Shown piece by piece: positions 1-64,000 of a stretch of 64,000 nucleotides of DNA. Origin of the DNA: an uncultured Phycisphaerales bacterium (GTDB lineage: Bacteria > Planctomycetota > Phycisphaerae > Sedimentisphaerales > Anaerohalosphaeraceae); the NCBI GenBank assembly GCA_937868095.1, contig CALMLO010000027.1, positions 1 to 64,000 on the forward strand. The letters run 5' to 3'. How positions within the stretch are numbered: the first letter of the stretch is position 1; every line of letters starts with the position of its first letter. The position numbers were made by a program, and so were the translations under genes. A model generated the notes under the pieces. The model saw only the letters and a list, made by a program, of their open reading frames with translations. It made no database searches and was not told the DNA's origin.

Positions 1-722
1 AGAATATCAATCTGGCGGATATTGTCGGCGGGGGCAGCGGCTTTGGTACCGGACGTCTCAATGCCGGCATTGATTATCACGGTCAAATTACAGCATTGGA
101 AACTTTTACATCTTCGGAGGGACCCCGAGAGTATGTGCCGGTCCGGGATACGGCTTTTGTAGATGGTGTGTTTATCCCGAATGGACTGTCGCAGGTGAGT
201 TCCAATGGGCTGGCTTTTGAGTTTGAGCCAACCAACGGCCGGTATTGGCTGGGGGTGCTCAACGGCGCGTGGCATCAGATTGCCCTGACGGTGAAGGTGC
301 CGCGCCATCAGCTGCGGCTGAATGGAAAAGAATACGGCACAGCGGAAAATCCCGCCATTTATTTGAGCAGCAATCAGGGAATTACGTTCGATCTTCAGGC
401 CATTCGGGATTTTACGAAGATGGAAATCCGGCGGTTTACAGCCCTGTGCGGGCTGTCTGAAACCTATCGCGATTACTGGGAGATTATGAAGCAGTATCCG
501 TATTTTCCGCAGGAACCGTCGGCGTCTTTTTATGTGCTGGTGGATGGAAAGGTGCGATTTGTGCAGCAGGATATGACGCCTTATGAATCGGCCAGAGCCG
601 TAGCGGTGGAGATTGGGTCGGAAGATCGGTTTCTGACCCTGGTGACGACGCAGGGCAGCGACAAAACCAACAACGGCGACTGGACATTGTTTGCAGAGCC
701 GTTCCTCGAATTGCAGAAATAG
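1..722 (+). CDS. FecR/LamG-type surface regulator, C-terminal fragment (5' partial)
   Basis: The frame is open from base 3 to the TAG at 720-722, so this is the end of a gene that starts before the window. A start at TTG 96 is possible but unlikely, because the frame upstream codes smoothly (NINLADIVGGGSGFGTG). That stretch followed by VRDTAFVDGVFIPNG resembles the C-terminal carbohydrate-binding-like part of planctomycete FecR anti-sigma proteins; this is family memory, not a search. Such proteins would sit in the inner membrane and sense an extracellular glycan for an ECF sigma factor. It opens the secreted-protein cluster, with 39 bases before the next gene. It could instead be an unrelated NPCBM-like binding protein. 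Confidence 0.5.
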   Translation, partial: NINLADIVGGGSGFGTGRLNAGIDYHGQITALETFTSSEGPREYVPVRDTAFVDGVFIPNGLSQVSSNGLAFEFEPTNGRYWLGVLNGAWHQIALTVKVPRHQLRLNGKEYGTAENPAIYLSSNQGITFDLQAIRDFTKMEIRRFTALCGLSETYRDYWEIMKQYPYFPQEPSASFYVLVDGKVRFVQQDMTPYESARAVAVEIGSEDRFLTLVTTQGSDKTNNGDWTLFAEPFLELQK

Positions 723-761
723 AAAAACAGAAAAAATGTATCTGTTTATGGAGGATGTGTG

Positions 762-3014
762 ATGAAACAAGGTATTGTATTTTTGCTGATGGGGGTATTC
801 AGTTTGACGGCAGGGGCCTATATCCCTTCTCTTTTGATTGATGATTTTGAAGACGGCAGTTTGTCGGAGTATGTGCTTACCTGTGTTCTGGATCAGGATA
901 CCGCTCGCAACGTGAAATTTCAGTCTGCTGATGGGGTTCTTCGCATTACCAAATCCAGCGGCACGGAGGCCGAACAGGTGCTTTTGCTTCGTGATGACTA
1001 TGCGCTGGCCGTCGGGAATATGCTGGTGGCGGATTTGACCTGGGGCACGACGACGCGTGCAGATATTGGAATTGCGGTGGCAGCTGTCAAGAACCCGCCG
1101 GCGGTACCAGCCGGCACCAGCGGAGAGACACGCCGGGATTATATTGCCGTCTATGCCCAGGCCGACAATACTAATCTGAAGGGGCTTTTTGTAAATGGAA
1201 CATCCGTAGGGACTACGATTTATGCGGGCGGACTTCCGGAAAACCCGAAGGACCATGTTACCGGCCTGTACATTCGCCGCAACAGTCTGAATGAGTTTGC
1301 GTTGGGATATATTGTTGACGGTACAAACTATGTCGATTTTTCAACGGGGACGATCGACAACACAAATATCGGCAATGCCGTGGGATTCTTTGGTGATATG
1401 CGAAGTGCAACGACCTACGGCGATTTGGATAATCTTCGCTTTGAAAGCCCGCTGTATCTGCCTCACGAGCCGGAGCCGGCTGATGGAGCCGCGATGGTGG
1501 GGGTTCCTGAGGGTACTACCGGCAAGGTGGATTTGGTGCTGAAGTGGAAAGCCGGCATCGATCCGGCAGGGCTTTATCCAGTCAACCCCGTCATTAAAAA
1601 GCATTATGTCTATCTATCCAAAGACCAGGCCCTCTTTCCGGAAGACCCGAATCTTTACTATGTCGGCAGCGTTGCTCAGCCCGATGCTCAGCAGACGGAT
1701 GCCGTGTTTGTGCCCAGCCCGAAGCTGAACGCCAGCGGCAAGTACTCGTGGCAGATTGAGGAAGGAGTGGATAACGGCCAGGGCGGCGTCTATCATGCGG
1801 GCGACCCCAATAATATTGCTGGGCCGACCTGGACATTTGAGACAATCAGTATGGTGCCGCTGATTCATACGCAGCCGGTCTCGACAATGGTTCGGCTGGG
1901 CGAGTCCGCCTTGCCGGCTTTCAGCATTGAGGTGTACAGTGTCACGCCGGCACATTATCAGTGGTTCTATTCAGCGGATGACCAGATTGATGAAAGTGAT
2001 ATGCCGGTGGGTTCCGATGAGCCGACCCTGCCGATTGTCAATGCTTCGCTGTCCCATCAGGGACATTACTACTGCCGTGTTTCCAATGAGGCGACAAAGT
2101 CCGGCGGCGGACCGCTGCCTGATGTGTTCTCCAATGTTGTATCCCTCGCAATCGGGCGGCTGGTGGCGGCCTATTCCTTTGAGAACAATCTGAATGATTC
2201 CAGCGGCGAGGGCAATCATGGCCGGGCCTTTGACCTGTCGCTGCCGGATCCCAATCTGGCTTCTTTGGCGTTCACCGCAGACCGGATGGAAGGCGGTTAT
2301 GCCCTGCATCTGGACGGGGTGGGGCAGTATGTAGATTTTGGTACAGCGGCTTATCCGAAGGCGGGTTCTCTGGCCGGCGGTGTTGGCGGCGGTCTCAACG
2401 AGGGGACCATTACCTGCTGGGTGAAGGCCTCCAAAACAGGCGGCCTTTATACCAATTACAATGACAATATTACCACCGGTTTTGCGCTGAGTCTGGAGTC
2501 CAGCGGCGGTACGGCGGATGCCCGCATCAACGTTCGCGGGGAAGCAGAGGAAATTGTGACCGTTCAGGGTCGTCCGACGATGACCGGCTTTGATATGCTC
2601 ACGGACAATCAGTGGCATCTGATTACAGCTGTGTGGAAAGCCGGAACAATCGGGCGAATCTATGTGGATGGCGGAATTGCAGCGGAGGATACCACGATCG
2701 GCACGCCGGCTTTGTATGCAGCCTGGCAGCGAGGGGTACTGCTTGGGACGACGCGCACGACGGCTGACCGGAATGTGCTGGCTAATTTTTATGGCGGCCT
2801 GATTGATGACCTGCGGGTTTATAATTATGCCTGGACACCGGAGGAGGTTGCCCGGTCCTATTCGAGCGTAACGGGCCAGCCGGCCTGTGTGAATCCTGAT
2901 TTTGAAGGCAGTCAGTTTAATTTTGATAATACGATTTCGTCGTACTGCCGGATTGATTTGGCGGACTTTGCGGCCTTTGCAAGCAAATGGCTGGCCGGCG
3001 GTCTGTATGAGTAG
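762..3014 (+). CDS. Secreted LamG/Ig protein with Cys-stapled dockerin-like tail
   Basis: A 750-residue exported protein. Residues 1-20 are a signal peptide. Residues about 25-220 form a jelly-roll-like domain that starts LIDDFEDG and ends YGDLDNLRF and recurs in the PEP-CTERM protein at 5446. A fibronectin-like linker follows, then an Ig-like domain (about 370-460, GHYYCRVSN) and a LamG/concanavalin domain (about 465-690). The tail has Cys709 and Cys729 with 19 residues between, then RIDLADFAAFASKWL. GGAGG at 750-754 favours ATG 762 over GTG 759. Likely role: binding polysaccharide at the cell surface. The catalytic role, if any, is unknown. Confidence 0.85.
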   Translation: MKQGIVFLLMGVFSLTAGAYIPSLLIDDFEDGSLSEYVLTCVLDQDTARNVKFQSADGVLRITKSSGTEAEQVLLLRDDYALAVGNMLVADLTWGTTTRADIGIAVAAVKNPPAVPAGTSGETRRDYIAVYAQADNTNLKGLFVNGTSVGTTIYAGGLPENPKDHVTGLYIRRNSLNEFALGYIVDGTNYVDFSTGTIDNTNIGNAVGFFGDMRSATTYGDLDNLRFESPLYLPHEPEPADGAAMVGVPEGTTGKVDLVLKWKAGIDPAGLYPVNPVIKKHYVYLSKDQALFPEDPNLYYVGSVAQPDAQQTDAVFVPSPKLNASGKYSWQIEEGVDNGQGGVYHAGDPNNIAGPTWTFETISMVPLIHTQPVSTMVRLGESALPAFSIEVYSVTPAHYQWFYSADDQIDESDMPVGSDEPTLPIVNASLSHQGHYYCRVSNEATKSGGGPLPDVFSNVVSLAIGRLVAAYSFENNLNDSSGEGNHGRAFDLSLPDPNLASLAFTADRMEGGYALHLDGVGQYVDFGTAAYPKAGSLAGGVGGGLNEGTITCWVKASKTGGLYTNYNDNITTGFALSLESSGGTADARINVRGEAEEIVTVQGRPTMTGFDMLTDNQWHLITAVWKAGTIGRIYVDGGIAAEDTTIGTPALYAAWQRGVLLGTTRTTADRNVLANFYGGLIDDLRVYNYAWTPEEVARSYSSVTGQPACVNPDFEGSQFNFDNTISSYCRIDLADFAAFASKWLAGGLYE
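2941..3006 (+). repeat. 66-bp tail repeat, copy 1
   Basis: Codes the end of the dockerin-like tail of the gene at 762. It matches the 66 bases at 5218-5283 without gaps; the first 26 bases are identical. The high DNA identity shows recent duplication or gene conversion between the two LamG genes. Confidence 0.85.
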
Positions 3015-3068
3015 CGGCAGATAAAGCGGATAATGAGGACACGGATAGCGATAAGAGGAGACGAGACG

Positions 3069-5297
3069 ATGAAAAAGATGATATTGATTGGGATAGTTTG
3101 TTTAAGCGGGCTGGCGGCATGGGCAATCCCTGCGGGTCCGTATCCGCTGGATGGAGATACCCTGCATTTATGGCGGTTTGATGTGCTTAGCCGTGATGGT
3201 GTGATTCCGGATATGGTTCGAACCAAGCCGATTGATATGGCTTTTTATAACAATGCCTCCCAGGCGCCTTCGCTGGCTGGATACGGCAACGCAGCCAACA
3301 CGTATGACAATACTGCCGGAAATAACGGACCTTTTGCCGGACGAGTGGGCGACTATAACCAGACAGTCCTCATCTCCGATTTGACCGGTTCGGATGGAGC
3401 GTTTACCTTTGAAGCCATTGTGCGTCCGGATAAAGCGGCGGGGTCTTTATTGGGGCATATGGAAATTCTCAGCGGCGAAACGGATGCCGGCAATACCGAC
3501 CGCGGTTTTCAGCTGCGGATACAAAACACCGGCACAACGCTGCGGTTTCAGACCCTTTCCGGTTCTACCACAGCGTTCGATGCACCGATTACTTATACCG
3601 CCGGCCAGTGGTACCATGTGGCTGTAACTTACAGCGGCACGCCCAATGTCGCCGGCAATCTCAAACTTTACTGGACGCCGCTGGGTTCGGCAACATCAGC
3701 GGTTCAGGTGGGCGGGCCCTTTACGATGACGGCGGATTTGGATGCAAACGATGAGACCCGACTTTGTATCGGTAACGAACTGCGGGTATTCACCTTGGCC
3801 GATGAAAATTTCGAAGGGCTGATTGATGAAGTCCGCATCAGCCGGATTGCCCTTGCCGCCGATGCTATGATGCTTCGCACCTCTATTCCGTGGGTTACAA
3901 ATCCAGTGCCGGAAACCGGCCGGCAGGACGTTGATTACGAACTTGCTCAGCTTCAGTGGGACAAGGCGTCTGCCGCTGGTGTGACCAAGCATTTTCTGTA
4001 TATTCAGCACGGAGAGCCGAACTTTCTGCAGGTCGCGCCGGTAGAGGTAACGGATTTGGACAATCCGATTACCGCTGCCGTTCCGATAGCTCTGGAGGAC
4101 GGAGAGGCCTATTACTGGCGAGCAGATGCAAGCATTAACAATTCCGGCCCCACTGATTCGAAGACATTGACCGGGCCGATCTGGAGCTTCAAGACGCTCT
4201 CGCTGGTGCCGACCTTTACGGTGCATCCGAAAGATCAGTTTGTCTTCAGCGGCGATACAGTTCGATTCGAGGCGGCTTTGGTCAAAGAGGCAGGCGTTAC
4301 GTATGCCTGGTATAAAAATCAGACGCTTCTGGCCGATGGGCCGACCGGCTCGGGATCGGTGATTTCCGGTGCCGAGGCGGCAACGCTGACGATTGAAAAT
4401 GCCCAGGTTGGCGACGAAGGCGTCTATTTCTGCAGGGCGTCCAACGAGGTTGGTTCGACGGATTCTTCCTCGGCGACGCTGCAGATTAAGCGGCTGGTTT
4501 CCTATTATCCGCTGGAGGTTCTCATCGGTCAGACTTCGCCGGATGTGGTTGGCGGCAAGGATATGATGCTGATGCAGGAAGGCACGGCCGGTCTGCCGAG
4601 GTTGGATACGAATGTGGTTTCCAGTTCAGTAGGACAGTACAGTTTGCTGTTTGACAATGGCGATCACGATACTGATCCGAACGGCCAGTATGCTCAGCTG
4701 CCGGCAGGGGCGGCGGATTATAAGGATATGACGGTGATGGCCTGGGTTTATTGGAGAGGCGGGGCAAACTGGCAGCGGATTTTTGATTTCGGCAACGATA
4801 CCTCGCATTATGTGTTTTTGACGCCCAGCAACGGCAGCGAGTGCCGCTTTGTGCTGAACAACGGCAGCGGCGAGCAGATTGCTTCCACAAGTCCTCTGCC
4901 CGTCGGCCAGTGGGTTCATGTGGCTGTGACACTCGAAGGAAATACGGGACGGATTTTTGTTAATGGTGAACCCAAGGCGGTCAATACGGCTATGACGATC
5001 AATCCGGTTGATTTTCAGCCGACGCTGAATTATATCGGCCGCAGTCAGTTCGAGGCTGATGCAGAATTTGACGGCTGGATAGATGAACTGAAGATTTACA
5101 ACTATGCCCTCGACGGCTGGACCATTGCTTCGGAGTCCTTTAACGCGACAGGGGTTCGGCCGTGTGTGGAGCCGGACTTTGCAGGAAGCCAGTACAACCT
5201 GGACAACACCGGAACCTCGTACTGCCGGATTGATTTGGCGGACCTGGCGGTCTTTGCACAGGGTTGGCTGGCCGGCGGTCTGTCCATGGGTGAATAA
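3069..5297 (+). CDS. Secreted LamG/Ig protein, paralog 2
   Basis: A 742-residue exported protein with signal peptide MKKMILIGIVCLSGLAAWA. It begins with a LamG domain (about 22-270; LTGSDGAFTFEAIVRPD), then a linker, an Ig-like domain (about 375-475; GVYFCRASN), a second LamG domain (about 480-690) and the Cys699-X19-Cys719 tail with RIDLADLAVFAQGWL. An in-frame ATG at 3033 exists, but AGAGGAG at 3054-3060 and the clean signal peptide support 3069. Its first domain is closest to that of the gene at 8698, its tail to that of the gene at 762, so domains have been shuffled within the cluster. Probably a surface glycan-binding protein. Confidence 0.85.
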   Translation: MKKMILIGIVCLSGLAAWAIPAGPYPLDGDTLHLWRFDVLSRDGVIPDMVRTKPIDMAFYNNASQAPSLAGYGNAANTYDNTAGNNGPFAGRVGDYNQTVLISDLTGSDGAFTFEAIVRPDKAAGSLLGHMEILSGETDAGNTDRGFQLRIQNTGTTLRFQTLSGSTTAFDAPITYTAGQWYHVAVTYSGTPNVAGNLKLYWTPLGSATSAVQVGGPFTMTADLDANDETRLCIGNELRVFTLADENFEGLIDEVRISRIALAADAMMLRTSIPWVTNPVPETGRQDVDYELAQLQWDKASAAGVTKHFLYIQHGEPNFLQVAPVEVTDLDNPITAAVPIALEDGEAYYWRADASINNSGPTDSKTLTGPIWSFKTLSLVPTFTVHPKDQFVFSGDTVRFEAALVKEAGVTYAWYKNQTLLADGPTGSGSVISGAEAATLTIENAQVGDEGVYFCRASNEVGSTDSSSATLQIKRLVSYYPLEVLIGQTSPDVVGGKDMMLMQEGTAGLPRLDTNVVSSSVGQYSLLFDNGDHDTDPNGQYAQLPAGAADYKDMTVMAWVYWRGGANWQRIFDFGNDTSHYVFLTPSNGSECRFVLNNGSGEQIASTSPLPVGQWVHVAVTLEGNTGRIFVNGEPKAVNTAMTINPVDFQPTLNYIGRSQFEADAEFDGWIDELKIYNYALDGWTIASESFNATGVRPCVEPDFAGSQYNLDNTGTSYCRIDLADLAVFAQGWLAGGLSMGE
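5218..5283 (+). repeat. 66-bp tail repeat, copy 2
   Basis: Partner of the repeat at 2941-3006, in the same place within the tail of the second LamG gene. The differences are mostly in the middle third, around the FAxxW codons. Confidence 0.85.
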
Positions 5298-5445
5298 GAA
5301 GCGGTTTTTCGCAGGGGCTCCTGTGGGGGTTCCTGTTTCCCGCAAGAAAGTGTGTGAAGTGGTGTGTGCGTGTGCGTGTGTGAGAAGTGTTGTTGTGAAA
5401 GAAAGGCAGTTAAAAACAAACCTAATTTAGCGGAGGATGTGAAAG
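5298..5445 (+). other. Intergenic GT-rich stretch
   Basis: 148 bases without a gene. Bases about 5351-5400 are a GTGTG-rich low-complexity run. GCGGAGGATG at 5431-5440 supplies the ribosome binding site of the next gene. No convincing terminator or promoter was seen. Confidence 0.5.
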
Positions 5446-6147
5446 ATGAAAAAAGTATGTGTGTTGATGTTAGTGGGATTGATTGGTGTGGCCGCCCAGG
5501 CCGTCCTGATCGATAATTTCAGCGGCGATCTGAGTGCTTACACAAACACGGTGATTCTGGACAACAATGGCGGCGCCTCGAATGTGAGCAGCTGGCAAAT
5601 TGCGGATGGAGTTCTCCAGATCAGCACTACCGTTTATGACGGCGTTGAGCAGCACGCCTTTATCCGCAGCGGGCTTTCGCTCGGTATCGGTCAGGAGCTT
5701 CAGGCAGATGTCGTTGTCGGTGCGACCGGTACGCAGGATATCGGGCTTTATGTGGGCGGAACAACACCGCAGACCGGCGTTCGCAAGGATTATATTGCTA
5801 TGTATCGCCGGAACAATGGTCAGCTTTTCAGCCGCGGTTTCGATGGAACAACGGAATACGCGTTGGCAGGAAATTGGACGAACAATATCCCCATTGATAC
5901 GCTGTTTATTGCCCGGATTGCAGAGAACACGTATGAGGCGGGCTGGTATTACCAGGGAGAGCGCACTGTCCTGGCGACCCGAACTCCTGCGTATGCCAAT
6001 GCCGGAACCGTGGTCGGCTTTTATGCTGATGTTCGCGGCGCGGGTGTTGTCGGCAGTTTAGACAATCTGCGGATTCTGGTTCCAGAGCCGGCAACGATGG
6101 GCCTGCTTGGTCTAGGGGCTTTTCTGGCAGCACGGAAGAGGAAATAA
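5446..6147 (+). CDS. PEP-CTERM sorted exported protein
   Basis: A 233-residue protein with signal peptide MKKVCVLMLVGLIGVAAQA. The body (about 20-205) is one domain running from LIDNFSGDLSAY to GSLDNLRIL and aligns by eye along its length with the N-terminal domain of the gene at 762. The C-terminus is a PEP-CTERM signal: VPEPATM, a hydrophobic segment LGLLGLGAFLAA, then RKRK. In the known PEP-CTERM system an exosortase cuts here, so the product is expected at the cell surface or in exopolysaccharide. No exosortase gene lies in the window. GGAGG at 5433-5437 supports the start. Confidence 0.85.
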   Translation: MKKVCVLMLVGLIGVAAQAVLIDNFSGDLSAYTNTVILDNNGGASNVSSWQIADGVLQISTTVYDGVEQHAFIRSGLSLGIGQELQADVVVGATGTQDIGLYVGGTTPQTGVRKDYIAMYRRNNGQLFSRGFDGTTEYALAGNWTNNIPIDTLFIARIAENTYEAGWYYQGERTVLATRTPAYANAGTVVGFYADVRGAGVVGSLDNLRILVPEPATMGLLGLGAFLAARKRK

Positions 6148-6174
6148 GTTGTTAGCAGAGTAAAGTTAACCGTT

Positions 6175-6206
6175 GGCTGCGGGCCGGGAAAGGCCGGCCC
6201 GCAGCC
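6175..6206 (+). other. 13-bp perfect GC-rich hairpin between two genes
   Basis: Bases 6175-6187 pair perfectly with 6194-6206 around a six-base loop (GAAAGG). There is no T-run, so it is not a classic intrinsic terminator. It lies 27 bases after the PEP-CTERM gene and 19 bases before the pseudopilin start, where it could protect the upstream mRNA end or lower downstream expression. Confidence 0.7.
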
Positions 6207-6225
6207 GCAGATTTGGGAGACCGAT

Positions 6226-7062
6226 GTGGCAGACAAGAAAAGGATAAAAACAGAAACGAATGGATTCACCCTCATAGAACTGCTGGTAGTCATTGCTATT
6301 ATTGGATTGCTGCTGTCAATTATTCTGCCGTCGTTGAGGTTGGCCAAGGAGCAGGGCCGCAAAATTGTCTGCAAGAGCAATTTGTCCCAGGTCGCCAAAG
6401 CGGTCGAACTGTACGAGATGCAGTATAATTATAAGCGGTTTGTTATCCGCAAGGATGCATCAGAGACCGATGATTACTGGATGGGCAAACTGGCACCTTT
6501 TTTGGGTGATGTCTATTATGCCCAGCAGTATCAGGAGGGCAAGAAGATTGATATTCTGCTGTGCCCATCGGCTCCGTACGACCGCTTTCAGGCAGACTCA
6601 AGCGGGCCGTATGCCAATCCGTCAGGCCAGTACGGCACGGCGAGGACGCCGTGGTCGTGGGCCCGTTCTACAGGCCGTTCCACCATCGGCAGCATCGGCA
6701 TCAACGGCTGGGTGGGCCTGGATTATTACTATGAAACCGATTCGATGTATGCGCCGTACTTTTTCAAAGATTGGATGGATATTTCGCCGACTGTGCCTCT
6801 TTTTGCCGATTGCGTCTGGACAATCGGCTGGCCTCGCGGGAACGATGTGCCGCCGGAGACCCTCCAGGGTTCTACCGCCGCTCAGCTGCCCGCCAACAGT
6901 GACAATATGCGGCGGTTCTGCATCGACCGGCATAGCAGACAGATTAACATCATTTTCCGCGATTTGCACGCGGATACGGTAAAACTGGAGGCCTTGTGGA
7001 CACTGCACTGGAGCAGAGGGTATCAGGTTCCCAGTCCGCTGCCGCGGCTTCCAAACAAGTAA
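6226..7062 (+). CDS. Type II secretion-like pseudopilin
   Basis: A 278-residue protein with a prepilin signal: after a short basic leader, G-FTLIELLVVIAIIG (about 13-27), cut by prepilin peptidase before F. The rest is a globular periplasmic domain. Near the C-terminus His-X9-Asp-Leu (HSRQINIIFRDL) is a variant of the H-X9-DG signature of planctomycete pseudopilins, and ALWTLHWSRGY matches the usual end of that family. GTG at 6226 has GGGAGA at 6215-6220. These genes sit singly beside secreted-protein genes in planctomycetes, and their partner machinery is not established. Confidence 0.85.
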   Translation: MADKKRIKTETNGFTLIELLVVIAIIGLLLSIILPSLRLAKEQGRKIVCKSNLSQVAKAVELYEMQYNYKRFVIRKDASETDDYWMGKLAPFLGDVYYAQQYQEGKKIDILLCPSAPYDRFQADSSGPYANPSGQYGTARTPWSWARSTGRSTIGSIGINGWVGLDYYYETDSMYAPYFFKDWMDISPTVPLFADCVWTIGWPRGNDVPPETLQGSTAAQLPANSDNMRRFCIDRHSRQINIIFRDLHADTVKLEALWTLHWSRGYQVPSPLPRLPNK

Positions 7063-7121
7063 TTATGGAATAACCAACTTAAGCGAAACTGACAAGAACC
7101 ATCTGAACTGGGGGTGAATCG

Positions 7122-8669
7122 ATGCATTGTCATGCAACCGGGAATGTGAAAATTGTTCTATTGGGGTTTGGTTTTGCTCTTTGGACGGCGGTCTGCGGGG
7201 CTTTTCCGAGTGTGAGCAAAATCGGCGACAGTACGGCGGCGGCCAATGCCATGACGCTCGGCAGAGGCGCACCCTATGGGTATGCGATTAACGGCTTGTC
7301 CTTCCAGCAGGAGGCCCTGCTCACCTTCAACGGCTGGCAGTATATTACTTATTACAATGGTTCCCGGTACGTCTGTGTCGGCAGGCGGCAGCTTCCCGCC
7401 GGCACGTGGGAAGTTTTGACCCTGACAGATTATACCCTCAGTACCACGACCGATGCTCACAATGTTGTCTCGATGGGCATCTGTCCCAACGACGGCACGA
7501 TTCATCTTTCCTTTGACCATCACGGCGGAGTGCTTCATTATCGGCTTTCTCAGCCGAATGCGGCGACCGAGCCGGCCTCGGTAACCTGGAACGCCTCGCT
7601 GTTCGGCCCGGTGCGAAATTATCTGGAGTCAGGCCGGTCCTATTCGAGCGTGACCTATCCGAGATTTTGGGAGACTCCCGACGGCAATCTTCAATTCGGT
7701 TATCGCATCGACAGCTCCGGCAACGGCGACTGGGCCATCGCAGATTATGATGCGGCCAGCGGGCTTTGGAGCCGTACGCGGAAGGTGATTTCCAGAGCGG
7801 GAACTTATACGGATTCACTGGGCACCAGCACGGTTCGCAATCCCTATCTGAACGGCCCTATCGGTTATGGGCCGGATGGGACTTTGCATCTGACCTGGTG
7901 CTGGCGTGAAACAGCCGGCGGGGCCAATCATGATATTCTTTATTCTTACAGCAAGGATGGAGGATTCACCTGGTACAATAATGAGCCGCCGCGAGGGCTT
8001 CGTGTGGGCACAGGGCCGGAGCCCCTTCAGACGATTTTCGGTTTGACGTGGGTCAATGAGGGCTTGCAGATTGTCGGCCGCTCCACCGGCAATTCTTCCA
8101 CCGAGGAACTGATTTTTCTCAATTCGCCGGGGATTCAGGTGGTTACGCTGGATCGATATTACGGCCTGATGAATCAGCAGGCCCAGGCGGTGGACAGCCA
8201 GGGGCGGATTCACGTGGTGATGTTCCACTGCACACCGGAGACCTATCAGGGCTACAGTTGGAGCACATGGGGGCCGGAGGGAGCCAGGCGGTATTTCCAT
8301 TATTGGCGGGATGCGCAGGGCACCTGGTATCGCAATGAACTGCCGGATTATGTGGGCAGCCGTCCCAAACTCTTTATCCGCTCCAACGGCGATGCGTTTG
8401 TAGTTTATCAGTCGCGCCGGACGGTCAACCTTACGGATACCGGCATTTACTTTACAGACGGCGACCTGACGATTCAGGCGGCCACCGCTGCTGGCCAGTG
8501 GATGGACTGGCAGATTATTCATGTCGAGCCCGGCTATTTTATCGGTGAAGCCTTGGTGGACCCAGCACGTTTTAAGCAGGGGGTCTTGTCCGTGATGATG
8601 CAGGAATCGCCGACCACTATCGGGGCGGCGACGAAGTTGCGGGTGTTGGATTTTCAGCTGAATGACTAA
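7122..8669 (+). CDS. Secreted BNR-4 family beta-propeller, possible polysaccharide lyase
   Basis: A 515-residue protein with an N-terminal hydrophobic export segment (about 9-27). The body reads as the BNR-4 repeat family: DAHNVVSMGICPNDGTIHLS followed by FDHHGG, then YPRFWETPDGNLQFGYR and DILYSYSKDGGFTWYNN. In this family, ulvan lyases of PL24 and PL25 use propeller His/Tyr residues; the HN and DHH residues here would be candidates. The neighbours (LamG proteins, TonB receptors) fit polysaccharide breakdown. The lyase role is inference; a sialidase-like or purely binding role is possible. The ATG is preceded by GGGGG at 7110-7114. Confidence 0.7.
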   Translation: MHCHATGNVKIVLLGFGFALWTAVCGAFPSVSKIGDSTAAANAMTLGRGAPYGYAINGLSFQQEALLTFNGWQYITYYNGSRYVCVGRRQLPAGTWEVLTLTDYTLSTTTDAHNVVSMGICPNDGTIHLSFDHHGGVLHYRLSQPNAATEPASVTWNASLFGPVRNYLESGRSYSSVTYPRFWETPDGNLQFGYRIDSSGNGDWAIADYDAASGLWSRTRKVISRAGTYTDSLGTSTVRNPYLNGPIGYGPDGTLHLTWCWRETAGGANHDILYSYSKDGGFTWYNNEPPRGLRVGTGPEPLQTIFGLTWVNEGLQIVGRSTGNSSTEELIFLNSPGIQVVTLDRYYGLMNQQAQAVDSQGRIHVVMFHCTPETYQGYSWSTWGPEGARRYFHYWRDAQGTWYRNELPDYVGSRPKLFIRSNGDAFVVYQSRRTVNLTDTGIYFTDGDLTIQAATAAGQWMDWQIIHVEPGYFIGEALVDPARFKQGVLSVMMQESPTTIGAATKLRVLDFQLND

Positions 8670-8697
8670 TTGATGAAAAGGATTTGGGGGTGAACCT

Positions 8698-10578
8698 GTG
8701 AAACAAATGACAACAACGGTCGGGTGGATGGTTCTTTTGCTGGGAGTCGCGGCTTGGGCGGCTATAGTCGGACCTTATACTCCGGATGCTTATACGCTGC
8801 ACCTGTATCATTTCGAAGGCGATGGAAGCGATGCTGTCTCGAACAATCCAATTCATCTGACCCTTGCGTATGGAGCCGCTGCATCGGCGAGTTCTTATGA
8901 GGGGTTCGGCACGGCGCTGAACACCTATGAGGGCTCTTCGAACACAACGGCAAACCAGCCGTGTGCCTATAGTGATGAGGTAAGTATTAATAATCTGACC
9001 GGTTCGGATGGTGCCTTCACCTTTGAAGCCCTGATTCGGCCTGATGTGGAGTGGAATGCGATTCCCAACCATATGCAGATTGTCTGCGGCGATAATGACA
9101 GCGGACAAAGCCGAGGGTGGCAATTTCGGGTTAATACGTCCGGCGAACTGGAGTTTATCAAACTGACCGGTACGCAGGAAACCTTTGTGGCGGCTATTCC
9201 TTCCAGCGGCGAACATGCCTGGCAGGCGGGACAGTGGTACCACGCAGCCGTCACCTATAATGGACAGGAAAATACAGCCGGCAATCTGAAATTTTACTGG
9301 ACGCGGCTGGATTCCGGCGCGGCCGAGGCGGCCCTGCTGGCTTCCTTTCAAATGCAGGCCGATCTGGACAGGTCTGTCGCCATTGATTTTTCTGTGGGCA
9401 ACGATGCACGTGATATGTGCGGCGAGAACTTCGAGGGGCTGGTGGATGAAGTGCGCATCAGTTCGATTGCCCGCGGAGCAGAGGAGATGCTCTTTACAGC
9501 GGGCAGCCCGCCGCCGGTGATTGTCAGCCACCCCGCTGATGTGCGGGTGCGTGCTCCGGCTGCTGCGGTCTTTGAAGTGGTATTTGAAAGCCCGACACCG
9601 CCGACTGTCATTTGGTATCGTTCTGCGGATGCCGGCGAAGGGCCGGTGGATACCACCGCTCCTCGCATTACTGCGCAGGTTCTTTATGATGACCAGACGC
9701 AGCGGTATTCAGCCCTGCTGGTTATTGAAGAAACTCAGATAAGCGACAGGGGGCAGTACAACTGTCTGGTTTCCAATGAAAGCGGTGTATGGCGATTGAG
9801 CAATCTTGCCTCACTTACGGTAGAAGGACTGGCGGCCCGATGGACGCTGGATGCGGCGGATTATACAGATGGTTTGTATGTGGATACAGAGACGGGGTTG
9901 TCAGCTGCGGCTGCGGGTGTACCGCTGTTTGTTGAAGGAGCGGACGGCACGCCGGCTGGAGCTGTTCAGGTGAGCAGCACGTCGGGCTGGGCGGTGACGG
10001 AGCCGCTGAATGCCGCCTTGGACACAGGGGCGATGACAGTCAGTGTCTGGGCGAAGTGGCAATACAGCCCGATCTCGACGGCGGATGTCCAGATGGATGC
10101 GTGGCCGGAGGAGACAATGCTTGCCGCACCCGAGGGGATTTCTTCACAAGGCCGCTGGCAGCACATTTGTGTGGTCTATACAGACACCACGGCCCAGATA
10201 TATGTGGATGGCCTTTTGCAGGCGGAAGGAGATTATGCCCTGCCATCCGATACCACGGCGGTGCTGACGCTGGGCAGCGGTGTAGGGGGCCAGAAGATTT
10301 TTGAAGGGATCCTCGATGAGTTCCGGATTTATAATTATGCCTTCACGGCCGAAGAGGCGGCGCAGGGTTATTATGAAATGACCGGCGAGGGGGTCTGTCT
10401 TCTGTCTCATACGAGTGCGTATGACTTGACAGGCCCGTGGGGTGTGCCGGATTGCGTGGTGGATTTGTATGACCTGGCGGCCTTTGCTGCTCAATGGCTG
10501 ACGGCGTATGAAGGGGACGATTTTGCCGGCTTTGCCGCCCAATGGATGCTCTGCACGCTCTATCCGAACTGCGATTGA
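8698..10578 (+). CDS. Secreted LamG/Ig protein, paralog 3, with doubled tail
   Basis: A 626-residue exported protein; the signal peptide spans about 1-21 from GTG 8698 (GGGGG at 8686-8690). Its LamG domain (about 22-265) shares LTGSDGAFTFEA with the paralog at 3069. An Ig-like domain (about 275-380; GQYNCLVSN) and a shorter LamG domain (about 385-560) follow. The tail has Cys567-X18-Cys586, then VVDLYDLAAFAAQWL, and a second shorter copy DDFAGFAAQWML ending with two more cysteines (619, 625). It is the last gene of the cluster before a weak terminator. Likely a surface glycan-binding protein. Confidence 0.82.
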   Translation: MKQMTTTVGWMVLLLGVAAWAAIVGPYTPDAYTLHLYHFEGDGSDAVSNNPIHLTLAYGAAASASSYEGFGTALNTYEGSSNTTANQPCAYSDEVSINNLTGSDGAFTFEALIRPDVEWNAIPNHMQIVCGDNDSGQSRGWQFRVNTSGELEFIKLTGTQETFVAAIPSSGEHAWQAGQWYHAAVTYNGQENTAGNLKFYWTRLDSGAAEAALLASFQMQADLDRSVAIDFSVGNDARDMCGENFEGLVDEVRISSIARGAEEMLFTAGSPPPVIVSHPADVRVRAPAAAVFEVVFESPTPPTVIWYRSADAGEGPVDTTAPRITAQVLYDDQTQRYSALLVIEETQISDRGQYNCLVSNESGVWRLSNLASLTVEGLAARWTLDAADYTDGLYVDTETGLSAAAAGVPLFVEGADGTPAGAVQVSSTSGWAVTEPLNAALDTGAMTVSVWAKWQYSPISTADVQMDAWPEETMLAAPEGISSQGRWQHICVVYTDTTAQIYVDGLLQAEGDYALPSDTTAVLTLGSGVGGQKIFEGILDEFRIYNYAFTAEEAAQGYYEMTGEGVCLLSHTSAYDLTGPWGVPDCVVDLYDLAAFAAQWLTAYEGDDFAGFAAQWMLCTLYPNCD

Positions 10579-10603
10579 AAGATTTCCAAAGGGAGTTTAA
10601 GAC

Positions 10604-10635
10604 AACTATAGTCCGTAAATGATAGTTTTTTTTGT
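10604..10635 (+). terminator. Weak intrinsic terminator of the secreted-protein cluster
   Basis: AACTAT (10604-10609) pairs with ATAGTT (10622-10627), and the T-run continues to 10633. The 6-bp stem is AT-rich, so efficiency is uncertain, but it lies 26 bases after the last LamG gene. Confidence 0.5.
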
Positions 10636-10655
10636 AATTGAAAAAGGTTTTTTTG

Positions 10656-10684
10656 TTGACCTTTCTGGGGAGAAGGTCTATAGT
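10656..10684 (+). promoter_or_regulatory. Near-consensus sigma-70 type promoter
   Basis: TTGACC at 10656-10661 and TATAGT at 10679-10684 are separated by exactly 17 bases. Each box matches 5 of 6 consensus bases. It lies over 450 bases before the next coding gene, which suggests that it drives an RNA of its own. Confidence 0.75.
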
Positions 10685-10690
10685 TTGTAT

Positions 10691-11010
10691 AGAAGATGTT
10701 TTATGAAACCTTTCTGATGTTTTTGTTCTTGGCTTGTTTTAGAACTTGAAAGAAACAAAAACAGCGGAAAATGGGGGAGTAGGGGTAAGGGGGCTGAAAG
10801 ACCAAAAAGATATTTTTGGTCTTGAATAAGCAAGGCAAAGGACGTAAGGGGTTAATCTTTCAGTTTTTGCCGAAAAAGAGGCAGAGGCGGGGACTTTGGA
10901 AAGTTCATTGGTGAAGAGGGCTGTGAGGTCGAAATTGTAGATAATTCAAATATTTTCTTCTCATCACCCTCCTCCGAAGCCAGATTCCGAATAGGAGTCT
11001 GGCTTTTTTC
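10691..11010 (+). ncRNA. Candidate structured noncoding RNA, about 320 nt
   Basis: The 559-base gap 10579-11137 has no credible gene. Between the promoter at 10656-10684 and the terminator at 10978-11009 lie several paired elements: AGACCAAAAA (10799-10808) with TTTTTGGTCT (10813-10822) around a GATA loop, enclosed by CTGAAAG (10794-10800) with CTTTCAG (10857-10863). A purine-rich block lies at about 10765-10795. A 17-codon hydrophobic frame (10696-10749) begins almost at the expected 5' end and may be a leader peptide or chance. It does not resemble tmRNA, RNase P RNA, 6S or SRP RNA. Alternatively it is a long 5' region of an operon ending in attenuation before the NYN gene. Confidence 0.5.
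10978..11010 (+). terminator. Strong intrinsic terminator
   Basis: An 11-bp stem, 10978-10988 with 10994-11004 (one G-T pair), around the loop GAATA, is followed directly by six T residues (11004-11009). It ends the candidate RNA and insulates the NYN gene. Confidence 0.85.
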
Positions 11011-11137
11011 TTATTTTAGGGGGTGGTAGAATAAGAAAGCGCAAGAAAACAGAAGAAGAAAATTGCGGCAGGGAGTTTTGCAGATACAATACGAGCCGGT
11101 CTGATATTTTATCAATTTTTTTTCTAAGGATTTATCG

Positions 11138-11974
11138 ATGACAGAGCAGAATAACAGTTTGAAAGTGGGGGTGTATGTAGATGCCGCCTATGTTTATAAA
11201 AACGGCGGCCGCGGGATGCAGTACAATATCCTGCGGGAGTTCGCCTGCCGGGAGGGAACGCAGGTTATCCGGCTGAATGCCTATGTAAGTTTTGATGCAG
11301 ACCGAGCGTCTGATGATATGATTTTTGGGGCCAGTGCCAAGAAGTTTCACTCTTTTCTGCGGGATTTGGGCTATAAAGTCATCATCAAAGAAGTCAAATG
11401 GTTTGTGGACGAGGAGACCGGCCAGCGGTTCGGCAAGGCCAATGCGGATATGGATTTGGCTGTGGACCTGCTGATTCAGTCGGAACATTTGGATAAGATT
11501 GTGCTGGTTTCCGGGGATGGCGATTTTGTCAAGGTGGTTAATGCCGCTCAGAATCGCGGCTGCCGGGTGGAGGTCATTGCTTTTGACAATGTATCCGGGC
11601 GGCTCAAAGAAGAGGCGGACCAGTATTTTTCGGGTTATGTGATTCCCAATCTGCTGCCGACGGAAAGCGAGGTGCCCTGGGGGCAGATTGGTTCTCTTGT
11701 GCGCGGCACGTGCTCCTACTTCAATAAAGAAAAGGGCTTCGGTTATTTGCGGTATTTGAAGGAAATCTCGCCCTATCTTTGGATTACCGATATTCAGCGT
11801 CCGGGCAGTCCGTACGGGATGGCCTATTTTCGGGCCGCCAGTCTGATGAATGCCAATGGGGTGGACCTGCCGAGCTACAATCATGTTTTTGAGTTTGAAC
11901 TTCTTCCGCCGCAGCGGGATGATCAGCTGCCGATAGCCAGCAATGTTCGGCTGGTCTCTGTTATTCCCTATTGA
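11138..11974 (+). CDS. NYN-domain RNase-like protein with cold-shock-like C-terminal part
   Basis: A 278-residue cytoplasmic protein. Residues about 8-165 are an NYN (LabA/DUF88, PIN-like) nuclease domain: GVYVDAAYVY near the start, KANADMDLAVDL and VSGDGDFVKVV supply the acidic metal-binding residues. After a linker, YFNKEKGFGYLRYL (about 193-206) resembles the RNP1 strand of a cold-shock/OB fold, so the protein probably binds and may cut RNA. It stands alone after a strong terminator and is convergent with the receptor gene at 11995, 20 bases apart. The target is unknown. Confidence 0.78.
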   Translation: MTEQNNSLKVGVYVDAAYVYKNGGRGMQYNILREFACREGTQVIRLNAYVSFDADRASDDMIFGASAKKFHSFLRDLGYKVIIKEVKWFVDEETGQRFGKANADMDLAVDLLIQSEHLDKIVLVSGDGDFVKVVNAAQNRGCRVEVIAFDNVSGRLKEEADQYFSGYVIPNLLPTESEVPWGQIGSLVRGTCSYFNKEKGFGYLRYLKEISPYLWITDIQRPGSPYGMAYFRAASLMNANGVDLPSYNHVFEFELLPPQRDDQLPIASNVRLVSVIPY

Positions 11975-11994
11975 GGGATGGTTTAGAGCGGCTG

Positions 11995-14346
11995 TCAGAA
12001 ACGGCAGGTAATCGAACCGGATACGGCGGTCGGCTGAATGCGGTAATGACCGGGCAGCTGGTCATCAAAGCCGACGCGGCGCTTGTTCAGGTCTTTGTCA
12101 AACAGCCCCAGAAGATTATAGCCGGTCAGGTTGACCGTTGTGTTTTGATTCCAGCGGTACTCCAGACCGAGGTTCAGGTAGGCGCAGGTCTTAAAGGGCT
12201 CTTTGAAGGAAGCATCGTAGTCCCAGTTCGGGAACAGATGGTTGCGGTAGTCGGCCCAGTCCTGCCCGCCGGGATTGTTCCACAGGATGCACAAGGTGCT
12301 GCTGAGGGTTAGTTTGTCGCTGAGGGCGTATTCGGCCTGAAGTTTTGTAGAATGATTGTACCAGTGGGCCAGGTCTTCCCCAAAGCCGAAGGGGGCGACC
12401 GTGTACTGACTCCACCATGTATAGACATCGCCCCAGTTGAAGGGCGGGGCATCTGTAATATTGAGCAGTTTGGTGAAGCTGTGAGAGAGGTTCAGCTGGA
12501 GCCGGTCTTTGCGCCAGCCGGCTTCCAGTTCAAATCCCCACGTGCGCATCTTGCCGACGGTTTTGCTGCCGGTACCGCCGGGGGCGCCGGCGCCGACATT
12601 CTCATCGGGTATCTCTGCCAGAACATCCCTGAAGTGATGCAGAAAGATCGAAGCGCCGGACCAGAGATTTTCATTGTGCTGCCGTTCATAGCGCCATTCA
12701 AAAGCATTTAACTTCTCGGTGGGACTGTCCATATCATGGATATGCTTGTCAATCCACATTTGACCTGCGCTGTTGGTCAGATGCGAGCGTGAGACGATAA
12801 ACTTGAATGTATCCTTATCCGAAGGAGTAAAAACAAGGGTGCCGCGAGGAGAAAAGAGCGTATCGGTGTAGGGATGCCAATCTGTGCGGCCTGCCAGCAG
12901 CAGAGTCCACTGCGGATGAAGGACCCATTGATACTGGCCGAATACGGCATAACTGTCCGTGTTCCAGCGAGGGACACGCAGCGCTCCCCATGCCTGATAT
13001 TTCCCGAAGGGCTGGATGCTGATAGGTGTATCATCGAAACGTTTTCCAAATTCATCGTGCGTCCATTGGCCGCCGAAGGCCAGCGAATGATTCGGGTGAG
13101 GATTCCATCGAGCGGTGATGCTGCTGACCCATTCATCTTCGGCAAAGGATTTCCAGAGGAAGGCCCGCTCCCAGTTTTCATTGTCGTTAGCGAAGCGGTC
13201 ATAACTGACCTCGTATCGTATGGAAAGGTCCTCGCTGAGTTCCTGGTCATAGCTGGCTGTGACGGTGGCCTGGGAGTAGGTCAGGCCGTCATCGGGTGTT
13301 TCCCGCTGATCCCACCATCGCAGGAAGTCAATCCATTGTCCGCCCTGGGTCAGCCGTGCCCACAAAGAGAACCCTCCGTCCGTGTATTGCCCGTACAATT
13401 TCATCTTGGGCCGGTCAAAGGGCATTTCGTTAAGATTTTTAAACCAGGTTTTTACATACTCATCGCCTGGGTACGGCTTCCAGACAAAGCCGGGCGGCCC
13501 GCCCCGCAGCCAGACCGGCTCTTTCGAGCCGAAAACGGTAGGCGAATCGTCGGCATCGGCACCGTTATATTGGCTGACGCCTGCATAGAAGAAATATCCC
13601 TGGTCAGAGCCGGTTTGCTTGCCGTATTTATATTCGAAGGTGCTGAATTGTTCGATCAGCCCGCCGCGGATGGTTACCTGCTCTCCCTGAAAGGTGGCGG
13701 CGCTGTCGGTAACAATATGAATGACCATAGACTGGGCGCTGGGGCCGTAAAAGGCAGCAGCCGGACCTCGCAGAATGTCGATATGGTGGATGTCGGTGAG
13801 CATCGGCAGGTCCAGCTCTGTAATAGCGCCGACATCGGTTTTCTCATTCATAATACGCCCGTTGACCATCACCAGAAACTTATTGCTGCGATGAGCCATG
13901 ATGCCGCGAAGCCCCAGCGTTTTGGGGTGTTCGCTGGTAAAGAGCATCTGAAGGTTGGGGACATACATTTCGAGCAGTTCATAGAGACTGCGGGCCTGCG
14001 AGAGATGAATCTGCCGGCGGGTAATTGTAGTCACCGTATAAGGGGAAAGCCGGCGGGGTGTTTGCGTGAGAACTCCGGCAATAGGCGTATCCGTATCTTC
14101 AGGTTCTTCAGCAAAAACGGGCGGTTTTTCAGCCGATGCAGCGGGCACAGAGGTCTCTTCGGAGGGCTGGGCCTGAAGCATTGCCAGTTCCTCTCGAAGG
14201 GCGCTCAGTTCGGCGCGGATTTGCTCGGCTTGTGCCTCTTTATCTGTCTGCTGGGCTCCCAGCGTTCCTGATATGATGCAGGCGGCCAGCAGCGGCATAA
14301 GCCGGAGAAATCTTTCGGCAGCAGTTTGTTTCCGTTTGTTTTTCAT
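11995..14346 (-). CDS. TonB-dependent outer-membrane receptor, paralog A
   Basis: A 783-residue precursor: signal peptide (about 1-31, ends GTLGAQQ), short coiled coil (about 35-60), plug domain (about 100-215; SLYELLEMYVPNLQMLF, then LRGIMAHRSNKFLVMVNGR) and a 22-strand-type barrel to the terminal aromatic residue (ITCRF). It should import a ligand across the outer membrane using TonB energy. It is a paralog of the upstream gene at 14387-16804, 40 bases away, with which it is probably co-transcribed. It lacks the LEQLM-type segment before the plug that paralog B has. The substrate is unknown; no SusD partner is present. Confidence 0.85.
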   Translation of the reverse strand: MKNKRKQTAAERFLRLMPLLAACIISGTLGAQQTDKEAQAEQIRAELSALREELAMLQAQPSEETSVPAASAEKPPVFAEEPEDTDTPIAGVLTQTPRRLSPYTVTTITRRQIHLSQARSLYELLEMYVPNLQMLFTSEHPKTLGLRGIMAHRSNKFLVMVNGRIMNEKTDVGAITELDLPMLTDIHHIDILRGPAAAFYGPSAQSMVIHIVTDSAATFQGEQVTIRGGLIEQFSTFEYKYGKQTGSDQGYFFYAGVSQYNGADADDSPTVFGSKEPVWLRGGPPGFVWKPYPGDEYVKTWFKNLNEMPFDRPKMKLYGQYTDGGFSLWARLTQGGQWIDFLRWWDQRETPDDGLTYSQATVTASYDQELSEDLSIRYEVSYDRFANDNENWERAFLWKSFAEDEWVSSITARWNPHPNHSLAFGGQWTHDEFGKRFDDTPISIQPFGKYQAWGALRVPRWNTDSYAVFGQYQWVLHPQWTLLLAGRTDWHPYTDTLFSPRGTLVFTPSDKDTFKFIVSRSHLTNSAGQMWIDKHIHDMDSPTEKLNAFEWRYERQHNENLWSGASIFLHHFRDVLAEIPDENVGAGAPGGTGSKTVGKMRTWGFELEAGWRKDRLQLNLSHSFTKLLNITDAPPFNWGDVYTWWSQYTVAPFGFGEDLAHWYNHSTKLQAEYALSDKLTLSSTLCILWNNPGGQDWADYRNHLFPNWDYDASFKEPFKTCAYLNLGLEYRWNQNTTVNLTGYNLLGLFDKDLNKRRVGFDDQLPGHYRIQPTAVSGSITCRF

Positions 14347-14386
14347 TCTCGTTCGTTTTCGCCTTGCCTTTGCGTGTGGGCCTCCT

Positions 14387-16804
14387 TTAAAATTTATGGG
14401 TCAGTGTAACGCCGAATGCGACCGGCTGAATGCGATACCGTCCCGGCAGCTGACGGTCAAAACCAACCCGTCGTTTGTTGAGTTCCTTATCCACCAATCC
14501 GAGCAGGTTATAGCCGGTAAAGGTGAGTGTGGTATTGGGACCCCATTTGTATTCGGCTCCGAGGTTCAGATAGGCACTGGCCTTGAAAGGTTCATCGAAG
14601 CCGGACTTATAGTCCCAGTTGGGAAACAGCTGGTTGCGGTAGTCGGCGGCGTCCTGTCCGCCGGGGGAACCCCAAAGCACGCAAATCTGACCGTTCAGCA
14701 GCCATTTGTCGCTGAGCGTATATTCTGCCTGCACCTTGGTTGTGTGATTGTGCCATTGAGCCAGGTCATTGCCGACACCGAAGGGGGCTGCGCTGTAGTT
14801 GTGCCAGAGAATCCCCGGCTCGCCCTCCATTTCAATCAGTTTGGTAAAACCGTGCGACAGGTCGATTTTGAACCGGTCAGTGCGGTAGCCGGCCTCCACT
14901 TCAAAGCCCCACAATTTCATATCGCCGACGGCCTTGGTCCCGCTGCTGGTGCCTTGGGCTACTTCCGAGGTATCGCCGAGAACACCGGGCATATCGTAAT
15001 AGAAGAGCGAACTTCCCAGCCAGAAATGCTCTGACTGCTGCCGTTCATACCGCAGCTCATAGGCGTAAAGTTTGTCCACGGGGCTGGTGATGTTTAGATA
15101 ATTGTAGTCGATCCACATCTGGGCGGCGGAGTTGGTCCGAACGGAGCGAGATGCCATCAGTTTGATGGTGTCCTCTTTGCTGGGAGTTAAAATCAGAACC
15201 CCCCGCGGAGAGAACATGGTATCGGTATAGGGATGCCAGTCAACGCGGCTGCTGACAAACACCGTCATCAGTTCGCTGATGTTCCACTGATACTCCCCGA
15301 AAAGGGCATAGGAATCGGTACTCCACTGGGGCATATAGCCGACCCAGTTGGCCGGGTTTGGGTCTGTCCGGTTGGGCGGATAGTGAAACATAAAGGGCTG
15401 GTTGCTGACGGCCTCCCCGGACAGCGGCAACCCGAATCGTTCGTGAGACCATTCAGTCCCAAAGGCCAGCGAATGATTTTGGGCGGGGTTCCACCGGGCC
15501 AGAATCCTGCCGTAGATTTCATCTTCGGCATATCGTTTGCGGAAGGTGGCCTGTTCGAAGTTTTCGTTTTCATTGGTGAAGCGGTCATAACTGAGCACAT
15601 ACCGCAGAGACAGGTCGGAGTTGACTTCCTGCTCATAACTGGCCTGAAGGGTGGCCTGCGAATAGACAATGCCTTCTTTGGAAAACAACCGCACATGCCA
15701 CCAGTCCTCGCGCGGCATATCGTGCCAGGCGGTAAAATCAATCCATTCGCCGCCCTGGGTATAGCGTGCCCACAAATCCAGGCCGCCTTGGGTGTACTGG
15801 GCGTACAGTTTCATCTTAGGCCGTTCGAAGGGCATCTGATTGAGATTTTTGAACCAGTCCTTGACCTCTTCGTCGCCCCGATAGACTTTCCAGATTCCCG
15901 TCGAGATATCATCCATCAGCAGCATCGGTTCCTGTGTGCCGAAGACAACGGGGGAATCGGAAACATCGGCGCCGTCGTATTTGCTGGCACCGGCATAGAA
16001 AAACAGGCCGCTGTCTTCATCAAATTTTCGGCTGTGCTTGAATTCGCCGGTAACAAAATTTTCCACACCACCGGTCCGCATGGTGGCCTCCTGCCCTTCG
16101 AAGGTTTTGTAATTGTCTGTGACGATATTGATTGTCATCGACATAGCACCGGGTCCGTAAAGGGCGGAGCTGGGGCCGCGCACAACATCGATATGATGGA
16201 TGTCAGTGAGCATGGGCAAATCCAGCTCGGTGATGGCGCCGGAGTCGGTTCGCTCATTCATGATGCGGCCGTTGACCAGCAGCAGAAACTTATCGTTCTG
16301 GTGGGCTATGATTCCTCGAAGTCCGACCGCACGGGTGCGTTCCCGGGTAAAAATAATTTGGAGATTCGGAACATACATCTCAAGCACTTCATACAGACTT
16401 CGGGCACCGCTGCGGCGGATTTGCTCCTGGGTGATGGTGGTGATTGTCGAGGGGGTTAGACGCTGCGTAGTCTGCGTGAGAGAAGCGGCCGTAGGGATGG
16501 TGATTTCCATCAATTGTTCAAGCGGCAGTTCAAACAGGTCTGCTGCCGCTGACGCAGACTGTTTTTCATCAGAGGTGAGCGATTTCTCGGCGGAGGCAAC
16601 TTCTTCTTCGGAAGGCGTGATGGTTTGCAGCTGCTCTTCGAGGACACGGATGCGTTCTTCGATTTGACGGATTCGCTCCTGACGCTGGAGCTCAGGGTCC
16701 TCGATTTGGGCTCGAAGCGGCACACCCACTGCAAAAAAGATAAGCGGGAGCACCCTGTGCCAAACCATTTGACGATTTGCTGGTTTTTTCCCTCGCCTTC
16801 TCAT
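14387..16804 (-). CDS. TonB-dependent outer-membrane receptor, paralog B
   Basis: An 805-residue precursor: signal region (about 1-33), Glu/Gln-rich coiled coil (about 34-65), the segment LFELPLEQLMEITIP (about 90-104) typical of one receptor class, plug (about 110-235; SLYEVLEMYVPNLQIIF, ALYGPGAMSMTINIVTD) and barrel ending in TLTHKF. It is first in a minus-strand pair with paralog A. AAGGGA lies just before the start (16809-16814 on the complement). The two proteins align through plug and barrel, so this is a tandem duplication, perhaps for different glycan or metal-chelate ligands. Confidence 0.87.
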   Translation of the reverse strand: MRRRGKKPANRQMVWHRVLPLIFFAVGVPLRAQIEDPELQRQERIRQIEERIRVLEEQLQTITPSEEEVASAEKSLTSDEKQSASAAADLFELPLEQLMEITIPTAASLTQTTQRLTPSTITTITQEQIRRSGARSLYEVLEMYVPNLQIIFTRERTRAVGLRGIIAHQNDKFLLLVNGRIMNERTDSGAITELDLPMLTDIHHIDVVRGPSSALYGPGAMSMTINIVTDNYKTFEGQEATMRTGGVENFVTGEFKHSRKFDEDSGLFFYAGASKYDGADVSDSPVVFGTQEPMLLMDDISTGIWKVYRGDEEVKDWFKNLNQMPFERPKMKLYAQYTQGGLDLWARYTQGGEWIDFTAWHDMPREDWWHVRLFSKEGIVYSQATLQASYEQEVNSDLSLRYVLSYDRFTNENENFEQATFRKRYAEDEIYGRILARWNPAQNHSLAFGTEWSHERFGLPLSGEAVSNQPFMFHYPPNRTDPNPANWVGYMPQWSTDSYALFGEYQWNISELMTVFVSSRVDWHPYTDTMFSPRGVLILTPSKEDTIKLMASRSVRTNSAAQMWIDYNYLNITSPVDKLYAYELRYERQQSEHFWLGSSLFYYDMPGVLGDTSEVAQGTSSGTKAVGDMKLWGFEVEAGYRTDRFKIDLSHGFTKLIEMEGEPGILWHNYSAAPFGVGNDLAQWHNHTTKVQAEYTLSDKWLLNGQICVLWGSPGGQDAADYRNQLFPNWDYKSGFDEPFKASAYLNLGAEYKWGPNTTLTFTGYNLLGLVDKELNKRRVGFDRQLPGRYRIQPVAFGVTLTHKF

Positions 16805-17032
16805 GGTCCCTTTTTGATAAACCTGATGGGTTTTCGGGATATGAACAAAACGACTTTATGGGAAATATCTGAAAAAAGGTTTGTAAGGGTTGTAATTGTT
16901 TTAATAGTGAACCGCAAATAGTTGCGGAGGCAGATAAAATCAGAAGCGGCAAAAAGGCCGTCCGATAATGCTTTTCAGTTTCCCAGCGCGGCTGTACAAT
17001 AGCCGGCGGAAACGTATATTGAGGAATTGTTT

Positions 17033-17443
17033 ATGAAAGTTGTCCAGCAGACTATCGGGCTGTCCACGCGGCGACGGTGTGAAATGATTGACATCACCTC
17101 CCAGGTGGAGAATGTCGTCCGTGAAAGCGGCATTCCGGATGGACAGGCAACGGTTTATACTCCCCATACGACCGCGGCTGTTACCATCAATGAAAATGCG
17201 GACCCGGATGTTGTCCATGACCTTCTCCTGACGCTGGAAGCCCTGATCCCTGTGAATCGGCCCGGCTATCGGCACGGTGAAGGCAATTCCGATGCTCACG
17301 TCAAATCTTCTCTTGTCGGCTGCAGTGAGCGGGTTTTGCTCCAGCAAGGCCGACTGGTACTGGGCACCTGGCAAGGCATCTATTTTTGTGAGTTTGACGG
17401 CCCTCGCAGCCGAAAAGTGATTGTGCAGGTGCTTGGTCTGTAA
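17033..17443 (+). CDS. yjbQ: YjbQ / UPF0047 family protein
   Basis: A 136-residue cytoplasmic protein, the usual length. Family hallmarks: VYTPHTTAAVTINENADPDV near residue 45, HGEGNSDAHVKSSLVG (about 83-98) and GTWQGIYFCEFDGPR near the C-terminus. The conserved His residues bind metal in solved homologs. Some members have weak thiamine-phosphate synthase activity, but the physiological role is unsettled. GAGG at 17021-17024 lies eight bases before ATG 17033, preferred to TTG 17027. It is divergent from the receptor pair, with 228 bases between; a 6-bp hairpin (16913-16928) is there but no clear promoter. Confidence 0.88.
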   Translation: MKVVQQTIGLSTRRRCEMIDITSQVENVVRESGIPDGQATVYTPHTTAAVTINENADPDVVHDLLLTLEALIPVNRPGYRHGEGNSDAHVKSSLVGCSERVLLQQGRLVLGTWQGIYFCEFDGPRSRKVIVQVLGL

Positions 17444-17498
17444 AAATCAAAACGGGTCGGCTTTTGTGAAGTTTTTCCACAAGAATTGAAAAAAACTC

Positions 17499-17527
17499 TT
17501 TACAAAACATCAATTTTGGTTTATTTT
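17499..17527 (+). promoter_or_regulatory. Promoter of tRNA-Gly
   Basis: TTTACA (17499-17504) and TATTTT (17522-17527) are 17 bases apart, and the expected start lies about 6 bases before the tRNA. The flanks are AT-rich. Confidence 0.65.
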
Positions 17528-17539
17528 TACGGCAATTAT

Positions 17540-17611
17540 GCGGGCGTAGCTCAGGGGTAGAGCGTCACGTTGCCAACGTGAATGTCGTGAGTTCAAATCT
17601 CATCGCCCGCT
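17540..17611 (+). tRNA. tRNA-Gly (anticodon GCC)
   Basis: The acceptor stem GCGGGCG (17540-17546) pairs with CGCCCGC (17604-17610), and the discriminator base is T. The D arm has AGCTCAGGGGTAGAGC. The anticodon stem TCACG/CGTGA holds the loop TTGCCAA, giving anticodon GCC. The T arm contains GTTCAAATC. The 3' CCA is not encoded, so CCA must be added after transcription. Confidence 0.96.
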
Positions 17612-17614
17612 TTG

Positions 17615-17632
17615 GAAAGCCCCAGGGCTTTC
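17615..17632 (+). terminator. Hairpin just after the tRNA
   Basis: GAAAGCC (17615-17621) pairs with GGCTTTC (17626-17632) around CCAG. There is no T-run, so it may be a processing or weak termination signal for the tRNA transcript. Confidence 0.4.
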
Positions 17633-17642
17633 TATCCGGAAA

Positions 17643-17806
17643 AAGAGGTTGGAAAACAATTCTAACTCTTTTGATGACATAGCTTTAGCGAGGTATCAGC
17701 TAATACAATGTAGTCTGGCGCTGGTCGCTTAAGCGTCCGAAATCCCGCAAAGGCGGGGTTGATTATGCTTGAGGTCGACGAAGCGGAGATTTCGGCGGCC
17801 TTTTTT
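17643..17806 (+). ncRNA. Candidate structured RNA or tig leader ending in a terminator
   Basis: The 235 bases between tRNA-Gly and trigger factor fold well by eye. A 12-bp hairpin with one bulged G lies at 17643-17672. A junction follows: GGTCGC (17724-17729) with GCGGCC (17796-17801), inside it CCGAAATC (17738-17745) with GATTTCGG (17789-17796), which encloses CCGC-AAAG-GCGG (about 17746-17757) and a GCTT/AAGC stem (17768-17771 with 17782-17785). The two outer stems share base 17796. The outer stem is followed at once by TTTTTT, 40 bases before the tig start. That is the layout of a riboswitch-type terminator or a small RNA. No known class was recognised. Confidence 0.5.
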
Positions 17807-17846
17807 GTTGTAAGAATATATAAAGCAATAACTTAGGAGCCCTCAA

Positions 17847-19388
17847 ATGGCGGAAGAATCCAAGTCGAATCAGCAAACCGAGACCGAAACGGCGGAGGCC
17901 GTCAAGAATATAGTGAAAGTGGAGGATATAGGTCCCTGCAAGAAAAAGGTAACGGTCGAAGTGCCGGAAGAGAAAATAAAAGCACTTCTGGATGCAAAAT
18001 ATAAAGAACTTCGAAGGGATGCGGCGGTACCCGGTTTTCGCCGCGGCCGAGCTCCGCTTCGGCTGCTCGAGAAGCGGTTTGGGATGGATGTTCGCAATCA
18101 GGTCAAACTCCAATTGCTGGCTGAGTCCGCCGAGGAGGTGCTCAAGGAAAATAAGATTGATGCGCTCGGCGAGCCGAATATTAACCACGAAGAGGTCGAA
18201 CTGCCTGACAGCGGGCCGATGGTTTACAGTTTTGAGATTGAAGTGCGGCCGGAGTTTGAACTGCCGAATCTGGAAGGCATCGAAATCCGAAAGCCCGCCG
18301 TCGAAGTGACCGACCAGCAGGTGGAAGAAGAAATTGAGGCGATGCGGAAACGCGCAGGCCTGTGGGTGCCCAAGGAAGAAGAAGGAGTGGAAGAAGGCGA
18401 CCAGATTGTCGCCGATGTTATTCTCCATATCGAAGGGGTCGAAGAGCACGATAAGCAGGATAATATCGAAATCTTTGTGCGGCAGCCGGGTTTTGTCGCC
18501 GGTGTGCCGGTAGAGGGGCTGGTGGAATTGCTGAAAGGAGCCAAACGCGGCGAGGAACGTTCCATTACCGTTGAGGTGCCTGAGTCTTATTTTGATGAGC
18601 GATTCCGCGGCAGGAAGGTCGATGTGAAGATTGTTGTCAAGGAAGTCAAGAAACTCCAGCCGGCCGAACTGAATGAGGAGTTCTTCAACCGGTTCGGGGT
18701 AAGTACACTCGAAGATTTGAAAAGCCGTGTGCGGGAGTTTCTGGAGGCCGCCATGGAACGGCGGGCCCGCACCGATATGGTTGAACAGGTCTATGCCTAT
18801 CTTCAGGAAACGATCGACTTTGATTTGCCGATGGATGTCGTGGCGGATCAATCCCTGGCGATTCTCCAGCGCCGTTATGTCAATCTGCTGATGCAGGGGA
18901 TGCCGAAAGAAGAGATTGAACAGCAGATGGACCAGTTGCGGGCCAGTTCAGACCAGCAGGCCAAAGAGCAGCTGAAACTGTTCTTTATTATGAGCAAGGT
19001 TGCCGACCAGTTGGGCATCCAGGTGAGTGAAGAAGAAATCAACGGTCACATTGCAGAATTGGCCGCTCGGCAAGGGCGTCGGCCTGAAAAGATGCGCGAG
19101 GAACTCCTGCGGGATGGTTCGCTGGCTCAGTTTGCCATAGAGGTGCGCGAGCAGAAGTGTATCGCCAAAATCCTCGAAAAGGCCAAAATTGTGGATGCAG
19201 AACCGGCGTCTGGTGAGAAAAAACCCAAGTCCCGCAAACAGCAGCCCCAAGAGGCCGCTTCCGAACAGCAAGCCCCTGGCGAATCAGAAGAGAAGACGGA
19301 ATCAAAACCGAAAGCCGCCAGTCGGAAAGAAACAGCGGCCAAACGGAAACAGAAATCCGTTGAAACAAGTGAGAAAGAAGAAGAGTAG
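17847..19388 (+). CDS. tig: Trigger factor, ribosome-associated chaperone
   Basis: A 513-residue protein, longer than the usual 430-450. The N-terminal ribosome-binding domain has the signature GFRRGRAP at 63-70. The FKBP-type prolyl isomerase domain is at about 180-265. The C-terminal chaperone arms follow (about 270-450). The extra length is a Lys/Glu/Ser-rich tail after about residue 455, plus about 20 extra N-terminal residues. AGGAG at 17834-17838 supports the start. It captures nascent chains at the ribosome exit. It heads a protein quality-control set with the two clpP genes. The structured terminator-like leader suggests regulation at the RNA level. Confidence 0.95.
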   Translation: MAEESKSNQQTETETAEAVKNIVKVEDIGPCKKKVTVEVPEEKIKALLDAKYKELRRDAAVPGFRRGRAPLRLLEKRFGMDVRNQVKLQLLAESAEEVLKENKIDALGEPNINHEEVELPDSGPMVYSFEIEVRPEFELPNLEGIEIRKPAVEVTDQQVEEEIEAMRKRAGLWVPKEEEGVEEGDQIVADVILHIEGVEEHDKQDNIEIFVRQPGFVAGVPVEGLVELLKGAKRGEERSITVEVPESYFDERFRGRKVDVKIVVKEVKKLQPAELNEEFFNRFGVSTLEDLKSRVREFLEAAMERRARTDMVEQVYAYLQETIDFDLPMDVVADQSLAILQRRYVNLLMQGMPKEEIEQQMDQLRASSDQQAKEQLKLFFIMSKVADQLGIQVSEEEINGHIAELAARQGRRPEKMREELLRDGSLAQFAIEVREQKCIAKILEKAKIVDAEPASGEKKPKSRKQQPQEAASEQQAPGESEEKTESKPKAASRKETAAKRKQKSVETSEKEEE

Positions 19389-19504
19389 AAGAGATTGCCG
19401 GCCGTTTTCTTCCCATAAGTCGGCGGATGGTTGGCGGCCGGCCTACAGGATGTTTGTGCGATAGAAAACCGACAACCTTCAGAAAAAAGAACAGGAAGGC
19501 AGCC

Positions 19505-20155
19505 ATGCTGGATTCGTTTCAAGATTCAGAGTTCAAGCGGCCTCTTCGCATCGAGCCGCGCCTCCAGATGCAGAACTATCAGCGCACACGGGAAATGACG
19601 CTGGATGATTTGCTGCTCGAAAACCGAATCGTCTTTATGATCGGCGAAATTTCCTACCGTGTGGCGACGGAAGTGATTATGAAACTGCTGTATCTGGACA
19701 ACCTGAAGCGCGGCGTGGAAATCAGTCTGTACATCAACTCGCCGGGCGGAAGTGTGGACGATACCATGGCGATTTATGATACGATGCGTTTTATCGGCTC
19801 GCCGGTAGCGACCTACTGCATCGGCCGGGCTCAGTCCGGTGCAGCCGTCATTCTGGCCGCCGGCACCAAAGGAAGACGGCATGCCCTCCCCCACGCCAAA
19901 GTGATGCTTCATCAGCCCTGGGGCGGCGTTACCGGACAGGCCGCCGATATTAAAATTCAGGCCGAAGAGATTCTCAAGGCCAAGAAAATGATTAATGAAA
20001 TCCTGGCTTTTCATACCGGTCAGCCCGAGGAAAAAATCGCTCAGGAGACCGAACGCGATAAATATATGACAGCCCAGGAGGCCAAAGAGTACGGACTGAT
20101 TGATGAGGTGCTGGAATCGTCCGGCCCGGAGAAAAAGCAGAAACCAGCCGGCTGA
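19505..20155 (+). CDS. clpP: ATP-dependent Clp protease proteolytic subunit, paralog 1
   Basis: A 216-residue ClpP-fold serine protease. The catalytic triad reads Ser111 (GRAQSGAAV), His136 (VMLHQPWGG) and Asp185 (TERDKY). The residues around Ser differ from the common GQAASMGA, including loss of the Met after Ser. INSPGGSV (77-84) is the oxyanion-region signature. It should form a 14-subunit barrel fed by ClpX, ClpA or ClpC. ATG 19505 follows AGGAAGG; the longer in-frame start at 19427 adds a non-conserved head. It lies 116 bases after tig and is followed closely by clpP paralog 2; clpX is not next door. Confidence 0.92.
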
Positions 20156-20183
20156 ATCTTTGAAATTCAACAGCGAGGAACCT

Positions 20184-20831
20184 ATGCGGAAAAATCAGAA
20201 TCTTGTACCGATTGTGATTGAGAAAACCGGCCGAGGGGAACGGGCCTATGATATCTTTTCCCGCCTTCTGAAGGACCGGATTATTTTCCTGGGCGGTGAG
20301 ATTGAGGATGAAATTGCCAACTTGATTATTGCTCAGATGCTGTTTCTGAGCAATGAGGACAGTGAGGCGGATATTCACTTCTATATCAATTCGCCGGGCG
20401 GAGTGATTACGGCCGGCCTGGCGGTTTATGATACGATGCAGTTTTTGCGCTGTCCGGTGGCTACCTATTGCGTGGGGCAGGCGGCCAGCATGGGGGCGGT
20501 GCTGTTTGCCGGCGGCGCACGAGGCAAACGTTTTATTCTCCCGAACAGCCGGGTCCTGCTTCATCAGCCCCTGATTTCCGGCGTGATGACAGGGGCGGCC
20601 ACAGACATTGAGATTGAGACCAAGGAAATCCTTCGGCTGCGAAACCGGATTTACACAATTCTGTCGGAGCATACGGGGAAGTCCCCCGAACAAATTGAAA
20701 AGGATTGCGACCGCAATTTATGGCTCGAAGCCGACGAGGCCGTCGCTTACGGCCTGGCGGACCGGATTCTGCAAAAGGCGCCGGCTCCGCTGCGAAAGGA
20801 AAGAGCCGAATCAGACAAGGCGGAAGGATAG
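20184..20831 (+). CDS. clpP: ATP-dependent Clp protease proteolytic subunit, paralog 2
   Basis: A 215-residue ClpP with the classical active-site surroundings: Ser102 (GQAASMGAV), His127 (VLLHQPLIS) and Asp176 (DCDRN). INSPGG is at 68-73. GAGG at 20175-20178 supports ATG 20184; the frame is open further upstream but overlaps paralog 1. It is spaced 28 bases from paralog 1, so the two are surely co-transcribed and may form mixed rings, as ClpP1P2 do in other bacteria. The C-terminus has an extra charged tail ([11 protein letters not shown]). The AAA+ partner gene must be elsewhere. Confidence 0.93.
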
Positions 20832-20867
20832 TCAACGGCTGATATTTTGATTGGGAAGGGAGGCCGG

Positions 20868-21488
20868 ATGAGTCAGAGACAGCGGAACGGTTGGAGGCAG
20901 ATGCTTGGGGTTGTCCTGCTGGTTTGGCTGGCCGGATGCGGAAGGTCCATTTCAGAAAGTTCCCTCTGGGAGCAGGTGCGGGACCTTCAGGCCGCCAAAA
21001 ATCAGCTCGAAACAAAGACCGAACGGCTGGAAGAGGAAAACCGGCAGCTGCTCGAGCAGTGCAGTGCCCTCGCTTTTCTGGATCGCGAAGTTCGGCTTTC
21101 GGCGCTGGATCGCCTGATGGAGATTCGGATTGCCAGAGGGACAGCGCTGACGGATGAAAATCGCGACGGCAAGCCGGAAACGCTGAGGGTGCATCTGGAG
21201 CCGGTGGACCAGGCGGGCGATGTTGTCAAAGCCCCGGGGGAGGTGAAGGTTTCTCTGTGGCATCTGAATCCTGCCGCCGGCGACTATCTGGTCGGCGAAT
21301 GGACGGTCAGCCCGGAAGAGCTCAAAACCAAATGGGGGCGTTCGTTGATGGGGACATATTATCGGCTGATGTGGGATGCTGCCGCACTTCTGCCCGAAAA
21401 GCCCGACGACCTGACCGTCAAGGTGAAGTTCACCGATTATCTGACCGGCAAAGTGCTGAAGGCCCAAAGCCCTCTGCAAGTCCGCTGA
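20868..21488 (+). CDS. Predicted lipoprotein with coiled coil, function unknown
   Basis: A 206-residue exported protein. A basic start and hydrophobic stretch end in the lipobox VWLAGCG, so Cys26 is the expected lipidated residue. Residues about 35-65 form a coiled coil (LWEQVRDLQAAKNQLETKTE region), followed by a compact beta-rich domain (about 85-206). GGGAGG at 20858-20863 supports ATG 20868. It follows clpP paralog 2 by 36 bases and may share its transcript, but no functional tie is evident. I do not recognise the family. Confidence 0.7.
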   Translation: MSQRQRNGWRQMLGVVLLVWLAGCGRSISESSLWEQVRDLQAAKNQLETKTERLEEENRQLLEQCSALAFLDREVRLSALDRLMEIRIARGTALTDENRDGKPETLRVHLEPVDQAGDVVKAPGEVKVSLWHLNPAAGDYLVGEWTVSPEELKTKWGRSLMGTYYRLMWDAAALLPEKPDDLTVKVKFTDYLTGKVLKAQSPLQVR

Positions 21489-21560
21489 GCGTCCGGCCGG
21501 GCGGCAGACAGGAACCGAATCTGTCTTGAAAATCCTGCCGGCAGCGGTAAGATATTGCCC

Positions 21561-22523
21561 ATGCAAAAGTTCCGAAATACCATTCTGTGCGGGGATTGTA
21601 TTGAAATCCTGCGGCAGGCGCCGGCGGCTTTTGCCGACTTGATTTTTGCCGACCCGCCTTTCAATATCGGCTACCAGTACGACCGCTATCGCGACAAGGT
21701 GGAGAAAAACAACTATATCGCCTGGACGCGGGACTGGATGAGTGCGTGTTTGGATGTGCTCAAGCCCGACGGCTCGTTTTATATCGCTATCGGCGATGAC
21801 TATGCTGCTCATGTACGAATCATCGGCGATGAACTGGGCCTGACCCTGCGCAACTGGATTATCTGGCACTATACCTTCGGCCAGCAGACTCGCAGCAAAT
21901 TCGCCCGTGCCCACACCCACATTTTTTATTTTGTGAAAAATCCAAAGCAATTTACTTTTCATGACTGGGCTGTGCGGGTGCCTTCCGAACGTCAACTGGT
22001 TTACAACGACAAGCGTGCGCAATCCTGCGGCAAAATGCCCGATGATGTCTGGAACACGTATGCGAGGGTCTGCGGTACATTTAAGGAACGTCAGGGCTGG
22101 CATCCCTGCCAGATGCCGGAGCTGCTGCTGGCCAGGATTATTGCCGCCAGTTCCAATCCGGGCGATGTCGTGCTGGACCCGTTTATCGGTTCAGGAACCA
22201 CCGCGGCAGCAGCCCTTCAGATGGGACGGAACTACTGCGGGATTGATATATCCGAACAGTACGTTGAAAACACCCGAAAACGTCTCGACGAACTGAAGAA
22301 GCAGCCAAAAACGCCGCAGGGATTGTCCATGCACGAATTGCTGGAATTAAAACGGCTTCTTTTCGAAATCAGCCGACCGCTGGAGGACTATAAGACCTGC
22401 GAAAAACTGGCGGAGATTTTGTGCCGTCAATTTGCAATCCGAATGAACAGCGACAAACCGTATGACCGGGAAACGATTCTCCCCTTGCTCCAGGATTTGA
22501 ATCCATGGCGGGGCCGAAAGTGA
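21561..22523 (+). CDS. Orphan DNA methyltransferase, beta-class N4/N6 amino type
   Basis: A 320-residue S-adenosylmethionine-dependent methyltransferase. The catalytic motif IV DPPFNIGY (31-38) comes before the SAM-binding motif I DPFIGSGTT (206-214), the beta-class order. The region between holds the target-recognition part, and about 70 further C-terminal residues follow motif I. No restriction endonuclease gene is adjacent, so it is probably a solitary methylase. Whether it makes N6-methyladenine or N4-methylcytosine cannot be told. ATG 21561 is preferred to TTG 21555; the ribosome site is weak. The end overlaps lnt by 19 bases. Confidence 0.85.
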   Translation: MQKFRNTILCGDCIEILRQAPAAFADLIFADPPFNIGYQYDRYRDKVEKNNYIAWTRDWMSACLDVLKPDGSFYIAIGDDYAAHVRIIGDELGLTLRNWIIWHYTFGQQTRSKFARAHTHIFYFVKNPKQFTFHDWAVRVPSERQLVYNDKRAQSCGKMPDDVWNTYARVCGTFKERQGWHPCQMPELLLARIIAASSNPGDVVLDPFIGSGTTAAAALQMGRNYCGIDISEQYVENTRKRLDELKKQPKTPQGLSMHELLELKRLLFEISRPLEDYKTCEKLAEILCRQFAIRMNSDKPYDRETILPLLQDLNPWRGRK

Positions 22524-24166
22524 AATCTTTTTTTTGGCTGGGGGTTTCTTTTGCGGCATCGGCTGTGCTGCTGACGATTTGCCAGGCGCCGTATGATTGT
22601 TCATGGGCGGCTTGGATTGCCTGGGTTCCCTTTATGCTGGCCTGCCGTCCGCACGCCCCGTCCAAAATCCTGCTGCCGGCTGTCTACCTCGTCTGGCTGA
22701 TTTATTGGCTGGCGAACCTTTACTGGCTCATCGGCGTGACGGTGCCGGGGTATGCTGCCTTTTGTCTGGTGCAGGCCTGTTATGGGCCTGTCCTGGCGAT
22801 TGCGGTGCGGTTTGTGCGGAAACGGGACTGGCCGCTTACTCTGTTGGCTCCTCTGATTTTTGTCGGCGCTGAGGCCTGGCAGGGCGTGCTTTTTACAGGA
22901 TTTGGCTGGTATTTTCTGGCTCATAGTCAGTACCGAAATTTGGCGATGATTCAGATTTGTGAATTGTTCGGCCAACTGGGGGTGTCTGTTTTGATTGCTC
23001 TGGTAAACGGGCTGATGGCTGATTTGCTGCTCGATATTGGCCAGCGCCGGCTGAAAAGATGGAGCAATCTTTTTAAACCGGCTGCTGTTGGATTGCTGAT
23101 TGGTTTGAGCTGGTTGTATGGAAAAACTCGACTGGATGAATCAGGACGGTTCCTGTCGGACGGGCCGCTGCTCGGCGTTGTCCAAACCAACGTGCCCTCT
23201 CATGTGAAGGAAATCAGCGAAAACGGCCCTGCCATTCTGGAGTCTCTTTTTGAACTGAGTACACCCTGTTTCGAGGCAGGAGCATGGATGACAATCTGGC
23301 CGGAAACCATGGTTCTGGCGACACTAAACCCGGATTATCTTTTTTATCTGCCGCCGGATAGTATAGCCGGAGAATTTGACAGACAAATCCGCCGGTTTGC
23401 CAAAGACCGCGGCTATCTGCTTGTGGGAGCTCACTCTGCCCGCGTCATTTTTTCCGGCGGAGAGCCGGTCGTGGCCGACCAATACAATAGTGCTTTTTTG
23501 TATGAGCCGACGGGACAGCAAAGTTCCATCCGCTATGACAAGATTCATTTAGTCCCGTTCGGCGAATATATCCCGTTCCGGGATACGCTGCCCTGGCTGT
23601 ATGAAATGATTCGCCGGCTCAGCCCTTATGATTATGATTATAACCTTACACCGGGTCGGCGATATACGCGATTCCATATTGAAAAAGAAGGAAAAAGATA
23701 TGGGTTTGGCGTGTTAATTTGCTATGAAGATACAGACCCGACCTTGTGCAGAAAGATGGTTCTCGATAAAAAAGAGGGGACAAAGGCCGATTTTCTGGTG
23801 AATATTAGTAATGACGGCTGGTATGTTCGATATAAAGATGGGAAAATAAGGCCGACAGTGGAACTGGCCCAGCGGATGGCAATCACTGTTTTTCGCTGTG
23901 TGGAAAATAGGGTGTCTGTGGTTCGAAGTGTCAATACCGGCATCAGTTGTGTGATTGATTCCCTTGGCTGTATCCACGATAATTATCTGGAAGGCAGTCT
24001 GCCGCGGCCGGCGATCGAGCGCAAAGGACCCGATGCGGAAGGGTGGTTTGTGGATAGCATTGTACTGGATTCACGGGTAACATTTTTTACCAGGTATGGA
24101 CGCTGGCTGGATGTCCTTTTGGGGATAAGTCTTGTCGTGATTCTTGCCTTTGCCGGCATCGAGTAG
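22505..24166 (+). CDS. lnt: Apolipoprotein N-acyltransferase
   Basis: A 553-residue inner-membrane enzyme that adds the third acyl chain to lipoproteins. Six or so membrane segments occupy about residues 8-205, with another at about 535-550. The periplasmic nitrilase-like domain has the expected triad: Glu267 (WPET), Lys346 (DKIHLVPFGEY) and Cys406 (ICYED). Length fits the family. It starts inside the methyltransferase gene and precedes a lipoprotein gene by 29 bases. The window carries several lipoproteins that would be its substrates (20868, 24196, 31202). Confidence 0.95.
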   Translation: MAGPKVKSFFWLGVSFAASAVLLTICQAPYDCSWAAWIAWVPFMLACRPHAPSKILLPAVYLVWLIYWLANLYWLIGVTVPGYAAFCLVQACYGPVLAIAVRFVRKRDWPLTLLAPLIFVGAEAWQGVLFTGFGWYFLAHSQYRNLAMIQICELFGQLGVSVLIALVNGLMADLLLDIGQRRLKRWSNLFKPAAVGLLIGLSWLYGKTRLDESGRFLSDGPLLGVVQTNVPSHVKEISENGPAILESLFELSTPCFEAGAWMTIWPETMVLATLNPDYLFYLPPDSIAGEFDRQIRRFAKDRGYLLVGAHSARVIFSGGEPVVADQYNSAFLYEPTGQQSSIRYDKIHLVPFGEYIPFRDTLPWLYEMIRRLSPYDYDYNLTPGRRYTRFHIEKEGKRYGFGVLICYEDTDPTLCRKMVLDKKEGTKADFLVNISNDGWYVRYKDGKIRPTVELAQRMAITVFRCVENRVSVVRSVNTGISCVIDSLGCIHDNYLEGSLPRPAIERKGPDAEGWFVDSIVLDSRVTFFTRYGRWLDVLLGISLVVILAFAGIE

Positions 24167-24195
24167 CTGCTGGGGAAAAAGAAGAGGAATCCTCT

Positions 24196-25182
24196 ATGAA
24201 GATATGGTTTAGCAAGATTGGGCTGATGGTGTTTGCTCTTGTCTGCGGATGTAATGTGGCGAAGATGCCGGCTCAGCAGAATAATGCCGAAGCGGCACTT
24301 GAAACGATTCAATCGTTAACTCCGCAGGCGTTGGCCGTCATTAAAAGCGGGCTGGACAATTCCAATTCCTATGTGCGCACAGCGGCCATCGAGGTGGCGG
24401 CCCAGACCCATCAGGAAATGTTCCTCCCCCGAATTATGCAGCTGGCCGACGACCCCAAGGTGACGGTGCGGTTTGCGGCACTGGTGGCGATGGGGGATAT
24501 GCAGTGCACCTCGTGCAGGCCGACACTCCTGAAAAAACTGGAGGATAAGAATCCGAATGTTCGGATTGCTGCGGCCTATGGGCTGGCGAAAACCGGGGCT
24601 ATGGAGTATCACGAGCATATCCGCAAAGCCCTTCGGGACAGCGACCCGACGGTGGCGGCCAATGCCGCCTTGCTGATTGGCAAACTCGGACAGCGAGAGG
24701 ACTTACCGCTTCTTCAGGAATTGATGCTCAGCGACAGAACAACCGAAAAAGTCCTCTTTCAGACCGTCGAATCAATGGCCCGGCTTGGGGATGCGAGGGT
24801 ATATCGGGATAAGATTTGGCCTTTGCTTATCAGCAAATATCACGATGACCGGGTGTGGGGTATTCGCTGTATGGGAGCCCTAAAAACACCGGAAGCCCAG
24901 ATGGCTGTTCAGACCATGCTTGAAGATGATGTGCTGGAGGTTCGGCTGGCCGCGGCAGAGCAGCTGGCGGTCTTTGGAGACCGCTCCGGCGTGCGGCTGG
25001 TTCGAGACTATTTTCAGCAGAGACCAAATCTGGATGAGACAACAGTTGCCAATCAAATAGCAGTAGCTGCCATCGGAACCCTGAAAGACCCTTCGTTGAA
25101 TGTTTATCTGCCCCGGGCACTGGCCAGCAAGTCGCCTCTAATCCGCCTGCTGGCCGCCAAGTCCGTCCTGGTTCAGCAGTAA
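24196..25182 (+). CDS. HEAT-repeat lipoprotein
   Basis: A 328-residue exported protein with lipobox LVCGC near residue 19. From about residue 45 to the end it is built of repeated 30-35-residue helical pairs of HEAT type (VRTAAIEVAAQ, VRFAALVAMGD, VRIAAAYGLAK, VAANAALLIGK, VRLAAAEQLAV). Such solenoids bind proteins. A scaffold role in the envelope is plausible. It follows lnt by 29 bases, so it is probably in the same operon. The specific function is unknown. Confidence 0.78.
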   Translation: MKIWFSKIGLMVFALVCGCNVAKMPAQQNNAEAALETIQSLTPQALAVIKSGLDNSNSYVRTAAIEVAAQTHQEMFLPRIMQLADDPKVTVRFAALVAMGDMQCTSCRPTLLKKLEDKNPNVRIAAAYGLAKTGAMEYHEHIRKALRDSDPTVAANAALLIGKLGQREDLPLLQELMLSDRTTEKVLFQTVESMARLGDARVYRDKIWPLLISKYHDDRVWGIRCMGALKTPEAQMAVQTMLEDDVLEVRLAAAEQLAVFGDRSGVRLVRDYFQQRPNLDETTVANQIAVAAIGTLKDPSLNVYLPRALASKSPLIRLLAAKSVLVQQ

Positions 25183-25352
25183 ACGAAGATAACTATTGAA
25201 AAACAAATGGGTTATCGGCAGAATTGAAAAAAACAGTTCAGGACAAGGATTGACCTGGATTTTTTCCGGCCCTGCTGCCGGAAGCAATTACCCCTGCTGA
25301 AAGGAACACAACCTTTGACAGAATAATATTTTAGCCCCCTGTTAAAATTATC

Positions 25353-25381
25353 TTGACCACTGAAGAATAGCGTCTTAAAAT
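25353..25381 (+). promoter_or_regulatory. Promoter of the mre operon
   Basis: TTGACC (25353-25358) and TAAAAT (25376-25381) are exactly 17 bases apart, about 90 bases before the first gene. A second TTGACA at 25315-25320 has no -10 box at the right distance. The 286-base gap 25183-25468 shows no gene. Confidence 0.75.
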
Positions 25382-25468
25382 CCCGATATTTATGGATAGT
25401 TTCGATAGTTGGGTGCTGGAAAATGCCGCCCTGCGGCAGAAAAATCGGTCAGGATAACGGAGGTTACA

Positions 25469-26326
25469 TTGAGCCCATTAACGAAAATTTTAGTCATTTT
25501 ATTATCCTTATTCGCCATCTTTCTGTGCGGAGCCATGATGTCCTTTGTTGTGAACACGAACAACTACAAGGCCATGTATGAGCATCAGAAAAACCTTTAT
25601 GCAGCTGCCCAGGCGGATGCGTCCAACCTCAACCGTCTGTATGATGAACTCCAGAAGAAGATGAAACTTCAGGAAGAGCAGCTGCAGGAGAAAATCGCCG
25701 CCCTTCAGACACAGAATACCAAACTGCTGGCCGATTTGCAGAATGTCGAGCGTCAAAGCCAGGAATATCAGGCACGGGCAGACAGCTGGAAGGGGGTTTT
25801 AACGGGGTTTGAGCAGAGCATCCGCAGTCTTCAGGAATCCCTGCGTCTGACCCAGACCCAGCTGGATGAGGCCCGGGCCCAGAACATCAAGGATGCCCGC
25901 GAACTCAACCAGATTACCTCCCAACTGTACGAGAAGATTGTCCAGCTGGAAGCCCTGGAGGCCGATCGCCGCCGGCTGCTTGAACAGAAGAAGGAACTGG
26001 AAGCCAAAGTGAGCGGCGGTTTACTGGATGTGCCGACTTCGCCTGCTGTAGTTACGCCGGTACCCGGTCCTGCTCGTCCGGCGGCAGCGGTGGTTGTCGG
26101 AGCCGATATTCACGGACTGGTTTCTGAGGTGAGTTCAAATATGGTAACGCTCACAGTAGGCAGCGCGGACGGGGTGGAAAAGAATATGCGGTTTCACATT
26201 ACCCGGGGTGATCAGTTTTTGTGTGATGTGGTGATCACCCACGTGGATGTCAACCAGTCCGCCGGCGTGCTCGAACTGGTTCAGCAAATGCCGCGAGTGG
26301 GCGATACGGCGAGCACGAAACTTTAA
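25469..26326 (+). CDS. Membrane-anchored coiled-coil protein with MreC-like C-terminal domain
   Basis: A 285-residue protein starting at TTG 25469, set by GGAGG at 25459-25463. One membrane segment (about 5-28) is followed by a long coiled coil (about 35-195), a Pro/Val-rich linker, then a small beta domain (about 215-285; GLVSEVSSNMVTLTVGSADG, GMRF-like NMRFHITRGD). TM, coiled coil and beta barrel in that order is also how MreC is built, and the gene is first in the mre operon. It may be an MreC-like partner of the elongasome. No family name was recognised. Confidence 0.7.
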   Translation: MSPLTKILVILLSLFAIFLCGAMMSFVVNTNNYKAMYEHQKNLYAAAQADASNLNRLYDELQKKMKLQEEQLQEKIAALQTQNTKLLADLQNVERQSQEYQARADSWKGVLTGFEQSIRSLQESLRLTQTQLDEARAQNIKDARELNQITSQLYEKIVQLEALEADRRRLLEQKKELEAKVSGGLLDVPTSPAVVTPVPGPARPAAAVVVGADIHGLVSEVSSNMVTLTVGSADGVEKNMRFHITRGDQFLCDVVITHVDVNQSAGVLELVQQMPRVGDTASTKL

Positions 26327-26341
26327 AGCGGATGATGGGCT

Positions 26342-26515
26342 ATGGCCAAACAAAATAATAATAATATGAATATGCCCGCTGTAAATGATGTTTATACAGC
26401 GATTCTTGCCTTGGCGTGGCTGACCGTTTTTGCGACAGCGATTTATGTTGCCTTGGTCTGCTGGAACTATTACGGCAATGAAATGTGGTCCTTCGCTGCG
26501 CAGGCCGTAAAATAA
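26342..26515 (+). CDS. 57-residue single-pass membrane microprotein
   Basis: A short frame, ATG 26342 to TAA 26513-26515, between the coiled-coil gene (15 bases before) and mreB (72 bases after). It codes MAKQNNNNMNMPAVNDVYTA, then a hydrophobic helix (about residues 17-42, AILALAWLTVFATAIYVALV) and a short amphipathic end with WSFAAQAVK. Sequence of this quality, with an Asn-rich cytoplasmic head and a clean transmembrane helix, is unlikely by chance in that gap. It is probably translated with the operon and may assist the MreBCD complex. Function is unknown. Confidence 0.65.
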   Translation: MAKQNNNNMNMPAVNDVYTAILALAWLTVFATAIYVALVCWNYYGNEMWSFAAQAVK

Positions 26516-26587
26516 GCCAGGATGGAAAGGCACAGAGATGGTCATCCGGCGGCAAGATGACGGTTATCGGATTTGAAGGGAGTCATC

Positions 26588-27634
26588 GTGTTCGAGTCGA
26601 TTGTGGGCTGGTTCAGCAAGGATATGGGCATAGACCTCGGGACCTGCAATACGCTGGTTTGTGTCCGCAACGAAGGAATCGTCCTCAACGAGCCGTCGGT
26701 CGTAGCGGTCCGCAAGGGAACCAATGTCGTTCTCAATAATGGGGAAGCTGTCGGTCTGGTAGCCAAAGAAATGCTCGGCAAAACCCCGGGCTCCATCAGT
26801 GCCATTCGTCCTCTCAAAGACGGCGTGATCAGCGATTTCGAGATTACCGAAGCGATGCTCAATTATTTTATCCGCAAGGTGCACGGACGGGGACGTCTGC
26901 TGAGCCCTCGGATAGTCATCTCCGTGCCCAGCGGCATTACGGCGGTGGAGCGTCGGGCGGTGATTGAAAGTGCGATGCGGGCGGGTGCCCGCAAAGTATT
27001 TTTGGTGGATGAGCCCATGGCTGCAGGCATCGGCGCAGGGCTGCCGATTACCGAACCGACGGCATCAATGGTGGTGGATATCGGCGGGGGGACCACGGAA
27101 GTGGCGATTCTGAGTCTGGCCGACATCAGCACCTGTGAATCCATCCGCATCGGCGGCGATGATTTTGATGAAGCCCTGATTAACCATCTCAAACGCACCT
27201 ACAATCTGCTGATCGGCGAGGCCCGAGCGGAACAAGTGAAGATTCAGATTGGTTCGGCTGCACCGTTGGAGCAGGAGATGACGATGGAGGTCGCCGGACG
27301 CGATACGATTTCGGGGCTGCCGCGGAAGATAGTCATTACCAGCGAGGAAATTCGCGAGGCCTTTCGGGAACCGATAGCCGGCATTATTGAAACGGTCATG
27401 CGGACGCTCGAACGGGCGGAGCCGGAACTGGCCGCCGACTTGATTGAAAACGGTGTTCACCTCTGCGGCGGCGGCTCCCTGCTGAGGGGAATGGATACGG
27501 TCCTTTCCAATGCGACGGGGCTTCGGGTCGTTCACGCCGAGGACCCCCTCACGTGTGTGGCCCGAGGCACCAGCGTCTATCTCGAAAATCTGGAAATTTG
27601 GAAAGACGTTCTCGATGAAGACGGCTACGGATAA
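26588..27634 (+). CDS. mreB: Rod-shape-determining actin homolog MreB
   Basis: A 348-residue actin-fold ATPase, normal length. Phosphate 1 motif MGIDLGTCNTLV near the start, phosphate 2 motif DIGGGTTEVA (about 161-170), and adenosine motif CGGGSLLRG (about 292-300) are present. The N-terminal FESIVGWF is the amphipathic membrane-binding helix. GTG 26588 with AAGGGAG at 26576-26582 is preferred to TTG 26573. It forms membrane filaments that guide lateral wall synthesis and is followed by mreC, mreD and the PBP2 gene. Planctomycetes were long thought to lack a wall; this operon supports a peptidoglycan cell. Confidence 0.96.
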   Translation: MFESIVGWFSKDMGIDLGTCNTLVCVRNEGIVLNEPSVVAVRKGTNVVLNNGEAVGLVAKEMLGKTPGSISAIRPLKDGVISDFEITEAMLNYFIRKVHGRGRLLSPRIVISVPSGITAVERRAVIESAMRAGARKVFLVDEPMAAGIGAGLPITEPTASMVVDIGGGTTEVAILSLADISTCESIRIGGDDFDEALINHLKRTYNLLIGEARAEQVKIQIGSAAPLEQEMTMEVAGRDTISGLPRKIVITSEEIREAFREPIAGIIETVMRTLERAEPELAADLIENGVHLCGGGSLLRGMDTVLSNATGLRVVHAEDPLTCVARGTSVYLENLEIWKDVLDEDGYG

Positions 27635-27684
27635 GATTCGCCCATCCTGAGCAGCGGGCTTTGCCGTTGACCGATGCGTATGAT

Positions 27685-28521
27685 ATGTCCATCAGAAAAA
27701 TTCACTTATCACCGGGGCTTTTGTTTGTAGCCCTGCTCTTGGCGGGGCTCATCCTGCTTTGGCTGCCTCAGCAATTGACCTGCCGTCTCAATTTTCTGTT
27801 TGTGCGCGTCTTTGAGCCGTTTTTGCGGCTGGGCCGGGTTGTGGAAGCCCAGCGCGTCCAGCAGATTGCCGGCGCAGGTGGACAGACCATTGATGCCGCC
27901 GAATATGAGCGGCTTTGGAAGGCCTATCAGAATCTGTCGGCCCAATATCAGACCCTGCATCAGGAGTATGAAACACTGGCACGTTTTCGCAAAGAGGTCC
28001 CGCTGCCGTGGGCCGGTCTGGTCCTGGCGGAGGTGTGTTCTTCTGTGCGGGGGGTGCGCCAGGAACTGATTATCAACAAAGGGGCCGACCATGGGCTGGC
28101 CGCCGGACAAATGGTCCTTTCGGAGAAGGGCGACTGCGTCCTCGGCGTCGTTCAGGAGGTTTCTTCCCGCCTCTCGCGGGTGCGTTTGCTGACGGATCCG
28201 TCGATGACGCTGGAGGTTCGGATACGCCGGCAGGGTGCGGAAAGGGAATATGCAGGCCGGATGCTCGGCGACGGGAAAAACGGCTGCCGCATTCCGCTTC
28301 TGCCGCGGGATTATGATATTCGCCAGGGGGATGTGGTCTATGCGGCACCGCAGCCGGGGATCCTGGAGGCGCCGCTGGTGGTGGGGCAGTGTGTTCAGGT
28401 TCAGCCGGATGAGGAACATCCGCTGCTGTGGGATATCACTGTTCGTCCTGCGGCGGATGCTTATACGCAGAAGGTTGTTGCGGTGATTGTGCCGCCGCTT
28501 TCATCTTTGGAAAAGAAGTAG
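27685..28521 (+). CDS. mreC: Rod-shape-determining protein MreC
   Basis: A 278-residue inner-membrane protein: short cytoplasmic tail, membrane segment (about 10-30), coiled coil (about 55-100), then the two-barrel periplasmic domain (about 110-275; NKGADHGLAAGQMVL and GVVQEVSSRLSRVRLLTD are typical). It links MreB filaments to PBP2 outside. ATG 27685 is chosen for the compact N-terminus; TTG 27661 is possible, and neither has a strong ribosome site. It is 50 bases after mreB and 9 bases before mreD. Confidence 0.92.
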   Translation: MSIRKIHLSPGLLFVALLLAGLILLWLPQQLTCRLNFLFVRVFEPFLRLGRVVEAQRVQQIAGAGGQTIDAAEYERLWKAYQNLSAQYQTLHQEYETLARFRKEVPLPWAGLVLAEVCSSVRGVRQELIINKGADHGLAAGQMVLSEKGDCVLGVVQEVSSRLSRVRLLTDPSMTLEVRIRRQGAEREYAGRMLGDGKNGCRIPLLPRDYDIRQGDVVYAAPQPGILEAPLVVGQCVQVQPDEEHPLLWDITVRPAADAYTQKVVAVIVPPLSSLEKK

Positions 28522-28530
28522 AGGCGATTG

Positions 28531-29058
28531 ATGCGATGGATTTTGTTCATTCTGCTGACGATGGCGGCCAGCGTGCTGGAGGCCGGCAACCTGCTGAACC
28601 TGATTGCTTTCGGGTACGGCCAGGTGCGCCCGAGCATTTTGCTGGTGCTGCTGGTTTTTTTTGCGTTGCGGACTGAACCCATGGAAGCGGTCGGCATTTC
28701 GTTTCTGCTTGGGTTTGCGGCGGATTTGGCCGGTCCGGTGATGGGGCCGAACACCGTTTGCTGGGGAGTGGCCGGCTCCCTGCTGGCTCAGATGCAGGGA
28801 CTTTTGAATGTTCGTCATTCCGTTTATCAGATTGCGGTTGTGCTGGCGGCGGCGCTGGTGCTGATGGGGGCATCCCACGGTCTGGCTGTTTTAAAAACGG
28901 AGCAGACCGGGACACTTCCGCTGCGGATTTTGCTTGGCCGGGCTTTCTATACAGCGGCCATTGTGCCGTTTTTATGGCCGCTGCTCGAACGGCTGCGGCC
29001 TCTCCTGAAAAAACCGCAGCCCGGACGCAGTTCCGGAATACGGCTAGGCCATGTATAA
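28531..29058 (+). CDS. mreD: Rod-shape-determining protein MreD
   Basis: A 175-residue protein with about five membrane helices and almost no soluble part; PSILLVLLVFFALR and LGFAADLAGPVMG are in the expected places. MreD is poorly conserved, so identity rests on size, topology and position between mreC and the PBP2 gene. ATG 28531 is preferred to TTG 28528. It overlaps the next gene by 8 bases. Confidence 0.85.
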   Translation: MRWILFILLTMAASVLEAGNLLNLIAFGYGQVRPSILLVLLVFFALRTEPMEAVGISFLLGFAADLAGPVMGPNTVCWGVAGSLLAQMQGLLNVRHSVYQIAVVLAAALVLMGASHGLAVLKTEQTGTLPLRILLGRAFYTAAIVPFLWPLLERLRPLLKKPQPGRSSGIRLGHV

Positions 29059-31186
29059 AGTAAGATTAAGCATCTTAAGCATCTTGTTCACCGTTGCCGC
29101 ACTGGTTTGTCTGGCTCGGCTGGTCTTTCTCCAGGTTTTTCATTGCGAGGAATATCGGCAGGCCATTGCCGACAAGCAGATTTTGGAGCCCCAGCCGCTG
29201 CCGACCATCCGCGGCAATATTCTGGATCGAAAAGGGACGGTGCTGGCTAAGGATGTGCCGGATTTTTACGGCTATATCAACTATCGTCTGACCCGCCTGC
29301 TTGATGACCGTTTTTGGGAAGGACAGATGCAGCGGCAGGGGCTTGAAGAGGGGCAATCGCCGCGGCTTCTTCGTTATGAGATTCAGTCTCGCTATGCTGA
29401 GGATTTCAACCGTCTCAATCGCATTCTTACCTTTGCGGAGCGGATTGGCAATTCCAGACAGGAACTCCTCGAAACCATCAGCCGAATCAACGACCGGATT
29501 TGGGAGATGGGCTGTTATGTTTACTGGAGACGGATTCATCCGGACGGCTCGCTGGAGGAGTACCGTTTGCAGAAAGAAACAATCGAGCCGGCCGATGTCA
29601 TCGGCTTGCGTCTGGCAGAGATGCAGCAGGCCTATCCGGTTTTTGAAATTGCAGCGGAGCATCTGGTCGAAGCCCAGGCGGAACTGAGCGGCCTTCGGGA
29701 TGCTGAGATTCGCACGCAGGGCAAGCGGTTTTACCCGCGGCGGACGGCGGCCTGCCAGATTATCGGCTGGGTCGGCCTGGTGCAGGAGGAAGAAAAGGCC
29801 TTGTTCAGCCAGGATGAGTACCTGCGCTATCTGGAAGGCGAACTGATCGGCAAGGCCGGAATTGAGCGGATGTGCGAACCCTTTCTCCGAGGCCGCCGCG
29901 GAGAGGTGATTTACGACAAGGATGGTCATCTGCTGGAACGCAAAGAGCCGCAATATGGTCAGCCGGTTCAGCTGACGCTGGACATCGACCTGCAGGAGCA
30001 GATTGAGAAATATCTTCAGCAGCCCGACCTGCCGCCGGAAATGGTGTCCGTCGTCAGACGCAGGGCCTCGGCGGTTGTGCTGGAGCCGGCAACCGGCGAT
30101 ATTCTGGCGATGGTTTCTTCGCCCCAGTATGATTTGAATACCCTTCGCCAGCAGGCAGGAAAACTTCTGACCGATCCAAATACTCCGCTTCGGCATAAGG
30201 CACTGGAAGTCAACTATCCGCCCGGCTCCACGATTAAGCCGCTGATTCTGCTGATGGGACTGGAAGAAAAGAAAGTTACGCCGAACGAAATCATCTCCTG
30301 TCCGCCTCATTCGCCGCCTCCGGGCTGGCCGAGCTGCCTGGCCCAGACGCGTTTTTCCCAAATGGGACACGACTGGCGGTGGGCCGATGAGGGCGGCAAT
30401 ATTGCCCGCAATGCCCTGCGGGGCAGCTGCAATGTTTATTTTTCAAGACTGGCAGACCGGCTGGACAGCGGGGCCCTTCAGCGCTGGCTGTTTGAACTGG
30501 GCTTCGGACGGCGCATCCTGCTGCCGGTGGAGATGACGGACCGTCTGACGGGGGAGAGAATTGTCTCCTGGGGGGCGCTGCCGCAGGCCTACGGCAGCAT
30601 CGAATATGGGATTCAGCCAAGGCCTTATACCAATCCGGAACAGATACGGCCGATTCCGCCGAACCGCCAGTCTGAAAAGCGATTCTGGGGAATTGGGCAG
30701 GGCAATCTTCGGGTTACGGTTTTGCAGGCGGCCAACGCCTTGGCGGCCGTCGTTCGCGGCGGGATTTATAAGCCGCCCCGTTTGATTTACCTGGATGAGG
30801 ATCCGTTTAACCAGAAGCAGCAGAAAATCCTGCCGGTTTCTCCCAAAACCCTTTCGGTCGTTCGGGAGGGAATGCATGCAGCCGTATATGAAGATGGCGG
30901 AACGGCCTATTCCACATTCAGGGATTGTCCGCTGCGGAAGGAGTTGAAAATCTACGGCAAAACCGGCTCTACAGAAAATCCGGATATGGCCTGGTTTGAA
31001 TGCTTTGCCGAAGATTCGGCCGACCGCAGTGTGGTGATTGTGGTGGCTGTGCCGGGAGGGCTTTCCGGTGCCGGCTATGCGGCGCCGATCGGCAGGCAGA
31101 TTCTTCAATTCTGTCACGAGGCGGGCTATATCGGTATCAAACCGAAGCCCCAAACGTTAGATAAACCTGCTTTGAAGACCAATTGA
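29051..31186 (+). CDS. mrdA: Penicillin-binding protein 2, elongation transpeptidase
   Basis: A 711-residue class B penicillin-binding protein. One N-terminal membrane segment (about 8-28) and the RGNILDRKG box (54-62) precede the dimerisation domain. The transpeptidase domain has Ser393 in STIK (SxxK), Ser459-Cys-Asn461 (SxN) and Lys637-Thr-Gly (KTG). It cross-links lateral-wall peptidoglycan with RodA. There is an insertion of about 60 residues at 85-150 relative to short PBP2 proteins. It overlaps mreD by 8 bases; rodA is not in the window. Confidence 0.93.
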   Translation: MYKVRLSILSILFTVAALVCLARLVFLQVFHCEEYRQAIADKQILEPQPLPTIRGNILDRKGTVLAKDVPDFYGYINYRLTRLLDDRFWEGQMQRQGLEEGQSPRLLRYEIQSRYAEDFNRLNRILTFAERIGNSRQELLETISRINDRIWEMGCYVYWRRIHPDGSLEEYRLQKETIEPADVIGLRLAEMQQAYPVFEIAAEHLVEAQAELSGLRDAEIRTQGKRFYPRRTAACQIIGWVGLVQEEEKALFSQDEYLRYLEGELIGKAGIERMCEPFLRGRRGEVIYDKDGHLLERKEPQYGQPVQLTLDIDLQEQIEKYLQQPDLPPEMVSVVRRRASAVVLEPATGDILAMVSSPQYDLNTLRQQAGKLLTDPNTPLRHKALEVNYPPGSTIKPLILLMGLEEKKVTPNEIISCPPHSPPPGWPSCLAQTRFSQMGHDWRWADEGGNIARNALRGSCNVYFSRLADRLDSGALQRWLFELGFGRRILLPVEMTDRLTGERIVSWGALPQAYGSIEYGIQPRPYTNPEQIRPIPPNRQSEKRFWGIGQGNLRVTVLQAANALAAVVRGGIYKPPRLIYLDEDPFNQKQQKILPVSPKTLSVVREGMHAAVYEDGGTAYSTFRDCPLRKELKIYGKTGSTENPDMAWFECFAEDSADRSVVIVVAVPGGLSGAGYAAPIGRQILQFCHEAGYIGIKPKPQTLDKPALKTN

Positions 31187-31201
31187 AAGGGATGCAGCGG
31201 A

Positions 31202-32221
31202 ATGGCTCATACAGCAAGGGTGTTTTTGTTTTTGGCGGCAGCAGGGGTTGGGCTGTTCAGCGGAAGCGGCTGCGGATTGGACGGCGGACCGCGTCCCCGC
31301 TGGGGGTTTACACCCAAACAATATCACGGTGACCCCAATGACCTTGGCACTCATTCCTACGGCTATGGGAGACAGGAAGGATACGGGATTTTGTACACCC
31401 TGCAAGGCGGCAACATTGACCTGGACCATCTGCGGGGAACAGCGGATTTGACCCGCTATACCTATGTAAAGGCCTATACTGCCATCGTAAAAGGGAAAAG
31501 CAGCTTTCGTGTAGGGCCGGCTTTTGAACTGACCACCAATGTTGTTCGTCTGGAGTATCCGGAGGGCTGGGACCAGCGTCCCGCCGCTGAAAAAGAAAAA
31601 ATCGCTCACGAGGCCGCTTTAATCATCGCTCCGGCTGTTGCCTATCATTCTTCTGTTTGGCACGAGATGCTCACCTGGCAGGGGCTTCATTTTGCGCTGA
31701 TTGAGCCGGAGCACGAGTCAGCCTTTTCGTGGGAGGATTTGTATTCGAACGCCCTCGGTGCGCATCTGGCGATCAAGGCAATCCAGAAGGGAGCGATACC
31801 GGTTCAGGATTATAATCAGGCCATGACGGAACTGATACAGCAGACGCTGACGGAGTTGGGGGTGGTTTCCCGCCAGCGGTCCCTGGAAATTCTCGAGAGC
31901 GTGCGGGGGACATGGTTCACTTCAAACAAGCTTCTGCGCCGCCACATGGAGGTCGGCTTTGAAACAGGGCAGATCATTCCCTGTCTGATTCCCGGCCAGA
32001 CAGACCAGCCGCCCGTCTGCCTGCCCTGGCCGAATCTGGATGGACTGGACAAATACGGAATCAAGGTTGTTTATACTATTCAATCTTCTTATCTGGAAGC
32101 AGGGGCCTTAAAACGGCGGGCGGACATTCAGGGCAAGGTCGAACCCTTCAAACACTATCCGCTTATTATGGAAAAAATCAAGCAGGAGGCGGTCGAGAAA
32201 TACCATTACCTCCTCCAGTAG
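31202..32221 (+). CDS. DUF4056-type lipoprotein
   Basis: A 339-residue exported protein with a lipobox ending SGSGCG (Cys about 24). GYGILYTLQGGNIDLDHLRG (about 59-78) resembles the opening of the DUF4056 family, whose members are envelope proteins of unknown function. Conserved His and Glu residues (SSVWHEMLTWQG, PEHESAFSWEDLYSN) look like a possible active or metal site. It is 15 bases after the PBP2 gene, at the end of the mre operon, so a wall-related role is possible. The family call is from memory of the motif. Confidence 0.62.
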   Translation: MAHTARVFLFLAAAGVGLFSGSGCGLDGGPRPRWGFTPKQYHGDPNDLGTHSYGYGRQEGYGILYTLQGGNIDLDHLRGTADLTRYTYVKAYTAIVKGKSSFRVGPAFELTTNVVRLEYPEGWDQRPAAEKEKIAHEAALIIAPAVAYHSSVWHEMLTWQGLHFALIEPEHESAFSWEDLYSNALGAHLAIKAIQKGAIPVQDYNQAMTELIQQTLTELGVVSRQRSLEILESVRGTWFTSNKLLRRHMEVGFETGQIIPCLIPGQTDQPPVCLPWPNLDGLDKYGIKVVYTIQSSYLEAGALKRRADIQGKVEPFKHYPLIMEKIKQEAVEKYHYLLQ

Positions 32222-32239
32222 GGCGGTCGTTCAGAAAAT

Positions 32240-32584
32240 CTATCCCAGACGAAAAACAGATTCATCAATCGTCTCCCCGCAGTAAAGACAGACAGCATGC
32301 CGGCCGGAGACGCGCCGATGGCATTTCGGGCATTCGCGTACTTTGGGCTGATTTTGACCGTCGAGAACGCCGTCTCTCATATCTATTTCGTAAAGTTTTT
32401 TATAAAGGTCTTCTTCCGTCAGATTGGTTTTCTCTCGAAGCAGCTCCCAAAGGGCCTCGCAAATCATCAAGGTCTTGGCCACATTCATCTCCAGCCGCTG
32501 CACATAGCCGGTAAGCTGCGAGGAGTCGGCCTTCCATGGGGTGCCCAAATTTCCCTTTGTAAATCCGGTTACATGAAAAAGCAT
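32240..32584 (-). CDS. Small zinc-ribbon protein
   Basis: A 114-residue cytoplasmic protein. The C-terminal part has two CxxC pairs, CPKC (about 87-90) and CLYC (about 101-104), forming a rubredoxin-like zinc ribbon. The N-terminal 80 residues are helical and charged. AAAGGAAA lies about 8 bases before the start on the complement. It is convergent with the DUF4056 gene, 18 bases apart. Zinc ribbons of this kind bind protein or nucleic acid; nothing more specific can be said. Confidence 0.7.
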   Translation of the reverse strand: MLFHVTGFTKGNLGTPWKADSSQLTGYVQRLEMNVAKTLMICEALWELLREKTNLTEEDLYKKLYEIDMRDGVLDGQNQPKVRECPKCHRRVSGRHAVCLYCGETIDESVFRLG

Positions 32585-32905
32585 GCCATTTTCCTTTCAT
32601 TGGTTTGATTGGGGTTGGCGGCGGTTTTTTTGCGGATTTCCAATAATTGTCGACTCTGCCAATGGCGGATTGCCGACAGCGGCAAGCGGCGAGATTTTTT
32701 GCTGCTGCAAGACAAAAACCGCCGATGAACATTTTGATGGCATTCGCGTTGGATTCATAAGTTCGGTTTTTGCAAGTTCTCTCCAGTAAGATGATAGGAT
32801 GATACTTTTCAAAGGCAAGGAAAAAGCCGGCTGCTTCTTGTATAGAGAAGCCGAATAAGATATGCTTGTTTGCCGAGGAAAGTACCTCTTGTCAGGGATG
32901 TGATT
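32585..32905. other. Divergent intergenic region, about 320 bases
   Basis: Lies between the zinc-ribbon gene (minus) and the radical-SAM gene (plus). It has T-rich tracts and CGGC-rich segments (CCAATGGCGGATTGCCG region near 32657-32674). Frames on both strands here lack ribosome sites and family features. No promoter good enough to report was found. Confidence 0.5.
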
Positions 32906-34045
32906 ATGACGGCGGTGATTACAAAGCCGGATACATTGGAAAAACTCCGGATTTTGTCCAGTGATGCCCAGTACGATTTGGCCTGTGCGTGCGGTACCAC
33001 ACGACCCGAAGAACACCGCAAACGCGGCGCCGGCGGCCGATGGATTTATCCGGTAACCCTGCCCAACGGCGGCACCAGTGTCCTGTTTAAGACCCTTTTG
33101 TCCAATGTCTGCTCCAACGACTGCAAGTATTGTCCGCTCCGCCGTCAGCAGGATGTGCGGCGCTGTACGCTTACTGTGGAGGAAACCTGTCGGGTTTTTC
33201 TGGACTATTACAGGAAAAGGGAAGTCTTTGGACTTTTTTTAAGCAGCGGCGTCATCGGTACGCCGGAACGAACGATGGACCTGCTGAATGGAATCGCGGA
33301 AACCCTCAGAAAAAAATATCAATTCCGCGGCTACATCCACCTGAAAATCATTCCGGGTGCCAGTGCGGCGGCCATTGAAAAGGCCGTTTCGCTGGCTACG
33401 GCCGTCTCGATTAACATCGAAACCCCTGGGGCGGAATATCTTTCCAAACTCTCCCGACAGAAGGATTTTCTGAAGGATATAGTAGAACCCCTCAAACTCA
33501 TCAGCCGACTTACGGCCAAGGGCAGCCGTTTTGCAAGAGTCAAGCAGACAACGCAATTTATCGTGGGGGCTGCGGATGAACCGGATAACAAGATTGTCCG
33601 GTATATGGCCGGCTTGTATGAACGTCTTCATCTTCACCGGGTCTATTTCAGTGCCTATCAGTATGGGCTGGGAGCGGCCGATTTGCCCGCCGAACAGAAA
33701 TGGAGCGAACCTGCGGAAACGCTTTTGCGGGAGCATCGGCTTTATCAGGTGGATTTTTTGATGCGGAAATATGGATTTAATGAGTCTGATATTGAGTTCG
33801 GACCGGATGGACGCCTCCCCCTCGATAAGGACCCCAAAGAATTATGGGCGAGAAGCCATCCCGAATTTTTCCCTGTTCCTATTAATCGGGCTTCCCGGGA
33901 AGAACTGCTGAGGGTGCCGGGGTTGGGGCCGATTACCGTAAACCGGATATTGGAACACCGGAAAATCTGCAATTTAAAACGAATAGAAGATATAGGAAAG
34001 TCAACAAAACTCCTCCAGAAAGCGTCTGCATACATCTGTTTTTAA
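32906..34045 (+). CDS. Radical-SAM DNA modification/repair-type protein with helix-hairpin-helix
   Basis: A 379-residue protein. The radical-SAM cluster is Cys69-X3-Cys73-X2-Cys76 (CSNDCKYC). The C-terminal part (about 320-375; LRVPGLGPITVNRIL) is a helix-hairpin-helix DNA-binding motif. The whole layout matches the TIGR03916 family, described as a putative DNA repair radical-SAM protein usually next to a uracil-DNA glycosylase-like partner. No such partner is adjacent here. ATG 32906 with AGGGA upstream is preferred to the longer TTG 32870. The chemistry it carries out is unknown. Confidence 0.83.
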   Translation: MTAVITKPDTLEKLRILSSDAQYDLACACGTTRPEEHRKRGAGGRWIYPVTLPNGGTSVLFKTLLSNVCSNDCKYCPLRRQQDVRRCTLTVEETCRVFLDYYRKREVFGLFLSSGVIGTPERTMDLLNGIAETLRKKYQFRGYIHLKIIPGASAAAIEKAVSLATAVSINIETPGAEYLSKLSRQKDFLKDIVEPLKLISRLTAKGSRFARVKQTTQFIVGAADEPDNKIVRYMAGLYERLHLHRVYFSAYQYGLGAADLPAEQKWSEPAETLLREHRLYQVDFLMRKYGFNESDIEFGPDGRLPLDKDPKELWARSHPEFFPVPINRASREELLRVPGLGPITVNRILEHRKICNLKRIEDIGKSTKLLQKASAYICF

Positions 34046-34265
34046 GTCTTTTATATACAAGGCCTTAATGTTTTTCAATTATTCCTGTCTTAAACCTTCC
34101 TTTTCTGGTTTTTGAAAATTTGTCCCCAGAAGGTGTTTTTCTGCGAAGTCATCATGCAGGATTTTTTGGAGTTGGCCTTTGTCTTGCGGCGGGTGGAATT
34201 TGTGCAAACAAGACATTCTTTCCTTTGTTTAACTTTGGGAATCTCTCAAAAACGAACAAAATCAC
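34046..34265. other. AT-rich gap upstream of the rpsU promoter
   Basis: The gap 34046-34362 has no gene. Apart from the promoter listed at 34266, only T-rich tracts are seen; no clear terminator for the radical-SAM gene. Confidence 0.5.
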
Positions 34266-34293
34266 TTGCAAAAATAAGCGATAAAAATAAAAT
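34266..34293 (+). promoter_or_regulatory. Promoter of rpsU
   Basis: TTGCAA (34266-34271) and TAAAAT (34288-34293) are 16 bases apart in AT-rich DNA, about 70 bases before the S21 gene. AGGAAGG at about 34346-34352 is the ribosome site. Confidence 0.65.
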
Positions 34294-34362
34294 AGAACGT
34301 TCGCTGTTAAGAATGGAACAGGAATAGACTTTGATTGAATTGAAAGGAAGGTTCGTCTTTTT

Positions 34363-34557
34363 ATGATTAAAGTGAAGTCAAGAGCAGGGGAAAGTGTCCA
34401 GCAAATGGTCAAGCGGTTCAAAAAGATGTGCGAGAAAGAGGGGCTGATTCGCGATATTAAGCGAAACAGCTACTACGAGAAGCCCTCTGAACGCAATCGC
34501 CGCAAACGCCGCAAATCACAGCGGATGGCTCGTTTGTTCAGCTCGACGAATCTTTAA
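34363..34557 (+). CDS. rpsU: Small-subunit ribosomal protein bS21
   Basis: A 64-residue very basic protein. The N-terminus MIKVKSRAGESVQQMVKRFK and the end region RRKRRKSQR are typical of bS21, which binds near the 3' end of 16S rRNA and aids initiation. It is a single-gene unit with its own promoter (34266) and a strong terminator (34584). Confidence 0.95.
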   Translation: MIKVKSRAGESVQQMVKRFKKMCEKEGLIRDIKRNSYYEKPSERNRRKRRKSQRMARLFSSTNL

Positions 34558-34583
34558 TCGTTTCTGCATAGTCAACCGAGTTC

Positions 34584-34624
34584 AGCCGGACAAGCGTTCA
34601 CAGGGACTCTTGTCCGGCTTTTTT
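34584..34624 (+). terminator. Strong intrinsic terminator after rpsU
   Basis: AGCCGGACAAG (34584-34594) pairs over 11 bp with 34609-34619, loop of 14 bases, followed by six T residues (34619-34624). It lies 27 bases after the rpsU stop. Confidence 0.9.
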
Positions 34625-34662
34625 GCGCTGAAGAAGTGTGAGAATCAGGGTAAGTTTTTCCA

Positions 34663-36699
34663 ATGAGCGTCTTTACGCTGAAAAGTCCGTTTCAACCGTG
34701 CGGCGATCAGCCGCGGGCGATAGCCGGTCTGATGGAAGGTCTGCGGGCAGGCAAGCGCTGTCAAACCCTGCTGGGAGTAACCGGCAGCGGCAAGACCTTC
34801 ACCATGGCTAATGTCATTGCGCAGGCAGGTCTGCCCGCACTGGTGATCTCTCATAACAAAACGCTGGCGGCCCAGTTGTATGAAGAATTTCGCGAATTGT
34901 TCCCCGACAATGCCGTCGAGTATTTTGTGAGTTATTATGATTACTACCAGCCGGAGGCCTATATCCCCCAGCGGGATATTTATATTGAAAAGGATGCCTC
35001 CCGCAATGACGAGTTAGACCGGCTGCGGCTGTCGGCCACCACCAGTCTGATGAGCCGGCGGGATGTCATTATTGTAGCCAGCGTTTCGTGTATTTTCGGC
35101 TTGGGCAGCCCGGCGGATTATCAGGCCAGTGTGATTGCCGTGCGAACGGGGGATACACTGGACCGCAATGAACTGCTCGGCCGGCTGGCGGATTTGCAGT
35201 ACGACCGCAATGATTTCGATTTTGCACGAGGAACGTTTCGCGTCCGCGGCGATGTAGTGGAACTGTGGCCCTCCTATGAGTCCTATGGAGTGCGGTTTGA
35301 GTTTTTCGGCGATGAAGTAGAAGCCATTCGCTATATTCATCCGGTCAGCGCCGATGTGCTGGCGGAGGAACAGCAGATTTTCATTTATCCGGCCAAGCAC
35401 TATATTCTGCCGGCCGAGCGCATCGAAGCGGCCTGCTGCAGCATCGAGGAAGAACTTCACCAGCGGCTGCTGGAACTCCGTCACGAGGGCAAACTGCTGG
35501 AGGCCCAGCGGCTGGAGGCGAGGACCCTCTATGATTTGGAGATGATTCGCCAGGTCGGCTACTGCAGCGGAATCGAAAACTATGCACGCCACATGGCCGG
35601 ACTCAAGCCCGGCGCCCGTCCCTATACGCTGATTGATTATTTCCCCGAGGATTTTCTCCTGTTTATTGATGAATCGCACGTGACCATTCCGCAGCTGCGG
35701 GCGATGTACAACGGCGATCGGCATCGCAAAGAGGTGCTGGTGGAGCATGGATTTCGTCTGCCCAGCGCCCTTGATAACCGGCCCCTTCGATTTGAAGAGT
35801 TTCAGGAACGCTGGAAGCATGTGATTTTTGTTTCGGCCACCCCTGCGCCGTATGAGCTGGAACTGTGCGGAGGAGAGGTGGTGGAGCAAATCATCCGTCC
35901 GACCGGCCTGGTGGACCCGGAGATTTTTGTACATCCGGCGTCGGACCAGATTTCCCACCTGATCGGGGAGATTGAAAAGCGCGTCTCGGCCCATCAGCGC
36001 GTGCTGGTAACGACACTAACCAAACGGCTGGCGGAGGATTTGTCCGGCTATCTGACTTCCAAGGGGATTCGCTGCCGCTATCTGCACAGTGAAATTCAAA
36101 CCCTTGAGCGGGTGGAAATCCTGCGGGATTTGCGGGCGGGAGAGTTTGATGTGCTGGTCGGCATCAATCTGCTTCGCGAAGGACTCGATTTGCCGGAGGT
36201 TTCCATGGTGGCGATTCTGGATGCCGACAAAGAGGGCTTTTTGCGGAGTGAAACTTCACTGATTCAGACGATTGGACGGACAGCCCGCAATGTGGATGCC
36301 GCCGTGTGGCTCTATGCGGATACGATTACACCGTCAATGCAGAAGGCGATTGACGAAACACGCCGCCGGCGCACCCTGCAGCTGGAGTACAATGCCCGTC
36401 ACGGCATTACACCGCAAACCATCCGCAAGGAAATTCAGCGGGGTCTGACCGATCAGCTTCGTGCCCGCAAGGCGGCCCAGCAGGCCGTCGGACTGGAGGA
36501 GCAGGAATATGACCGGCAGGAAATGATTGCTCAGCTGGAAAAAGAAATGCTCCAGGCGGCCGAAGAACTGGAATTTGAACGTGCCGCCCGCCTGCGGGAC
36601 CAGATTCGTCAGCTCAAAGAATTGCCGGAATGGGAGAATAAACAAACGGCGGCGGGCGGCCGCCGAGGCAGGGCCGCTCGCTCGAAAAAACGAAATTGA
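34663..36699 (+). CDS. uvrB: Excinuclease ABC subunit B
   Basis: A 678-residue nucleotide-excision repair helicase-like protein. Walker A GVTGSGKT is at 38-45. The damage-probing beta-hairpin region [15 protein letters not shown] (about 93-107) and helicase motifs ([26 protein letters not shown]) are in order. The C-terminal UVR motif ([20 protein letters not shown]) binds UvrC. A short basic tail ([12 protein letters not shown]) ends it. It receives damage from UvrA and positions UvrC for incision. uvrA and uvrC are not in the window; nadC follows 34 bases later. Confidence 0.97.
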
Positions 36700-36733
36700 A
36701 ATTCTGCTGCCTTGCGGAAAGGGTCTGTTATTT

Positions 36734-37648
36734 ATGCCGAAAAAGAAAAAGAAAAAGAAAACTGAACAACTTGTACCCCGCATACGAAAACTGAACATAA
36801 ACAAAATTCGCCCCCTCCTGAAGATGGCCGTAGAGGAAGATTACGGCAAAGGAGACCCCACCAGTCTGCTGGCTGTCAGCGAAAGAAAGCGGGCAAAAGA
36901 GTACATTGTGACACGGGAAGAGATTATAGTCTCCGGCATGGACGTGGTTCGGGAGGTGCTGAAGATGTATGACCCGCGTCTGAATCTGCATGTTTTGGTT
37001 GAAGACGGCCGGCGGGCCGATGTAGCCGAGCCTCTGGCGATTGTGGAGGGGCCGCTGCGCCCCATGCACAGTGCCGAGCGAGTCATACTCAATTTTCTCC
37101 AGCGGCTCTGCGGCATCAGCACCCTCACTTGGAAGTTTGTCTCGGCGATTCGGGGAACCAGAGCGAAGATTTATGATACCCGCAAGACCGTCCCCGGCTG
37201 GCGGGAACTGGAAAAGTATGCGGTTCGCTGCGGCGGCGGATGCAACCACCGGATGAATCTGGGTGAGATGGTGATGTTCAAGGATAATCATCTGGCGGAT
37301 TTGGGCGAACGGTTTGAGGCCAAACTTCGCCAGCTGGTTCAGCAGGCCCGTCAGATGCCGGGTGTCAAGTCGGTGATCGTGGAAGTGGACCACGTAGATG
37401 ATCAGCTGGATCGAGTGCTGCCGATTCCGGGGATTGATATTATTCTGCTGGACAATATGGGTCAGTGGCAGCTCAAGCACGCTGTCAAGATGCGCAATAA
37501 GATGTGCGGGCGAAAACCGCTGCTGGAGGCCAGCGGCGGGGTGACCCTCAATAATGTCCACAGCATAGCCAGCTGCGGCGTGGATCGGATTGCCGTCGGA
37601 GCGATTACGCATTCAGCGATGGCGGCGGATATCGGCATGGACCGGTAG
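36734..37648 (+). CDS. nadC: Nicotinate-nucleotide diphosphorylase (quinolinate phosphoribosyltransferase)
   Basis: A 304-residue enzyme that makes nicotinate mononucleotide from quinolinate and phosphoribosyl diphosphate in NAD synthesis. Family marks: DPTSLL near residue 36, DTRKTVPGWRELEKYAVRCGG with the substrate-binding Arg/Lys residues, GCNHRMNLGEMVMFKDNH, VEVDHVD, and LLEASGGVTLNNV near the C-terminus. The start codes an unusual lysine run (MPKKKKKKK), a low-complexity head not needed for the fold. birA begins 4 bases after its stop. Confidence 0.95.
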   Translation: MPKKKKKKKTEQLVPRIRKLNINKIRPLLKMAVEEDYGKGDPTSLLAVSERKRAKEYIVTREEIIVSGMDVVREVLKMYDPRLNLHVLVEDGRRADVAEPLAIVEGPLRPMHSAERVILNFLQRLCGISTLTWKFVSAIRGTRAKIYDTRKTVPGWRELEKYAVRCGGGCNHRMNLGEMVMFKDNHLADLGERFEAKLRQLVQQARQMPGVKSVIVEVDHVDDQLDRVLPIPGIDIILLDNMGQWQLKHAVKMRNKMCGRKPLLEASGGVTLNNVHSIASCGVDRIAVGAITHSAMAADIGMDR

Positions 37649-37652
37649 AGGT

Positions 37653-38444
37653 ATGGACACACCCGCACCGTTAAACCGGCAGGAAATCGCCGGACACCTT
37701 CGGACGCAGCGGATAGGACGCCGCCTGCTCGTGATGGAGGAGGTTTCCAGTACGAACGATGTTATCTGGGAGTATGCTGCTGAGCCGGATGCAGACGGGC
37801 TGTGCGTCTTTGCCGAAAAGCAGACGGCAGGGCGGGGACGGCGGGGGCGGCGCTGGCATGATGTACCCGCCGAAAGTCTTCTGTTTTCCATCCTGTTGCG
37901 CAGCGGCCGCATCGGAGCCGATTTGCTGGGACTGGCTTCAGCCGTCGCAGTGGCCGAGTGCCTGGCCGGACTTTCCATCCCCTCTCTACAAATCAAATGG
38001 CCCAACGATGTGCTGATTGCCGGCAAGAAGGTCTGCGGGATTTTGTGCGAGTCCAAAACCATCCGTTCTCAACCTTGGTTTGCGGTCGGCATCGGCATCA
38101 ACGTCCATCAAAAACGGGAATTTTTCGAACGAGTTCATTTGGCCGACTCGGCCGCCAGTCTGGCTGCGGAAACAGACCAGCCGCTGGACCGAAATGTTTT
38201 GGCAGCCCTCCTGCTGAATTCGCTGGATGATTGGTTCCGGGCGAGCCGGGATGGCGGCCAGAAGATTGCCGACACGTGGAAACGGTACAACCGCCAGATT
38301 GGAAATCCCATCCGAATTTTGGAAAACCGGCAGACGTTTGTCGGGACGTGTTTGGATATTGACCCCATCCGGGGGCTGGTGGTGCAGCTCCACGACGGCC
38401 CTATACGGTTTTTTCACGCAGCCGACTGTACAATCATTCCATGA
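37653..38444 (+). CDS. birA: Biotin--[acetyl-CoA-carboxylase] ligase
   Basis: A 263-residue enzyme that joins biotin to the carrier protein of biotin carboxylases. The ATP/biotin loop GRGRRGRRW (about 67-75), the KWPNDVLIAGKKVCGIL block (about 112-128) and a small C-terminal SH3-like domain are present. It lacks the N-terminal helix-turn-helix, so it is the non-repressor type. It starts 4 bases after nadC, so the two are translationally coupled. Longer in-frame starts overlap nadC and add no conserved sequence. Confidence 0.93.
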   Translation: MDTPAPLNRQEIAGHLRTQRIGRRLLVMEEVSSTNDVIWEYAAEPDADGLCVFAEKQTAGRGRRGRRWHDVPAESLLFSILLRSGRIGADLLGLASAVAVAECLAGLSIPSLQIKWPNDVLIAGKKVCGILCESKTIRSQPWFAVGIGINVHQKREFFERVHLADSAASLAAETDQPLDRNVLAALLLNSLDDWFRASRDGGQKIADTWKRYNRQIGNPIRILENRQTFVGTCLDIDPIRGLVVQLHDGPIRFFHAADCTIIP

Positions 38445-38613
38445 ATTATATGCTTCTGAATGTCCCGGAAAAATACTACAACCAGAAACCAGATGAAAAT
38501 AAAATCCATATTTCATATTGGACATTAAGTATCTGCATTTGTTAATTCTTATAATACGGACATATACTTGATTTCGGATGTAAACTATATAGAATTAAAA
38601 CAACATTTTTTCC

Positions 38614-38642
38614 TTGAACTTATATCGCAAATATGCGATATT
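38614..38642 (+). promoter_or_regulatory. Promoter and operator of the toxin-antitoxin pair
   Basis: TTGAAC (38614-38619) and GATATT (38637-38642) are 17 bases apart. A perfect inverted repeat, ATATCGCA (38622-38629) and TGCGATAT (38634-38641) with spacer AATA, covers the spacer and -10 box. Antitoxin binding there would block transcription, the usual autoregulation of HigBA-type pairs. Confidence 0.72.
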
Positions 38643-38673
38643 GTAAAAAGGTGGTCAGCAAAAAGGAGTAAGG

Positions 38674-39045
38674 ATGCCCCGAACAGAGATAATTATCTTC
38701 AAGGACGATGATGGTTCTATTCCATTGATAGATTGGTTGAGACAGCAAAACGAAAAGGTTCGAATGAAATGTCTGGCAAGAATAGAAGAACTTCGAGACC
38801 GGGGATATGAATTACGCAGACCTACTGCTGATCAATTAGAACGTGGTATTTATGAATTGCGAACGAGATATGGAACGGTCAATTATCGCATTTTATATGC
38901 CTTTTGTGGTTCAAACGTGGTCCTTTTGTCACATGGCTGTATCAAGGGAAAACGTGTCCCTCAAAAAGAAATTGATAAGGCCGTAGAAAACCTGAACAAA
39001 TTCAAACGAAATCCGGGTGCTCATTCGGCGGATAGCGAGGATTAA
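38674..39045 (+). CDS. higB: RelE/HigB-type toxin
   Basis: A 123-residue small basic protein of the phage-derived Gp49-like/HigB group: IPLIDWLRQQNEKVR, LRRPTADQLERGIYELRTRY and VNYRILYAF are typical. Such toxins cut mRNA on the ribosome. Three bases separate it from the antitoxin gene, and the toxin-first order is characteristic of higBA. AAAGGAG precedes ATG 38674. The pair and its 5' flank are clearly more AT-rich than the surroundings, consistent with horizontal gain. Confidence 0.85.
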   Translation: MPRTEIIIFKDDDGSIPLIDWLRQQNEKVRMKCLARIEELRDRGYELRRPTADQLERGIYELRTRYGTVNYRILYAFCGSNVVLLSHGCIKGKRVPQKEIDKAVENLNKFKRNPGAHSADSED

Positions 39046-39047
39046 TT

Positions 39048-39410
39048 ATGAAAAAAAATAAAAAAACAGACGGTGTTGCTCTTTTGCACAAGCATTTTAT
39101 TAAAGGCGACAGCAAGCGGCTGGCGGTATTAGAGGCCGAACGGGAAAAAATCAAAATAGCCGAACAGGTGTATGCATTGCGCCGCCAAATGGGGCTAACC
39201 CAAAAACAATTGGCCGAGATTGTAGGGACAACCCAATCTGTTATCAGTCGTCTCGAAAGTACAGACTACAAAAATGAGCGGCTCGAAACCCTGCAAAAAT
39301 TGGCCGCTGCCTTACAATGCTATCTTGAGGTGCGGTTTGTCCCCAAAAAGCAAGACCAAGGCACAAAAAGTGTTGATGAAGAAACCCCAAAACATCTACT
39401 GATCCTGTAG
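39048..39410 (+). CDS. higA: HigA-type helix-turn-helix antitoxin
   Basis: A 120-residue protein. A helical head (about 1-40) is followed by an XRE-family helix-turn-helix (about 45-98; LRRQMGLTQKQLAEIVGTTQ then VISRLES). It should bind and neutralise the toxin and repress the promoter at the inverted repeat 38622-38641. The tail after residue 100 is hydrophilic. The 207 bases after it (39411-39617) hold only a 7-bp hairpin (ATGCAGG/CCTGCAT near 39464-39485). Confidence 0.85.
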   Translation: MKKNKKTDGVALLHKHFIKGDSKRLAVLEAEREKIKIAEQVYALRRQMGLTQKQLAEIVGTTQSVISRLESTDYKNERLETLQKLAAALQCYLEVRFVPKKQDQGTKSVDEETPKHLLIL

Positions 39411-39617
39411 TATCACGAAGAAAAGATCTTGAAAGAAATCGGAGAAGTACTTGGATGCCTGAATGCAGGATTGCAGACCTGCATACATCGATTATACGCC
39501 GGATGAAAGCTCAACTAAGTACAAGTGAAGCAGGCGAAGAGATGACAGTATTATAGACTCAAAGATTACACATGCTTTCTAACAAAGTGGGCGAATATCT
39601 GCACACCTTAAAAAATG

Positions 39618-40718
39618 TCATTTCTGCTTAAAGGGTCTGGTGAACCAGTTGCTGACAGATTTTCCCGCCTCGACGGCAAATTCCGTCGGAATCCGGATCC
39701 AGCCGGCGATTTGCCGTCCCGTTTCATCCAGAGCGGCCCCAATTGCTTCTTTGGCCAGCACAAAAGTCTGGTCGGATTTGTGGACAAACAGCCCCCAGAC
39801 GTCTTTGAAAAACACGTCGCGGACGTCCGCATAGAAATCCCCCAAATGGGAAAGGATGGATTCCCTGGCCTGCGTTGGATTCCAGCCGGCAAAGGCCCGG
39901 CATCGCTGCATAGCGGCATGGCCGGTAATGGTTGTCAGAAAGCCGGCCCCGATGCCCTGGGCAATGTCATCGAGAAATCGCCCGATGCCGGGAATCTTGC
40001 TGCCGAGCGATTCGATGAGGTTCCGCCCAAGATAAATATAATTAACGGTGGCGATGATGGTGAGAATGTCATAGAAAATAGCAATCTGCTCCCGCCAAGC
40101 CGGCCGGCTGTTGTACATTTTCACCAGGTCGAGCACCATCTGGATGTTGCGGTAAAGCACCACCGCCAGGTCAATCGAGTTATACGGGCTGAGGGTGACA
40201 AAAACCATCACGTCGCGCATGCTGTCGCGCACATGTTTAGCCGCCTTTTCATCAATCACCTCCAGCAGCGGACAGATGACCGTCTCTTCGGTTTGCTGAA
40301 TCAGGGCCAGCAGTTCCTCCTGGCTGCGGTTCTCCGAGAGGATTTTTTGCAGCGTCTCGGATTCCGTTTGGGCCCGCTGACACTGGAGGTCGGACAAGTT
40401 GGGATTGCGGCCCAGCCGTTCAAGATAGCGGCTCAGATAACGAACATATTTGCGAAGCGCACGAGGATGCGCCTGGGTCAAATCGCCTATAGCCGGCGGC
40501 GTGAGCACACGCGGATGGGAGCCAATGGTTTTCCAGTAATAGATAACCACCCAGACAATCGCCGCCGCAATGACCAGCAGGAATAAAAACCCTGCCAGAG
40601 GGTGAAAATTGTGCAGAGTCTGATAGGCCTGCAAAACCTCCATCAAGGCAATGAAGGACAGCATTACGCCCGCTGCGATAAATGTGAATCGAATCAGTTT
40701 CCATGCCGTTTTCAGCAT
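39618..40718 (-). CDS. DUF697 / YcjF-like membrane protein
   Basis: A 366-residue inner-membrane protein. Two membrane segments lie at about 8-27 and 42-63, then a cytoplasmic helical domain (about 80-190). The hydrophobic region with VMVFVTLSPYNSIDLAVVLY and IIATVNYIYLGRNLIESLG (about 165-255) fits the DUF697 family, often found with GTPases. No GTPase gene is near. It shares a divergent promoter region with lipB. Confidence 0.75.
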   Translation of the reverse strand: MLKTAWKLIRFTFIAAGVMLSFIALMEVLQAYQTLHNFHPLAGFLFLLVIAAAIVWVVIYYWKTIGSHPRVLTPPAIGDLTQAHPRALRKYVRYLSRYLERLGRNPNLSDLQCQRAQTESETLQKILSENRSQEELLALIQQTEETVICPLLEVIDEKAAKHVRDSMRDVMVFVTLSPYNSIDLAVVLYRNIQMVLDLVKMYNSRPAWREQIAIFYDILTIIATVNYIYLGRNLIESLGSKIPGIGRFLDDIAQGIGAGFLTTITGHAAMQRCRAFAGWNPTQARESILSHLGDFYADVRDVFFKDVWGLFVHKSDQTFVLAKEAIGAALDETGRQIAGWIRIPTEFAVEAGKSVSNWFTRPFKQK

Positions 40719-40759
40719 TGTATGCCCTTTCTGTTTCGTTAGAGTGCGAAAGCAGCAGT

Positions 40760-40789
40760 ATTGTACCTGAAAAAGACCGGCAAGGGCAA
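40760..40789 (-). promoter_or_regulatory. Promoter of the DUF697 gene
   Basis: On the complement, TTGCCC (40789-40784) and TACAAT (40765-40760) are 18 bases apart, 42 bases before the start. The -10 box adjoins TTTCAGGTA, the same sequence that precedes the lipB -10 box on the other strand. Confidence 0.6.
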
Positions 40790-40815
40790 GTGCCGCCTGC
40801 CCCGCCGGCGGATGC

Positions 40816-40844
40816 TTGTCGGCCGGCCCAATTTCAGGTATAGT
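40816..40844 (+). promoter_or_regulatory. Promoter of lipB-lipA
   Basis: TTGTCG (40816-40821) and TATAGT (40839-40844) are 17 bases apart and 17 bases before ATG 40861, leaving a very short leader. It mirrors the minus-strand promoter at 40760-40789 through the inverted repeat TACCTGAAA (40764-40772) and TTTCAGGTA (40832-40840). Confidence 0.68.
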
Positions 40845-40860
40845 AGCACCTTAAGCCAAT

Positions 40861-41526
40861 ATGGATAATGAGCTTATTATTCGGGACCTGGGAATCATAC
40901 GATATGCGGATTGTTTGGCATTGCAGGAGCAGCTTTGCGCGCAGCGGCTGGCGGACGGCGCAGGAAACACCGTTTTGCTCGCGGAACATCCGTCTGTCAT
41001 TACCCTCGGGGCCAGAATCTCCGACAACAAATTGCTGGTCCCTCCCGCTCACCTGCGCCGGCAGGGGATTGATATTTGTCAAGTGGGGCGAGGGGGCGCC
41101 GCGACCGCACACAACCCCGGGCAGATTGTGATATACCCTATCATTAAACTGAAAACCATTCGAATGGGACTGAGCGATTACGTGCACACACTCGGACAAA
41201 TAGGCATAGAGATGCTTCGCTGTTTTGGTCTGGAGGCCTGCTGGCGCAGGCAGATGCCCGGCTTGTGGATTGACGGCAGGAAGATTGCTTCGGTCGGCGT
41301 TCAGGTTCGCAAATGGGTTGCCATGCACGGCTTGGCGGTCAATATCTGCAATGATTTGTCAATTTTTGAGGCGATTGTCCCCTGCGGCCTTGAAGGAGTT
41401 CAGATGACCTCCGTCCAAAAAGAACTGGGACAGGCCCCTCCTATGGCGGAAGTGAAGGCGTGTTTGAGCCGATTGTGCAGAAAATATTTGTCTTTATCGG
41501 AGGCGGCGATTGATGAGTCGCAATAA
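40861..41526 (+). CDS. lipB: Octanoyltransferase (lipoate biosynthesis)
   Basis: A 221-residue enzyme that moves octanoyl from acyl carrier protein to lipoyl domains. Catalytic residues fit: Lys141 (GRKIASVG) and Cys175 (PCGLEG). The glycine-rich substrate loop reads VGRGGAATAHNPGQ, where most homologs have HGPGQ, a small variation. It is directly followed by lipA, which overlaps its end by 14 bases, so the two steps of lipoyl synthesis are coupled. No good ribosome site precedes the start, in line with a nearly leaderless transcript. Confidence 0.94.
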   Translation: MDNELIIRDLGIIRYADCLALQEQLCAQRLADGAGNTVLLAEHPSVITLGARISDNKLLVPPAHLRRQGIDICQVGRGGAATAHNPGQIVIYPIIKLKTIRMGLSDYVHTLGQIGIEMLRCFGLEACWRRQMPGLWIDGRKIASVGVQVRKWVAMHGLAVNICNDLSIFEAIVPCGLEGVQMTSVQKELGQAPPMAEVKACLSRLCRKYLSLSEAAIDESQ

Positions 41527-42376
41527 GGGACGATTTCCGGCGTGGCTCAAACGCCGCGTGGGTGCCGGGACAACCTTTGCCCATACACAAACGACCCTTG
41601 ACCGGTTGGGGCTGGAGACAATCTGTACAAATGCCAATTGTCCAAATCGGGGCGACTGCTGGAGCCGGGGGACAGCGACAATCCTGATTCTCGGAAACAT
41701 CTGCACCCGAAACTGCCGCTTTTGTTCAGTAGGGCACGGCAAACCGGAGCCGCCGGACAAAACAGAACCCCGCCGGGTGGCGGCACTGGCCAAAGAACTG
41801 AATCTGAAGTACCTGGTTATCACAAGTGTAGATCGGGACGACCTGCCGGACGGCGGGGCCGGCCATTTTCGAGACGTGGTGCAGACCTGCCGTCTGGAGA
41901 ATCCGGGCCTCGAATTTGAATTGCTGGCGGGGGATTTTCGCGGCTGTCAGGATCAGGCGCTGGAGATTCTTTCGGCGGCTCGGCCGTTTATTTTCGGGCA
42001 TAATCTCGAGACAGTGCCTCGATTGTATCCGGCTGCACGGCCGGGCGGCGATTATCAGCGCTCCCTCGCCTTGCTGAACAAAGCCAAACTGTCCTGGCCG
42101 GATACACCGACCAAGTCGGCTTTGATGCTCGGTCTGGGAGAGACGGAAGACGAGGTCTTTCAGGTTTTGAAGGATTTACGCTCGGTCGGGTGCAATCGTC
42201 TGGCCCTTGGGCAATATCTGAAACCTGACAGGAACTGTCTGGATGTCGTGGAGTTTATCCCGCCGGAGAAGTTTGACTGGTGGGCTCAGCAGGCCCGCCG
42301 ACTGGGCTTTGACTGGGTAATGGCCTCCCCATTTACCCGCAGTTCCTATCATGCCGAACAGTCATCCTCTTTCTGA
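41513..42376 (+). CDS. lipA: Lipoyl synthase (radical SAM)
   Basis: A 287-residue enzyme that inserts two sulfurs into octanoyl-lipoyl domains. The auxiliary cluster is Cys38-X4-Cys43-X5-Cys49 and the radical-SAM cluster is Cys64-X3-Cys68-X2-Cys71. The C-terminal RSSYHAEQ holds the Ser that ligates the auxiliary cluster. GGAGG at 41500-41504 precedes ATG 41513. Lipoylated enzymes such as glycine cleavage or 2-oxoacid dehydrogenases should therefore exist in this organism. The 223 bases after it hold a T/C-rich tract but no convincing terminator. Confidence 0.96.
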   Translation: MSRNKGRFPAWLKRRVGAGTTFAHTQTTLDRLGLETICTNANCPNRGDCWSRGTATILILGNICTRNCRFCSVGHGKPEPPDKTEPRRVAALAKELNLKYLVITSVDRDDLPDGGAGHFRDVVQTCRLENPGLEFELLAGDFRGCQDQALEILSAARPFIFGHNLETVPRLYPAARPGGDYQRSLALLNKAKLSWPDTPTKSALMLGLGETEDEVFQVLKDLRSVGCNRLALGQYLKPDRNCLDVVEFIPPEKFDWWAQQARRLGFDWVMASPFTRSSYHAEQSSSF

Positions 42377-42599
42377 GCAATTCCTTAGAATGATGATTTT
42401 ATCGGAGCTGCCTGCGCAGAGAAGCATTCCGCCGCAGGTTATCGGTCTTTCCTGAATTTTTGCGGGAAAGAGAGAAAAGCCCCCTTTCTGTTCTGCCCTT
42501 TCCGTCCTTTCTTATTCCATTATTTATTATACTTTACAGGGGTAAGAACAAACGAAACTTCAAGAATCAAATTCCCCCTGTTAATGAAGGGGTTAATCT

Positions 42600-44534
42600 A
42601 TGAATCAGAAAAGAAAAGTCCAAATCCGGCATCGGGGGATTGCAATGCTGGCGGCGCTGATTTTTATTGTCCTGTTCTCAGCGTTTTCGGTCGGCATTCT
42701 TTCGATGGCCTCGGCCAATCTGCAGGTATCCAGCAATCACCAGAAGGCCAATATGGCGCTGAATGCGGCCCTGTCCGGCCTGGAATATGCCAAGTGGATT
42801 GCCGCCAACACGGACGGAGAAGCTACCGCAATCAATACCGTAACCGATGCTGACGCCGATAATGTCTGGACGAATCTCTGCACCAAAGTAAAAGAAGTAG
42901 GAGGTTCAGTGGAGACGCTCGGAGATGGCGGCGAGCAGGTCTCCACCGACTGGAAAGAGTATCTGGATGGCACTTCTTTTCAAGTTCAGTTTTGTCGGTA
43001 TGACGATAACTCTGGAACAGAGGATATTCGTGAAAATCTCTTTGTTTTTGTGACAGCGAAAGGCCGTTATAAACCTGAGGGCAGCTCTGAAGAGTTAACG
43101 CGGACTGTAAAGATGCAGATGGGCATTACCAAAGATGCCCGGGTGCTCAACTATGCTCTTGCCGGACGCGGCCGAATGTGGCTGGCAGGCGATACCACCA
43201 TTCACGGCGATATTTACAGTTCGTGGAACAAGACCAATATCTCGCCTTTCAATATGACCGATGATTCCGTCGTAGAAGGTTCACTGAATACCGTGCTGCC
43301 CTGGCAGACTCTGCTGAATCAGAACTATCAGATGCAGACATTTACCTACGACGCAAGCGGAAACTTAATCCTCAATGACGGCAAGACGCTCAACAAAAGT
43401 ACCGGCCGGCTCTATAATGAGCAGGGAGGGGTCATTACAGACAGCAGCGGCAATCCTCTGAACGTTTTGTCCCTCCAGTTTAAGACGGAAAACGGCGTCA
43501 ATTTGGCTGTTGACCGAAGCGGCAATCCTGTTATAGGGTATGTAAACGGACAGAACATAGGGCCTGTTTTGTACGGCAACCCTGTTGAGGCCTTTGACGG
43601 AAACGGCAATCGAATCTACAGCAGATACGATGAACTCCAGGGAACTTATGAAACCGTCAATTACAGCCAGCCCAATCAGACTGATATTCCCGGCCTGAAG
43701 ATTGACGATTATTATGATGCTTCCGGCAACAGTCTGACAGCGATACACTACAAAAACCAGATTCCTTCCTCCTTCGCTACGGTTGCCGGAAATAGGATTG
43801 AAAACGGCAAACTTTCTAAGTCAGGCGTTATCATCACAGAATATTTTCCCCATGCCTCGGGCAGTTATACAACGCGCGGCAGCAGCGGCAGCTTGTCATT
43901 TGACCGCTGTATCTATGAAGGAAAAACCATCCGCAATGTTGTCGTCCCCGGCGGCACCAATGCTCTTTTCAGGAACTGCACATTTGAAGGCGTACTGTAT
44001 GTGGACTGCAGCACCAGCGGGCCTACTTCTACAACCTCGACTTACAACAACATCCGATTTGAGAACTGTACGTTCAATGGAACGATTGTTACCAATGTGC
44101 CCAAAAGTCTGAACAGCAACTGGTGGATAAAAAACTGCCTGTATTTTACGGGAGAAGCAACCTTTGACAATACGTCCGGCTATCAGGAAGCGACGATTCT
44201 GGCGCCTCATTTCAATGTGAACCTCGGAAATACCAACCCCACTCAAAGCGAAAACAACGTTTTAACGGGGGCCATTGTCGGGGGCATTGTTGATATCCGC
44301 GGCAATGCTCAGATTTACGGTACCATTATTTCCATGGCGGACACGACCAGTTATACTTCCGGCTATGTGACCAACATTGGTGCAACAGAAGAAGACGGCG
44401 GTTCGGAAACTGTCGAAGCCGGCGACATCGGTGTCATTGAAATCACCCCCGATGAAGAACAGATGCTTCCCAGCGGAATCACCACCCCTATTATTCTGAA
44501 ACCTCTGAAAGATACGTATGAGGAGACGATTTAA
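42600..44534 (+). CDS. PilX-like membrane-anchored envelope protein
   Basis: A 644-residue protein. After a basic head, GIAMLAALIFIVLFSAFSVG (about 14-33) is a membrane helix, followed by an amphipathic stretch as in type IV pilus assembly PilX proteins. The rest is a long beta-rich exported part. Its second half (about 390-600) has short repeated strands with conserved Cys and Asn (YEGKTIRNVVVPGG, FRNCTFEGVLYVDC, FENCTFNG), like a right-handed beta-helix. It may be a pilus or surface component. It is an isolated gene with a possible TATACT box at 42528-42533 and no clear -35. Confidence 0.68.
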   Translation: MNQKRKVQIRHRGIAMLAALIFIVLFSAFSVGILSMASANLQVSSNHQKANMALNAALSGLEYAKWIAANTDGEATAINTVTDADADNVWTNLCTKVKEVGGSVETLGDGGEQVSTDWKEYLDGTSFQVQFCRYDDNSGTEDIRENLFVFVTAKGRYKPEGSSEELTRTVKMQMGITKDARVLNYALAGRGRMWLAGDTTIHGDIYSSWNKTNISPFNMTDDSVVEGSLNTVLPWQTLLNQNYQMQTFTYDASGNLILNDGKTLNKSTGRLYNEQGGVITDSSGNPLNVLSLQFKTENGVNLAVDRSGNPVIGYVNGQNIGPVLYGNPVEAFDGNGNRIYSRYDELQGTYETVNYSQPNQTDIPGLKIDDYYDASGNSLTAIHYKNQIPSSFATVAGNRIENGKLSKSGVIITEYFPHASGSYTTRGSSGSLSFDRCIYEGKTIRNVVVPGGTNALFRNCTFEGVLYVDCSTSGPTSTTSTYNNIRFENCTFNGTIVTNVPKSLNSNWWIKNCLYFTGEATFDNTSGYQEATILAPHFNVNLGNTNPTQSENNVLTGAIVGGIVDIRGNAQIYGTIISMADTTSYTSGYVTNIGATEEDGGSETVEAGDIGVIEITPDEEQMLPSGITTPIILKPLKDTYEETI

Positions 44535-44573
44535 TCGAACCGGAAACATTTCTCTTTTCGAAAGGAAAAACCG

Positions 44574-44771
44574 ATGAAGACGGTTGCTTATCTGATGCTG
44601 ATAATGATGGCCCTGACGTTCTTTCTGACGCTGGGCAGCACGGTGTCCGCCGAGGAAGACGACGGCTTGACGGTCGGCGGCACCTGCGAGGTCTTCCGTT
44701 CTCTGCCTGCCGCACTTTGTCTGACGGTGGAAGGAGAGGACGGCGGCCCTGTCGAAGAAATCTTTGAGTAA
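44574..44771 (+). CDS. Small predicted secreted peptide
   Basis: 65 residues: a signal peptide (about 1-26, LMLIMMALTFFLTL then VSA before EEDDG) and an acidic mature part of about 39 residues with two Cys (CEVF, ALCLTV). GAAAGGAAA lies 8 bases upstream. It is 39 bases after the PilX-like gene and probably co-transcribed, and a long stem at 44792 follows. Family unknown; it may be a partner of the PilX-like protein. The two Cys could form a disulfide. Confidence 0.55.
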   Translation: MKTVAYLMLIMMALTFFLTLGSTVSAEEDDGLTVGGTCEVFRSLPAALCLTVEGEDGGPVEEIFE

Positions 44772-44791
44772 CTGCACAGATTCTGAATCAA

Positions 44792-44831
44792 AGCAAGGCC
44801 GCCGGCGGCTCGTCTGTCCGGCGGCTTTGCT
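44792..44831. terminator. Long stem between convergent genes
   Basis: Bases 44792-44805 pair with 44818-44831 over 14 bp (one G-T), loop of 12. It lies just after the small secreted peptide gene and before the end of the minus-strand dehydrogenase gene, so it probably terminates both. The T-runs are poor on both sides. Confidence 0.6.
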
Positions 44832-44833
44832 GT

Positions 44834-45724
44834 TCAGATTTTTTGCCCCATTTCTTCAATCACTTCAAAGAGGGCCTGCGTGCCGTCTTGGCCTCGCCCG
44901 CGGGCGGATAGAATACTGAGCAGTTCTCTTGCCAGAGCAGTTGCCGGCAGGGGCTGACCAATCCGCCGGGCATAGTTCAGCACAAGGTTCAAATCCTTTA
45001 TCTGGAGTTCTGTCTTAAAGGCCGGTTTCCAGTCGCCCGCAAGAATCTTCGGCCCCAGATGCTTCAGGGAATGGCTGTAGGCGGCACCGGCACAAGTCGC
45101 TGTCAGGGTGGTTTGCAAATTCAGTCCCGCTTTTTTGGCGAATGCCAGCCCTTCCGCAATACTCACAATCGTATGAATCACCATCACCTGATTGGCCAGT
45201 TTGGTCATTTGCCCGGAGCCGACAGGCCCGCAGTGTGTGAGCGTCCGTCCGATTGTCTCCAGAACAGGACGGACTTTTTCGAGGGCCTCCGCGGGGCCGC
45301 CTATCATTATAGACAGTTTGCCTTCAATCGCCCCGATTTGCCCGCCGCTGACGGGAGCATCCAGAAACAAAATCCCTTTTTCATGGAGCAGCCGGGCCAT
45401 CTCCTGCGTTGCCTGCGGGCAGATGGTCGATGTGTCGATGCAAATCAGCCCTTGCCGGCCGCCTTCAAGGACGCCCTGTTTGCCCAGCAGGACCTGCTGA
45501 ACGTCCGGGGTATCCGGCAGGCAGGTGATGAGCACTTCCGCCTGCCGTGCGGCCTGGGCGGGGGTGTCTGCCCAGACGGCTCCGCTGTCCAGCAGTGATT
45601 GGGCCTTTGATTTGGTTCGATTGTGTACGACGACCGAAAAACCGCCCCGCAGAAGGTTAGCGGCCATCGGAGCACCCATAATGCCGGTGCCGATAAGGGC
45701 GATTGTTTTTGGTGTATCTGCCAA
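44834..45724 (-). CDS. 3-hydroxyisobutyrate / tartronate-semialdehyde reductase family dehydrogenase
   Basis: A 296-residue NAD(P)-dependent beta-hydroxyacid dehydrogenase. The Rossmann motif ALIGTGIMGAPMAANLL starts at about residue 9, the substrate-binding DAPVSGGQIGA is at about 121-131, and the catalytic Lys is in GQMTKLANQ (about 172). Close relatives reduce tartronate semialdehyde or oxidise 3-hydroxyisobutyrate; succinic-semialdehyde reductase is another option. The minus-strand membrane-protein gene lies 12 bases upstream, with hemL before it, so the three may be one operon. The substrate cannot be fixed from sequence. Confidence 0.85.
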   Translation of the reverse strand: MADTPKTIALIGTGIMGAPMAANLLRGGFSVVVHNRTKSKAQSLLDSGAVWADTPAQAARQAEVLITCLPDTPDVQQVLLGKQGVLEGGRQGLICIDTSTICPQATQEMARLLHEKGILFLDAPVSGGQIGAIEGKLSIMIGGPAEALEKVRPVLETIGRTLTHCGPVGSGQMTKLANQVMVIHTIVSIAEGLAFAKKAGLNLQTTLTATCAGAAYSHSLKHLGPKILAGDWKPAFKTELQIKDLNLVLNYARRIGQPLPATALARELLSILSARGRGQDGTQALFEVIEEMGQKI

Positions 45725-45736
45725 CTCGAACCCTTC

Positions 45737-46609
45737 CTATCGGCTGACAATGCCCAGTCTTCGCTGGGTGGCCTGGTACCACTTGCCGGAGCGAATCGCC
45801 GACCATACAAGCAACCAAACAGCCAAAATCCACAGCCCGACAAAGCGAAGGTATGTAAGCACAAGCCAGAACTTCGAACCGTCCGCCCGCGACGGGAAGA
45901 CGCAGAGCAGCTCCGACGGCAGATAAATAGCACCCGCCAGTACGCCGGGTATCAGGCATTGCCACGGAAACAGAAAAATCAGCAGAAAAAGAGAGATAAA
46001 AAAGGCCCGGCTGATGTGATTGATGCCGCCCAAACGGCTGACCAGCGAGACCTTCAGCGTTATCAGCAAAACCAGACAGTACAATACTGCTGCGAACAGG
46101 AGAACTGCATTCAGACCGCTGATGAGAACCCACGCATGTCGGCAGGACAGATGAAAGAGCGGCCACTTCAAAGAGGCAGATTTGGTTTTTTCGGGCTCGG
46201 CAGCCGGCTGGGCTTCCTGAGCAACTTCCTGAGCCGCCTGTGCGATCGGCTCGCTCGGAACAGACGCAGGGGCTTGAGGATTTTCTGCGGGGGCGGCAGG
46301 AGCAGCCGCAGGAGCGGCCGCGGCGGCGGGAACAGCAGGAGCCGCATCGCTCGGCTGCGCTTCTGCGGCCGCCGGCGCAGATTCAGGAGCAGAGAGAGCC
46401 GGACAAATCGCCCGACAGGAAGCGCTTGTGCCGCAGCGCTGTTCATAGGCAATCCCGCCGCTCTGCTGAAACCAGAACAATCCCTGCAGCAGTATCAGCG
46501 ACAGCAGCATCAGCCAGAAACAGAGGTTTTTCATCCCCCGAAAGGCATCTCGGGCTTCCAGACAGTCTGTTATATCAATAATGTCTTGATTGGTCTGATG
46601 TTCTTCCAT
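45737..46609 (-). CDS. Membrane protein with Ala/Pro-rich loop
   Basis: A 290-residue inner-membrane protein. One membrane segment (about 28-46) is followed by a low-complexity Ala/Pro/Glu region (about 70-140) in the periplasm or cytoplasm, then about three membrane segments (about 158-183, 200-232, 250-275). No enzyme motif is visible. It lies between hemL (11 bases upstream) and the dehydrogenase gene. I do not recognise the family. The Ala/Pro tract resembles spacer segments that cross the periplasm. Confidence 0.55.
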   Translation of the reverse strand: MEEHQTNQDIIDITDCLEARDAFRGMKNLCFWLMLLSLILLQGLFWFQQSGGIAYEQRCGTSASCRAICPALSAPESAPAAAEAQPSDAAPAVPAAAAAPAAAPAAPAENPQAPASVPSEPIAQAAQEVAQEAQPAAEPEKTKSASLKWPLFHLSCRHAWVLISGLNAVLLFAAVLYCLVLLITLKVSLVSRLGGINHISRAFFISLFLLIFLFPWQCLIPGVLAGAIYLPSELLCVFPSRADGSKFWLVLTYLRFVGLWILAVWLLVWSAIRSGKWYQATQRRLGIVSR

Positions 46610-46620
46610 GTTTTGACTCC

Positions 46621-47925
46621 TTATTGTGAAGGTCCTTTTCTATTCAGATTCTCCAGGGCATTATAGGCCGCCTGAATAGTTTTATCAATATCGGTTTCCG
46701 TGTGAGCCACACTGACAAACCACGCTTCAAAAGCGCTGGGGGCAAGGTAAATGCCCTGATGGAGCATGGCGGCAAAGAACCGTTTGAACCGGCCGATGCT
46801 GCATTGCTGAACATCCTCAAAATTACACACCGGCTTAGAGGTAAAGAACATGCTCAGCAGCGAGCCGGCACGATTGATTTGAATGGCGGTGCCGGTTTTG
46901 TCGGCGGCTTGCCGGAGACCTTGCTCCAAACGGGCGGACAACGTCTCCAGTCGGTCATAAACGCCGGGTTGCTGCAGAAGTTTCAAAGTCGCCAGGGCCG
47001 CTGCGGTCGCCAGGGGGTTGCCGCTCAGCGTGCCGGCCTGATAGACCGGCCCGAGCGGTGCCAAAAGGTCCATAACGGCCCTGGCTCCTCCCACAGCCGC
47101 ACACGGCAAACCGCCGCCGACGATTTTCCCCAGACAGGTAAGGTCTGCCGGAATATCATAAAGACTTTGAGCCCCGCCGTAAGTCAGTCGAAAGCCGGTA
47201 ATCACTTCATCGAAAATCAGAAGCGTCTGGTGTTCCGAACACAGTTGCCGGATTGTTTGCAGGTACCCTTTTTCCGGCGGCACCACCCCCATATTGGCGG
47301 CGACCGGCTCGACAATCACGCCGGCAATCTGACGCGGGTATTTTTGAAATACCTGCCGCAGGGCGTCGGCATTGTTGTAGGGAACCGTGATCGTCTTTTC
47401 GGCAAGGCAGGCAAGAACCCCCGCGCTGGCCGGTATTCCCAGCTCGGCGGCTCCGGAGCCGGCTCCAACCAGCAGGGAGTCGCTGTGGCCGTGATAGCAG
47501 CCGTCCATTTTGACCAGCAGGTCTCTTTGGGTAAATGCCCGTGCCAGCCGAACGGCCGTCATCACGGCTTCGGTGCCGCTGCTGACCAGACGAACTTTTT
47601 CAATCGACGGAAAGGCCTGGACAATGGTTTCCGCCAGACGAACTTCGTTTTCTGTGGCCGCTCCGAACGACGTACCCTTCCGCGCAGCCGAACAGACGGC
47701 TTCTATGACGGCCGGATGGGCATGGCCGACAATCATCGGGCCCCACGAACCGACATAATCAACATATTCATTGCCGTCAATATCCCAAATATGGGACCCA
47801 GCCGCCCGCTCGATGAAAAGAGGAGGCAAGTCAACCCCCCGAAAAGACCGGACGGGAGAATTGACCCCTCCCGGGATAACCCGGCAGGCCCGTTCGAATG
47901 CCTTTTGAGAAGCGGTTGTTTTCAT
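46621..47925 (-). CDS. hemL: Glutamate-1-semialdehyde 2,1-aminomutase
   Basis: A 434-residue pyridoxal-phosphate enzyme that makes 5-aminolevulinate in the C5 tetrapyrrole pathway. The PLP lysine is Lys267 in TCLGKIVGGGLP; FDEVITGFR (238-246) holds the cofactor-binding Asp. The N-terminal IPGGVNSPVRSF is diagnostic. Length is normal. It is first of three minus-strand genes, with AAGGAG about 14 bases before the start. Other haem genes are not in the window. Confidence 0.96.
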   Translation of the reverse strand: MKTTASQKAFERACRVIPGGVNSPVRSFRGVDLPPLFIERAAGSHIWDIDGNEYVDYVGSWGPMIVGHAHPAVIEAVCSAARKGTSFGAATENEVRLAETIVQAFPSIEKVRLVSSGTEAVMTAVRLARAFTQRDLLVKMDGCYHGHSDSLLVGAGSGAAELGIPASAGVLACLAEKTITVPYNNADALRQVFQKYPRQIAGVIVEPVAANMGVVPPEKGYLQTIRQLCSEHQTLLIFDEVITGFRLTYGGAQSLYDIPADLTCLGKIVGGGLPCAAVGGARAVMDLLAPLGPVYQAGTLSGNPLATAAALATLKLLQQPGVYDRLETLSARLEQGLRQAADKTGTAIQINRAGSLLSMFFTSKPVCNFEDVQQCSIGRFKRFFAAMLHQGIYLAPSAFEAWFVSVAHTETDIDKTIQAAYNALENLNRKGPSQ

Positions 47926-48062
47926 TGTATCTCGAAAAACTCCTTAATTTTTTTTCATCTGCTCCTTTTGATTCTATCCTTTGCCTTCGGAAAGTCCAAA
48001 ATAAAGGTTTTTGTCCTTGAGTGAAATAACCCATCTCCCGTCTGAAAAGCAGGTGTTTTTTC

Positions 48063-48090
48063 TTGCAATCGGTTTGGCTTTGAATATACT
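48063..48090 (+). promoter_or_regulatory. Promoter of the PpiD/SurA-like gene
   Basis: TTGCAA (48063-48068) and TATACT (48085-48090) are 16 bases apart, about 50 bases before ATG 48146. Confidence 0.7.
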
Positions 48091-48145
48091 TAGCCGTTTC
48101 GTAAATAATGGAGTATGAATTGCCTGAATTGATTCGAGGAACCCC

Positions 48146-50365
48146 ATGAATGCCATAAAGTGGATTCGCAAAAACGAGCGCAAGCTGATGGCTTGGCTGG
48201 TGATTTTGATTATGATTTCGTTTGTAGGGGGCTATGGACTCCAGCAATTTTTGATGTATATCGGCCAGGGAGGAGCCAAGCAGGTGATAGCCGCCTATGG
48301 CGATGGGCAGAAAATCCGGGCCGGCGAGGTGCAGGCCGCACAAAATGAACTCGAAATCCTAAAGATGCTGATGGCAGACCGTATGCTGTCGGCCTTTTCG
48401 CAGATGTATGGGGATTTGAGCCCGCAACTGCTCGAATTGATTCTTTTTCCCGATACAAGGGCTTCCGGCGAACTTCGCCTTCAACTGATGGCCTTGGTGG
48501 AGCGGGGACAGCTGAATCTGAAGCCGGAAGAAATTGACAGCTTTTTTGCTCCTCATGAGCATCGCCCGGAGATTTTGTGGATTCTGCTGAAAAAAGAGGT
48601 AGAAAAAGTAGGGTATGTTGTGCCGGATGCAGATGCAGCGGGCTACCTGAGACAGATTATTTCAGGGCTGACCCAGAATCAGGTTGACCCGTCCATGCTG
48701 CTCAGCCAGGTAGTCCAGCGAACCAAAAAGTCCGAACAAGAAATTATCCGCATATTCGGCAATTTGGTGAGCGTTATGAATTATGCGGATTTGGTGCTGG
48801 GCAATTATCTGGTTACAACCGATGAAATTCGCAGCCAGATTGCCCGGACGATGGAAAAACTTACAGCGGAGGCACTTTTTCTGGATGCAGAAGAATGGGT
48901 GGACGAACAGCCCGAGCCGACCGAGGAGGAGATTCAGAAGCAGTTTCAGCAGTATCGCTCTGTTTATCCGATGAGTTTTTCTCCGGACAATCCTTATGGA
49001 TTCGGCTATGCCCTTGGCAAACGCATCCAACTGGAGTATTTGCTGGTGCGATTGGACGATATTCAGAAGCGGGTCGAAAAACCCTCTTTTGATGAGCTCG
49101 AATCCTATTATCTCCGCAATATCAGCAAGTTTCAGCAGAGCGAGCCGATCGATCCGAATAACCCCGAGGCCGGCACGCGGACCATCACACGCCCCTTCGC
49201 GCAAGTGATGCAGCAGGTCCGTCAGGAAGTGGAAAAACAGCGGGCGGAGGCCTTGGCCAACAATATTCTTAACGAAGCCCGTCAGATGATCGATGCCGGT
49301 TGGGATACGCTGGACCTCGAGAAGGCCGCTGTCGCTCAGATGCAGCAGGCGGCAGGGGATTATACGACCGCAGCCAGGGAGCTGGAGAAGAAATATCAGA
49401 TTTCAGTCGTGACCGGCAAGACAGGATGGCTTCGTCCGGAGGATTTATCGTCAGAGCCGTTCCTGCGAAGGGTCGTTCTAACGGCCCCTTCATCGGTACG
49501 GTTGATTGATGTTCTGCTGGCGATTCCGGAGACCGGCAAGCCCTCTTCCCAGCCGGGACTGCCGCCTGTGCGAGTGTGGGAAACCATCAGTCCCATCAGC
49601 GGAGGGATGCCGGCTGATGGACAATATATTACACTGCGCGGCATGGTGCGGGTCATCGGCATTCAGCCGCCGCTGGTGCCGGAAGATGTAAATTTTTCGT
49701 TTGATAATCACGGCGTCAGTCTTTCGCAGCCCCCTCAGCCGTCCGTCTTTTCTGTGCGTGAGCAGGTGATAAAAGACCTCAAAACCCTCCGCGCGATGGA
49801 AAAGGCCCGCACGCAGGCGGCCGACCTTGTCCGATTCGTCGAAGCCGATGGCTGGGAAAAAGGACTCCAGCGGTTTTATGAAACGTATTATCCGCAGACA
49901 GACCCCAACAGCCCGTCGCCGCTCCGACCGCAGCTGCGGACATTGCCGGAACAAACCGTTCCTCCCCAAAGCCAGGTGGAGATGCTTCGCCAGCGGCTTG
50001 CGGTTCCGTCCGCTTCCCGTGATATACTCGTCAGCCGTTATCAGAATGCGGTCTTTATTCGGAAATTAGCGGAAATACTGGACCCCTCTCAGGAAACAAC
50101 AGGCCCCATTGCTCATCTTTTGGTTTTTGAGCCGGCGCGGAACGTTGTCGTGGTCAAGCAGTTAACTCGGAAGCCGGCCACCGAAAAAGACTATGCCGAC
50201 AACAAAAGCAAGGTAGCCATGCAGCGGGCTATGCTGGCCAAAATAGACCTCGGGCTGGTTCATTTCAATCCGAAAAATATTGCCGGCCGAATGGGACTGG
50301 TTTATAAGAAAACCAAAGAACCGCCTCAACTAATGCCGGTGGACGTTGACCTGCCGGTGGATTGA
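48146..50365 (+). CDS. PpiD/SurA-like membrane-anchored periplasmic chaperone
   Basis: A 739-residue protein. One N-terminal membrane helix (about 15-36, LMAWLVILIMISFVGGYGLQ) anchors a long periplasmic part. The next 200 residues have the SurA-N/PpiD-type helical pattern, with a domain rich in Gln/Glu at about 245-400. Canonical parvulin motifs are hard to see, so isomerase activity is doubtful. Such proteins help fold outer-membrane and secreted proteins. The TGA overlaps the next ATG by one base, so the downstream membrane proteins are coupled. Confidence 0.65.
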   Translation: MNAIKWIRKNERKLMAWLVILIMISFVGGYGLQQFLMYIGQGGAKQVIAAYGDGQKIRAGEVQAAQNELEILKMLMADRMLSAFSQMYGDLSPQLLELILFPDTRASGELRLQLMALVERGQLNLKPEEIDSFFAPHEHRPEILWILLKKEVEKVGYVVPDADAAGYLRQIISGLTQNQVDPSMLLSQVVQRTKKSEQEIIRIFGNLVSVMNYADLVLGNYLVTTDEIRSQIARTMEKLTAEALFLDAEEWVDEQPEPTEEEIQKQFQQYRSVYPMSFSPDNPYGFGYALGKRIQLEYLLVRLDDIQKRVEKPSFDELESYYLRNISKFQQSEPIDPNNPEAGTRTITRPFAQVMQQVRQEVEKQRAEALANNILNEARQMIDAGWDTLDLEKAAVAQMQQAAGDYTTAARELEKKYQISVVTGKTGWLRPEDLSSEPFLRRVVLTAPSSVRLIDVLLAIPETGKPSSQPGLPPVRVWETISPISGGMPADGQYITLRGMVRVIGIQPPLVPEDVNFSFDNHGVSLSQPPQPSVFSVREQVIKDLKTLRAMEKARTQAADLVRFVEADGWEKGLQRFYETYYPQTDPNSPSPLRPQLRTLPEQTVPPQSQVEMLRQRLAVPSASRDILVSRYQNAVFIRKLAEILDPSQETTGPIAHLLVFEPARNVVVVKQLTRKPATEKDYADNKSKVAMQRAMLAKIDLGLVHFNPKNIAGRMGLVYKKTKEPPQLMPVDVDLPVD

Positions 50366-50787
50366 TGCAGATGAAATCACACAGGCCGATTGATCATATT
50401 GTATGGCTGTTTTTGGTGGGAATGGCTGCCTGGGCTGTCCCGGGCGGCGGCCATTTTCTTATCGGGCAGCGCCGCCATGCCTATGTGCTGTTTACGACGA
50501 TTGTGCTCACCTTTCTGGTCGGTCTGTACATCGGCTCTATTGGGATTGTGGACCCGGTAGGAGCCCGACTCTGGTATCTGGCGCAGATTTTAACCAGCCC
50601 GATCGTGGGCTGGCTGGGCCAAATCGCCCAAAAGGGCGACTATTTTGTGGCCGGCCGGGCACAGGATTACGGACAAATCTATACCGCGCTGGCGGGGCTT
50701 CTGAATCTGCTGTGTATTCTGAATGCTGTCTATCGGGCCTATTCGGGTATCGGCGAGGTCATCGGACAGGAGGAAGAAAATGGCTGA
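50365..50787 (+). CDS. Small polytopic membrane protein
   Basis: A 140-residue protein with about four membrane segments (about 12-30, 36-58, 66-86, 104-128). GGGHFLIGQRRHAYVLF near residue 26 is the only distinctive motif. ATG 50365 shares a base with the stop of the chaperone gene; ATG 50371 is an alternative. It overlaps the next gene by 8 bases. Tight coupling suggests that the three act together in the envelope. Possibly the DUF6677 group, by weak memory only. Confidence 0.65.
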   Translation: MQMKSHRPIDHIVWLFLVGMAAWAVPGGGHFLIGQRRHAYVLFTTIVLTFLVGLYIGSIGIVDPVGARLWYLAQILTSPIVGWLGQIAQKGDYFVAGRAQDYGQIYTALAGLLNLLCILNAVYRAYSGIGEVIGQEEENG

Positions 50788-51031
50788 ACTGGCCGGTGCA
50801 GTTTTGGCAGGGCTTTATGCTCCTGTGGATATCCCCACCACACCGGCTTCGCTGCTGTGGATGTTTCCTCTGCTGTTGTCCATTGCGGTGGTTTATAAAA
50901 CAACCCGCATTCGAGTCCTTTTTTGGAAGACCTTTGTACGGGAAGTGCTGATTTTGTTTTTAACCCTCAGCGGCTTTATGATTTTGGCTGGGATTGTGCT
51001 GAACCTTGTGGTTTGGCTGATGACCAGTTAA
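50780..51031 (+). CDS. 83-residue two-helix membrane protein
   Basis: ATG 50780 begins inside the previous gene (AGGAGGAA at 50769-50776 as ribosome site). It codes 83 residues with membrane segments at about 25-40 and 55-80 (LILFLTLSGFMILAGIVLNL). The end is convergent with rnc and the stop codons overlap by 3 bases. Family unknown; third member of a coupled trio with the chaperone. Confidence 0.62.
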   Translation: MAELAGAVLAGLYAPVDIPTTPASLLWMFPLLLSIAVVYKTTRIRVLFWKTFVREVLILFLTLSGFMILAGIVLNLVVWLMTS

Positions 51032-51753
51032 TCATCCGCCGTTTCTTGCGGCCGGTTTCCATCTTCATTAAGCACGCCCATCTCAATCAGGGCCTTCAGG
51101 GCGGCTCGTTGTTCCGCCTCTTTTTTGGTGGGGCCCCATGCCCCCGGGAACTGACGCTGGCCGACAACCGCACAGACTTCAAAGCACTTGTTGTGGTCAG
51201 GCCCTTTCTCGTCCAGCAGCCGATAGGCGGGAGTCGCATTAAGATGCCGCTGGCTGTACTGCTGAAGGATGGATTTAAAATTGTCCATATGTCCCTGCGC
51301 ATCGGCGGATTCAAGATAAGGACCAAACTGCTGCCGGACAAAGTCCTGCGCAGCGGCAAATCCTCCGTCCAGATAGATGGCCGCCAGAATCGCTTCGAGT
51401 GTGCCGGCAGAGATGGAACCGTTCAGAGCACGGGAGCCGTTAGTGCCTTTGCCGACCTGGATAAATTCGAGCAGCCCCAGTGTATGGGCAATCTGCGAAC
51501 AGATTTTCCGGGACACTAAGACGCTCTTGATTTTGGTCAGATCGCCTTCTAAGTATTCCGGAAACCGTTCATAAAGGTCATGGCAGATAACCAGCCCCAG
51601 CACGGCATCGCCCAAAAATTCAAGCCGTTCATTGCTTACCAGCCGGGAATTTGCCCAGGAAGAATGAATCAGGGCTTCCTCGAGAAGGGCCGGATTGTGA
51701 AAATGATACCCCAGCCGCTCTTCTACCTGCTGCAGAAGTTCTTTTTCCATTTC
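51028..51753 (-). CDS. rnc: Ribonuclease III
   Basis: A 241-residue double-strand RNA endonuclease. The signature NERLEFLGDAVLG (40-52) and the second acidic site in GTLEAILAAIYLDGG are intact; a double-strand RNA-binding domain is at about 160-230. It matures rRNA and cuts structured mRNAs. ATG 51753 is chosen; TTG 51777 would add eight residues, and neither has a good ribosome site. Its stop overlaps the stop of the plus-strand membrane gene by three bases. Confidence 0.94.
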   Translation of the reverse strand, partial: EMEKELLQQVEERLGYHFHNPALLEEALIHSSWANSRLVSNERLEFLGDAVLGLVICHDLYERFPEYLEGDLTKIKSVLVSRKICSQIAHTLGLLEFIQVGKGTNGSRALNGSISAGTLEAILAAIYLDGGFAAAQDFVRQQFGPYLESADAQGHMDNFKSILQQYSQRHLNATPAYRLLDEKGPDHNKCFEVCAVVGQRQFPGAWGPTKKEAEQRAALKALIEMGVLNEDGNRPQETADD

Positions 51754-51852
51754 GTTTGCAAGTCTCTTTCTGAGCAAGCAGATTACGAAGACCGCTTTCA
51801 GCCGGACGCGGGCTTGGCAATGTGCTTGCGATTGTTTATTTCTTTAGAGTCC

Positions 51853-51881
51853 TATTTACACCCTTTGACGGACTCTGTCAA
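51853..51881 (-). promoter_or_regulatory. Promoter of rnc with inverted repeat
   Basis: On the complement, TTGACA (51881-51876) is 17 bases from TAAATA (51858-51853). The spacer and -10 box are bracketed by the inverted repeat AGAGTCC (51846-51852) and GGACTCT (51870-51876), which would form a hairpin at the 5' end or bind a dimer. Confidence 0.55.
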
Positions 51882-51902
51882 TCCCAAACGGCGGCAAGGA
51901 AT

Positions 51903-52247
51903 TTACAAAGCGGCCTGAGCCATCTGCAAACCTGCCAGGGCCACAAATTGATCCTCAACAAACGTAAAGACCGTATCCAGACCGGTTACCAGAAAAATAT
52001 TTTTGGTCTGGGGCTGGACACAGCAGAAAACCAGTTTTCGCTGATTGTCATGAATGACTTTGCGCAGTTTAAGCAGTTTGGCGATACTCGAAGAAGTTAC
52101 AATCTCCACATCGGAAAAGTCGATTACGACATCCTGTTCTTTTTGACGAGAAACCATTTCGCAAACGGAGATAATCTCTTCCCCGAGGTCCGGTTCCGGT
52201 GCCAAATTCACCAAAATAACGTTTTCAGACCATTGCTGAATACCCAT
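51903..52247 (-). CDS. STAS-domain anti-anti-sigma-like protein
   Basis: A 114-residue single-domain protein. The strand and switch region DVVIDFSDVEIVTSSSIAKLL carries the Ser pair where anti-anti-sigma factors are phosphorylated. Such proteins release a sigma factor from a kinase anti-sigma. AGAGGA lies 8 bases before ATG 52247 on the complement; the frame is open further but upstream sequence is not conserved-looking. No kinase or sigma gene is next to it. Confidence 0.82.
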   Translation of the reverse strand: MGIQQWSENVILVNLAPEPDLGEEIISVCEMVSRQKEQDVVIDFSDVEIVTSSSIAKLLKLRKVIHDNQRKLVFCCVQPQTKNIFLVTGLDTVFTFVEDQFVALAGLQMAQAAL

Positions 52248-52411
52248 ATTTGAGTTCCTCTCTGTAGACTTGTCAAAACGTTTGTTTCTATATCGTCTGA
52301 ATATCGCTGCTAATTCACAAGAACACCCCATTTTTCCGAAACCGACCATTTTGACAGCATTATCGGACATAAACAATTCCGGAGAAAACCTGAAAAATTT
52401 TTGAGAGAAAA

Positions 52412-52440
52412 TTGACATATTTTTCTTTTTTTGTTCTATT
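52412..52440 (+). promoter_or_regulatory. Promoter of the cold-shock gene
   Basis: TTGACA (52412-52417) and TCTATT (52435-52440) are 17 bases apart in a very T-rich tract, leaving a leader of about 100 bases. Confidence 0.65.
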
Positions 52441-52467
52441 TAAAAAGGTTTATGGGTATCGGGCATC

Positions 52468-52533
52468 TCCCTCCGGCCGAATCCCAGAATGAATCCTGGA
52501 GGGATAGAGTTATGGATGGGACAAGTCCGTCCC
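52468..52533 (+). promoter_or_regulatory. Structured leader of the cold-shock gene
   Basis: TCCCTCC (52468-52474) pairs with GGAGGGA (52498-52504), and GGGAC (52518-52522) pairs with GTCCC (52529-52533). The CTCC segments can instead pair with the ribosome site GAGGAG (52535-52540), so two exclusive folds are possible, as expected for temperature control. Confidence 0.5.
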
Positions 52534-52546
52534 TGAGGAGACTGTT

Positions 52547-52750
52547 GTGAGCACCGGGACAGTAAAATGGTTTAACGAGAAGAAGGGTTTTGGTTTTATT
52601 ACGCCGGACGAGGGAGGGGATGACCTGTTTGTGCATCATTCCAAGATTGATATGCAGGGCTTTCGCACCCTGAAAGAAGGTCAGCGTGTCGCATTTGATG
52701 TAACCAATGGCGAAAAAGGCAAGATTGCGATAAACGTCAGGCCCGCCTGA
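52547..52750 (+). CDS. cspA: Cold-shock RNA-binding protein
   Basis: A 67-residue OB-fold protein. [20 protein letters not shown] contains RNP1 (KGFGFI), and DLFVHHSKI is RNP2. GTG 52547 has GAGGAG six bases upstream. It should bind single-stranded RNA and DNA and melt mRNA structure. It is a single-gene unit with a promoter and a structured leader. The exact paralog letter is uncertain. Confidence 0.95.
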
Positions 52751-52872
52751 TTACTGCTTTTTCTGCGTTTTTTTGTTGGGGATGCCTTTTTTAACCGTCT
52801 CGGCGGTGCAGATGTGCAGATAATACCGCCGGAAGAGGTTGGCTATATTGTCTTGCAGGAAAGGGGGCAGCA

Positions 52873-53679
52873 ATGAAACGTCGAATTATTGATTTTCACA
52901 CCCATGCTTTCCCGGATTTTCTGGCGGACCGGGCCATGGCCCAGCTTCATTCGGAATGTGATATCCAGTCCTATTTGGACGGCAGGGTAAGTTCCCTGCT
53001 TCGTTCAATGGACGAGGCAGGGATTGAAAAGAGTGTTTTGTGCAATATTGCTACGCGCCCCTCTCAGTTCGACTCGATTCTTGAGTGGAGCTGCCGGATT
53101 CGTTCAGAACGGATTATCCCGCTTCCCTCCGTGCATCCGGACGCCCCAAACCTTCCAGACAAAATCGGCCTGATAGCCGAGAAGGGCTTTATTGGGGTCA
53201 AAATGCATCCATATTATCAGAGTATGGTGATTGATGAGCCCAGGCACGACTTGTTGTATAAGTCTATTATAGAAAACGACTTAATTCTCGTTCTCCATAC
53301 GGGGTACGATATCGCCTTTCCCAGGGAAGAGCGGGCAAACCCTAAACAAATCCTTCATGTTCTCGACCGTTTCGGCGAGTTGAAGCTGATTACCACCCAC
53401 ATGGGGGCGTGGTATCAGTGGGATGAGGTGGAGCAGCATCTTCTTGGCAAGCCGATTTATATCGAAACGTCCGTTTCGCTGGAGTATATGGGGGCCGAAA
53501 AAATGAAACGGATGCTCGAAAATCACAACCCTGATTATCTTCTTTTTGGGACCGATAGCCCCTGGGATGATCAGAAAAAGGCCGTTATCAGTATTGAAAA
53601 CCTGATTTCGGACGAGACATTGAAACGAAAGATTTTTTATGAAAATGCCGCCCGTTTGCTCGAATCGGCGAATTTTTGA
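52873..53679 (+). CDS. Amidohydrolase-2 family metal-dependent hydrolase
   Basis: A 268-residue TIM-barrel enzyme. Metal ligands: DFHTHAFPD near the start (HxH), KMHPY (about 115-119), THMGAWY (about 175-181) and GTDSPW near residue 224 (Asp). Relatives decarboxylate or hydrolyse aromatic and amide substrates, but the substrate is unknown. ATG 52873 has AGGGGGC upstream (52860-52866). It stands alone, 122 bases after the cold-shock gene and 231 bases before the porin; no clear promoter is seen. Confidence 0.85.
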   Translation: MKRRIIDFHTHAFPDFLADRAMAQLHSECDIQSYLDGRVSSLLRSMDEAGIEKSVLCNIATRPSQFDSILEWSCRIRSERIIPLPSVHPDAPNLPDKIGLIAEKGFIGVKMHPYYQSMVIDEPRHDLLYKSIIENDLILVLHTGYDIAFPREERANPKQILHVLDRFGELKLITTHMGAWYQWDEVEQHLLGKPIYIETSVSLEYMGAEKMKRMLENHNPDYLLFGTDSPWDDQKKAVISIENLISDETLKRKIFYENAARLLESANF

Positions 53680-53910
53680 AAGTTTCTGACAAAATTCCTC
53701 CCTCATACCCGCCCGGATTGTCATACCCCCTTAGCCCTGTACTCCCTTGTTTTGTCCGGTTTTTCAAACACTTTTTCAGTTATTTCCGAGCAAAAAACAG
53801 GAAAAAATTCACAGAAAAGTGGACTCATACCGAAGAAAATATATCGTTGAGGCAATAGAAGCCCGCATTTATTAAAAAAAGAGAGGACATCTGCGAAAAA
53901 GGAGAATGAA

Positions 53911-55380
53911 ATGAAGGCAGCCAAATCAATTCAGATTGTCGCAAAATCCCCTTTTCTTCTGGGTGTTTTGCTCGCGGCTTTGGCTGGTGCACAGCCAAGC
54001 CAGGCGGAAGATACGGCTCAGCCGTCCAAACACTGGCATGAGGTGGACAGTGATTTTGCAAAGGCCTTTCGAAATCCGATGGAAGGGGTGACGATGGGGT
54101 TGGATCTCCGCCTGCGGGAGGTTTATACCAACAATTTGTTCTCGATGAATGAAGACTGGGGCGGCAAGGATGATTATAATGCTCATCACTGGCAGCGGAT
54201 TCGCGCCCGATGGTCTTTGAAATGGGCAATGACAGAGGATGTGGACTTTAACACCCGCCTGATGTGGGAGTTCTGGAATCACTGCAAGCCGGAGGAGCAT
54301 CCGAACGCCTTTTTTGCAGAACAAAATACCGATTTTGACGAAGCCCTTTTTGATATTTTCAATATCCAATGGCGCAATGCCTGGGATATGCCGTTGACCC
54401 TTACGTTTGGACGCCAGGAAATCGTCCTCGGCACAGGCTGGCTGGTGCTGGACGGCACGCCGGCTGACGGCTCTCGGACAATCTTCTTTGATGCTCTCCG
54501 CGCTCAATATCAGCTGTTAGACTCACTGAATCTTGATATGATTTATATTCAGCAGTATGATGACGAGGAAGAGTATCTCAAGCCGTTCAATCATCACGCG
54601 GTGCAGAACCGCCGCCATTTCACACAGAATACCGATGAACGCGGTTTTATTTTTTACCTGACGAACAAGGCCGACAGCGGCCAGCAGCAGGAATTGTACT
54701 ACATGTACAAAAACGAGGACGGCTCTGAGTGGGCGAAGGCATACAGCACGCCGGGCTTGGATGCCGATGTTCACACCATCGGCGGACGTCTGGCGGGCCC
54801 GCTGAATGACCACTGGTCCTACAGTGCGGAGCTGGCCAAGCAGTGGGGCGATCGAGACGGACGCACCCTGCAGGCGCTGGGAGCCAATACCAGACTGACT
54901 TACGCCTTTCAGGATGCAAAGGCCAATGAACTTCACGTGGATTATGAATACCTCTCCGGTGATGACCCCGACTCCAGTGCAGATGAGAAGTTCGATACCC
55001 TGTGGGGAGACTGGCCGCAGTATCAGCGGGGCGGCGACCTCCAATCGTATATCTGGACGTTTGAAACCGCCCTGGGCGAAGTGACCAATCTCCACCGGGT
55101 CGGTATCGGACACTCCTTCAAGCCCAATGCGGTCTGGACAGTTTCCTCGGTTTATAATCTGCTGTGGGCCGATGAAACAACCCCCAGACCATTAGGACCT
55201 ACCGGCAACTTTTTAACCAACGACAACTTCCGGGGACAGATGCTCAGCGGTCTTGCTACCTACAGCTGCTGCAAGAATTTCAAAACCCACTTTTTGATCG
55301 ATTATTTCATCCCGGGAGACTATTACCAGATTACGGATGATGCATTTTTCGCCCGCATCAATGTGGAGTGGACGTTTTAG
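53911..55380 (+). CDS. Alginate-export-type outer-membrane porin
   Basis: A 489-residue precursor with signal peptide (about 1-32, ends SQA then EDTAQ). The mature part alternates like an outer-membrane beta-barrel, with LTFGRQEIVLGTGWLVLDG and FRGQMLSGLATYSCCKNFK, and ends in a strand with terminal Phe (RINVEWTF). The pattern fits the alginate-export porin family (PF13372). It should carry an anionic polysaccharide or other solute through the outer membrane. GAGAAT precedes the start, and a strong terminator follows at 55427. Confidence 0.75.
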   Translation: MKAAKSIQIVAKSPFLLGVLLAALAGAQPSQAEDTAQPSKHWHEVDSDFAKAFRNPMEGVTMGLDLRLREVYTNNLFSMNEDWGGKDDYNAHHWQRIRARWSLKWAMTEDVDFNTRLMWEFWNHCKPEEHPNAFFAEQNTDFDEALFDIFNIQWRNAWDMPLTLTFGRQEIVLGTGWLVLDGTPADGSRTIFFDALRAQYQLLDSLNLDMIYIQQYDDEEEYLKPFNHHAVQNRRHFTQNTDERGFIFYLTNKADSGQQQELYYMYKNEDGSEWAKAYSTPGLDADVHTIGGRLAGPLNDHWSYSAELAKQWGDRDGRTLQALGANTRLTYAFQDAKANELHVDYEYLSGDDPDSSADEKFDTLWGDWPQYQRGGDLQSYIWTFETALGEVTNLHRVGIGHSFKPNAVWTVSSVYNLLWADETTPRPLGPTGNFLTNDNFRGQMLSGLATYSCCKNFKTHFLIDYFIPGDYYQITDDAFFARINVEWTF

Positions 55381-55426
55381 CGGCACTTGCTCCCTTCCTG
55401 CAAGCACCTTTGACGATTCATGGACC

Positions 55427-55453
55427 GGCCCGGTTTTCAAACCGGGCCTTTTT
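55427..55453 (+). terminator. Strong intrinsic terminator
   Basis: GGCCCGGTTT (55427-55436) pairs over 10 bp with 55439-55448, followed by TTTTT (55449-55453). It ends the porin transcript. Confidence 0.88.
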
Positions 55454-55494
55454 CTTGGCCGATGGCAAAAAGGCCTTTGGGGGATTATATTTTC

Positions 55495-55523
55495 TTGACC
55501 GCCGTGGGGGAATTGGATATTCT
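55495..55523 (+). promoter_or_regulatory. Promoter of the ior-paaK operon
   Basis: TTGACC (55495-55500) and TATTCT (55518-55523) are exactly 17 bases apart, about 55 bases before the iorA start. Confidence 0.7.
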
Positions 55524-55580
55524 AAAAAATCTTATTTTTGAATATAAAAACGCAGCAATTCTGCAGCAAGGGATTTGTAT

Positions 55581-57164
55581 ATGGCCCCAAAAGCATCGAT
55601 GGGAAAGGCATTTCTGTCAGGCAATGAAGCCCTGGCCCGAGGGGCCTGGCAGGCCGGTTTGAAAGTGGCCTGTGCTTACCCGGGTACCCCATCGACAGAA
55701 ATTCTCGAAACGCTGGCCCTGTTTCCGGAAGTGGATGTTCAATGGTCCGTCAATGAAAAGGCGGCCTATGAAGTGGCTTACGGCGCCGCGGTGGGGGGCG
55801 TGCGGGTGCTGGCTGCCTGCAAACATGTCGGGCTGAATGTGGCGATGGACCCGCTGATGACCTCGGCCTACATCGGGGTCAATGCCGGCTTTGTTATTGT
55901 GGTTTGCGACGACCCGCAGATGCATTCCTCTCAAAACGAGCAGGATACCCGCTGGGTGGGGATTTACGCCAAACTGCCGATCCTTGAGCCATCCAGCCCC
56001 TCTGAAGCACTGGCCTTTGTCCAGGAGGCATTTGAAATCAGCGAACGGTTTGACACGCCTGTAATCATTCGGATGACGACGCGGGTCTCTCACAGCAAGG
56101 AAGATGTTGTGCTGGGCAAGCGGCTCCAGCGGCCCGTCAAGGCCCTCCAGAAGGATATGCGCAAGTATGTGATGGTTCCCGGCAATGCACGCGTTCGCCA
56201 CGAGATACTCGAAAAACGGATAGAAAAACTGAAGGCCCTCTCGGAGCGTTCCCGCCTTAACCGCATAGAACTGAACAAGAAGTCTTTGGGGTTTATTACC
56301 GACAGCGTCAGTTATTTGTATTTGAAGGAAGTTTATCCGGATGCCTCGTATCTGAAGCTTGGTTTTCTGTATCCGTTCTGTGATGAGAAAATCAAACGTT
56401 TTGCTAAGAGCGTCAAACGGCTGATGGTGGTAGAGGAACTGGACCCGTTTATCGAAGAGCACGTCAAATCGCTGGGCATCCGAAAGGTGGAGGGCAAGCA
56501 TCCGTCCTATCGTGTGGGCGAACTGGATCAGGATTTGATTCGCTCGCTGGTGGCCGGCAAACCCAAAAAGGTCAAGCCCCGTCCGGGCCGGGCGCCGCGG
56601 CTTTGTGCCGGCTGTCCGCATTGGGCGATTTTTTCCGTGCTCAAAAAACTGGACCTGTTTGTAGCCGGCGATATCGGCTGCTATACCTTGGGAGCCCTGC
56701 CGCCCACGTCCGCACTGCATACATGCCTTTGCATGGGGGCGGGGGTGACTATGCCCGAAGGACTCCGCCGCGCCCATCCGGAAGGCAGGATTGTCGGCGT
56801 GATAGGCGATTCCACCTTTGTCCATTCCGGCATTACGGGCCTGATTAACGCAGCATACAACAAATCCAAAGGCGTGATTTTTATCCTCGATAATGCAACA
56901 ACCGCCATGACCGGCGGCCAGCCCCATCCGGCAACCGGACAAACCATCCGAAACGAATCGACCAAACGGCTGGATTTGAAAGCCCTTTGTCAGGCGTGCG
57001 GAGCGGATTTTGTGGATGTGATTGATCCGCACGGCAACCTGAAAGCCCTGGAGGAACTTGCTGTGCAGCGGCTGAATGCGGATGCGCTTAGTGTGATTAT
57101 TGTCCAGCATCCCTGTGCCCTTTTGAAACGAGAGAACAATGAAAAGAAAGCAGGATGTGTATAA
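55581..57164 (+). CDS. iorA: Indolepyruvate:ferredoxin oxidoreductase alpha subunit, no ferredoxin domain
   Basis: A 527-residue thiamine-diphosphate enzyme subunit that oxidatively decarboxylates aryl pyruvates to aryl-acetyl-CoA. AYPGTPSTEILETL (about 32-45) opens the PYR domain. LCAGCPHWAIF, GDIGCYTLGALPP, GDSTFVHSGI and LDNATTAMTGGQPHP are the cofactor region. The protein stops at HPCALLKRENN, where most IorA proteins go on with a ferredoxin domain holding two four-iron clusters. The end overlaps iorB, so nothing is lost by frameshift nearby. ATG 55581 is preferred to TTG 55575. Confidence 0.9.
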   Translation: MAPKASMGKAFLSGNEALARGAWQAGLKVACAYPGTPSTEILETLALFPEVDVQWSVNEKAAYEVAYGAAVGGVRVLAACKHVGLNVAMDPLMTSAYIGVNAGFVIVVCDDPQMHSSQNEQDTRWVGIYAKLPILEPSSPSEALAFVQEAFEISERFDTPVIIRMTTRVSHSKEDVVLGKRLQRPVKALQKDMRKYVMVPGNARVRHEILEKRIEKLKALSERSRLNRIELNKKSLGFITDSVSYLYLKEVYPDASYLKLGFLYPFCDEKIKRFAKSVKRLMVVEELDPFIEEHVKSLGIRKVEGKHPSYRVGELDQDLIRSLVAGKPKKVKPRPGRAPRLCAGCPHWAIFSVLKKLDLFVAGDIGCYTLGALPPTSALHTCLCMGAGVTMPEGLRRAHPEGRIVGVIGDSTFVHSGITGLINAAYNKSKGVIFILDNATTAMTGGQPHPATGQTIRNESTKRLDLKALCQACGADFVDVIDPHGNLKALEELAVQRLNADALSVIIVQHPCALLKRENNEKKAGCV

Positions 57165-57627
57165 TATCACTTTCGGCGGGGTGGGCGGCCAGGGGATCAT
57201 CAAGGCCTCCGAACTGCTCGGCTGGGCCGCTCTTTATGACGGCTATCATGTCAAAAAGTCCGAAGTCCACGGGATGAGCCAGCGGGGCGGCTCGGTGGAG
57301 TCGCATGTACGGTTCGGCAGCGTGATTTACTCGCCGATGATTGGCTTGGCGCAGGCCGATTTTCTGCTCTGCTTTCATCCGGATGAGCATCCGCGGCTGA
57401 AGGTTTTTCTCAAAAAAGGCGGATTCGATTTGATGCCTTATCTGGCAAAGATTCAGGAATCTGTGGAAAATACCCGTGCTGTGAATACAGGAATGGTTGG
57501 GTTTTTATCGAAGTATCTTCCCATCCGCCCGGACAGTTGGGAGCGAGCCCTTCAGACGGTGTTCAAGCCCGCTGTACTTGAATCAAATCGGAAGGTTTTT
57601 GCCCAGGCACGGGCTTTGAGCGAGTAG
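57139..57627 (+). CDS. iorB: Indolepyruvate:ferredoxin oxidoreductase beta subunit
   Basis: A 162-residue gamma-type domain: ITFGGVGGQGIIKASELLG (about 10-28) and HGMSQRGGSVESHVRFG (about 44-60) are diagnostic. It completes the CoA-binding part of the complex. It overlaps iorA by 26 bases and is probably translated by coupling. It is shorter than many IorB proteins (about 190 residues). The next gene is a phenylacetate-CoA ligase, linking the product acyl-CoA to the free acid. Confidence 0.92.
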   Translation: MKRKQDVYNITFGGVGGQGIIKASELLGWAALYDGYHVKKSEVHGMSQRGGSVESHVRFGSVIYSPMIGLAQADFLLCFHPDEHPRLKVFLKKGGFDLMPYLAKIQESVENTRAVNTGMVGFLSKYLPIRPDSWERALQTVFKPAVLESNRKVFAQARALSE

Positions 57628-57694
57628 AGCCGAGCATTTCGTTGGCAGAGCAGATGCTGGAGGAATGGAGGGAACCCGAAACAGGAGATTATTT

Positions 57695-58996
57695 ATGATT
57701 TGGAATGAAGAAATCGAAACGATGCCGCTGGAGAATCTGAAGAATCTTCAGTCGGAACGGCTGGTTAACCTTGTTCACTATGTATATGAGCACAGTCCCT
57801 TCTATCGGCAGAAACTGGACGAGACCGGCGTGAGCCCGTCGGATATCCGGGGCATCGAGGATATTACCAAACTGCCGTTTACGACCAAACTGGACCTGCG
57901 CGACCATTACCCCTTCGGCCTGTTTTCCCTTCCTCGCCGGGAGGCGGTGGAAATTCACGTTTCCAGCGGCACAACAGGCAACCCCACCGTGGTGGGCTAT
58001 ACCCGGGACGATCTGAAACTGTGGTCGGAGGTGATGGCGCGTTCCCTCTGCTGTGCCGGGGCCAAGCCCGGCGATTTGCTTCAGAATGCGTTTGGATATG
58101 GACTGTTCACCGGCGGACTGGGTTTTCATTACGGCGCTCTGGCGATGGGACTGACTGTTATACCGTGCTCGGCCGGGCAAACCAAGCGGCAGCTGAAGAT
58201 TATGCAGGACTTCAAACCCGACATTCTTTCCTGTACGCCCAGTTATTGCCTTTATATGGCTGACGAGGCCAAAGAGATGGGGCTGGATACGCGGCAGGGA
58301 AGCTGGCGAATCGGCATTTTTGGGGCCGAACCCTGGAGCACCTCGATGCAGAAGGAAATTGAAGAGATTTGGAATATGACCGCGACGGATATCTACGGGA
58401 TGTCCGAAATCATCGGCCCAGGTGTTGCGCAGGAGTGCACCTATAAGCAGGGACTTCATTTGTTCTCCGATGTGTTTTATCCGGAGGTTATTGACCCGGA
58501 TTCCGACAAGCCCGTCCCCGAAGGACAGGATGGAGAACTGGTGATTACCACGCTTACCAAGCAGGCCATTCCGCTGCTGCGCTATCGGACGCGAGATGTT
58601 GTGAACATGACTACCCAGCCCTGTCCATGCGGACGCACGTCTCCCCGAACGAGCAAAATCAAAGGCCGCACCGATGATATGATTGTGGTACGGGGAGTCA
58701 ATGTATTTCCGTCGCAGATTGAAGGGGTGCTGCTGGGCATCGAAGGAACCCATCCGCATTATCAGTTAGTGATTGACCGGCAGGCCCATAAACTGGATGA
58801 GGTGGAGATTCTGGTCGAGGTCGATGAGAAGATTTTCAGCGATGAAATGAAGCAGATGCGGATGCTGGAGCAGAAGATTAAAAAGGAGATCGAGGGAGTC
58901 CTGTCCATCGGCGTCACCGTCAAACTCGTTGAGCCGAAGACCATTCAGCGAAGCGAAGGCAAGGCCAGTCGGGTGGTGGACAAGCGGGTTCTCTAA
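57695..58996 (+). CDS. paaK: Phenylacetate-CoA ligase, paralog 1
   Basis: A 433-residue AMP-forming aryl-acid CoA ligase. SSGTTGNPTVVGYT (about 89-102) is the phosphate-binding loop. YGMSEIIGPGVAQEC (about 230-244), YRTRD and GRTDDMIVVRGVNVFPSQIE follow. The C-terminal lid holds KASRVVDKR with the catalytic Lys. AGGAG at 57683-57687 sets ATG 57695. Placed after iorAB, it may interconvert aryl-acetyl-CoA and aryl acetate, gaining ATP or re-using the acid. Confidence 0.93.
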   Translation: MIWNEEIETMPLENLKNLQSERLVNLVHYVYEHSPFYRQKLDETGVSPSDIRGIEDITKLPFTTKLDLRDHYPFGLFSLPRREAVEIHVSSGTTGNPTVVGYTRDDLKLWSEVMARSLCCAGAKPGDLLQNAFGYGLFTGGLGFHYGALAMGLTVIPCSAGQTKRQLKIMQDFKPDILSCTPSYCLYMADEAKEMGLDTRQGSWRIGIFGAEPWSTSMQKEIEEIWNMTATDIYGMSEIIGPGVAQECTYKQGLHLFSDVFYPEVIDPDSDKPVPEGQDGELVITTLTKQAIPLLRYRTRDVVNMTTQPCPCGRTSPRTSKIKGRTDDMIVVRGVNVFPSQIEGVLLGIEGTHPHYQLVIDRQAHKLDEVEILVEVDEKIFSDEMKQMRMLEQKIKKEIEGVLSIGVTVKLVEPKTIQRSEGKASRVVDKRVL

Positions 58997-59032
58997 AGCA
59001 ACGGCCTACGTTTGCAGGAAAGGAAACAGACG

Positions 59033-59464
59033 ATGAAAGTCCGACAAATCAGTGTGTTTCTCGAAAACCGGAGGGGACGGCTGTATGAGGTTTGTTCTTT
59101 GCTGGGAGAGGCGGAGATTAACATTCGAGCTCTGACGATTGCGGAAACGGAATCATTCGGGGTTTTGCGGATGGTGGTCAATAAGCCGGCAGCGGCGATT
59201 GACCTGTTTCGGAAGCACCATATTACCGCCAATCTGACCGATGTAGTGGCGGTGGAAGTGCCGGATAAGCCCGGCGGCCTGGCGGAAGTGCTCAAAGTGC
59301 TTTCGAATGAAAATATGAATGTAGAATATATGTACGGATTTGTAGAAAAGTTCTCAGAAAAAGCCCTGCTGGTGTTTCGCTTTGATGACCCGGAGCGGGC
59401 TTGCAAGGTGCTGGCATCGGCCGGCATTAACGTAGTGGGAGAAAAAGAAATTCTCAGTCTTTGA
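59033..59464 (+). CDS. Tandem ACT-domain regulatory protein, paralog 1
   Basis: A 143-residue protein made of two ACT domains (about 3-68 and 70-140): ISVFLENRRGRLYEVCSLL and VAVEVPDKPGGLAEVLKVL each hold the Gly-rich turn that binds amino acids. AAAGGAAA precedes ATG 59033. It lies between two paaK genes and is probably an allosteric sensor of an aromatic amino acid. It is a paralog of the gene at 60853. Confidence 0.88.
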   Translation: MKVRQISVFLENRRGRLYEVCSLLGEAEINIRALTIAETESFGVLRMVVNKPAAAIDLFRKHHITANLTDVVAVEVPDKPGGLAEVLKVLSNENMNVEYMYGFVEKFSEKALLVFRFDDPERACKVLASAGINVVGEKEILSL

Positions 59465-59497
59465 TTATTTCAGCGCTCTCCGAAAGGCATAGTGAGA

Positions 59498-60808
59498 ATG
59501 GAAGTTCGGTATTGGAATCAGCATCTGGAAACGCTGCCGCAAAGCGAGCTTCGGCAGCTGCAGCTGGAGCGGCTGCGCGAGGTGGTCGGTTATGCCCTCC
59601 AGACCCCGTTTTATCAGAAACGGCTGAAAAAAGCCGGCATTGTTTCATCTGAGGATATTCGTTCGCTGGAGGATTTGAAGAAGATTCCTTTCACCGTGAA
59701 AGATGATCTTCGCCAGGCATTTCCCAAAGGATTGCTGGCGGTGGAAATGGATAAGGTAGTGCGGATTCATTCCTCCAGCGGCACGACGGGCGTGCCGACG
59801 GTCATTTATTATACAGCGGATGATTTGGACCGATGGACCGATTTGCTGGCCCGCAGCATCGTGGCCACCGGCGTCGGGCCGGGCGACGTCTTTCAGAATA
59901 TGATGAGTTATGGTCTGTTCACCGGCGGGCTGGGGCTTCACTACGGCGCCGAACGGGTGGGGTTGACCGTGATTCCCGTCGGCGGCGGCAACACGCAGCG
60001 GCAGATTCAGATTATGAGAGATTTCCGAACGACAGTGCTGCATATCACCCCCAGCTATCTGCTTCACATTCATCAGCGGCTGCCGGAGTTTCATCTGACG
60101 CCGGCGGACCTGAACCTGAAAAAGGCGTGGATGGGCTCGGAGCCGCATTCAGAAAATACCCGCCTGAAACTGCAGAATCTGTTCGGTATTGATATTTATA
60201 ATTCGTACGGCCTCAGCGAAATGAACGGGCCGGGGGTGGCGTTCGAGTGTGTCTATAAAAACGACATGCATGTCTGGGAGGATGGATACCTTATTGAAAT
60301 CATCAATCCGCAGACGGGCGAGCCGGCAGAAGAGGGACAGGAAGGAGAAGTGGTTTTTACCAATTTGATTCGCCATGCGATGCCGCTGCTTCGCTATCGG
60401 ACGCGGGATTTGGCGTTTCTGCATCCGGAACCCTGCCCGTGCGGGCGAACCAGCCGGCGGATGTCTCGCATCACCGGCCGGACGGATGATATGCTCATCA
60501 TCAACGGCGTCAATGTCTTCCCCTCGCAGATTGAAGAGGTGCTGATGAGCATCCCCGAGGTCGGAACCAACTACCAGATTCATCTGAGCCGCCATGAAGG
60601 ACTGGACCGGCTGACGGTGAAGGTGGAACTGTACTCCAAGCTGTTTACAGGCGATCTGTCCCATTTGGAATCCCTGAAAACCAGGATTAATGATAAACTG
60701 CGGGCTTCCATTACCATCAATTCTCGGATTGAACTGCACGAGCCCGGCTCGCTGCCTGCTTTTGAAGGCAAGGCCAAACGGGTTGTGGACGAGCGGGAGA
60801 AGTTGTAG
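59498..60808 (+). CDS. paaK: Phenylacetate-CoA ligase, paralog 2
   Basis: A 436-residue paralog of the ligase at 57695. SSGTTGVPTVIYYT is the AMP loop, YGLSEMNGPGVAFEC and GRTDDMLIINGVNVFPSQIE follow, and KAKRVVDER ends it. It differs from paralog 1 in the region after the AMP loop, so its acid may differ (phenylacetate against indoleacetate or hydroxyphenylacetate). ATG 59498 is preferred to GTG 59492. The repeated ligase-plus-ACT unit suggests a tandem duplication followed by specialisation. Confidence 0.93.
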   Translation: MEVRYWNQHLETLPQSELRQLQLERLREVVGYALQTPFYQKRLKKAGIVSSEDIRSLEDLKKIPFTVKDDLRQAFPKGLLAVEMDKVVRIHSSSGTTGVPTVIYYTADDLDRWTDLLARSIVATGVGPGDVFQNMMSYGLFTGGLGLHYGAERVGLTVIPVGGGNTQRQIQIMRDFRTTVLHITPSYLLHIHQRLPEFHLTPADLNLKKAWMGSEPHSENTRLKLQNLFGIDIYNSYGLSEMNGPGVAFECVYKNDMHVWEDGYLIEIINPQTGEPAEEGQEGEVVFTNLIRHAMPLLRYRTRDLAFLHPEPCPCGRTSRRMSRITGRTDDMLIINGVNVFPSQIEEVLMSIPEVGTNYQIHLSRHEGLDRLTVKVELYSKLFTGDLSHLESLKTRINDKLRASITINSRIELHEPGSLPAFEGKAKRVVDEREKL

Positions 60809-60852
60809 ATTTCAGCCGTTCTGAAAAGAATCGCAAAGCAAGGAGCAAAGAT

Positions 60853-61287
60853 ATGGCTATACAGATTACCGTCTTTCTGGAAAATCGTCCTGGGCGGATT
60901 CAGACGATTGCCAACATTCTCAAAGAAAAAAATCTGAACATTCTTGCTTTTTCCATTCAGGACCGCGGTGAATTTGGTCTGATGAAAATCATTGTTGATA
61001 AACCCGAGCAGGCCCGCCTGGCTCTGTCAGAACGCGGAATGGCCTGTGCCGCCAAGCCGGTCTTTGCGATTACGGCGGCGGACCGGCCGGGCAATTTGGA
61101 GACCCTCACGACAGCGCTGGCGAAAAAAAATATCAATATCAAAGATGCTTACGGGTTTGTCTCGCCGGCTGACAAGCAGGGGATTTGCTATCTGGAGGTA
61201 GAAAATCCCCAGGGAGCGGATTTGGGACGGCTGCTTGCCGAGTATGGTTTTACGCTGATTGCTGACAAAGACCTTTACGATTTGTAA
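60853..61287 (+). CDS. Tandem ACT-domain regulatory protein, paralog 2
   Basis: A 144-residue protein with two ACT domains: ITVFLENRPGRIQTIANIL (about 4-22) and FAITAADRPGNLETLTTAL (about 71-89). AGGAG at 60841-60845 precedes ATG 60853. It pairs with ligase paralog 2 as the gene at 59033 pairs with paralog 1. hisA starts 5 bases after its stop. Confidence 0.88.
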   Translation: MAIQITVFLENRPGRIQTIANILKEKNLNILAFSIQDRGEFGLMKIIVDKPEQARLALSERGMACAAKPVFAITAADRPGNLETLTTALAKKNINIKDAYGFVSPADKQGICYLEVENPQGADLGRLLAEYGFTLIADKDLYDL

Positions 61288-61292
61288 AAACG

Positions 61293-62006
61293 ATGGATAT
61301 CTTTCCGGCTGTTGACCTTCGGGCAGGTAAGTGCGTTCGGCTGATTCAGGGCCGATACGAAGACCAGATTCTCTATCGCGAGGATCCGGTTGCACAGGCG
61401 GAGGAGTTTTATGCACAGGGGGCACGCTGGCTCCACATCGTCGATTTGGATGGGGCCAAAGAGGGCAAGCCGGTTAACTTGAAGGTGGTGGAACAAATGC
61501 TCCGCCGCGTCCCGATGAAGATGGAACTGGGCGGCGGAATCCGGGACGAGGAGACCATTGAGCAGCTGCTCCAGTTGGGGCTGGAGCGGGTGATTCTCGG
61601 CACCAGGGCTGTTGGAAATTACGAATGGTTTTCTCAGATGTGCCGGCGGTTTCCATATCGTTTGGTGCTCAGTCTGGATGCTCGCGGCTCCCGTTTGGCG
61701 GCGGAGGGCTGGCTTACTCAGACCGATGGAGAGGTGCTCGAGTTTGCCCGGCTGGCGTCAAAACTGCCGATTGCTGCTATCATTTATACAGATATTGAGA
61801 GAGATGGGATGCTTTCCGGACCTAATTTGAAGAGAACCGAAGAACTTGTGAAAGCGGCGGCTGTTCCGATTGTGGCCGCCGGCGGGGTGACTACGGTCGA
61901 GGATGTCAAAAAATTAAAAAACACAGGTGTTGCCGGCGTTATTATCGGACGTGCCTTGTATGAAGGAACGATTTCTCTTTCGGAAGCCCTGAAGGCCGCT
62001 CAATAG
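61293..62006 (+). CDS. hisA: Phosphoribosyl-ProFAR isomerase of histidine synthesis
   Basis: A 237-residue TIM-barrel enzyme. IFPAVDLRAGKCVRLIQG holds the catalytic Asp, MELGGGIRDEETI and YTDIERDGMLSGPN (second Asp) follow, and VAAGGVTTVEDV is near the C-terminus. It is 5 bases after the ACT gene, so it shares the ior-paaK transcript, an unexpected place for a histidine gene; other his genes are absent from the window. Confidence 0.95.
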   Translation: MDIFPAVDLRAGKCVRLIQGRYEDQILYREDPVAQAEEFYAQGARWLHIVDLDGAKEGKPVNLKVVEQMLRRVPMKMELGGGIRDEETIEQLLQLGLERVILGTRAVGNYEWFSQMCRRFPYRLVLSLDARGSRLAAEGWLTQTDGEVLEFARLASKLPIAAIIYTDIERDGMLSGPNLKRTEELVKAAAVPIVAAGGVTTVEDVKKLKNTGVAGVIIGRALYEGTISLSEALKAAQ

Positions 62007-62063
62007 ATATAGTCTATCCCTTAACAGCAAAACCGTATTAAGAGTTTATGTGTCTTGAAATAA

Positions 62064-62088
62064 AACAGGTTGCCTGTTAAAAATTTTT
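62064..62088 (+). terminator. Weak intrinsic terminator after hisA
   Basis: AACAGG (62064-62069) pairs with CCTGTT (62073-62078) around TTG, followed after AAAAA by TTTTTT. The short stem and A-tract make it uncertain. Confidence 0.4.
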
Positions 62089-62118
62089 TCGGATTTTTGG
62101 GGAAAATTCTGATAGTTC

Positions 62119-62146
62119 TTGACATCTGAAGGGGATTTCCTTTACT
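62119..62146 (+). promoter_or_regulatory. Promoter of rpsB-tsf
   Basis: TTGACA (62119-62124) is a perfect -35 box. TTTACT (62141-62146) is 16 bases away; the better TATACT at 62149-62154 is too far at 24. One of these probably serves. Confidence 0.55.
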
Positions 62147-62156
62147 CTTATACTTC

Positions 62157-62176
62157 TCTGGTTTGAGTGAACCAGA
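62157..62176 (+). promoter_or_regulatory. Hairpin in the rpsB leader
   Basis: TCTGGTT (62157-62163) pairs with AACCAGA (62170-62176) around TGAGTG. Many bacteria control rpsB by S2 binding to its leader; this hairpin may be part of such a site. Confidence 0.45.
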
Positions 62177-62235
62177 TAGAGAGAGTGTTTTTATAAATTT
62201 CAGAGAACCTTTTTTAAAATGGGAGGTTAGTTTCT

Positions 62236-63105
62236 GTGAATAAGGAACTAGCTCGCGAATTGATTAGAGCGGGCGTACATTTTGGACACGGGGTCAGCCG
62301 CTGGAACCCGAAGATGGAACCTTATATCTTCGGCAAACGCGGAATGATCCACATTATTAATGTCAAGGAAACCCTTAAGGGGCTGCTGATTGCGAAAAAG
62401 CTCCTTGCCACGGTGGTTTCCGAGGGGAAAGATGTCGTGTTTGTCGGTACGAAGCGTCAAGCCCAGAAAGCCGTACAGCAGGCGGCCGAGCGCTGCGGGA
62501 TGCATTATGTCTCCGAACGCTGGCTGGGCGGTACCCTCACAAACTTTCGAACGATTCGTTCCCGCCTTCAGCGTCTGGAAGAACTCGAAGAGATGGAGGC
62601 CTCCGGACGGCTCGAAGAAGAAAGCAAAAAGCAAGGGGCCCGGCTGAAACGCGAATTGCGGAAGATTCGAAGCAACCTGGGCGGTATTCGGCGGATGAGT
62701 CGTCTGCCGGGGGCTGTCGTGGTTGTCGATGCCCGCAAGGAATATATTGCCCTGCGGGAAGCGCGAAAACTGGGTATTCCTACGATAGCAATTATTGATA
62801 CGGATTCTGACCCGGATACGGCTGATGTGGCGATTCCGGCTAACGATGATTCGATTAAGGCCATCGAACTGATTCTGAACGAGCTGGCCGATGCTGTGGC
62901 GGAAGGCAAGACCATGGTTCGCCCGGCCGAGTCGCAGGAGACAGGCCAGCCCGCCCGTCGTCGTTCGCGTCGCCGGGTATTAGCCGCCGCCTCCGATGCG
63001 GCCGAATCGGCCGAATCGGCGGAAGCAGCAGAAGAAGAAACGGAACCCGCCGTATCGGAGAATCAGCCCCCTCTTTCGGAGCCGGCAGCGTCTGAGAATG
63101 CCTGA
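62236..63105 (+). CDS. rpsB: Small-subunit ribosomal protein uS2
   Basis: A 289-residue protein. LIRAGVHFGHGVSRWNPKM and ERWLGGTLTNFRTI are diagnostic, and IPTIAIIDTDSDPD is in the usual place. After about residue 235 there is an extra tail, first basic (ARRRSRRR), then Ala/Glu/Pro-rich, beyond the E. coli length of 241. GTG 62236 follows GGGAGGTTAG. tsf comes 65 bases later, the standard rpsB-tsf order. Confidence 0.96.
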   Translation: MNKELARELIRAGVHFGHGVSRWNPKMEPYIFGKRGMIHIINVKETLKGLLIAKKLLATVVSEGKDVVFVGTKRQAQKAVQQAAERCGMHYVSERWLGGTLTNFRTIRSRLQRLEELEEMEASGRLEEESKKQGARLKRELRKIRSNLGGIRRMSRLPGAVVVVDARKEYIALREARKLGIPTIAIIDTDSDPDTADVAIPANDDSIKAIELILNELADAVAEGKTMVRPAESQETGQPARRRSRRRVLAAASDAAESAESAEAAEEETEPAVSENQPPLSEPAASENA

Positions 63106-63170
63106 AAGACACGCGGGGTTGGTTGTATCGAAACAATTCAGCAATAAAAAAGCAAACGGGAGTTTGAAGA

Positions 63171-64000
63171 ATGGCAGATATATCAGCAGCGGATGTAATG
63201 AAACTTCGCAGAGCCAGCGGCCAAGGGATGATGGACTGCAAAAAGGCCCTGGAAGAGGCCAATGGCGATTTTGAAGCGGCTATGGAACTGCTTCGCAAAA
63301 AAGGACTGGCTACCCTGCAGAAAAGGGCTGATCGCGAAACAACCCAGGGACGTCTGCTCTCTCGAAAAAGTGCCGATGGCCGCACAGTAGCGATGGTGAC
63401 CCTTTGCTGCGAAACGGATTTTGTCGCCAGAAACGAAGATTTTCTGGCTGTCTCTGAAAAACTGGGGGATTGTGCTCTGCTGGCCGCCGAAGGCAGCAGC
63501 CCGCAGTCTCTGATGGAAATGCAGATTGATGGCCGGCCGTTTTCGGATATCCTGACCGAGGCGGTCAGCAAGATTGGCGAGAAGATTGAAATCGGTGATT
63601 TTGCCCGATATACCCTCACCGGCAGCGGCATAATCGGTTGTTATGTTCATTTCAATGAAAAAACCGGTGCAATGGTTGAGATTGAGACGGATTCAGACCA
63701 AACGGCCAAGGCCCTCAAGCAGCTGGCTAATGAACTGGCTATGCACATTACGGCCATCAAGCCGATTGCGGTGGACAGAGAGTCGGTCCCCTCTTCGGTT
63801 CTTGAGCAGGAACGCCGCATTGCAGCCGAGCAGGTCAAAAATAAGCCGGCCAATATGGTTGAGAAAATTGTAGAAGGGAAAATCGCCAAGTTTCTGAAAG
63901 AGAACTGCCTGGTAGACCAGCCCTTCGTGAAAGATGACAGCAAGACCGTCAGCGAGGTTCTTAATGAAGCGGCTCGCGCAGCAGGCGGACGAGCCAAGAT
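63171..64000 (+). CDS. tsf: Elongation factor Ts (3' partial)
   Basis: The frame from ATG 63171 stays open to the window end, giving about 276 residues; the stop is beyond base 64000. VMKLRRASGQGMMDCKKALE (about 9-28) is the N-terminal domain that contacts EF-Tu, and VTLCCETDFVARNEDF matches the core TDFVA signature (residues about 75-90). EF-Ts releases GDP from EF-Tu. GGGAG at 63158-63162 is the ribosome site. Near the end, LVDQPFVKDDSKTV is also typical. Confidence 0.95.
   Translation, partial: MADISAADVMKLRRASGQGMMDCKKALEEANGDFEAAMELLRKKGLATLQKRADRETTQGRLLSRKSADGRTVAMVTLCCETDFVARNEDFLAVSEKLGDCALLAAEGSSPQSLMEMQIDGRPFSDILTEAVSKIGEKIEIGDFARYTLTGSGIIGCYVHFNEKTGAMVEIETDSDQTAKALKQLANELAMHITAIKPIAVDRESVPSSVLEQERRIAAEQVKNKPANMVEKIVEGKIAKFLKENCLVDQPFVKDDSKTVSEVLNEAARAAGGRAK

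Follow-up and report, generated by a model that had tools for sequence, protein, structure and literature searches.

A small-RNA family of Sedimentisphaerales marked by a conserved C-rich tract that abuts an intrinsic terminator

Introduction

Small RNAs that expose an unpaired anti-Shine-Dalgarno sequence are known in Alphaproteobacteria, where the alpha-r14/NfeR1 and CcsR 'cuckoo' RNAs occur in multiple copies and combine an ultraconserved, unpaired CCUCCUCCC sequence with differing stems (PMC10746234). Transcription of the CcsR copies uses an alternative-sigma promoter, and a DUF1127 protein is associated with them (PMC10253847). In Campylobacter, CJnc230 (FlmE) presents a single-stranded anti-Shine-Dalgarno sequence between stem-loops and acts on mRNA ribosome-binding sites, while CJnc170 is a FliA-dependent small RNA (PMC11187230); small RNAs that depend on sigma-28 are also known in E. 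coli (PMC10578931). Moreover, phage-encoded anti-sRNAs of EHEC counteract small RNAs of the host (PMC4104026). For Planctomycetota, a search of a large open-access library retrieved no regulatory small RNA that has been characterised.

Here, we analyzed an intergenic gap in a 64,000-nt stretch of DNA (the window; contig CALMLO010000027.1, positions 1 to 64,000) from an uncultured Phycisphaerales bacterium. We consider it probable that this gap holds a paralogue of a trans-acting small-RNA family, read by sigma-28 or sigma-70 RNA polymerase, whose seed blocks translation initiation without Hfq. By analogy, the RNA would work most like the alpha-r14/NfeR1 and CcsR RNAs, since it shares with them the multiple copies, the conserved anti-Shine-Dalgarno tract and the diverging stems (PMC10746234). 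It differs from them in that each Sedimentisphaerales RNA carries one 20-nt tract, which covers the start codon too and abuts the terminator; instead of three hairpins each with CCUCCUCCC, there is the single tract ACCCUCCUCCG in an RNA made of a variable 5' part and then the terminator. The Sedimentisphaerales copies do not match the Rfam covariance model of those RNAs, belong to a different phylum, have a sigma-28 promoter motif and share an identical seed with viral contigs, and no DUF1127 association, as known for CcsR, was noticed for them.

With CJnc170 and the sigma-28-dependent RNAs of E. coli, the family shares control by the flagellar sigma factor, here as judged from the promoter motif; unlike them, it is found chiefly in the intergenic region next to panB, and a flagellar role for it would be hypothetical. 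No sequence relation to these RNAs was found through Rfam and, to our knowledge, none is known. The likeness to CJnc230 lies in the single-stranded anti-Shine-Dalgarno stretch, predicted here to act on ribosome-binding sites, whereas the short CCUU motif, the RpoN dependence and the co-expression with flgE are features of CJnc230 alone. As in EHEC, mobile elements would encode small RNAs that act in the host RNA network, but the putative viral copies described below match the host RNA in both strand and seed.

Features of the locus

The gap spans 559 bases (10579–11137), between the end of an open reading frame at 10578 and the start of an NYN open reading frame at 11138. A preliminary description of the window had placed in it an RNA gene with its own promoter and terminator, unassigned and distinct from the housekeeping RNAs, and this was borne out, the signals lying where it had located them. 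The features, all on the forward strand, are as follows:

10656–10684, forward: sigma-70-like promoter, TTGACC (10656–10661), 17-nt spacer, TATAGT (10679–10684); 10 of 12 consensus matches
10691–11010, forward: predicted transcript of ~320 nt, inferred from the positions of promoter and terminator
10691–10953, forward: variable 5' part with the stems 10794–10863; 42–50% identity within the genus
10696–10749, forward: 17-codon frame MFYETFLMFLFLACFRT, probably non-functional; no ribosome-binding site visible upstream, no counterpart seen in G002 or G004
10954–10978, forward: conserved single-stranded seed UUUCUUCUCAUCACCCUCCUCCGAA, with its core UCAUCACCCUCCUCCG at 10961–10976
10976–11010, forward: intrinsic terminator; stem 10976–11006 of 13 pairs (6 G-C) followed by six T; lower stem GAAGCCAG/CTGGCTT, upper stem variable with compensation
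11138–11974, forward: NYN-domain protein (PF01936), a neighbour outside the RNA system

The predicted fold of the 320-nt RNA is moderately stable, with an energy of -100.8 kcal/mol against -82.9 ± 5.1 in shuffles (z = -3.5). Promoter-like sites in the gap stretch number 5, with 1.5 ± 1.6 expected, and terminator-like sites 2, with 1.7 ± 1.2 expected; judged without conservation, the promoter and terminator of the gap are weak signals, near chance level. It is because the 3' end is conserved among relatives, and not because of these scores, that it stands beyond chance.

Conservation of the 3' module

The 3' end of the RNA (10954–11010) consists of the unpaired C-rich tract CUUCUCAUCACCCUCCUCCGAA abutting the intrinsic terminator. 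Its last ~60 nt (about 10954–11017) recur in 97 of the 98 related genomes searched, other loci included, mostly at about 80–96% identity and usually in several places per genome. The 5' part, in the within-genus alignment of G000 (the window genome), G002 and G004, retains only the identity given above, and elsewhere gives scattered weak matches. The conserved core is the C-rich tract before the terminator, which had gone unnoticed in the preliminary description; the nested stems that it mentioned at 10794–10863 are not the important part and are not conserved in G002 and G004 of the same genus, and the proposal of a leader peptide lost its ground as the 17-codon frame has no visible counterpart there. 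A trans-acting, base-pairing small RNA is expected to keep its unpaired seed better than the flanks and to have a promoter and an intrinsic terminator of its own, and both features are apparent in the sequence.

Aligned copies have the common layout TTTTCATCACCCTCCTCCGAAGCCAG, loop, CTGGCTTTTTT. In most bacterial copies the lower stem hardly varies, suggesting an additional constraint such as, perhaps, the binding of a protein; the upper stem differs with compensation. In the terminator alignment, 94.7% of the cells are paired and 17 are changed on both sides, compared to 6.6 in shuffles (none of 500 shuffles was as high). In the copy set collected by pattern, the pattern itself dictates the exact bases; the 98-genome search, the covariance-model counts and the comparison of weak members are free of this bias.

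Distribution of the family

A covariance model of the module (R1) found matches at E ≤ 1e-3 in 67 of the 75 Sedimentisphaerales genomes that are at least 90% complete, with 1–6 copies each. Across 294 genomes of the phylum, strong matches were confined to the order, those outside it being weak (E of at least 2.7e-5) and nearly all on the terminator alone. An exact match to TTCATCACCCTCCTCCGAA, the 19-mer found in the sister copies, is present in 62 of the 75 order genomes (backward control, 0), and the core 16-mer is exact in 5 further Sedimentisphaerales of the phylum sample, again with 0 for the backward pattern, and in 2 of the 294 sampled genomes outside the order. Motif loci in named records likewise belong mostly to Phycisphaerae, Sedimentisphaerales and Anaerohalosphaeraceae; nearly all of the genomes are metagenome assemblies. 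G000 itself has three exact copies, on C3, C27 and C66, and a fourth member at C26:23943-24018, in which the seed ATCACCCTCCTCCGAAGC is followed by a different, GC-rich terminator. In keeping with the unassigned status proposed earlier, neither the gap RNA nor the other copies reached gathering for any family of Rfam 15, and the panB-type copy gave nothing up to E 5. SdsR/RyeB, the best weak Rfam score, was rejected (21.1 bits against a gathering threshold of 38; E 0.27). The module would be the signature of a previously uncatalogued small-RNA family, absent from Rfam 15.

The breadth of this distribution bears on the earlier proposal that the RNA and the adjacent NYN protein form a pair. The two do adjoin in G000, G002, G003 and G004, that is, in four of the five genus genomes with a strong NYN match, but the NYN gene of G005 lacks the RNA as a neighbour, and strong NYN matches are found only in those five genomes while the RNA family spans the order. 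The idea fails because the adjacency is not kept and because the family is otherwise unlinked to NYN, and we regard such a pair as scarcely credible.

Repeated stem-loops could also arise from a REP-like mobile hairpin that RAYT transposases disperse, and on a Nealsonbacteria contig (L075) two copies flank a putative RAYT-like protein. However, no RAYT-like open reading frame was found near any other copy, the copies per genome are few, and synteny with panB and the promoter are conserved. For Sedimentisphaerales, this reading is largely refuted, and overall we hold it to be very improbable.

Some copies were observed in other bins or in tandem. In two Patescibacteria MAGs (L075, 1 to 4310, the Nealsonbacteria one, and L157), the RNA has strong sigma-70-like promoters and is flanked by glycosyltransferase-like and glycosyl-hydrolase-like genes. 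Tandem copies ~200–250 nt apart occur in L109, where each has a sigma-70-like promoter, and in L250. Two Aenigmatarchaeota-binned contigs (L082 and L104) also have tandem copies, which are doubtful because a repeated exact sequence of 25–40 nt can join unrelated contigs in metagenomes; in L104 the motif is flanked by a CsrA-like and an arginyl-tRNA-synthetase-like open reading frame, and a chimeric assembly is possible, as these are joined at the motif.

Promoters and sigma factors

Seventy-three copies are divergent from panB, a putative ketopantoate hydroxymethyltransferase gene identified by sequence, and the panB-divergent copy is probably the ancestral one. The motif TAAAG-N17/18-CGAT lies upstream of 70 of these 73, and of 83 of the 136 copies overall (1.3 in shuffles), with near-fixed spacing. 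The panB-type copies thus carry the TAAA ... CGAT pattern of a sigma-28 promoter and are candidate members of a sigma-28 regulon; the spacing exceeds that of the E. coli consensus by up to 2 nt. A FliA/WhiG sigma factor scored above the cut-off in 71 of the 75 order genomes, and its gene in G000 is preceded by the same TAAAG-N17/18-CGAT motif, as is fliA by TAAA...CGAT in 5 of 8 relatives, which suggests autoregulation of fliA by sigma-28. This fliA motif, observed in L268 (minus strand, 7619), L347–L350 and L352, usually lies 125–160 nt before the start codon.

In G041, which has no FliA match above the cut-off, the single RNA copy has TTGACA-N17-TATACC directly before the seed, and the predicted RNA, of ~60 nt, comprises little beyond seed and terminator. 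Sigma-70-like sites precede 22 of the 47 bacterial copies without TAAAG, compared to 8.6 expected, and the window copy is of this kind. Similar TTGACG boxes in G002 and G004 sit ~100 nt nearer the motif than the window promoter, so that the type of promoter is kept while its position is not. The window copy is a lineage-specific paralogue: conservation extends neither to its 5' part nor to the stems or the putative leader peptide.

Copies on viral contigs

In weakly scoring bacterial members the C-rich tract is retained while the terminator stems are unrelated. When the 20-mer alone, without the stem, was sought in viral contigs, 45 loci were recovered (about 0.1 chance matches expected, by our estimate), and at each of them, as judged by eye, the seed is followed by a stem-loop of its own sequence. 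A strict automatic rule recognised a terminator in 29 of the 38 distinct viral copies, against 6 of 760 control positions; as the tract is fixed by the search pattern in this set, the independent evidence is its presence and its constant place before a terminator. Twelve of the 38 distinct copies start at most 15 nt from a stop codon, in a 3'-UTR position. Because the stems change while the tract stays, the single-stranded tract is taken to be the conserved function, and the terminator need only terminate; nothing speaks more strongly for the tract as the functional part than its constancy where every other part may vary. A search of cultured phages and plasmids gave no meaningful match.

Alternatively, the viral copies may be attP sites, left by phages that integrate at the 3' end of the small-RNA gene and carry that end with them. 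Tyrosine-recombinase-like open reading frames lie 0.2–1 kb from the motif in L164, L166 and L169, the one in L169 being open-ended and recombinase-like by inspection, and this origin may fit a few of the eight contigs with a GCCAG stem. Most viral copies, however, do not match a host gene end, because their terminator stem is unrelated to that of the host; many follow directly on stop codons, as counted above, some lie in structural-gene regions, and no recombinase-like open reading frame was found near the bacterial copies. Attachment sites may account for a few of the viral copies, but for the viral set as a whole this explanation seems improbable to us. In L310 and L325, the viral seed and terminator come directly after the 3' end of an apparent tRNA gene. 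A coding reading was also considered, as the motif can encode FSSPSSEA in open reading frames of three viral contigs, and was ruled out by the invariant third codon positions and by the location of the RNA mostly outside open reading frames.

Predicted pairing and proposed mechanism

The complement of the tract, CGGAGGAGGGUGAUGAAAAG, reads GGAGG, a 6-nt spacer, AUG and AAA (SD-N6-AUG-AAA-A), and would thus be an ideal Shine-Dalgarno sequence with its start codon. Among 375 predicted gene starts in 464 kb of G000, the seed preferred signal-peptide genes more strongly than did any of 50 control seeds whose left half had been scrambled (difference of -2.4 compared to a scramble mean of -1.1 kcal/mol), and the preference again exceeded all 50 for 342 genes in 400 kb of G010; both the signal-peptide predictor and the start calls are crude. 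This effect is modest and suggestive: among strong-SD genes of G010 the difference was not significant (p = 0.22, rank test), and in a general test of initiation regions 6 of 30 scrambles did as well as the real seed. In its own genome, the seed complement had no mRNA match with fewer than 3 mismatches, the RNA genes themselves excepted, and among the 3-mismatch sites inspected, with one strand translated, no gene start was evident. Hfq, which an Hfq-dependent small RNA would need in its organism, was detected (PF17209) in none of the 75 order genomes, with positive controls detected in 5 of 14, and the family does not appear to be of that kind.

The tract could instead be a site for an RNA-binding protein, or a Rho- or antitermination-type site joined to a terminator, and not a seed for pairing. 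Such a role would agree with an exact tract kept in bacteria and viral contigs beside differing terminator stems, with its nature as a YC-rich single strand and with the invariant lower stem of the bacterial copies. On the other hand, an aid to termination would be expected at many genes, whereas there are 1–6 copies per genome, most of which have a promoter of their own with no intervening gene; moreover, the complement forms a well-spaced Shine-Dalgarno sequence and start codon. We therefore see such a site as rather unlikely.

The seed complement, the signal-peptide tests and the absence of Hfq are the basis on which a trans-acting, Hfq-independent repressor of initiation was therefore adopted. 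The family, its distribution, its promoters and terminators and the invariance of the seed amid stem change are documented at the sequence level, and we infer from there the pairing with mRNAs and the targets. The working part would be the 20-nt unpaired seed (C)UU(U/C)UCAUCACCCUCCUCCGAA, directly 5' of the intrinsic terminator. It is predicted to pair with translation initiation regions composed of the Shine-Dalgarno GGAGG, a 6-nt spacer and AUGAAAA, covering both Shine-Dalgarno and start codon, so that ribosome loading would be blocked without Hfq. The ancestral panB-side gene would be read by FliA/WhiG (sigma-28) RNA polymerase, and an active sigma-28 programme would lower the expression of a group of mRNAs in which those for secreted proteins may be overrepresented; sigma-70 would read paralogues like the window copy, and the viral copies, many in 3'-UTR positions, may supply the same seed during infection.

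More tentatively, and with distinctly less confidence, the family can be seen as a near-universal initiation silencer of Sedimentisphaerales, sigma-28-controlled and Hfq-independent, whose seed was acquired by viruses and Patescibacteria to rewire host translation. If true, a class of (secreted-protein) mRNAs would be down-regulated at once by the antisense of a generic Shine-Dalgarno-plus-start site. The family is directly testable because it is widespread, near-invariant over the order, linked to a known sigma factor and endowed with an explicit seed, in bacteria without recognisable Hfq. The seed shared with many viral contigs may serve to mark viruses whose hosts are these uncultured bacteria, and is a case of possible mimicry at the RNA level. 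The window itself encodes, at 6226–7062, a prepilin-type pseudopilin-like protein (GFTLIELLVVIAIIG), which belongs to a class of secreted proteins that the seed might target.
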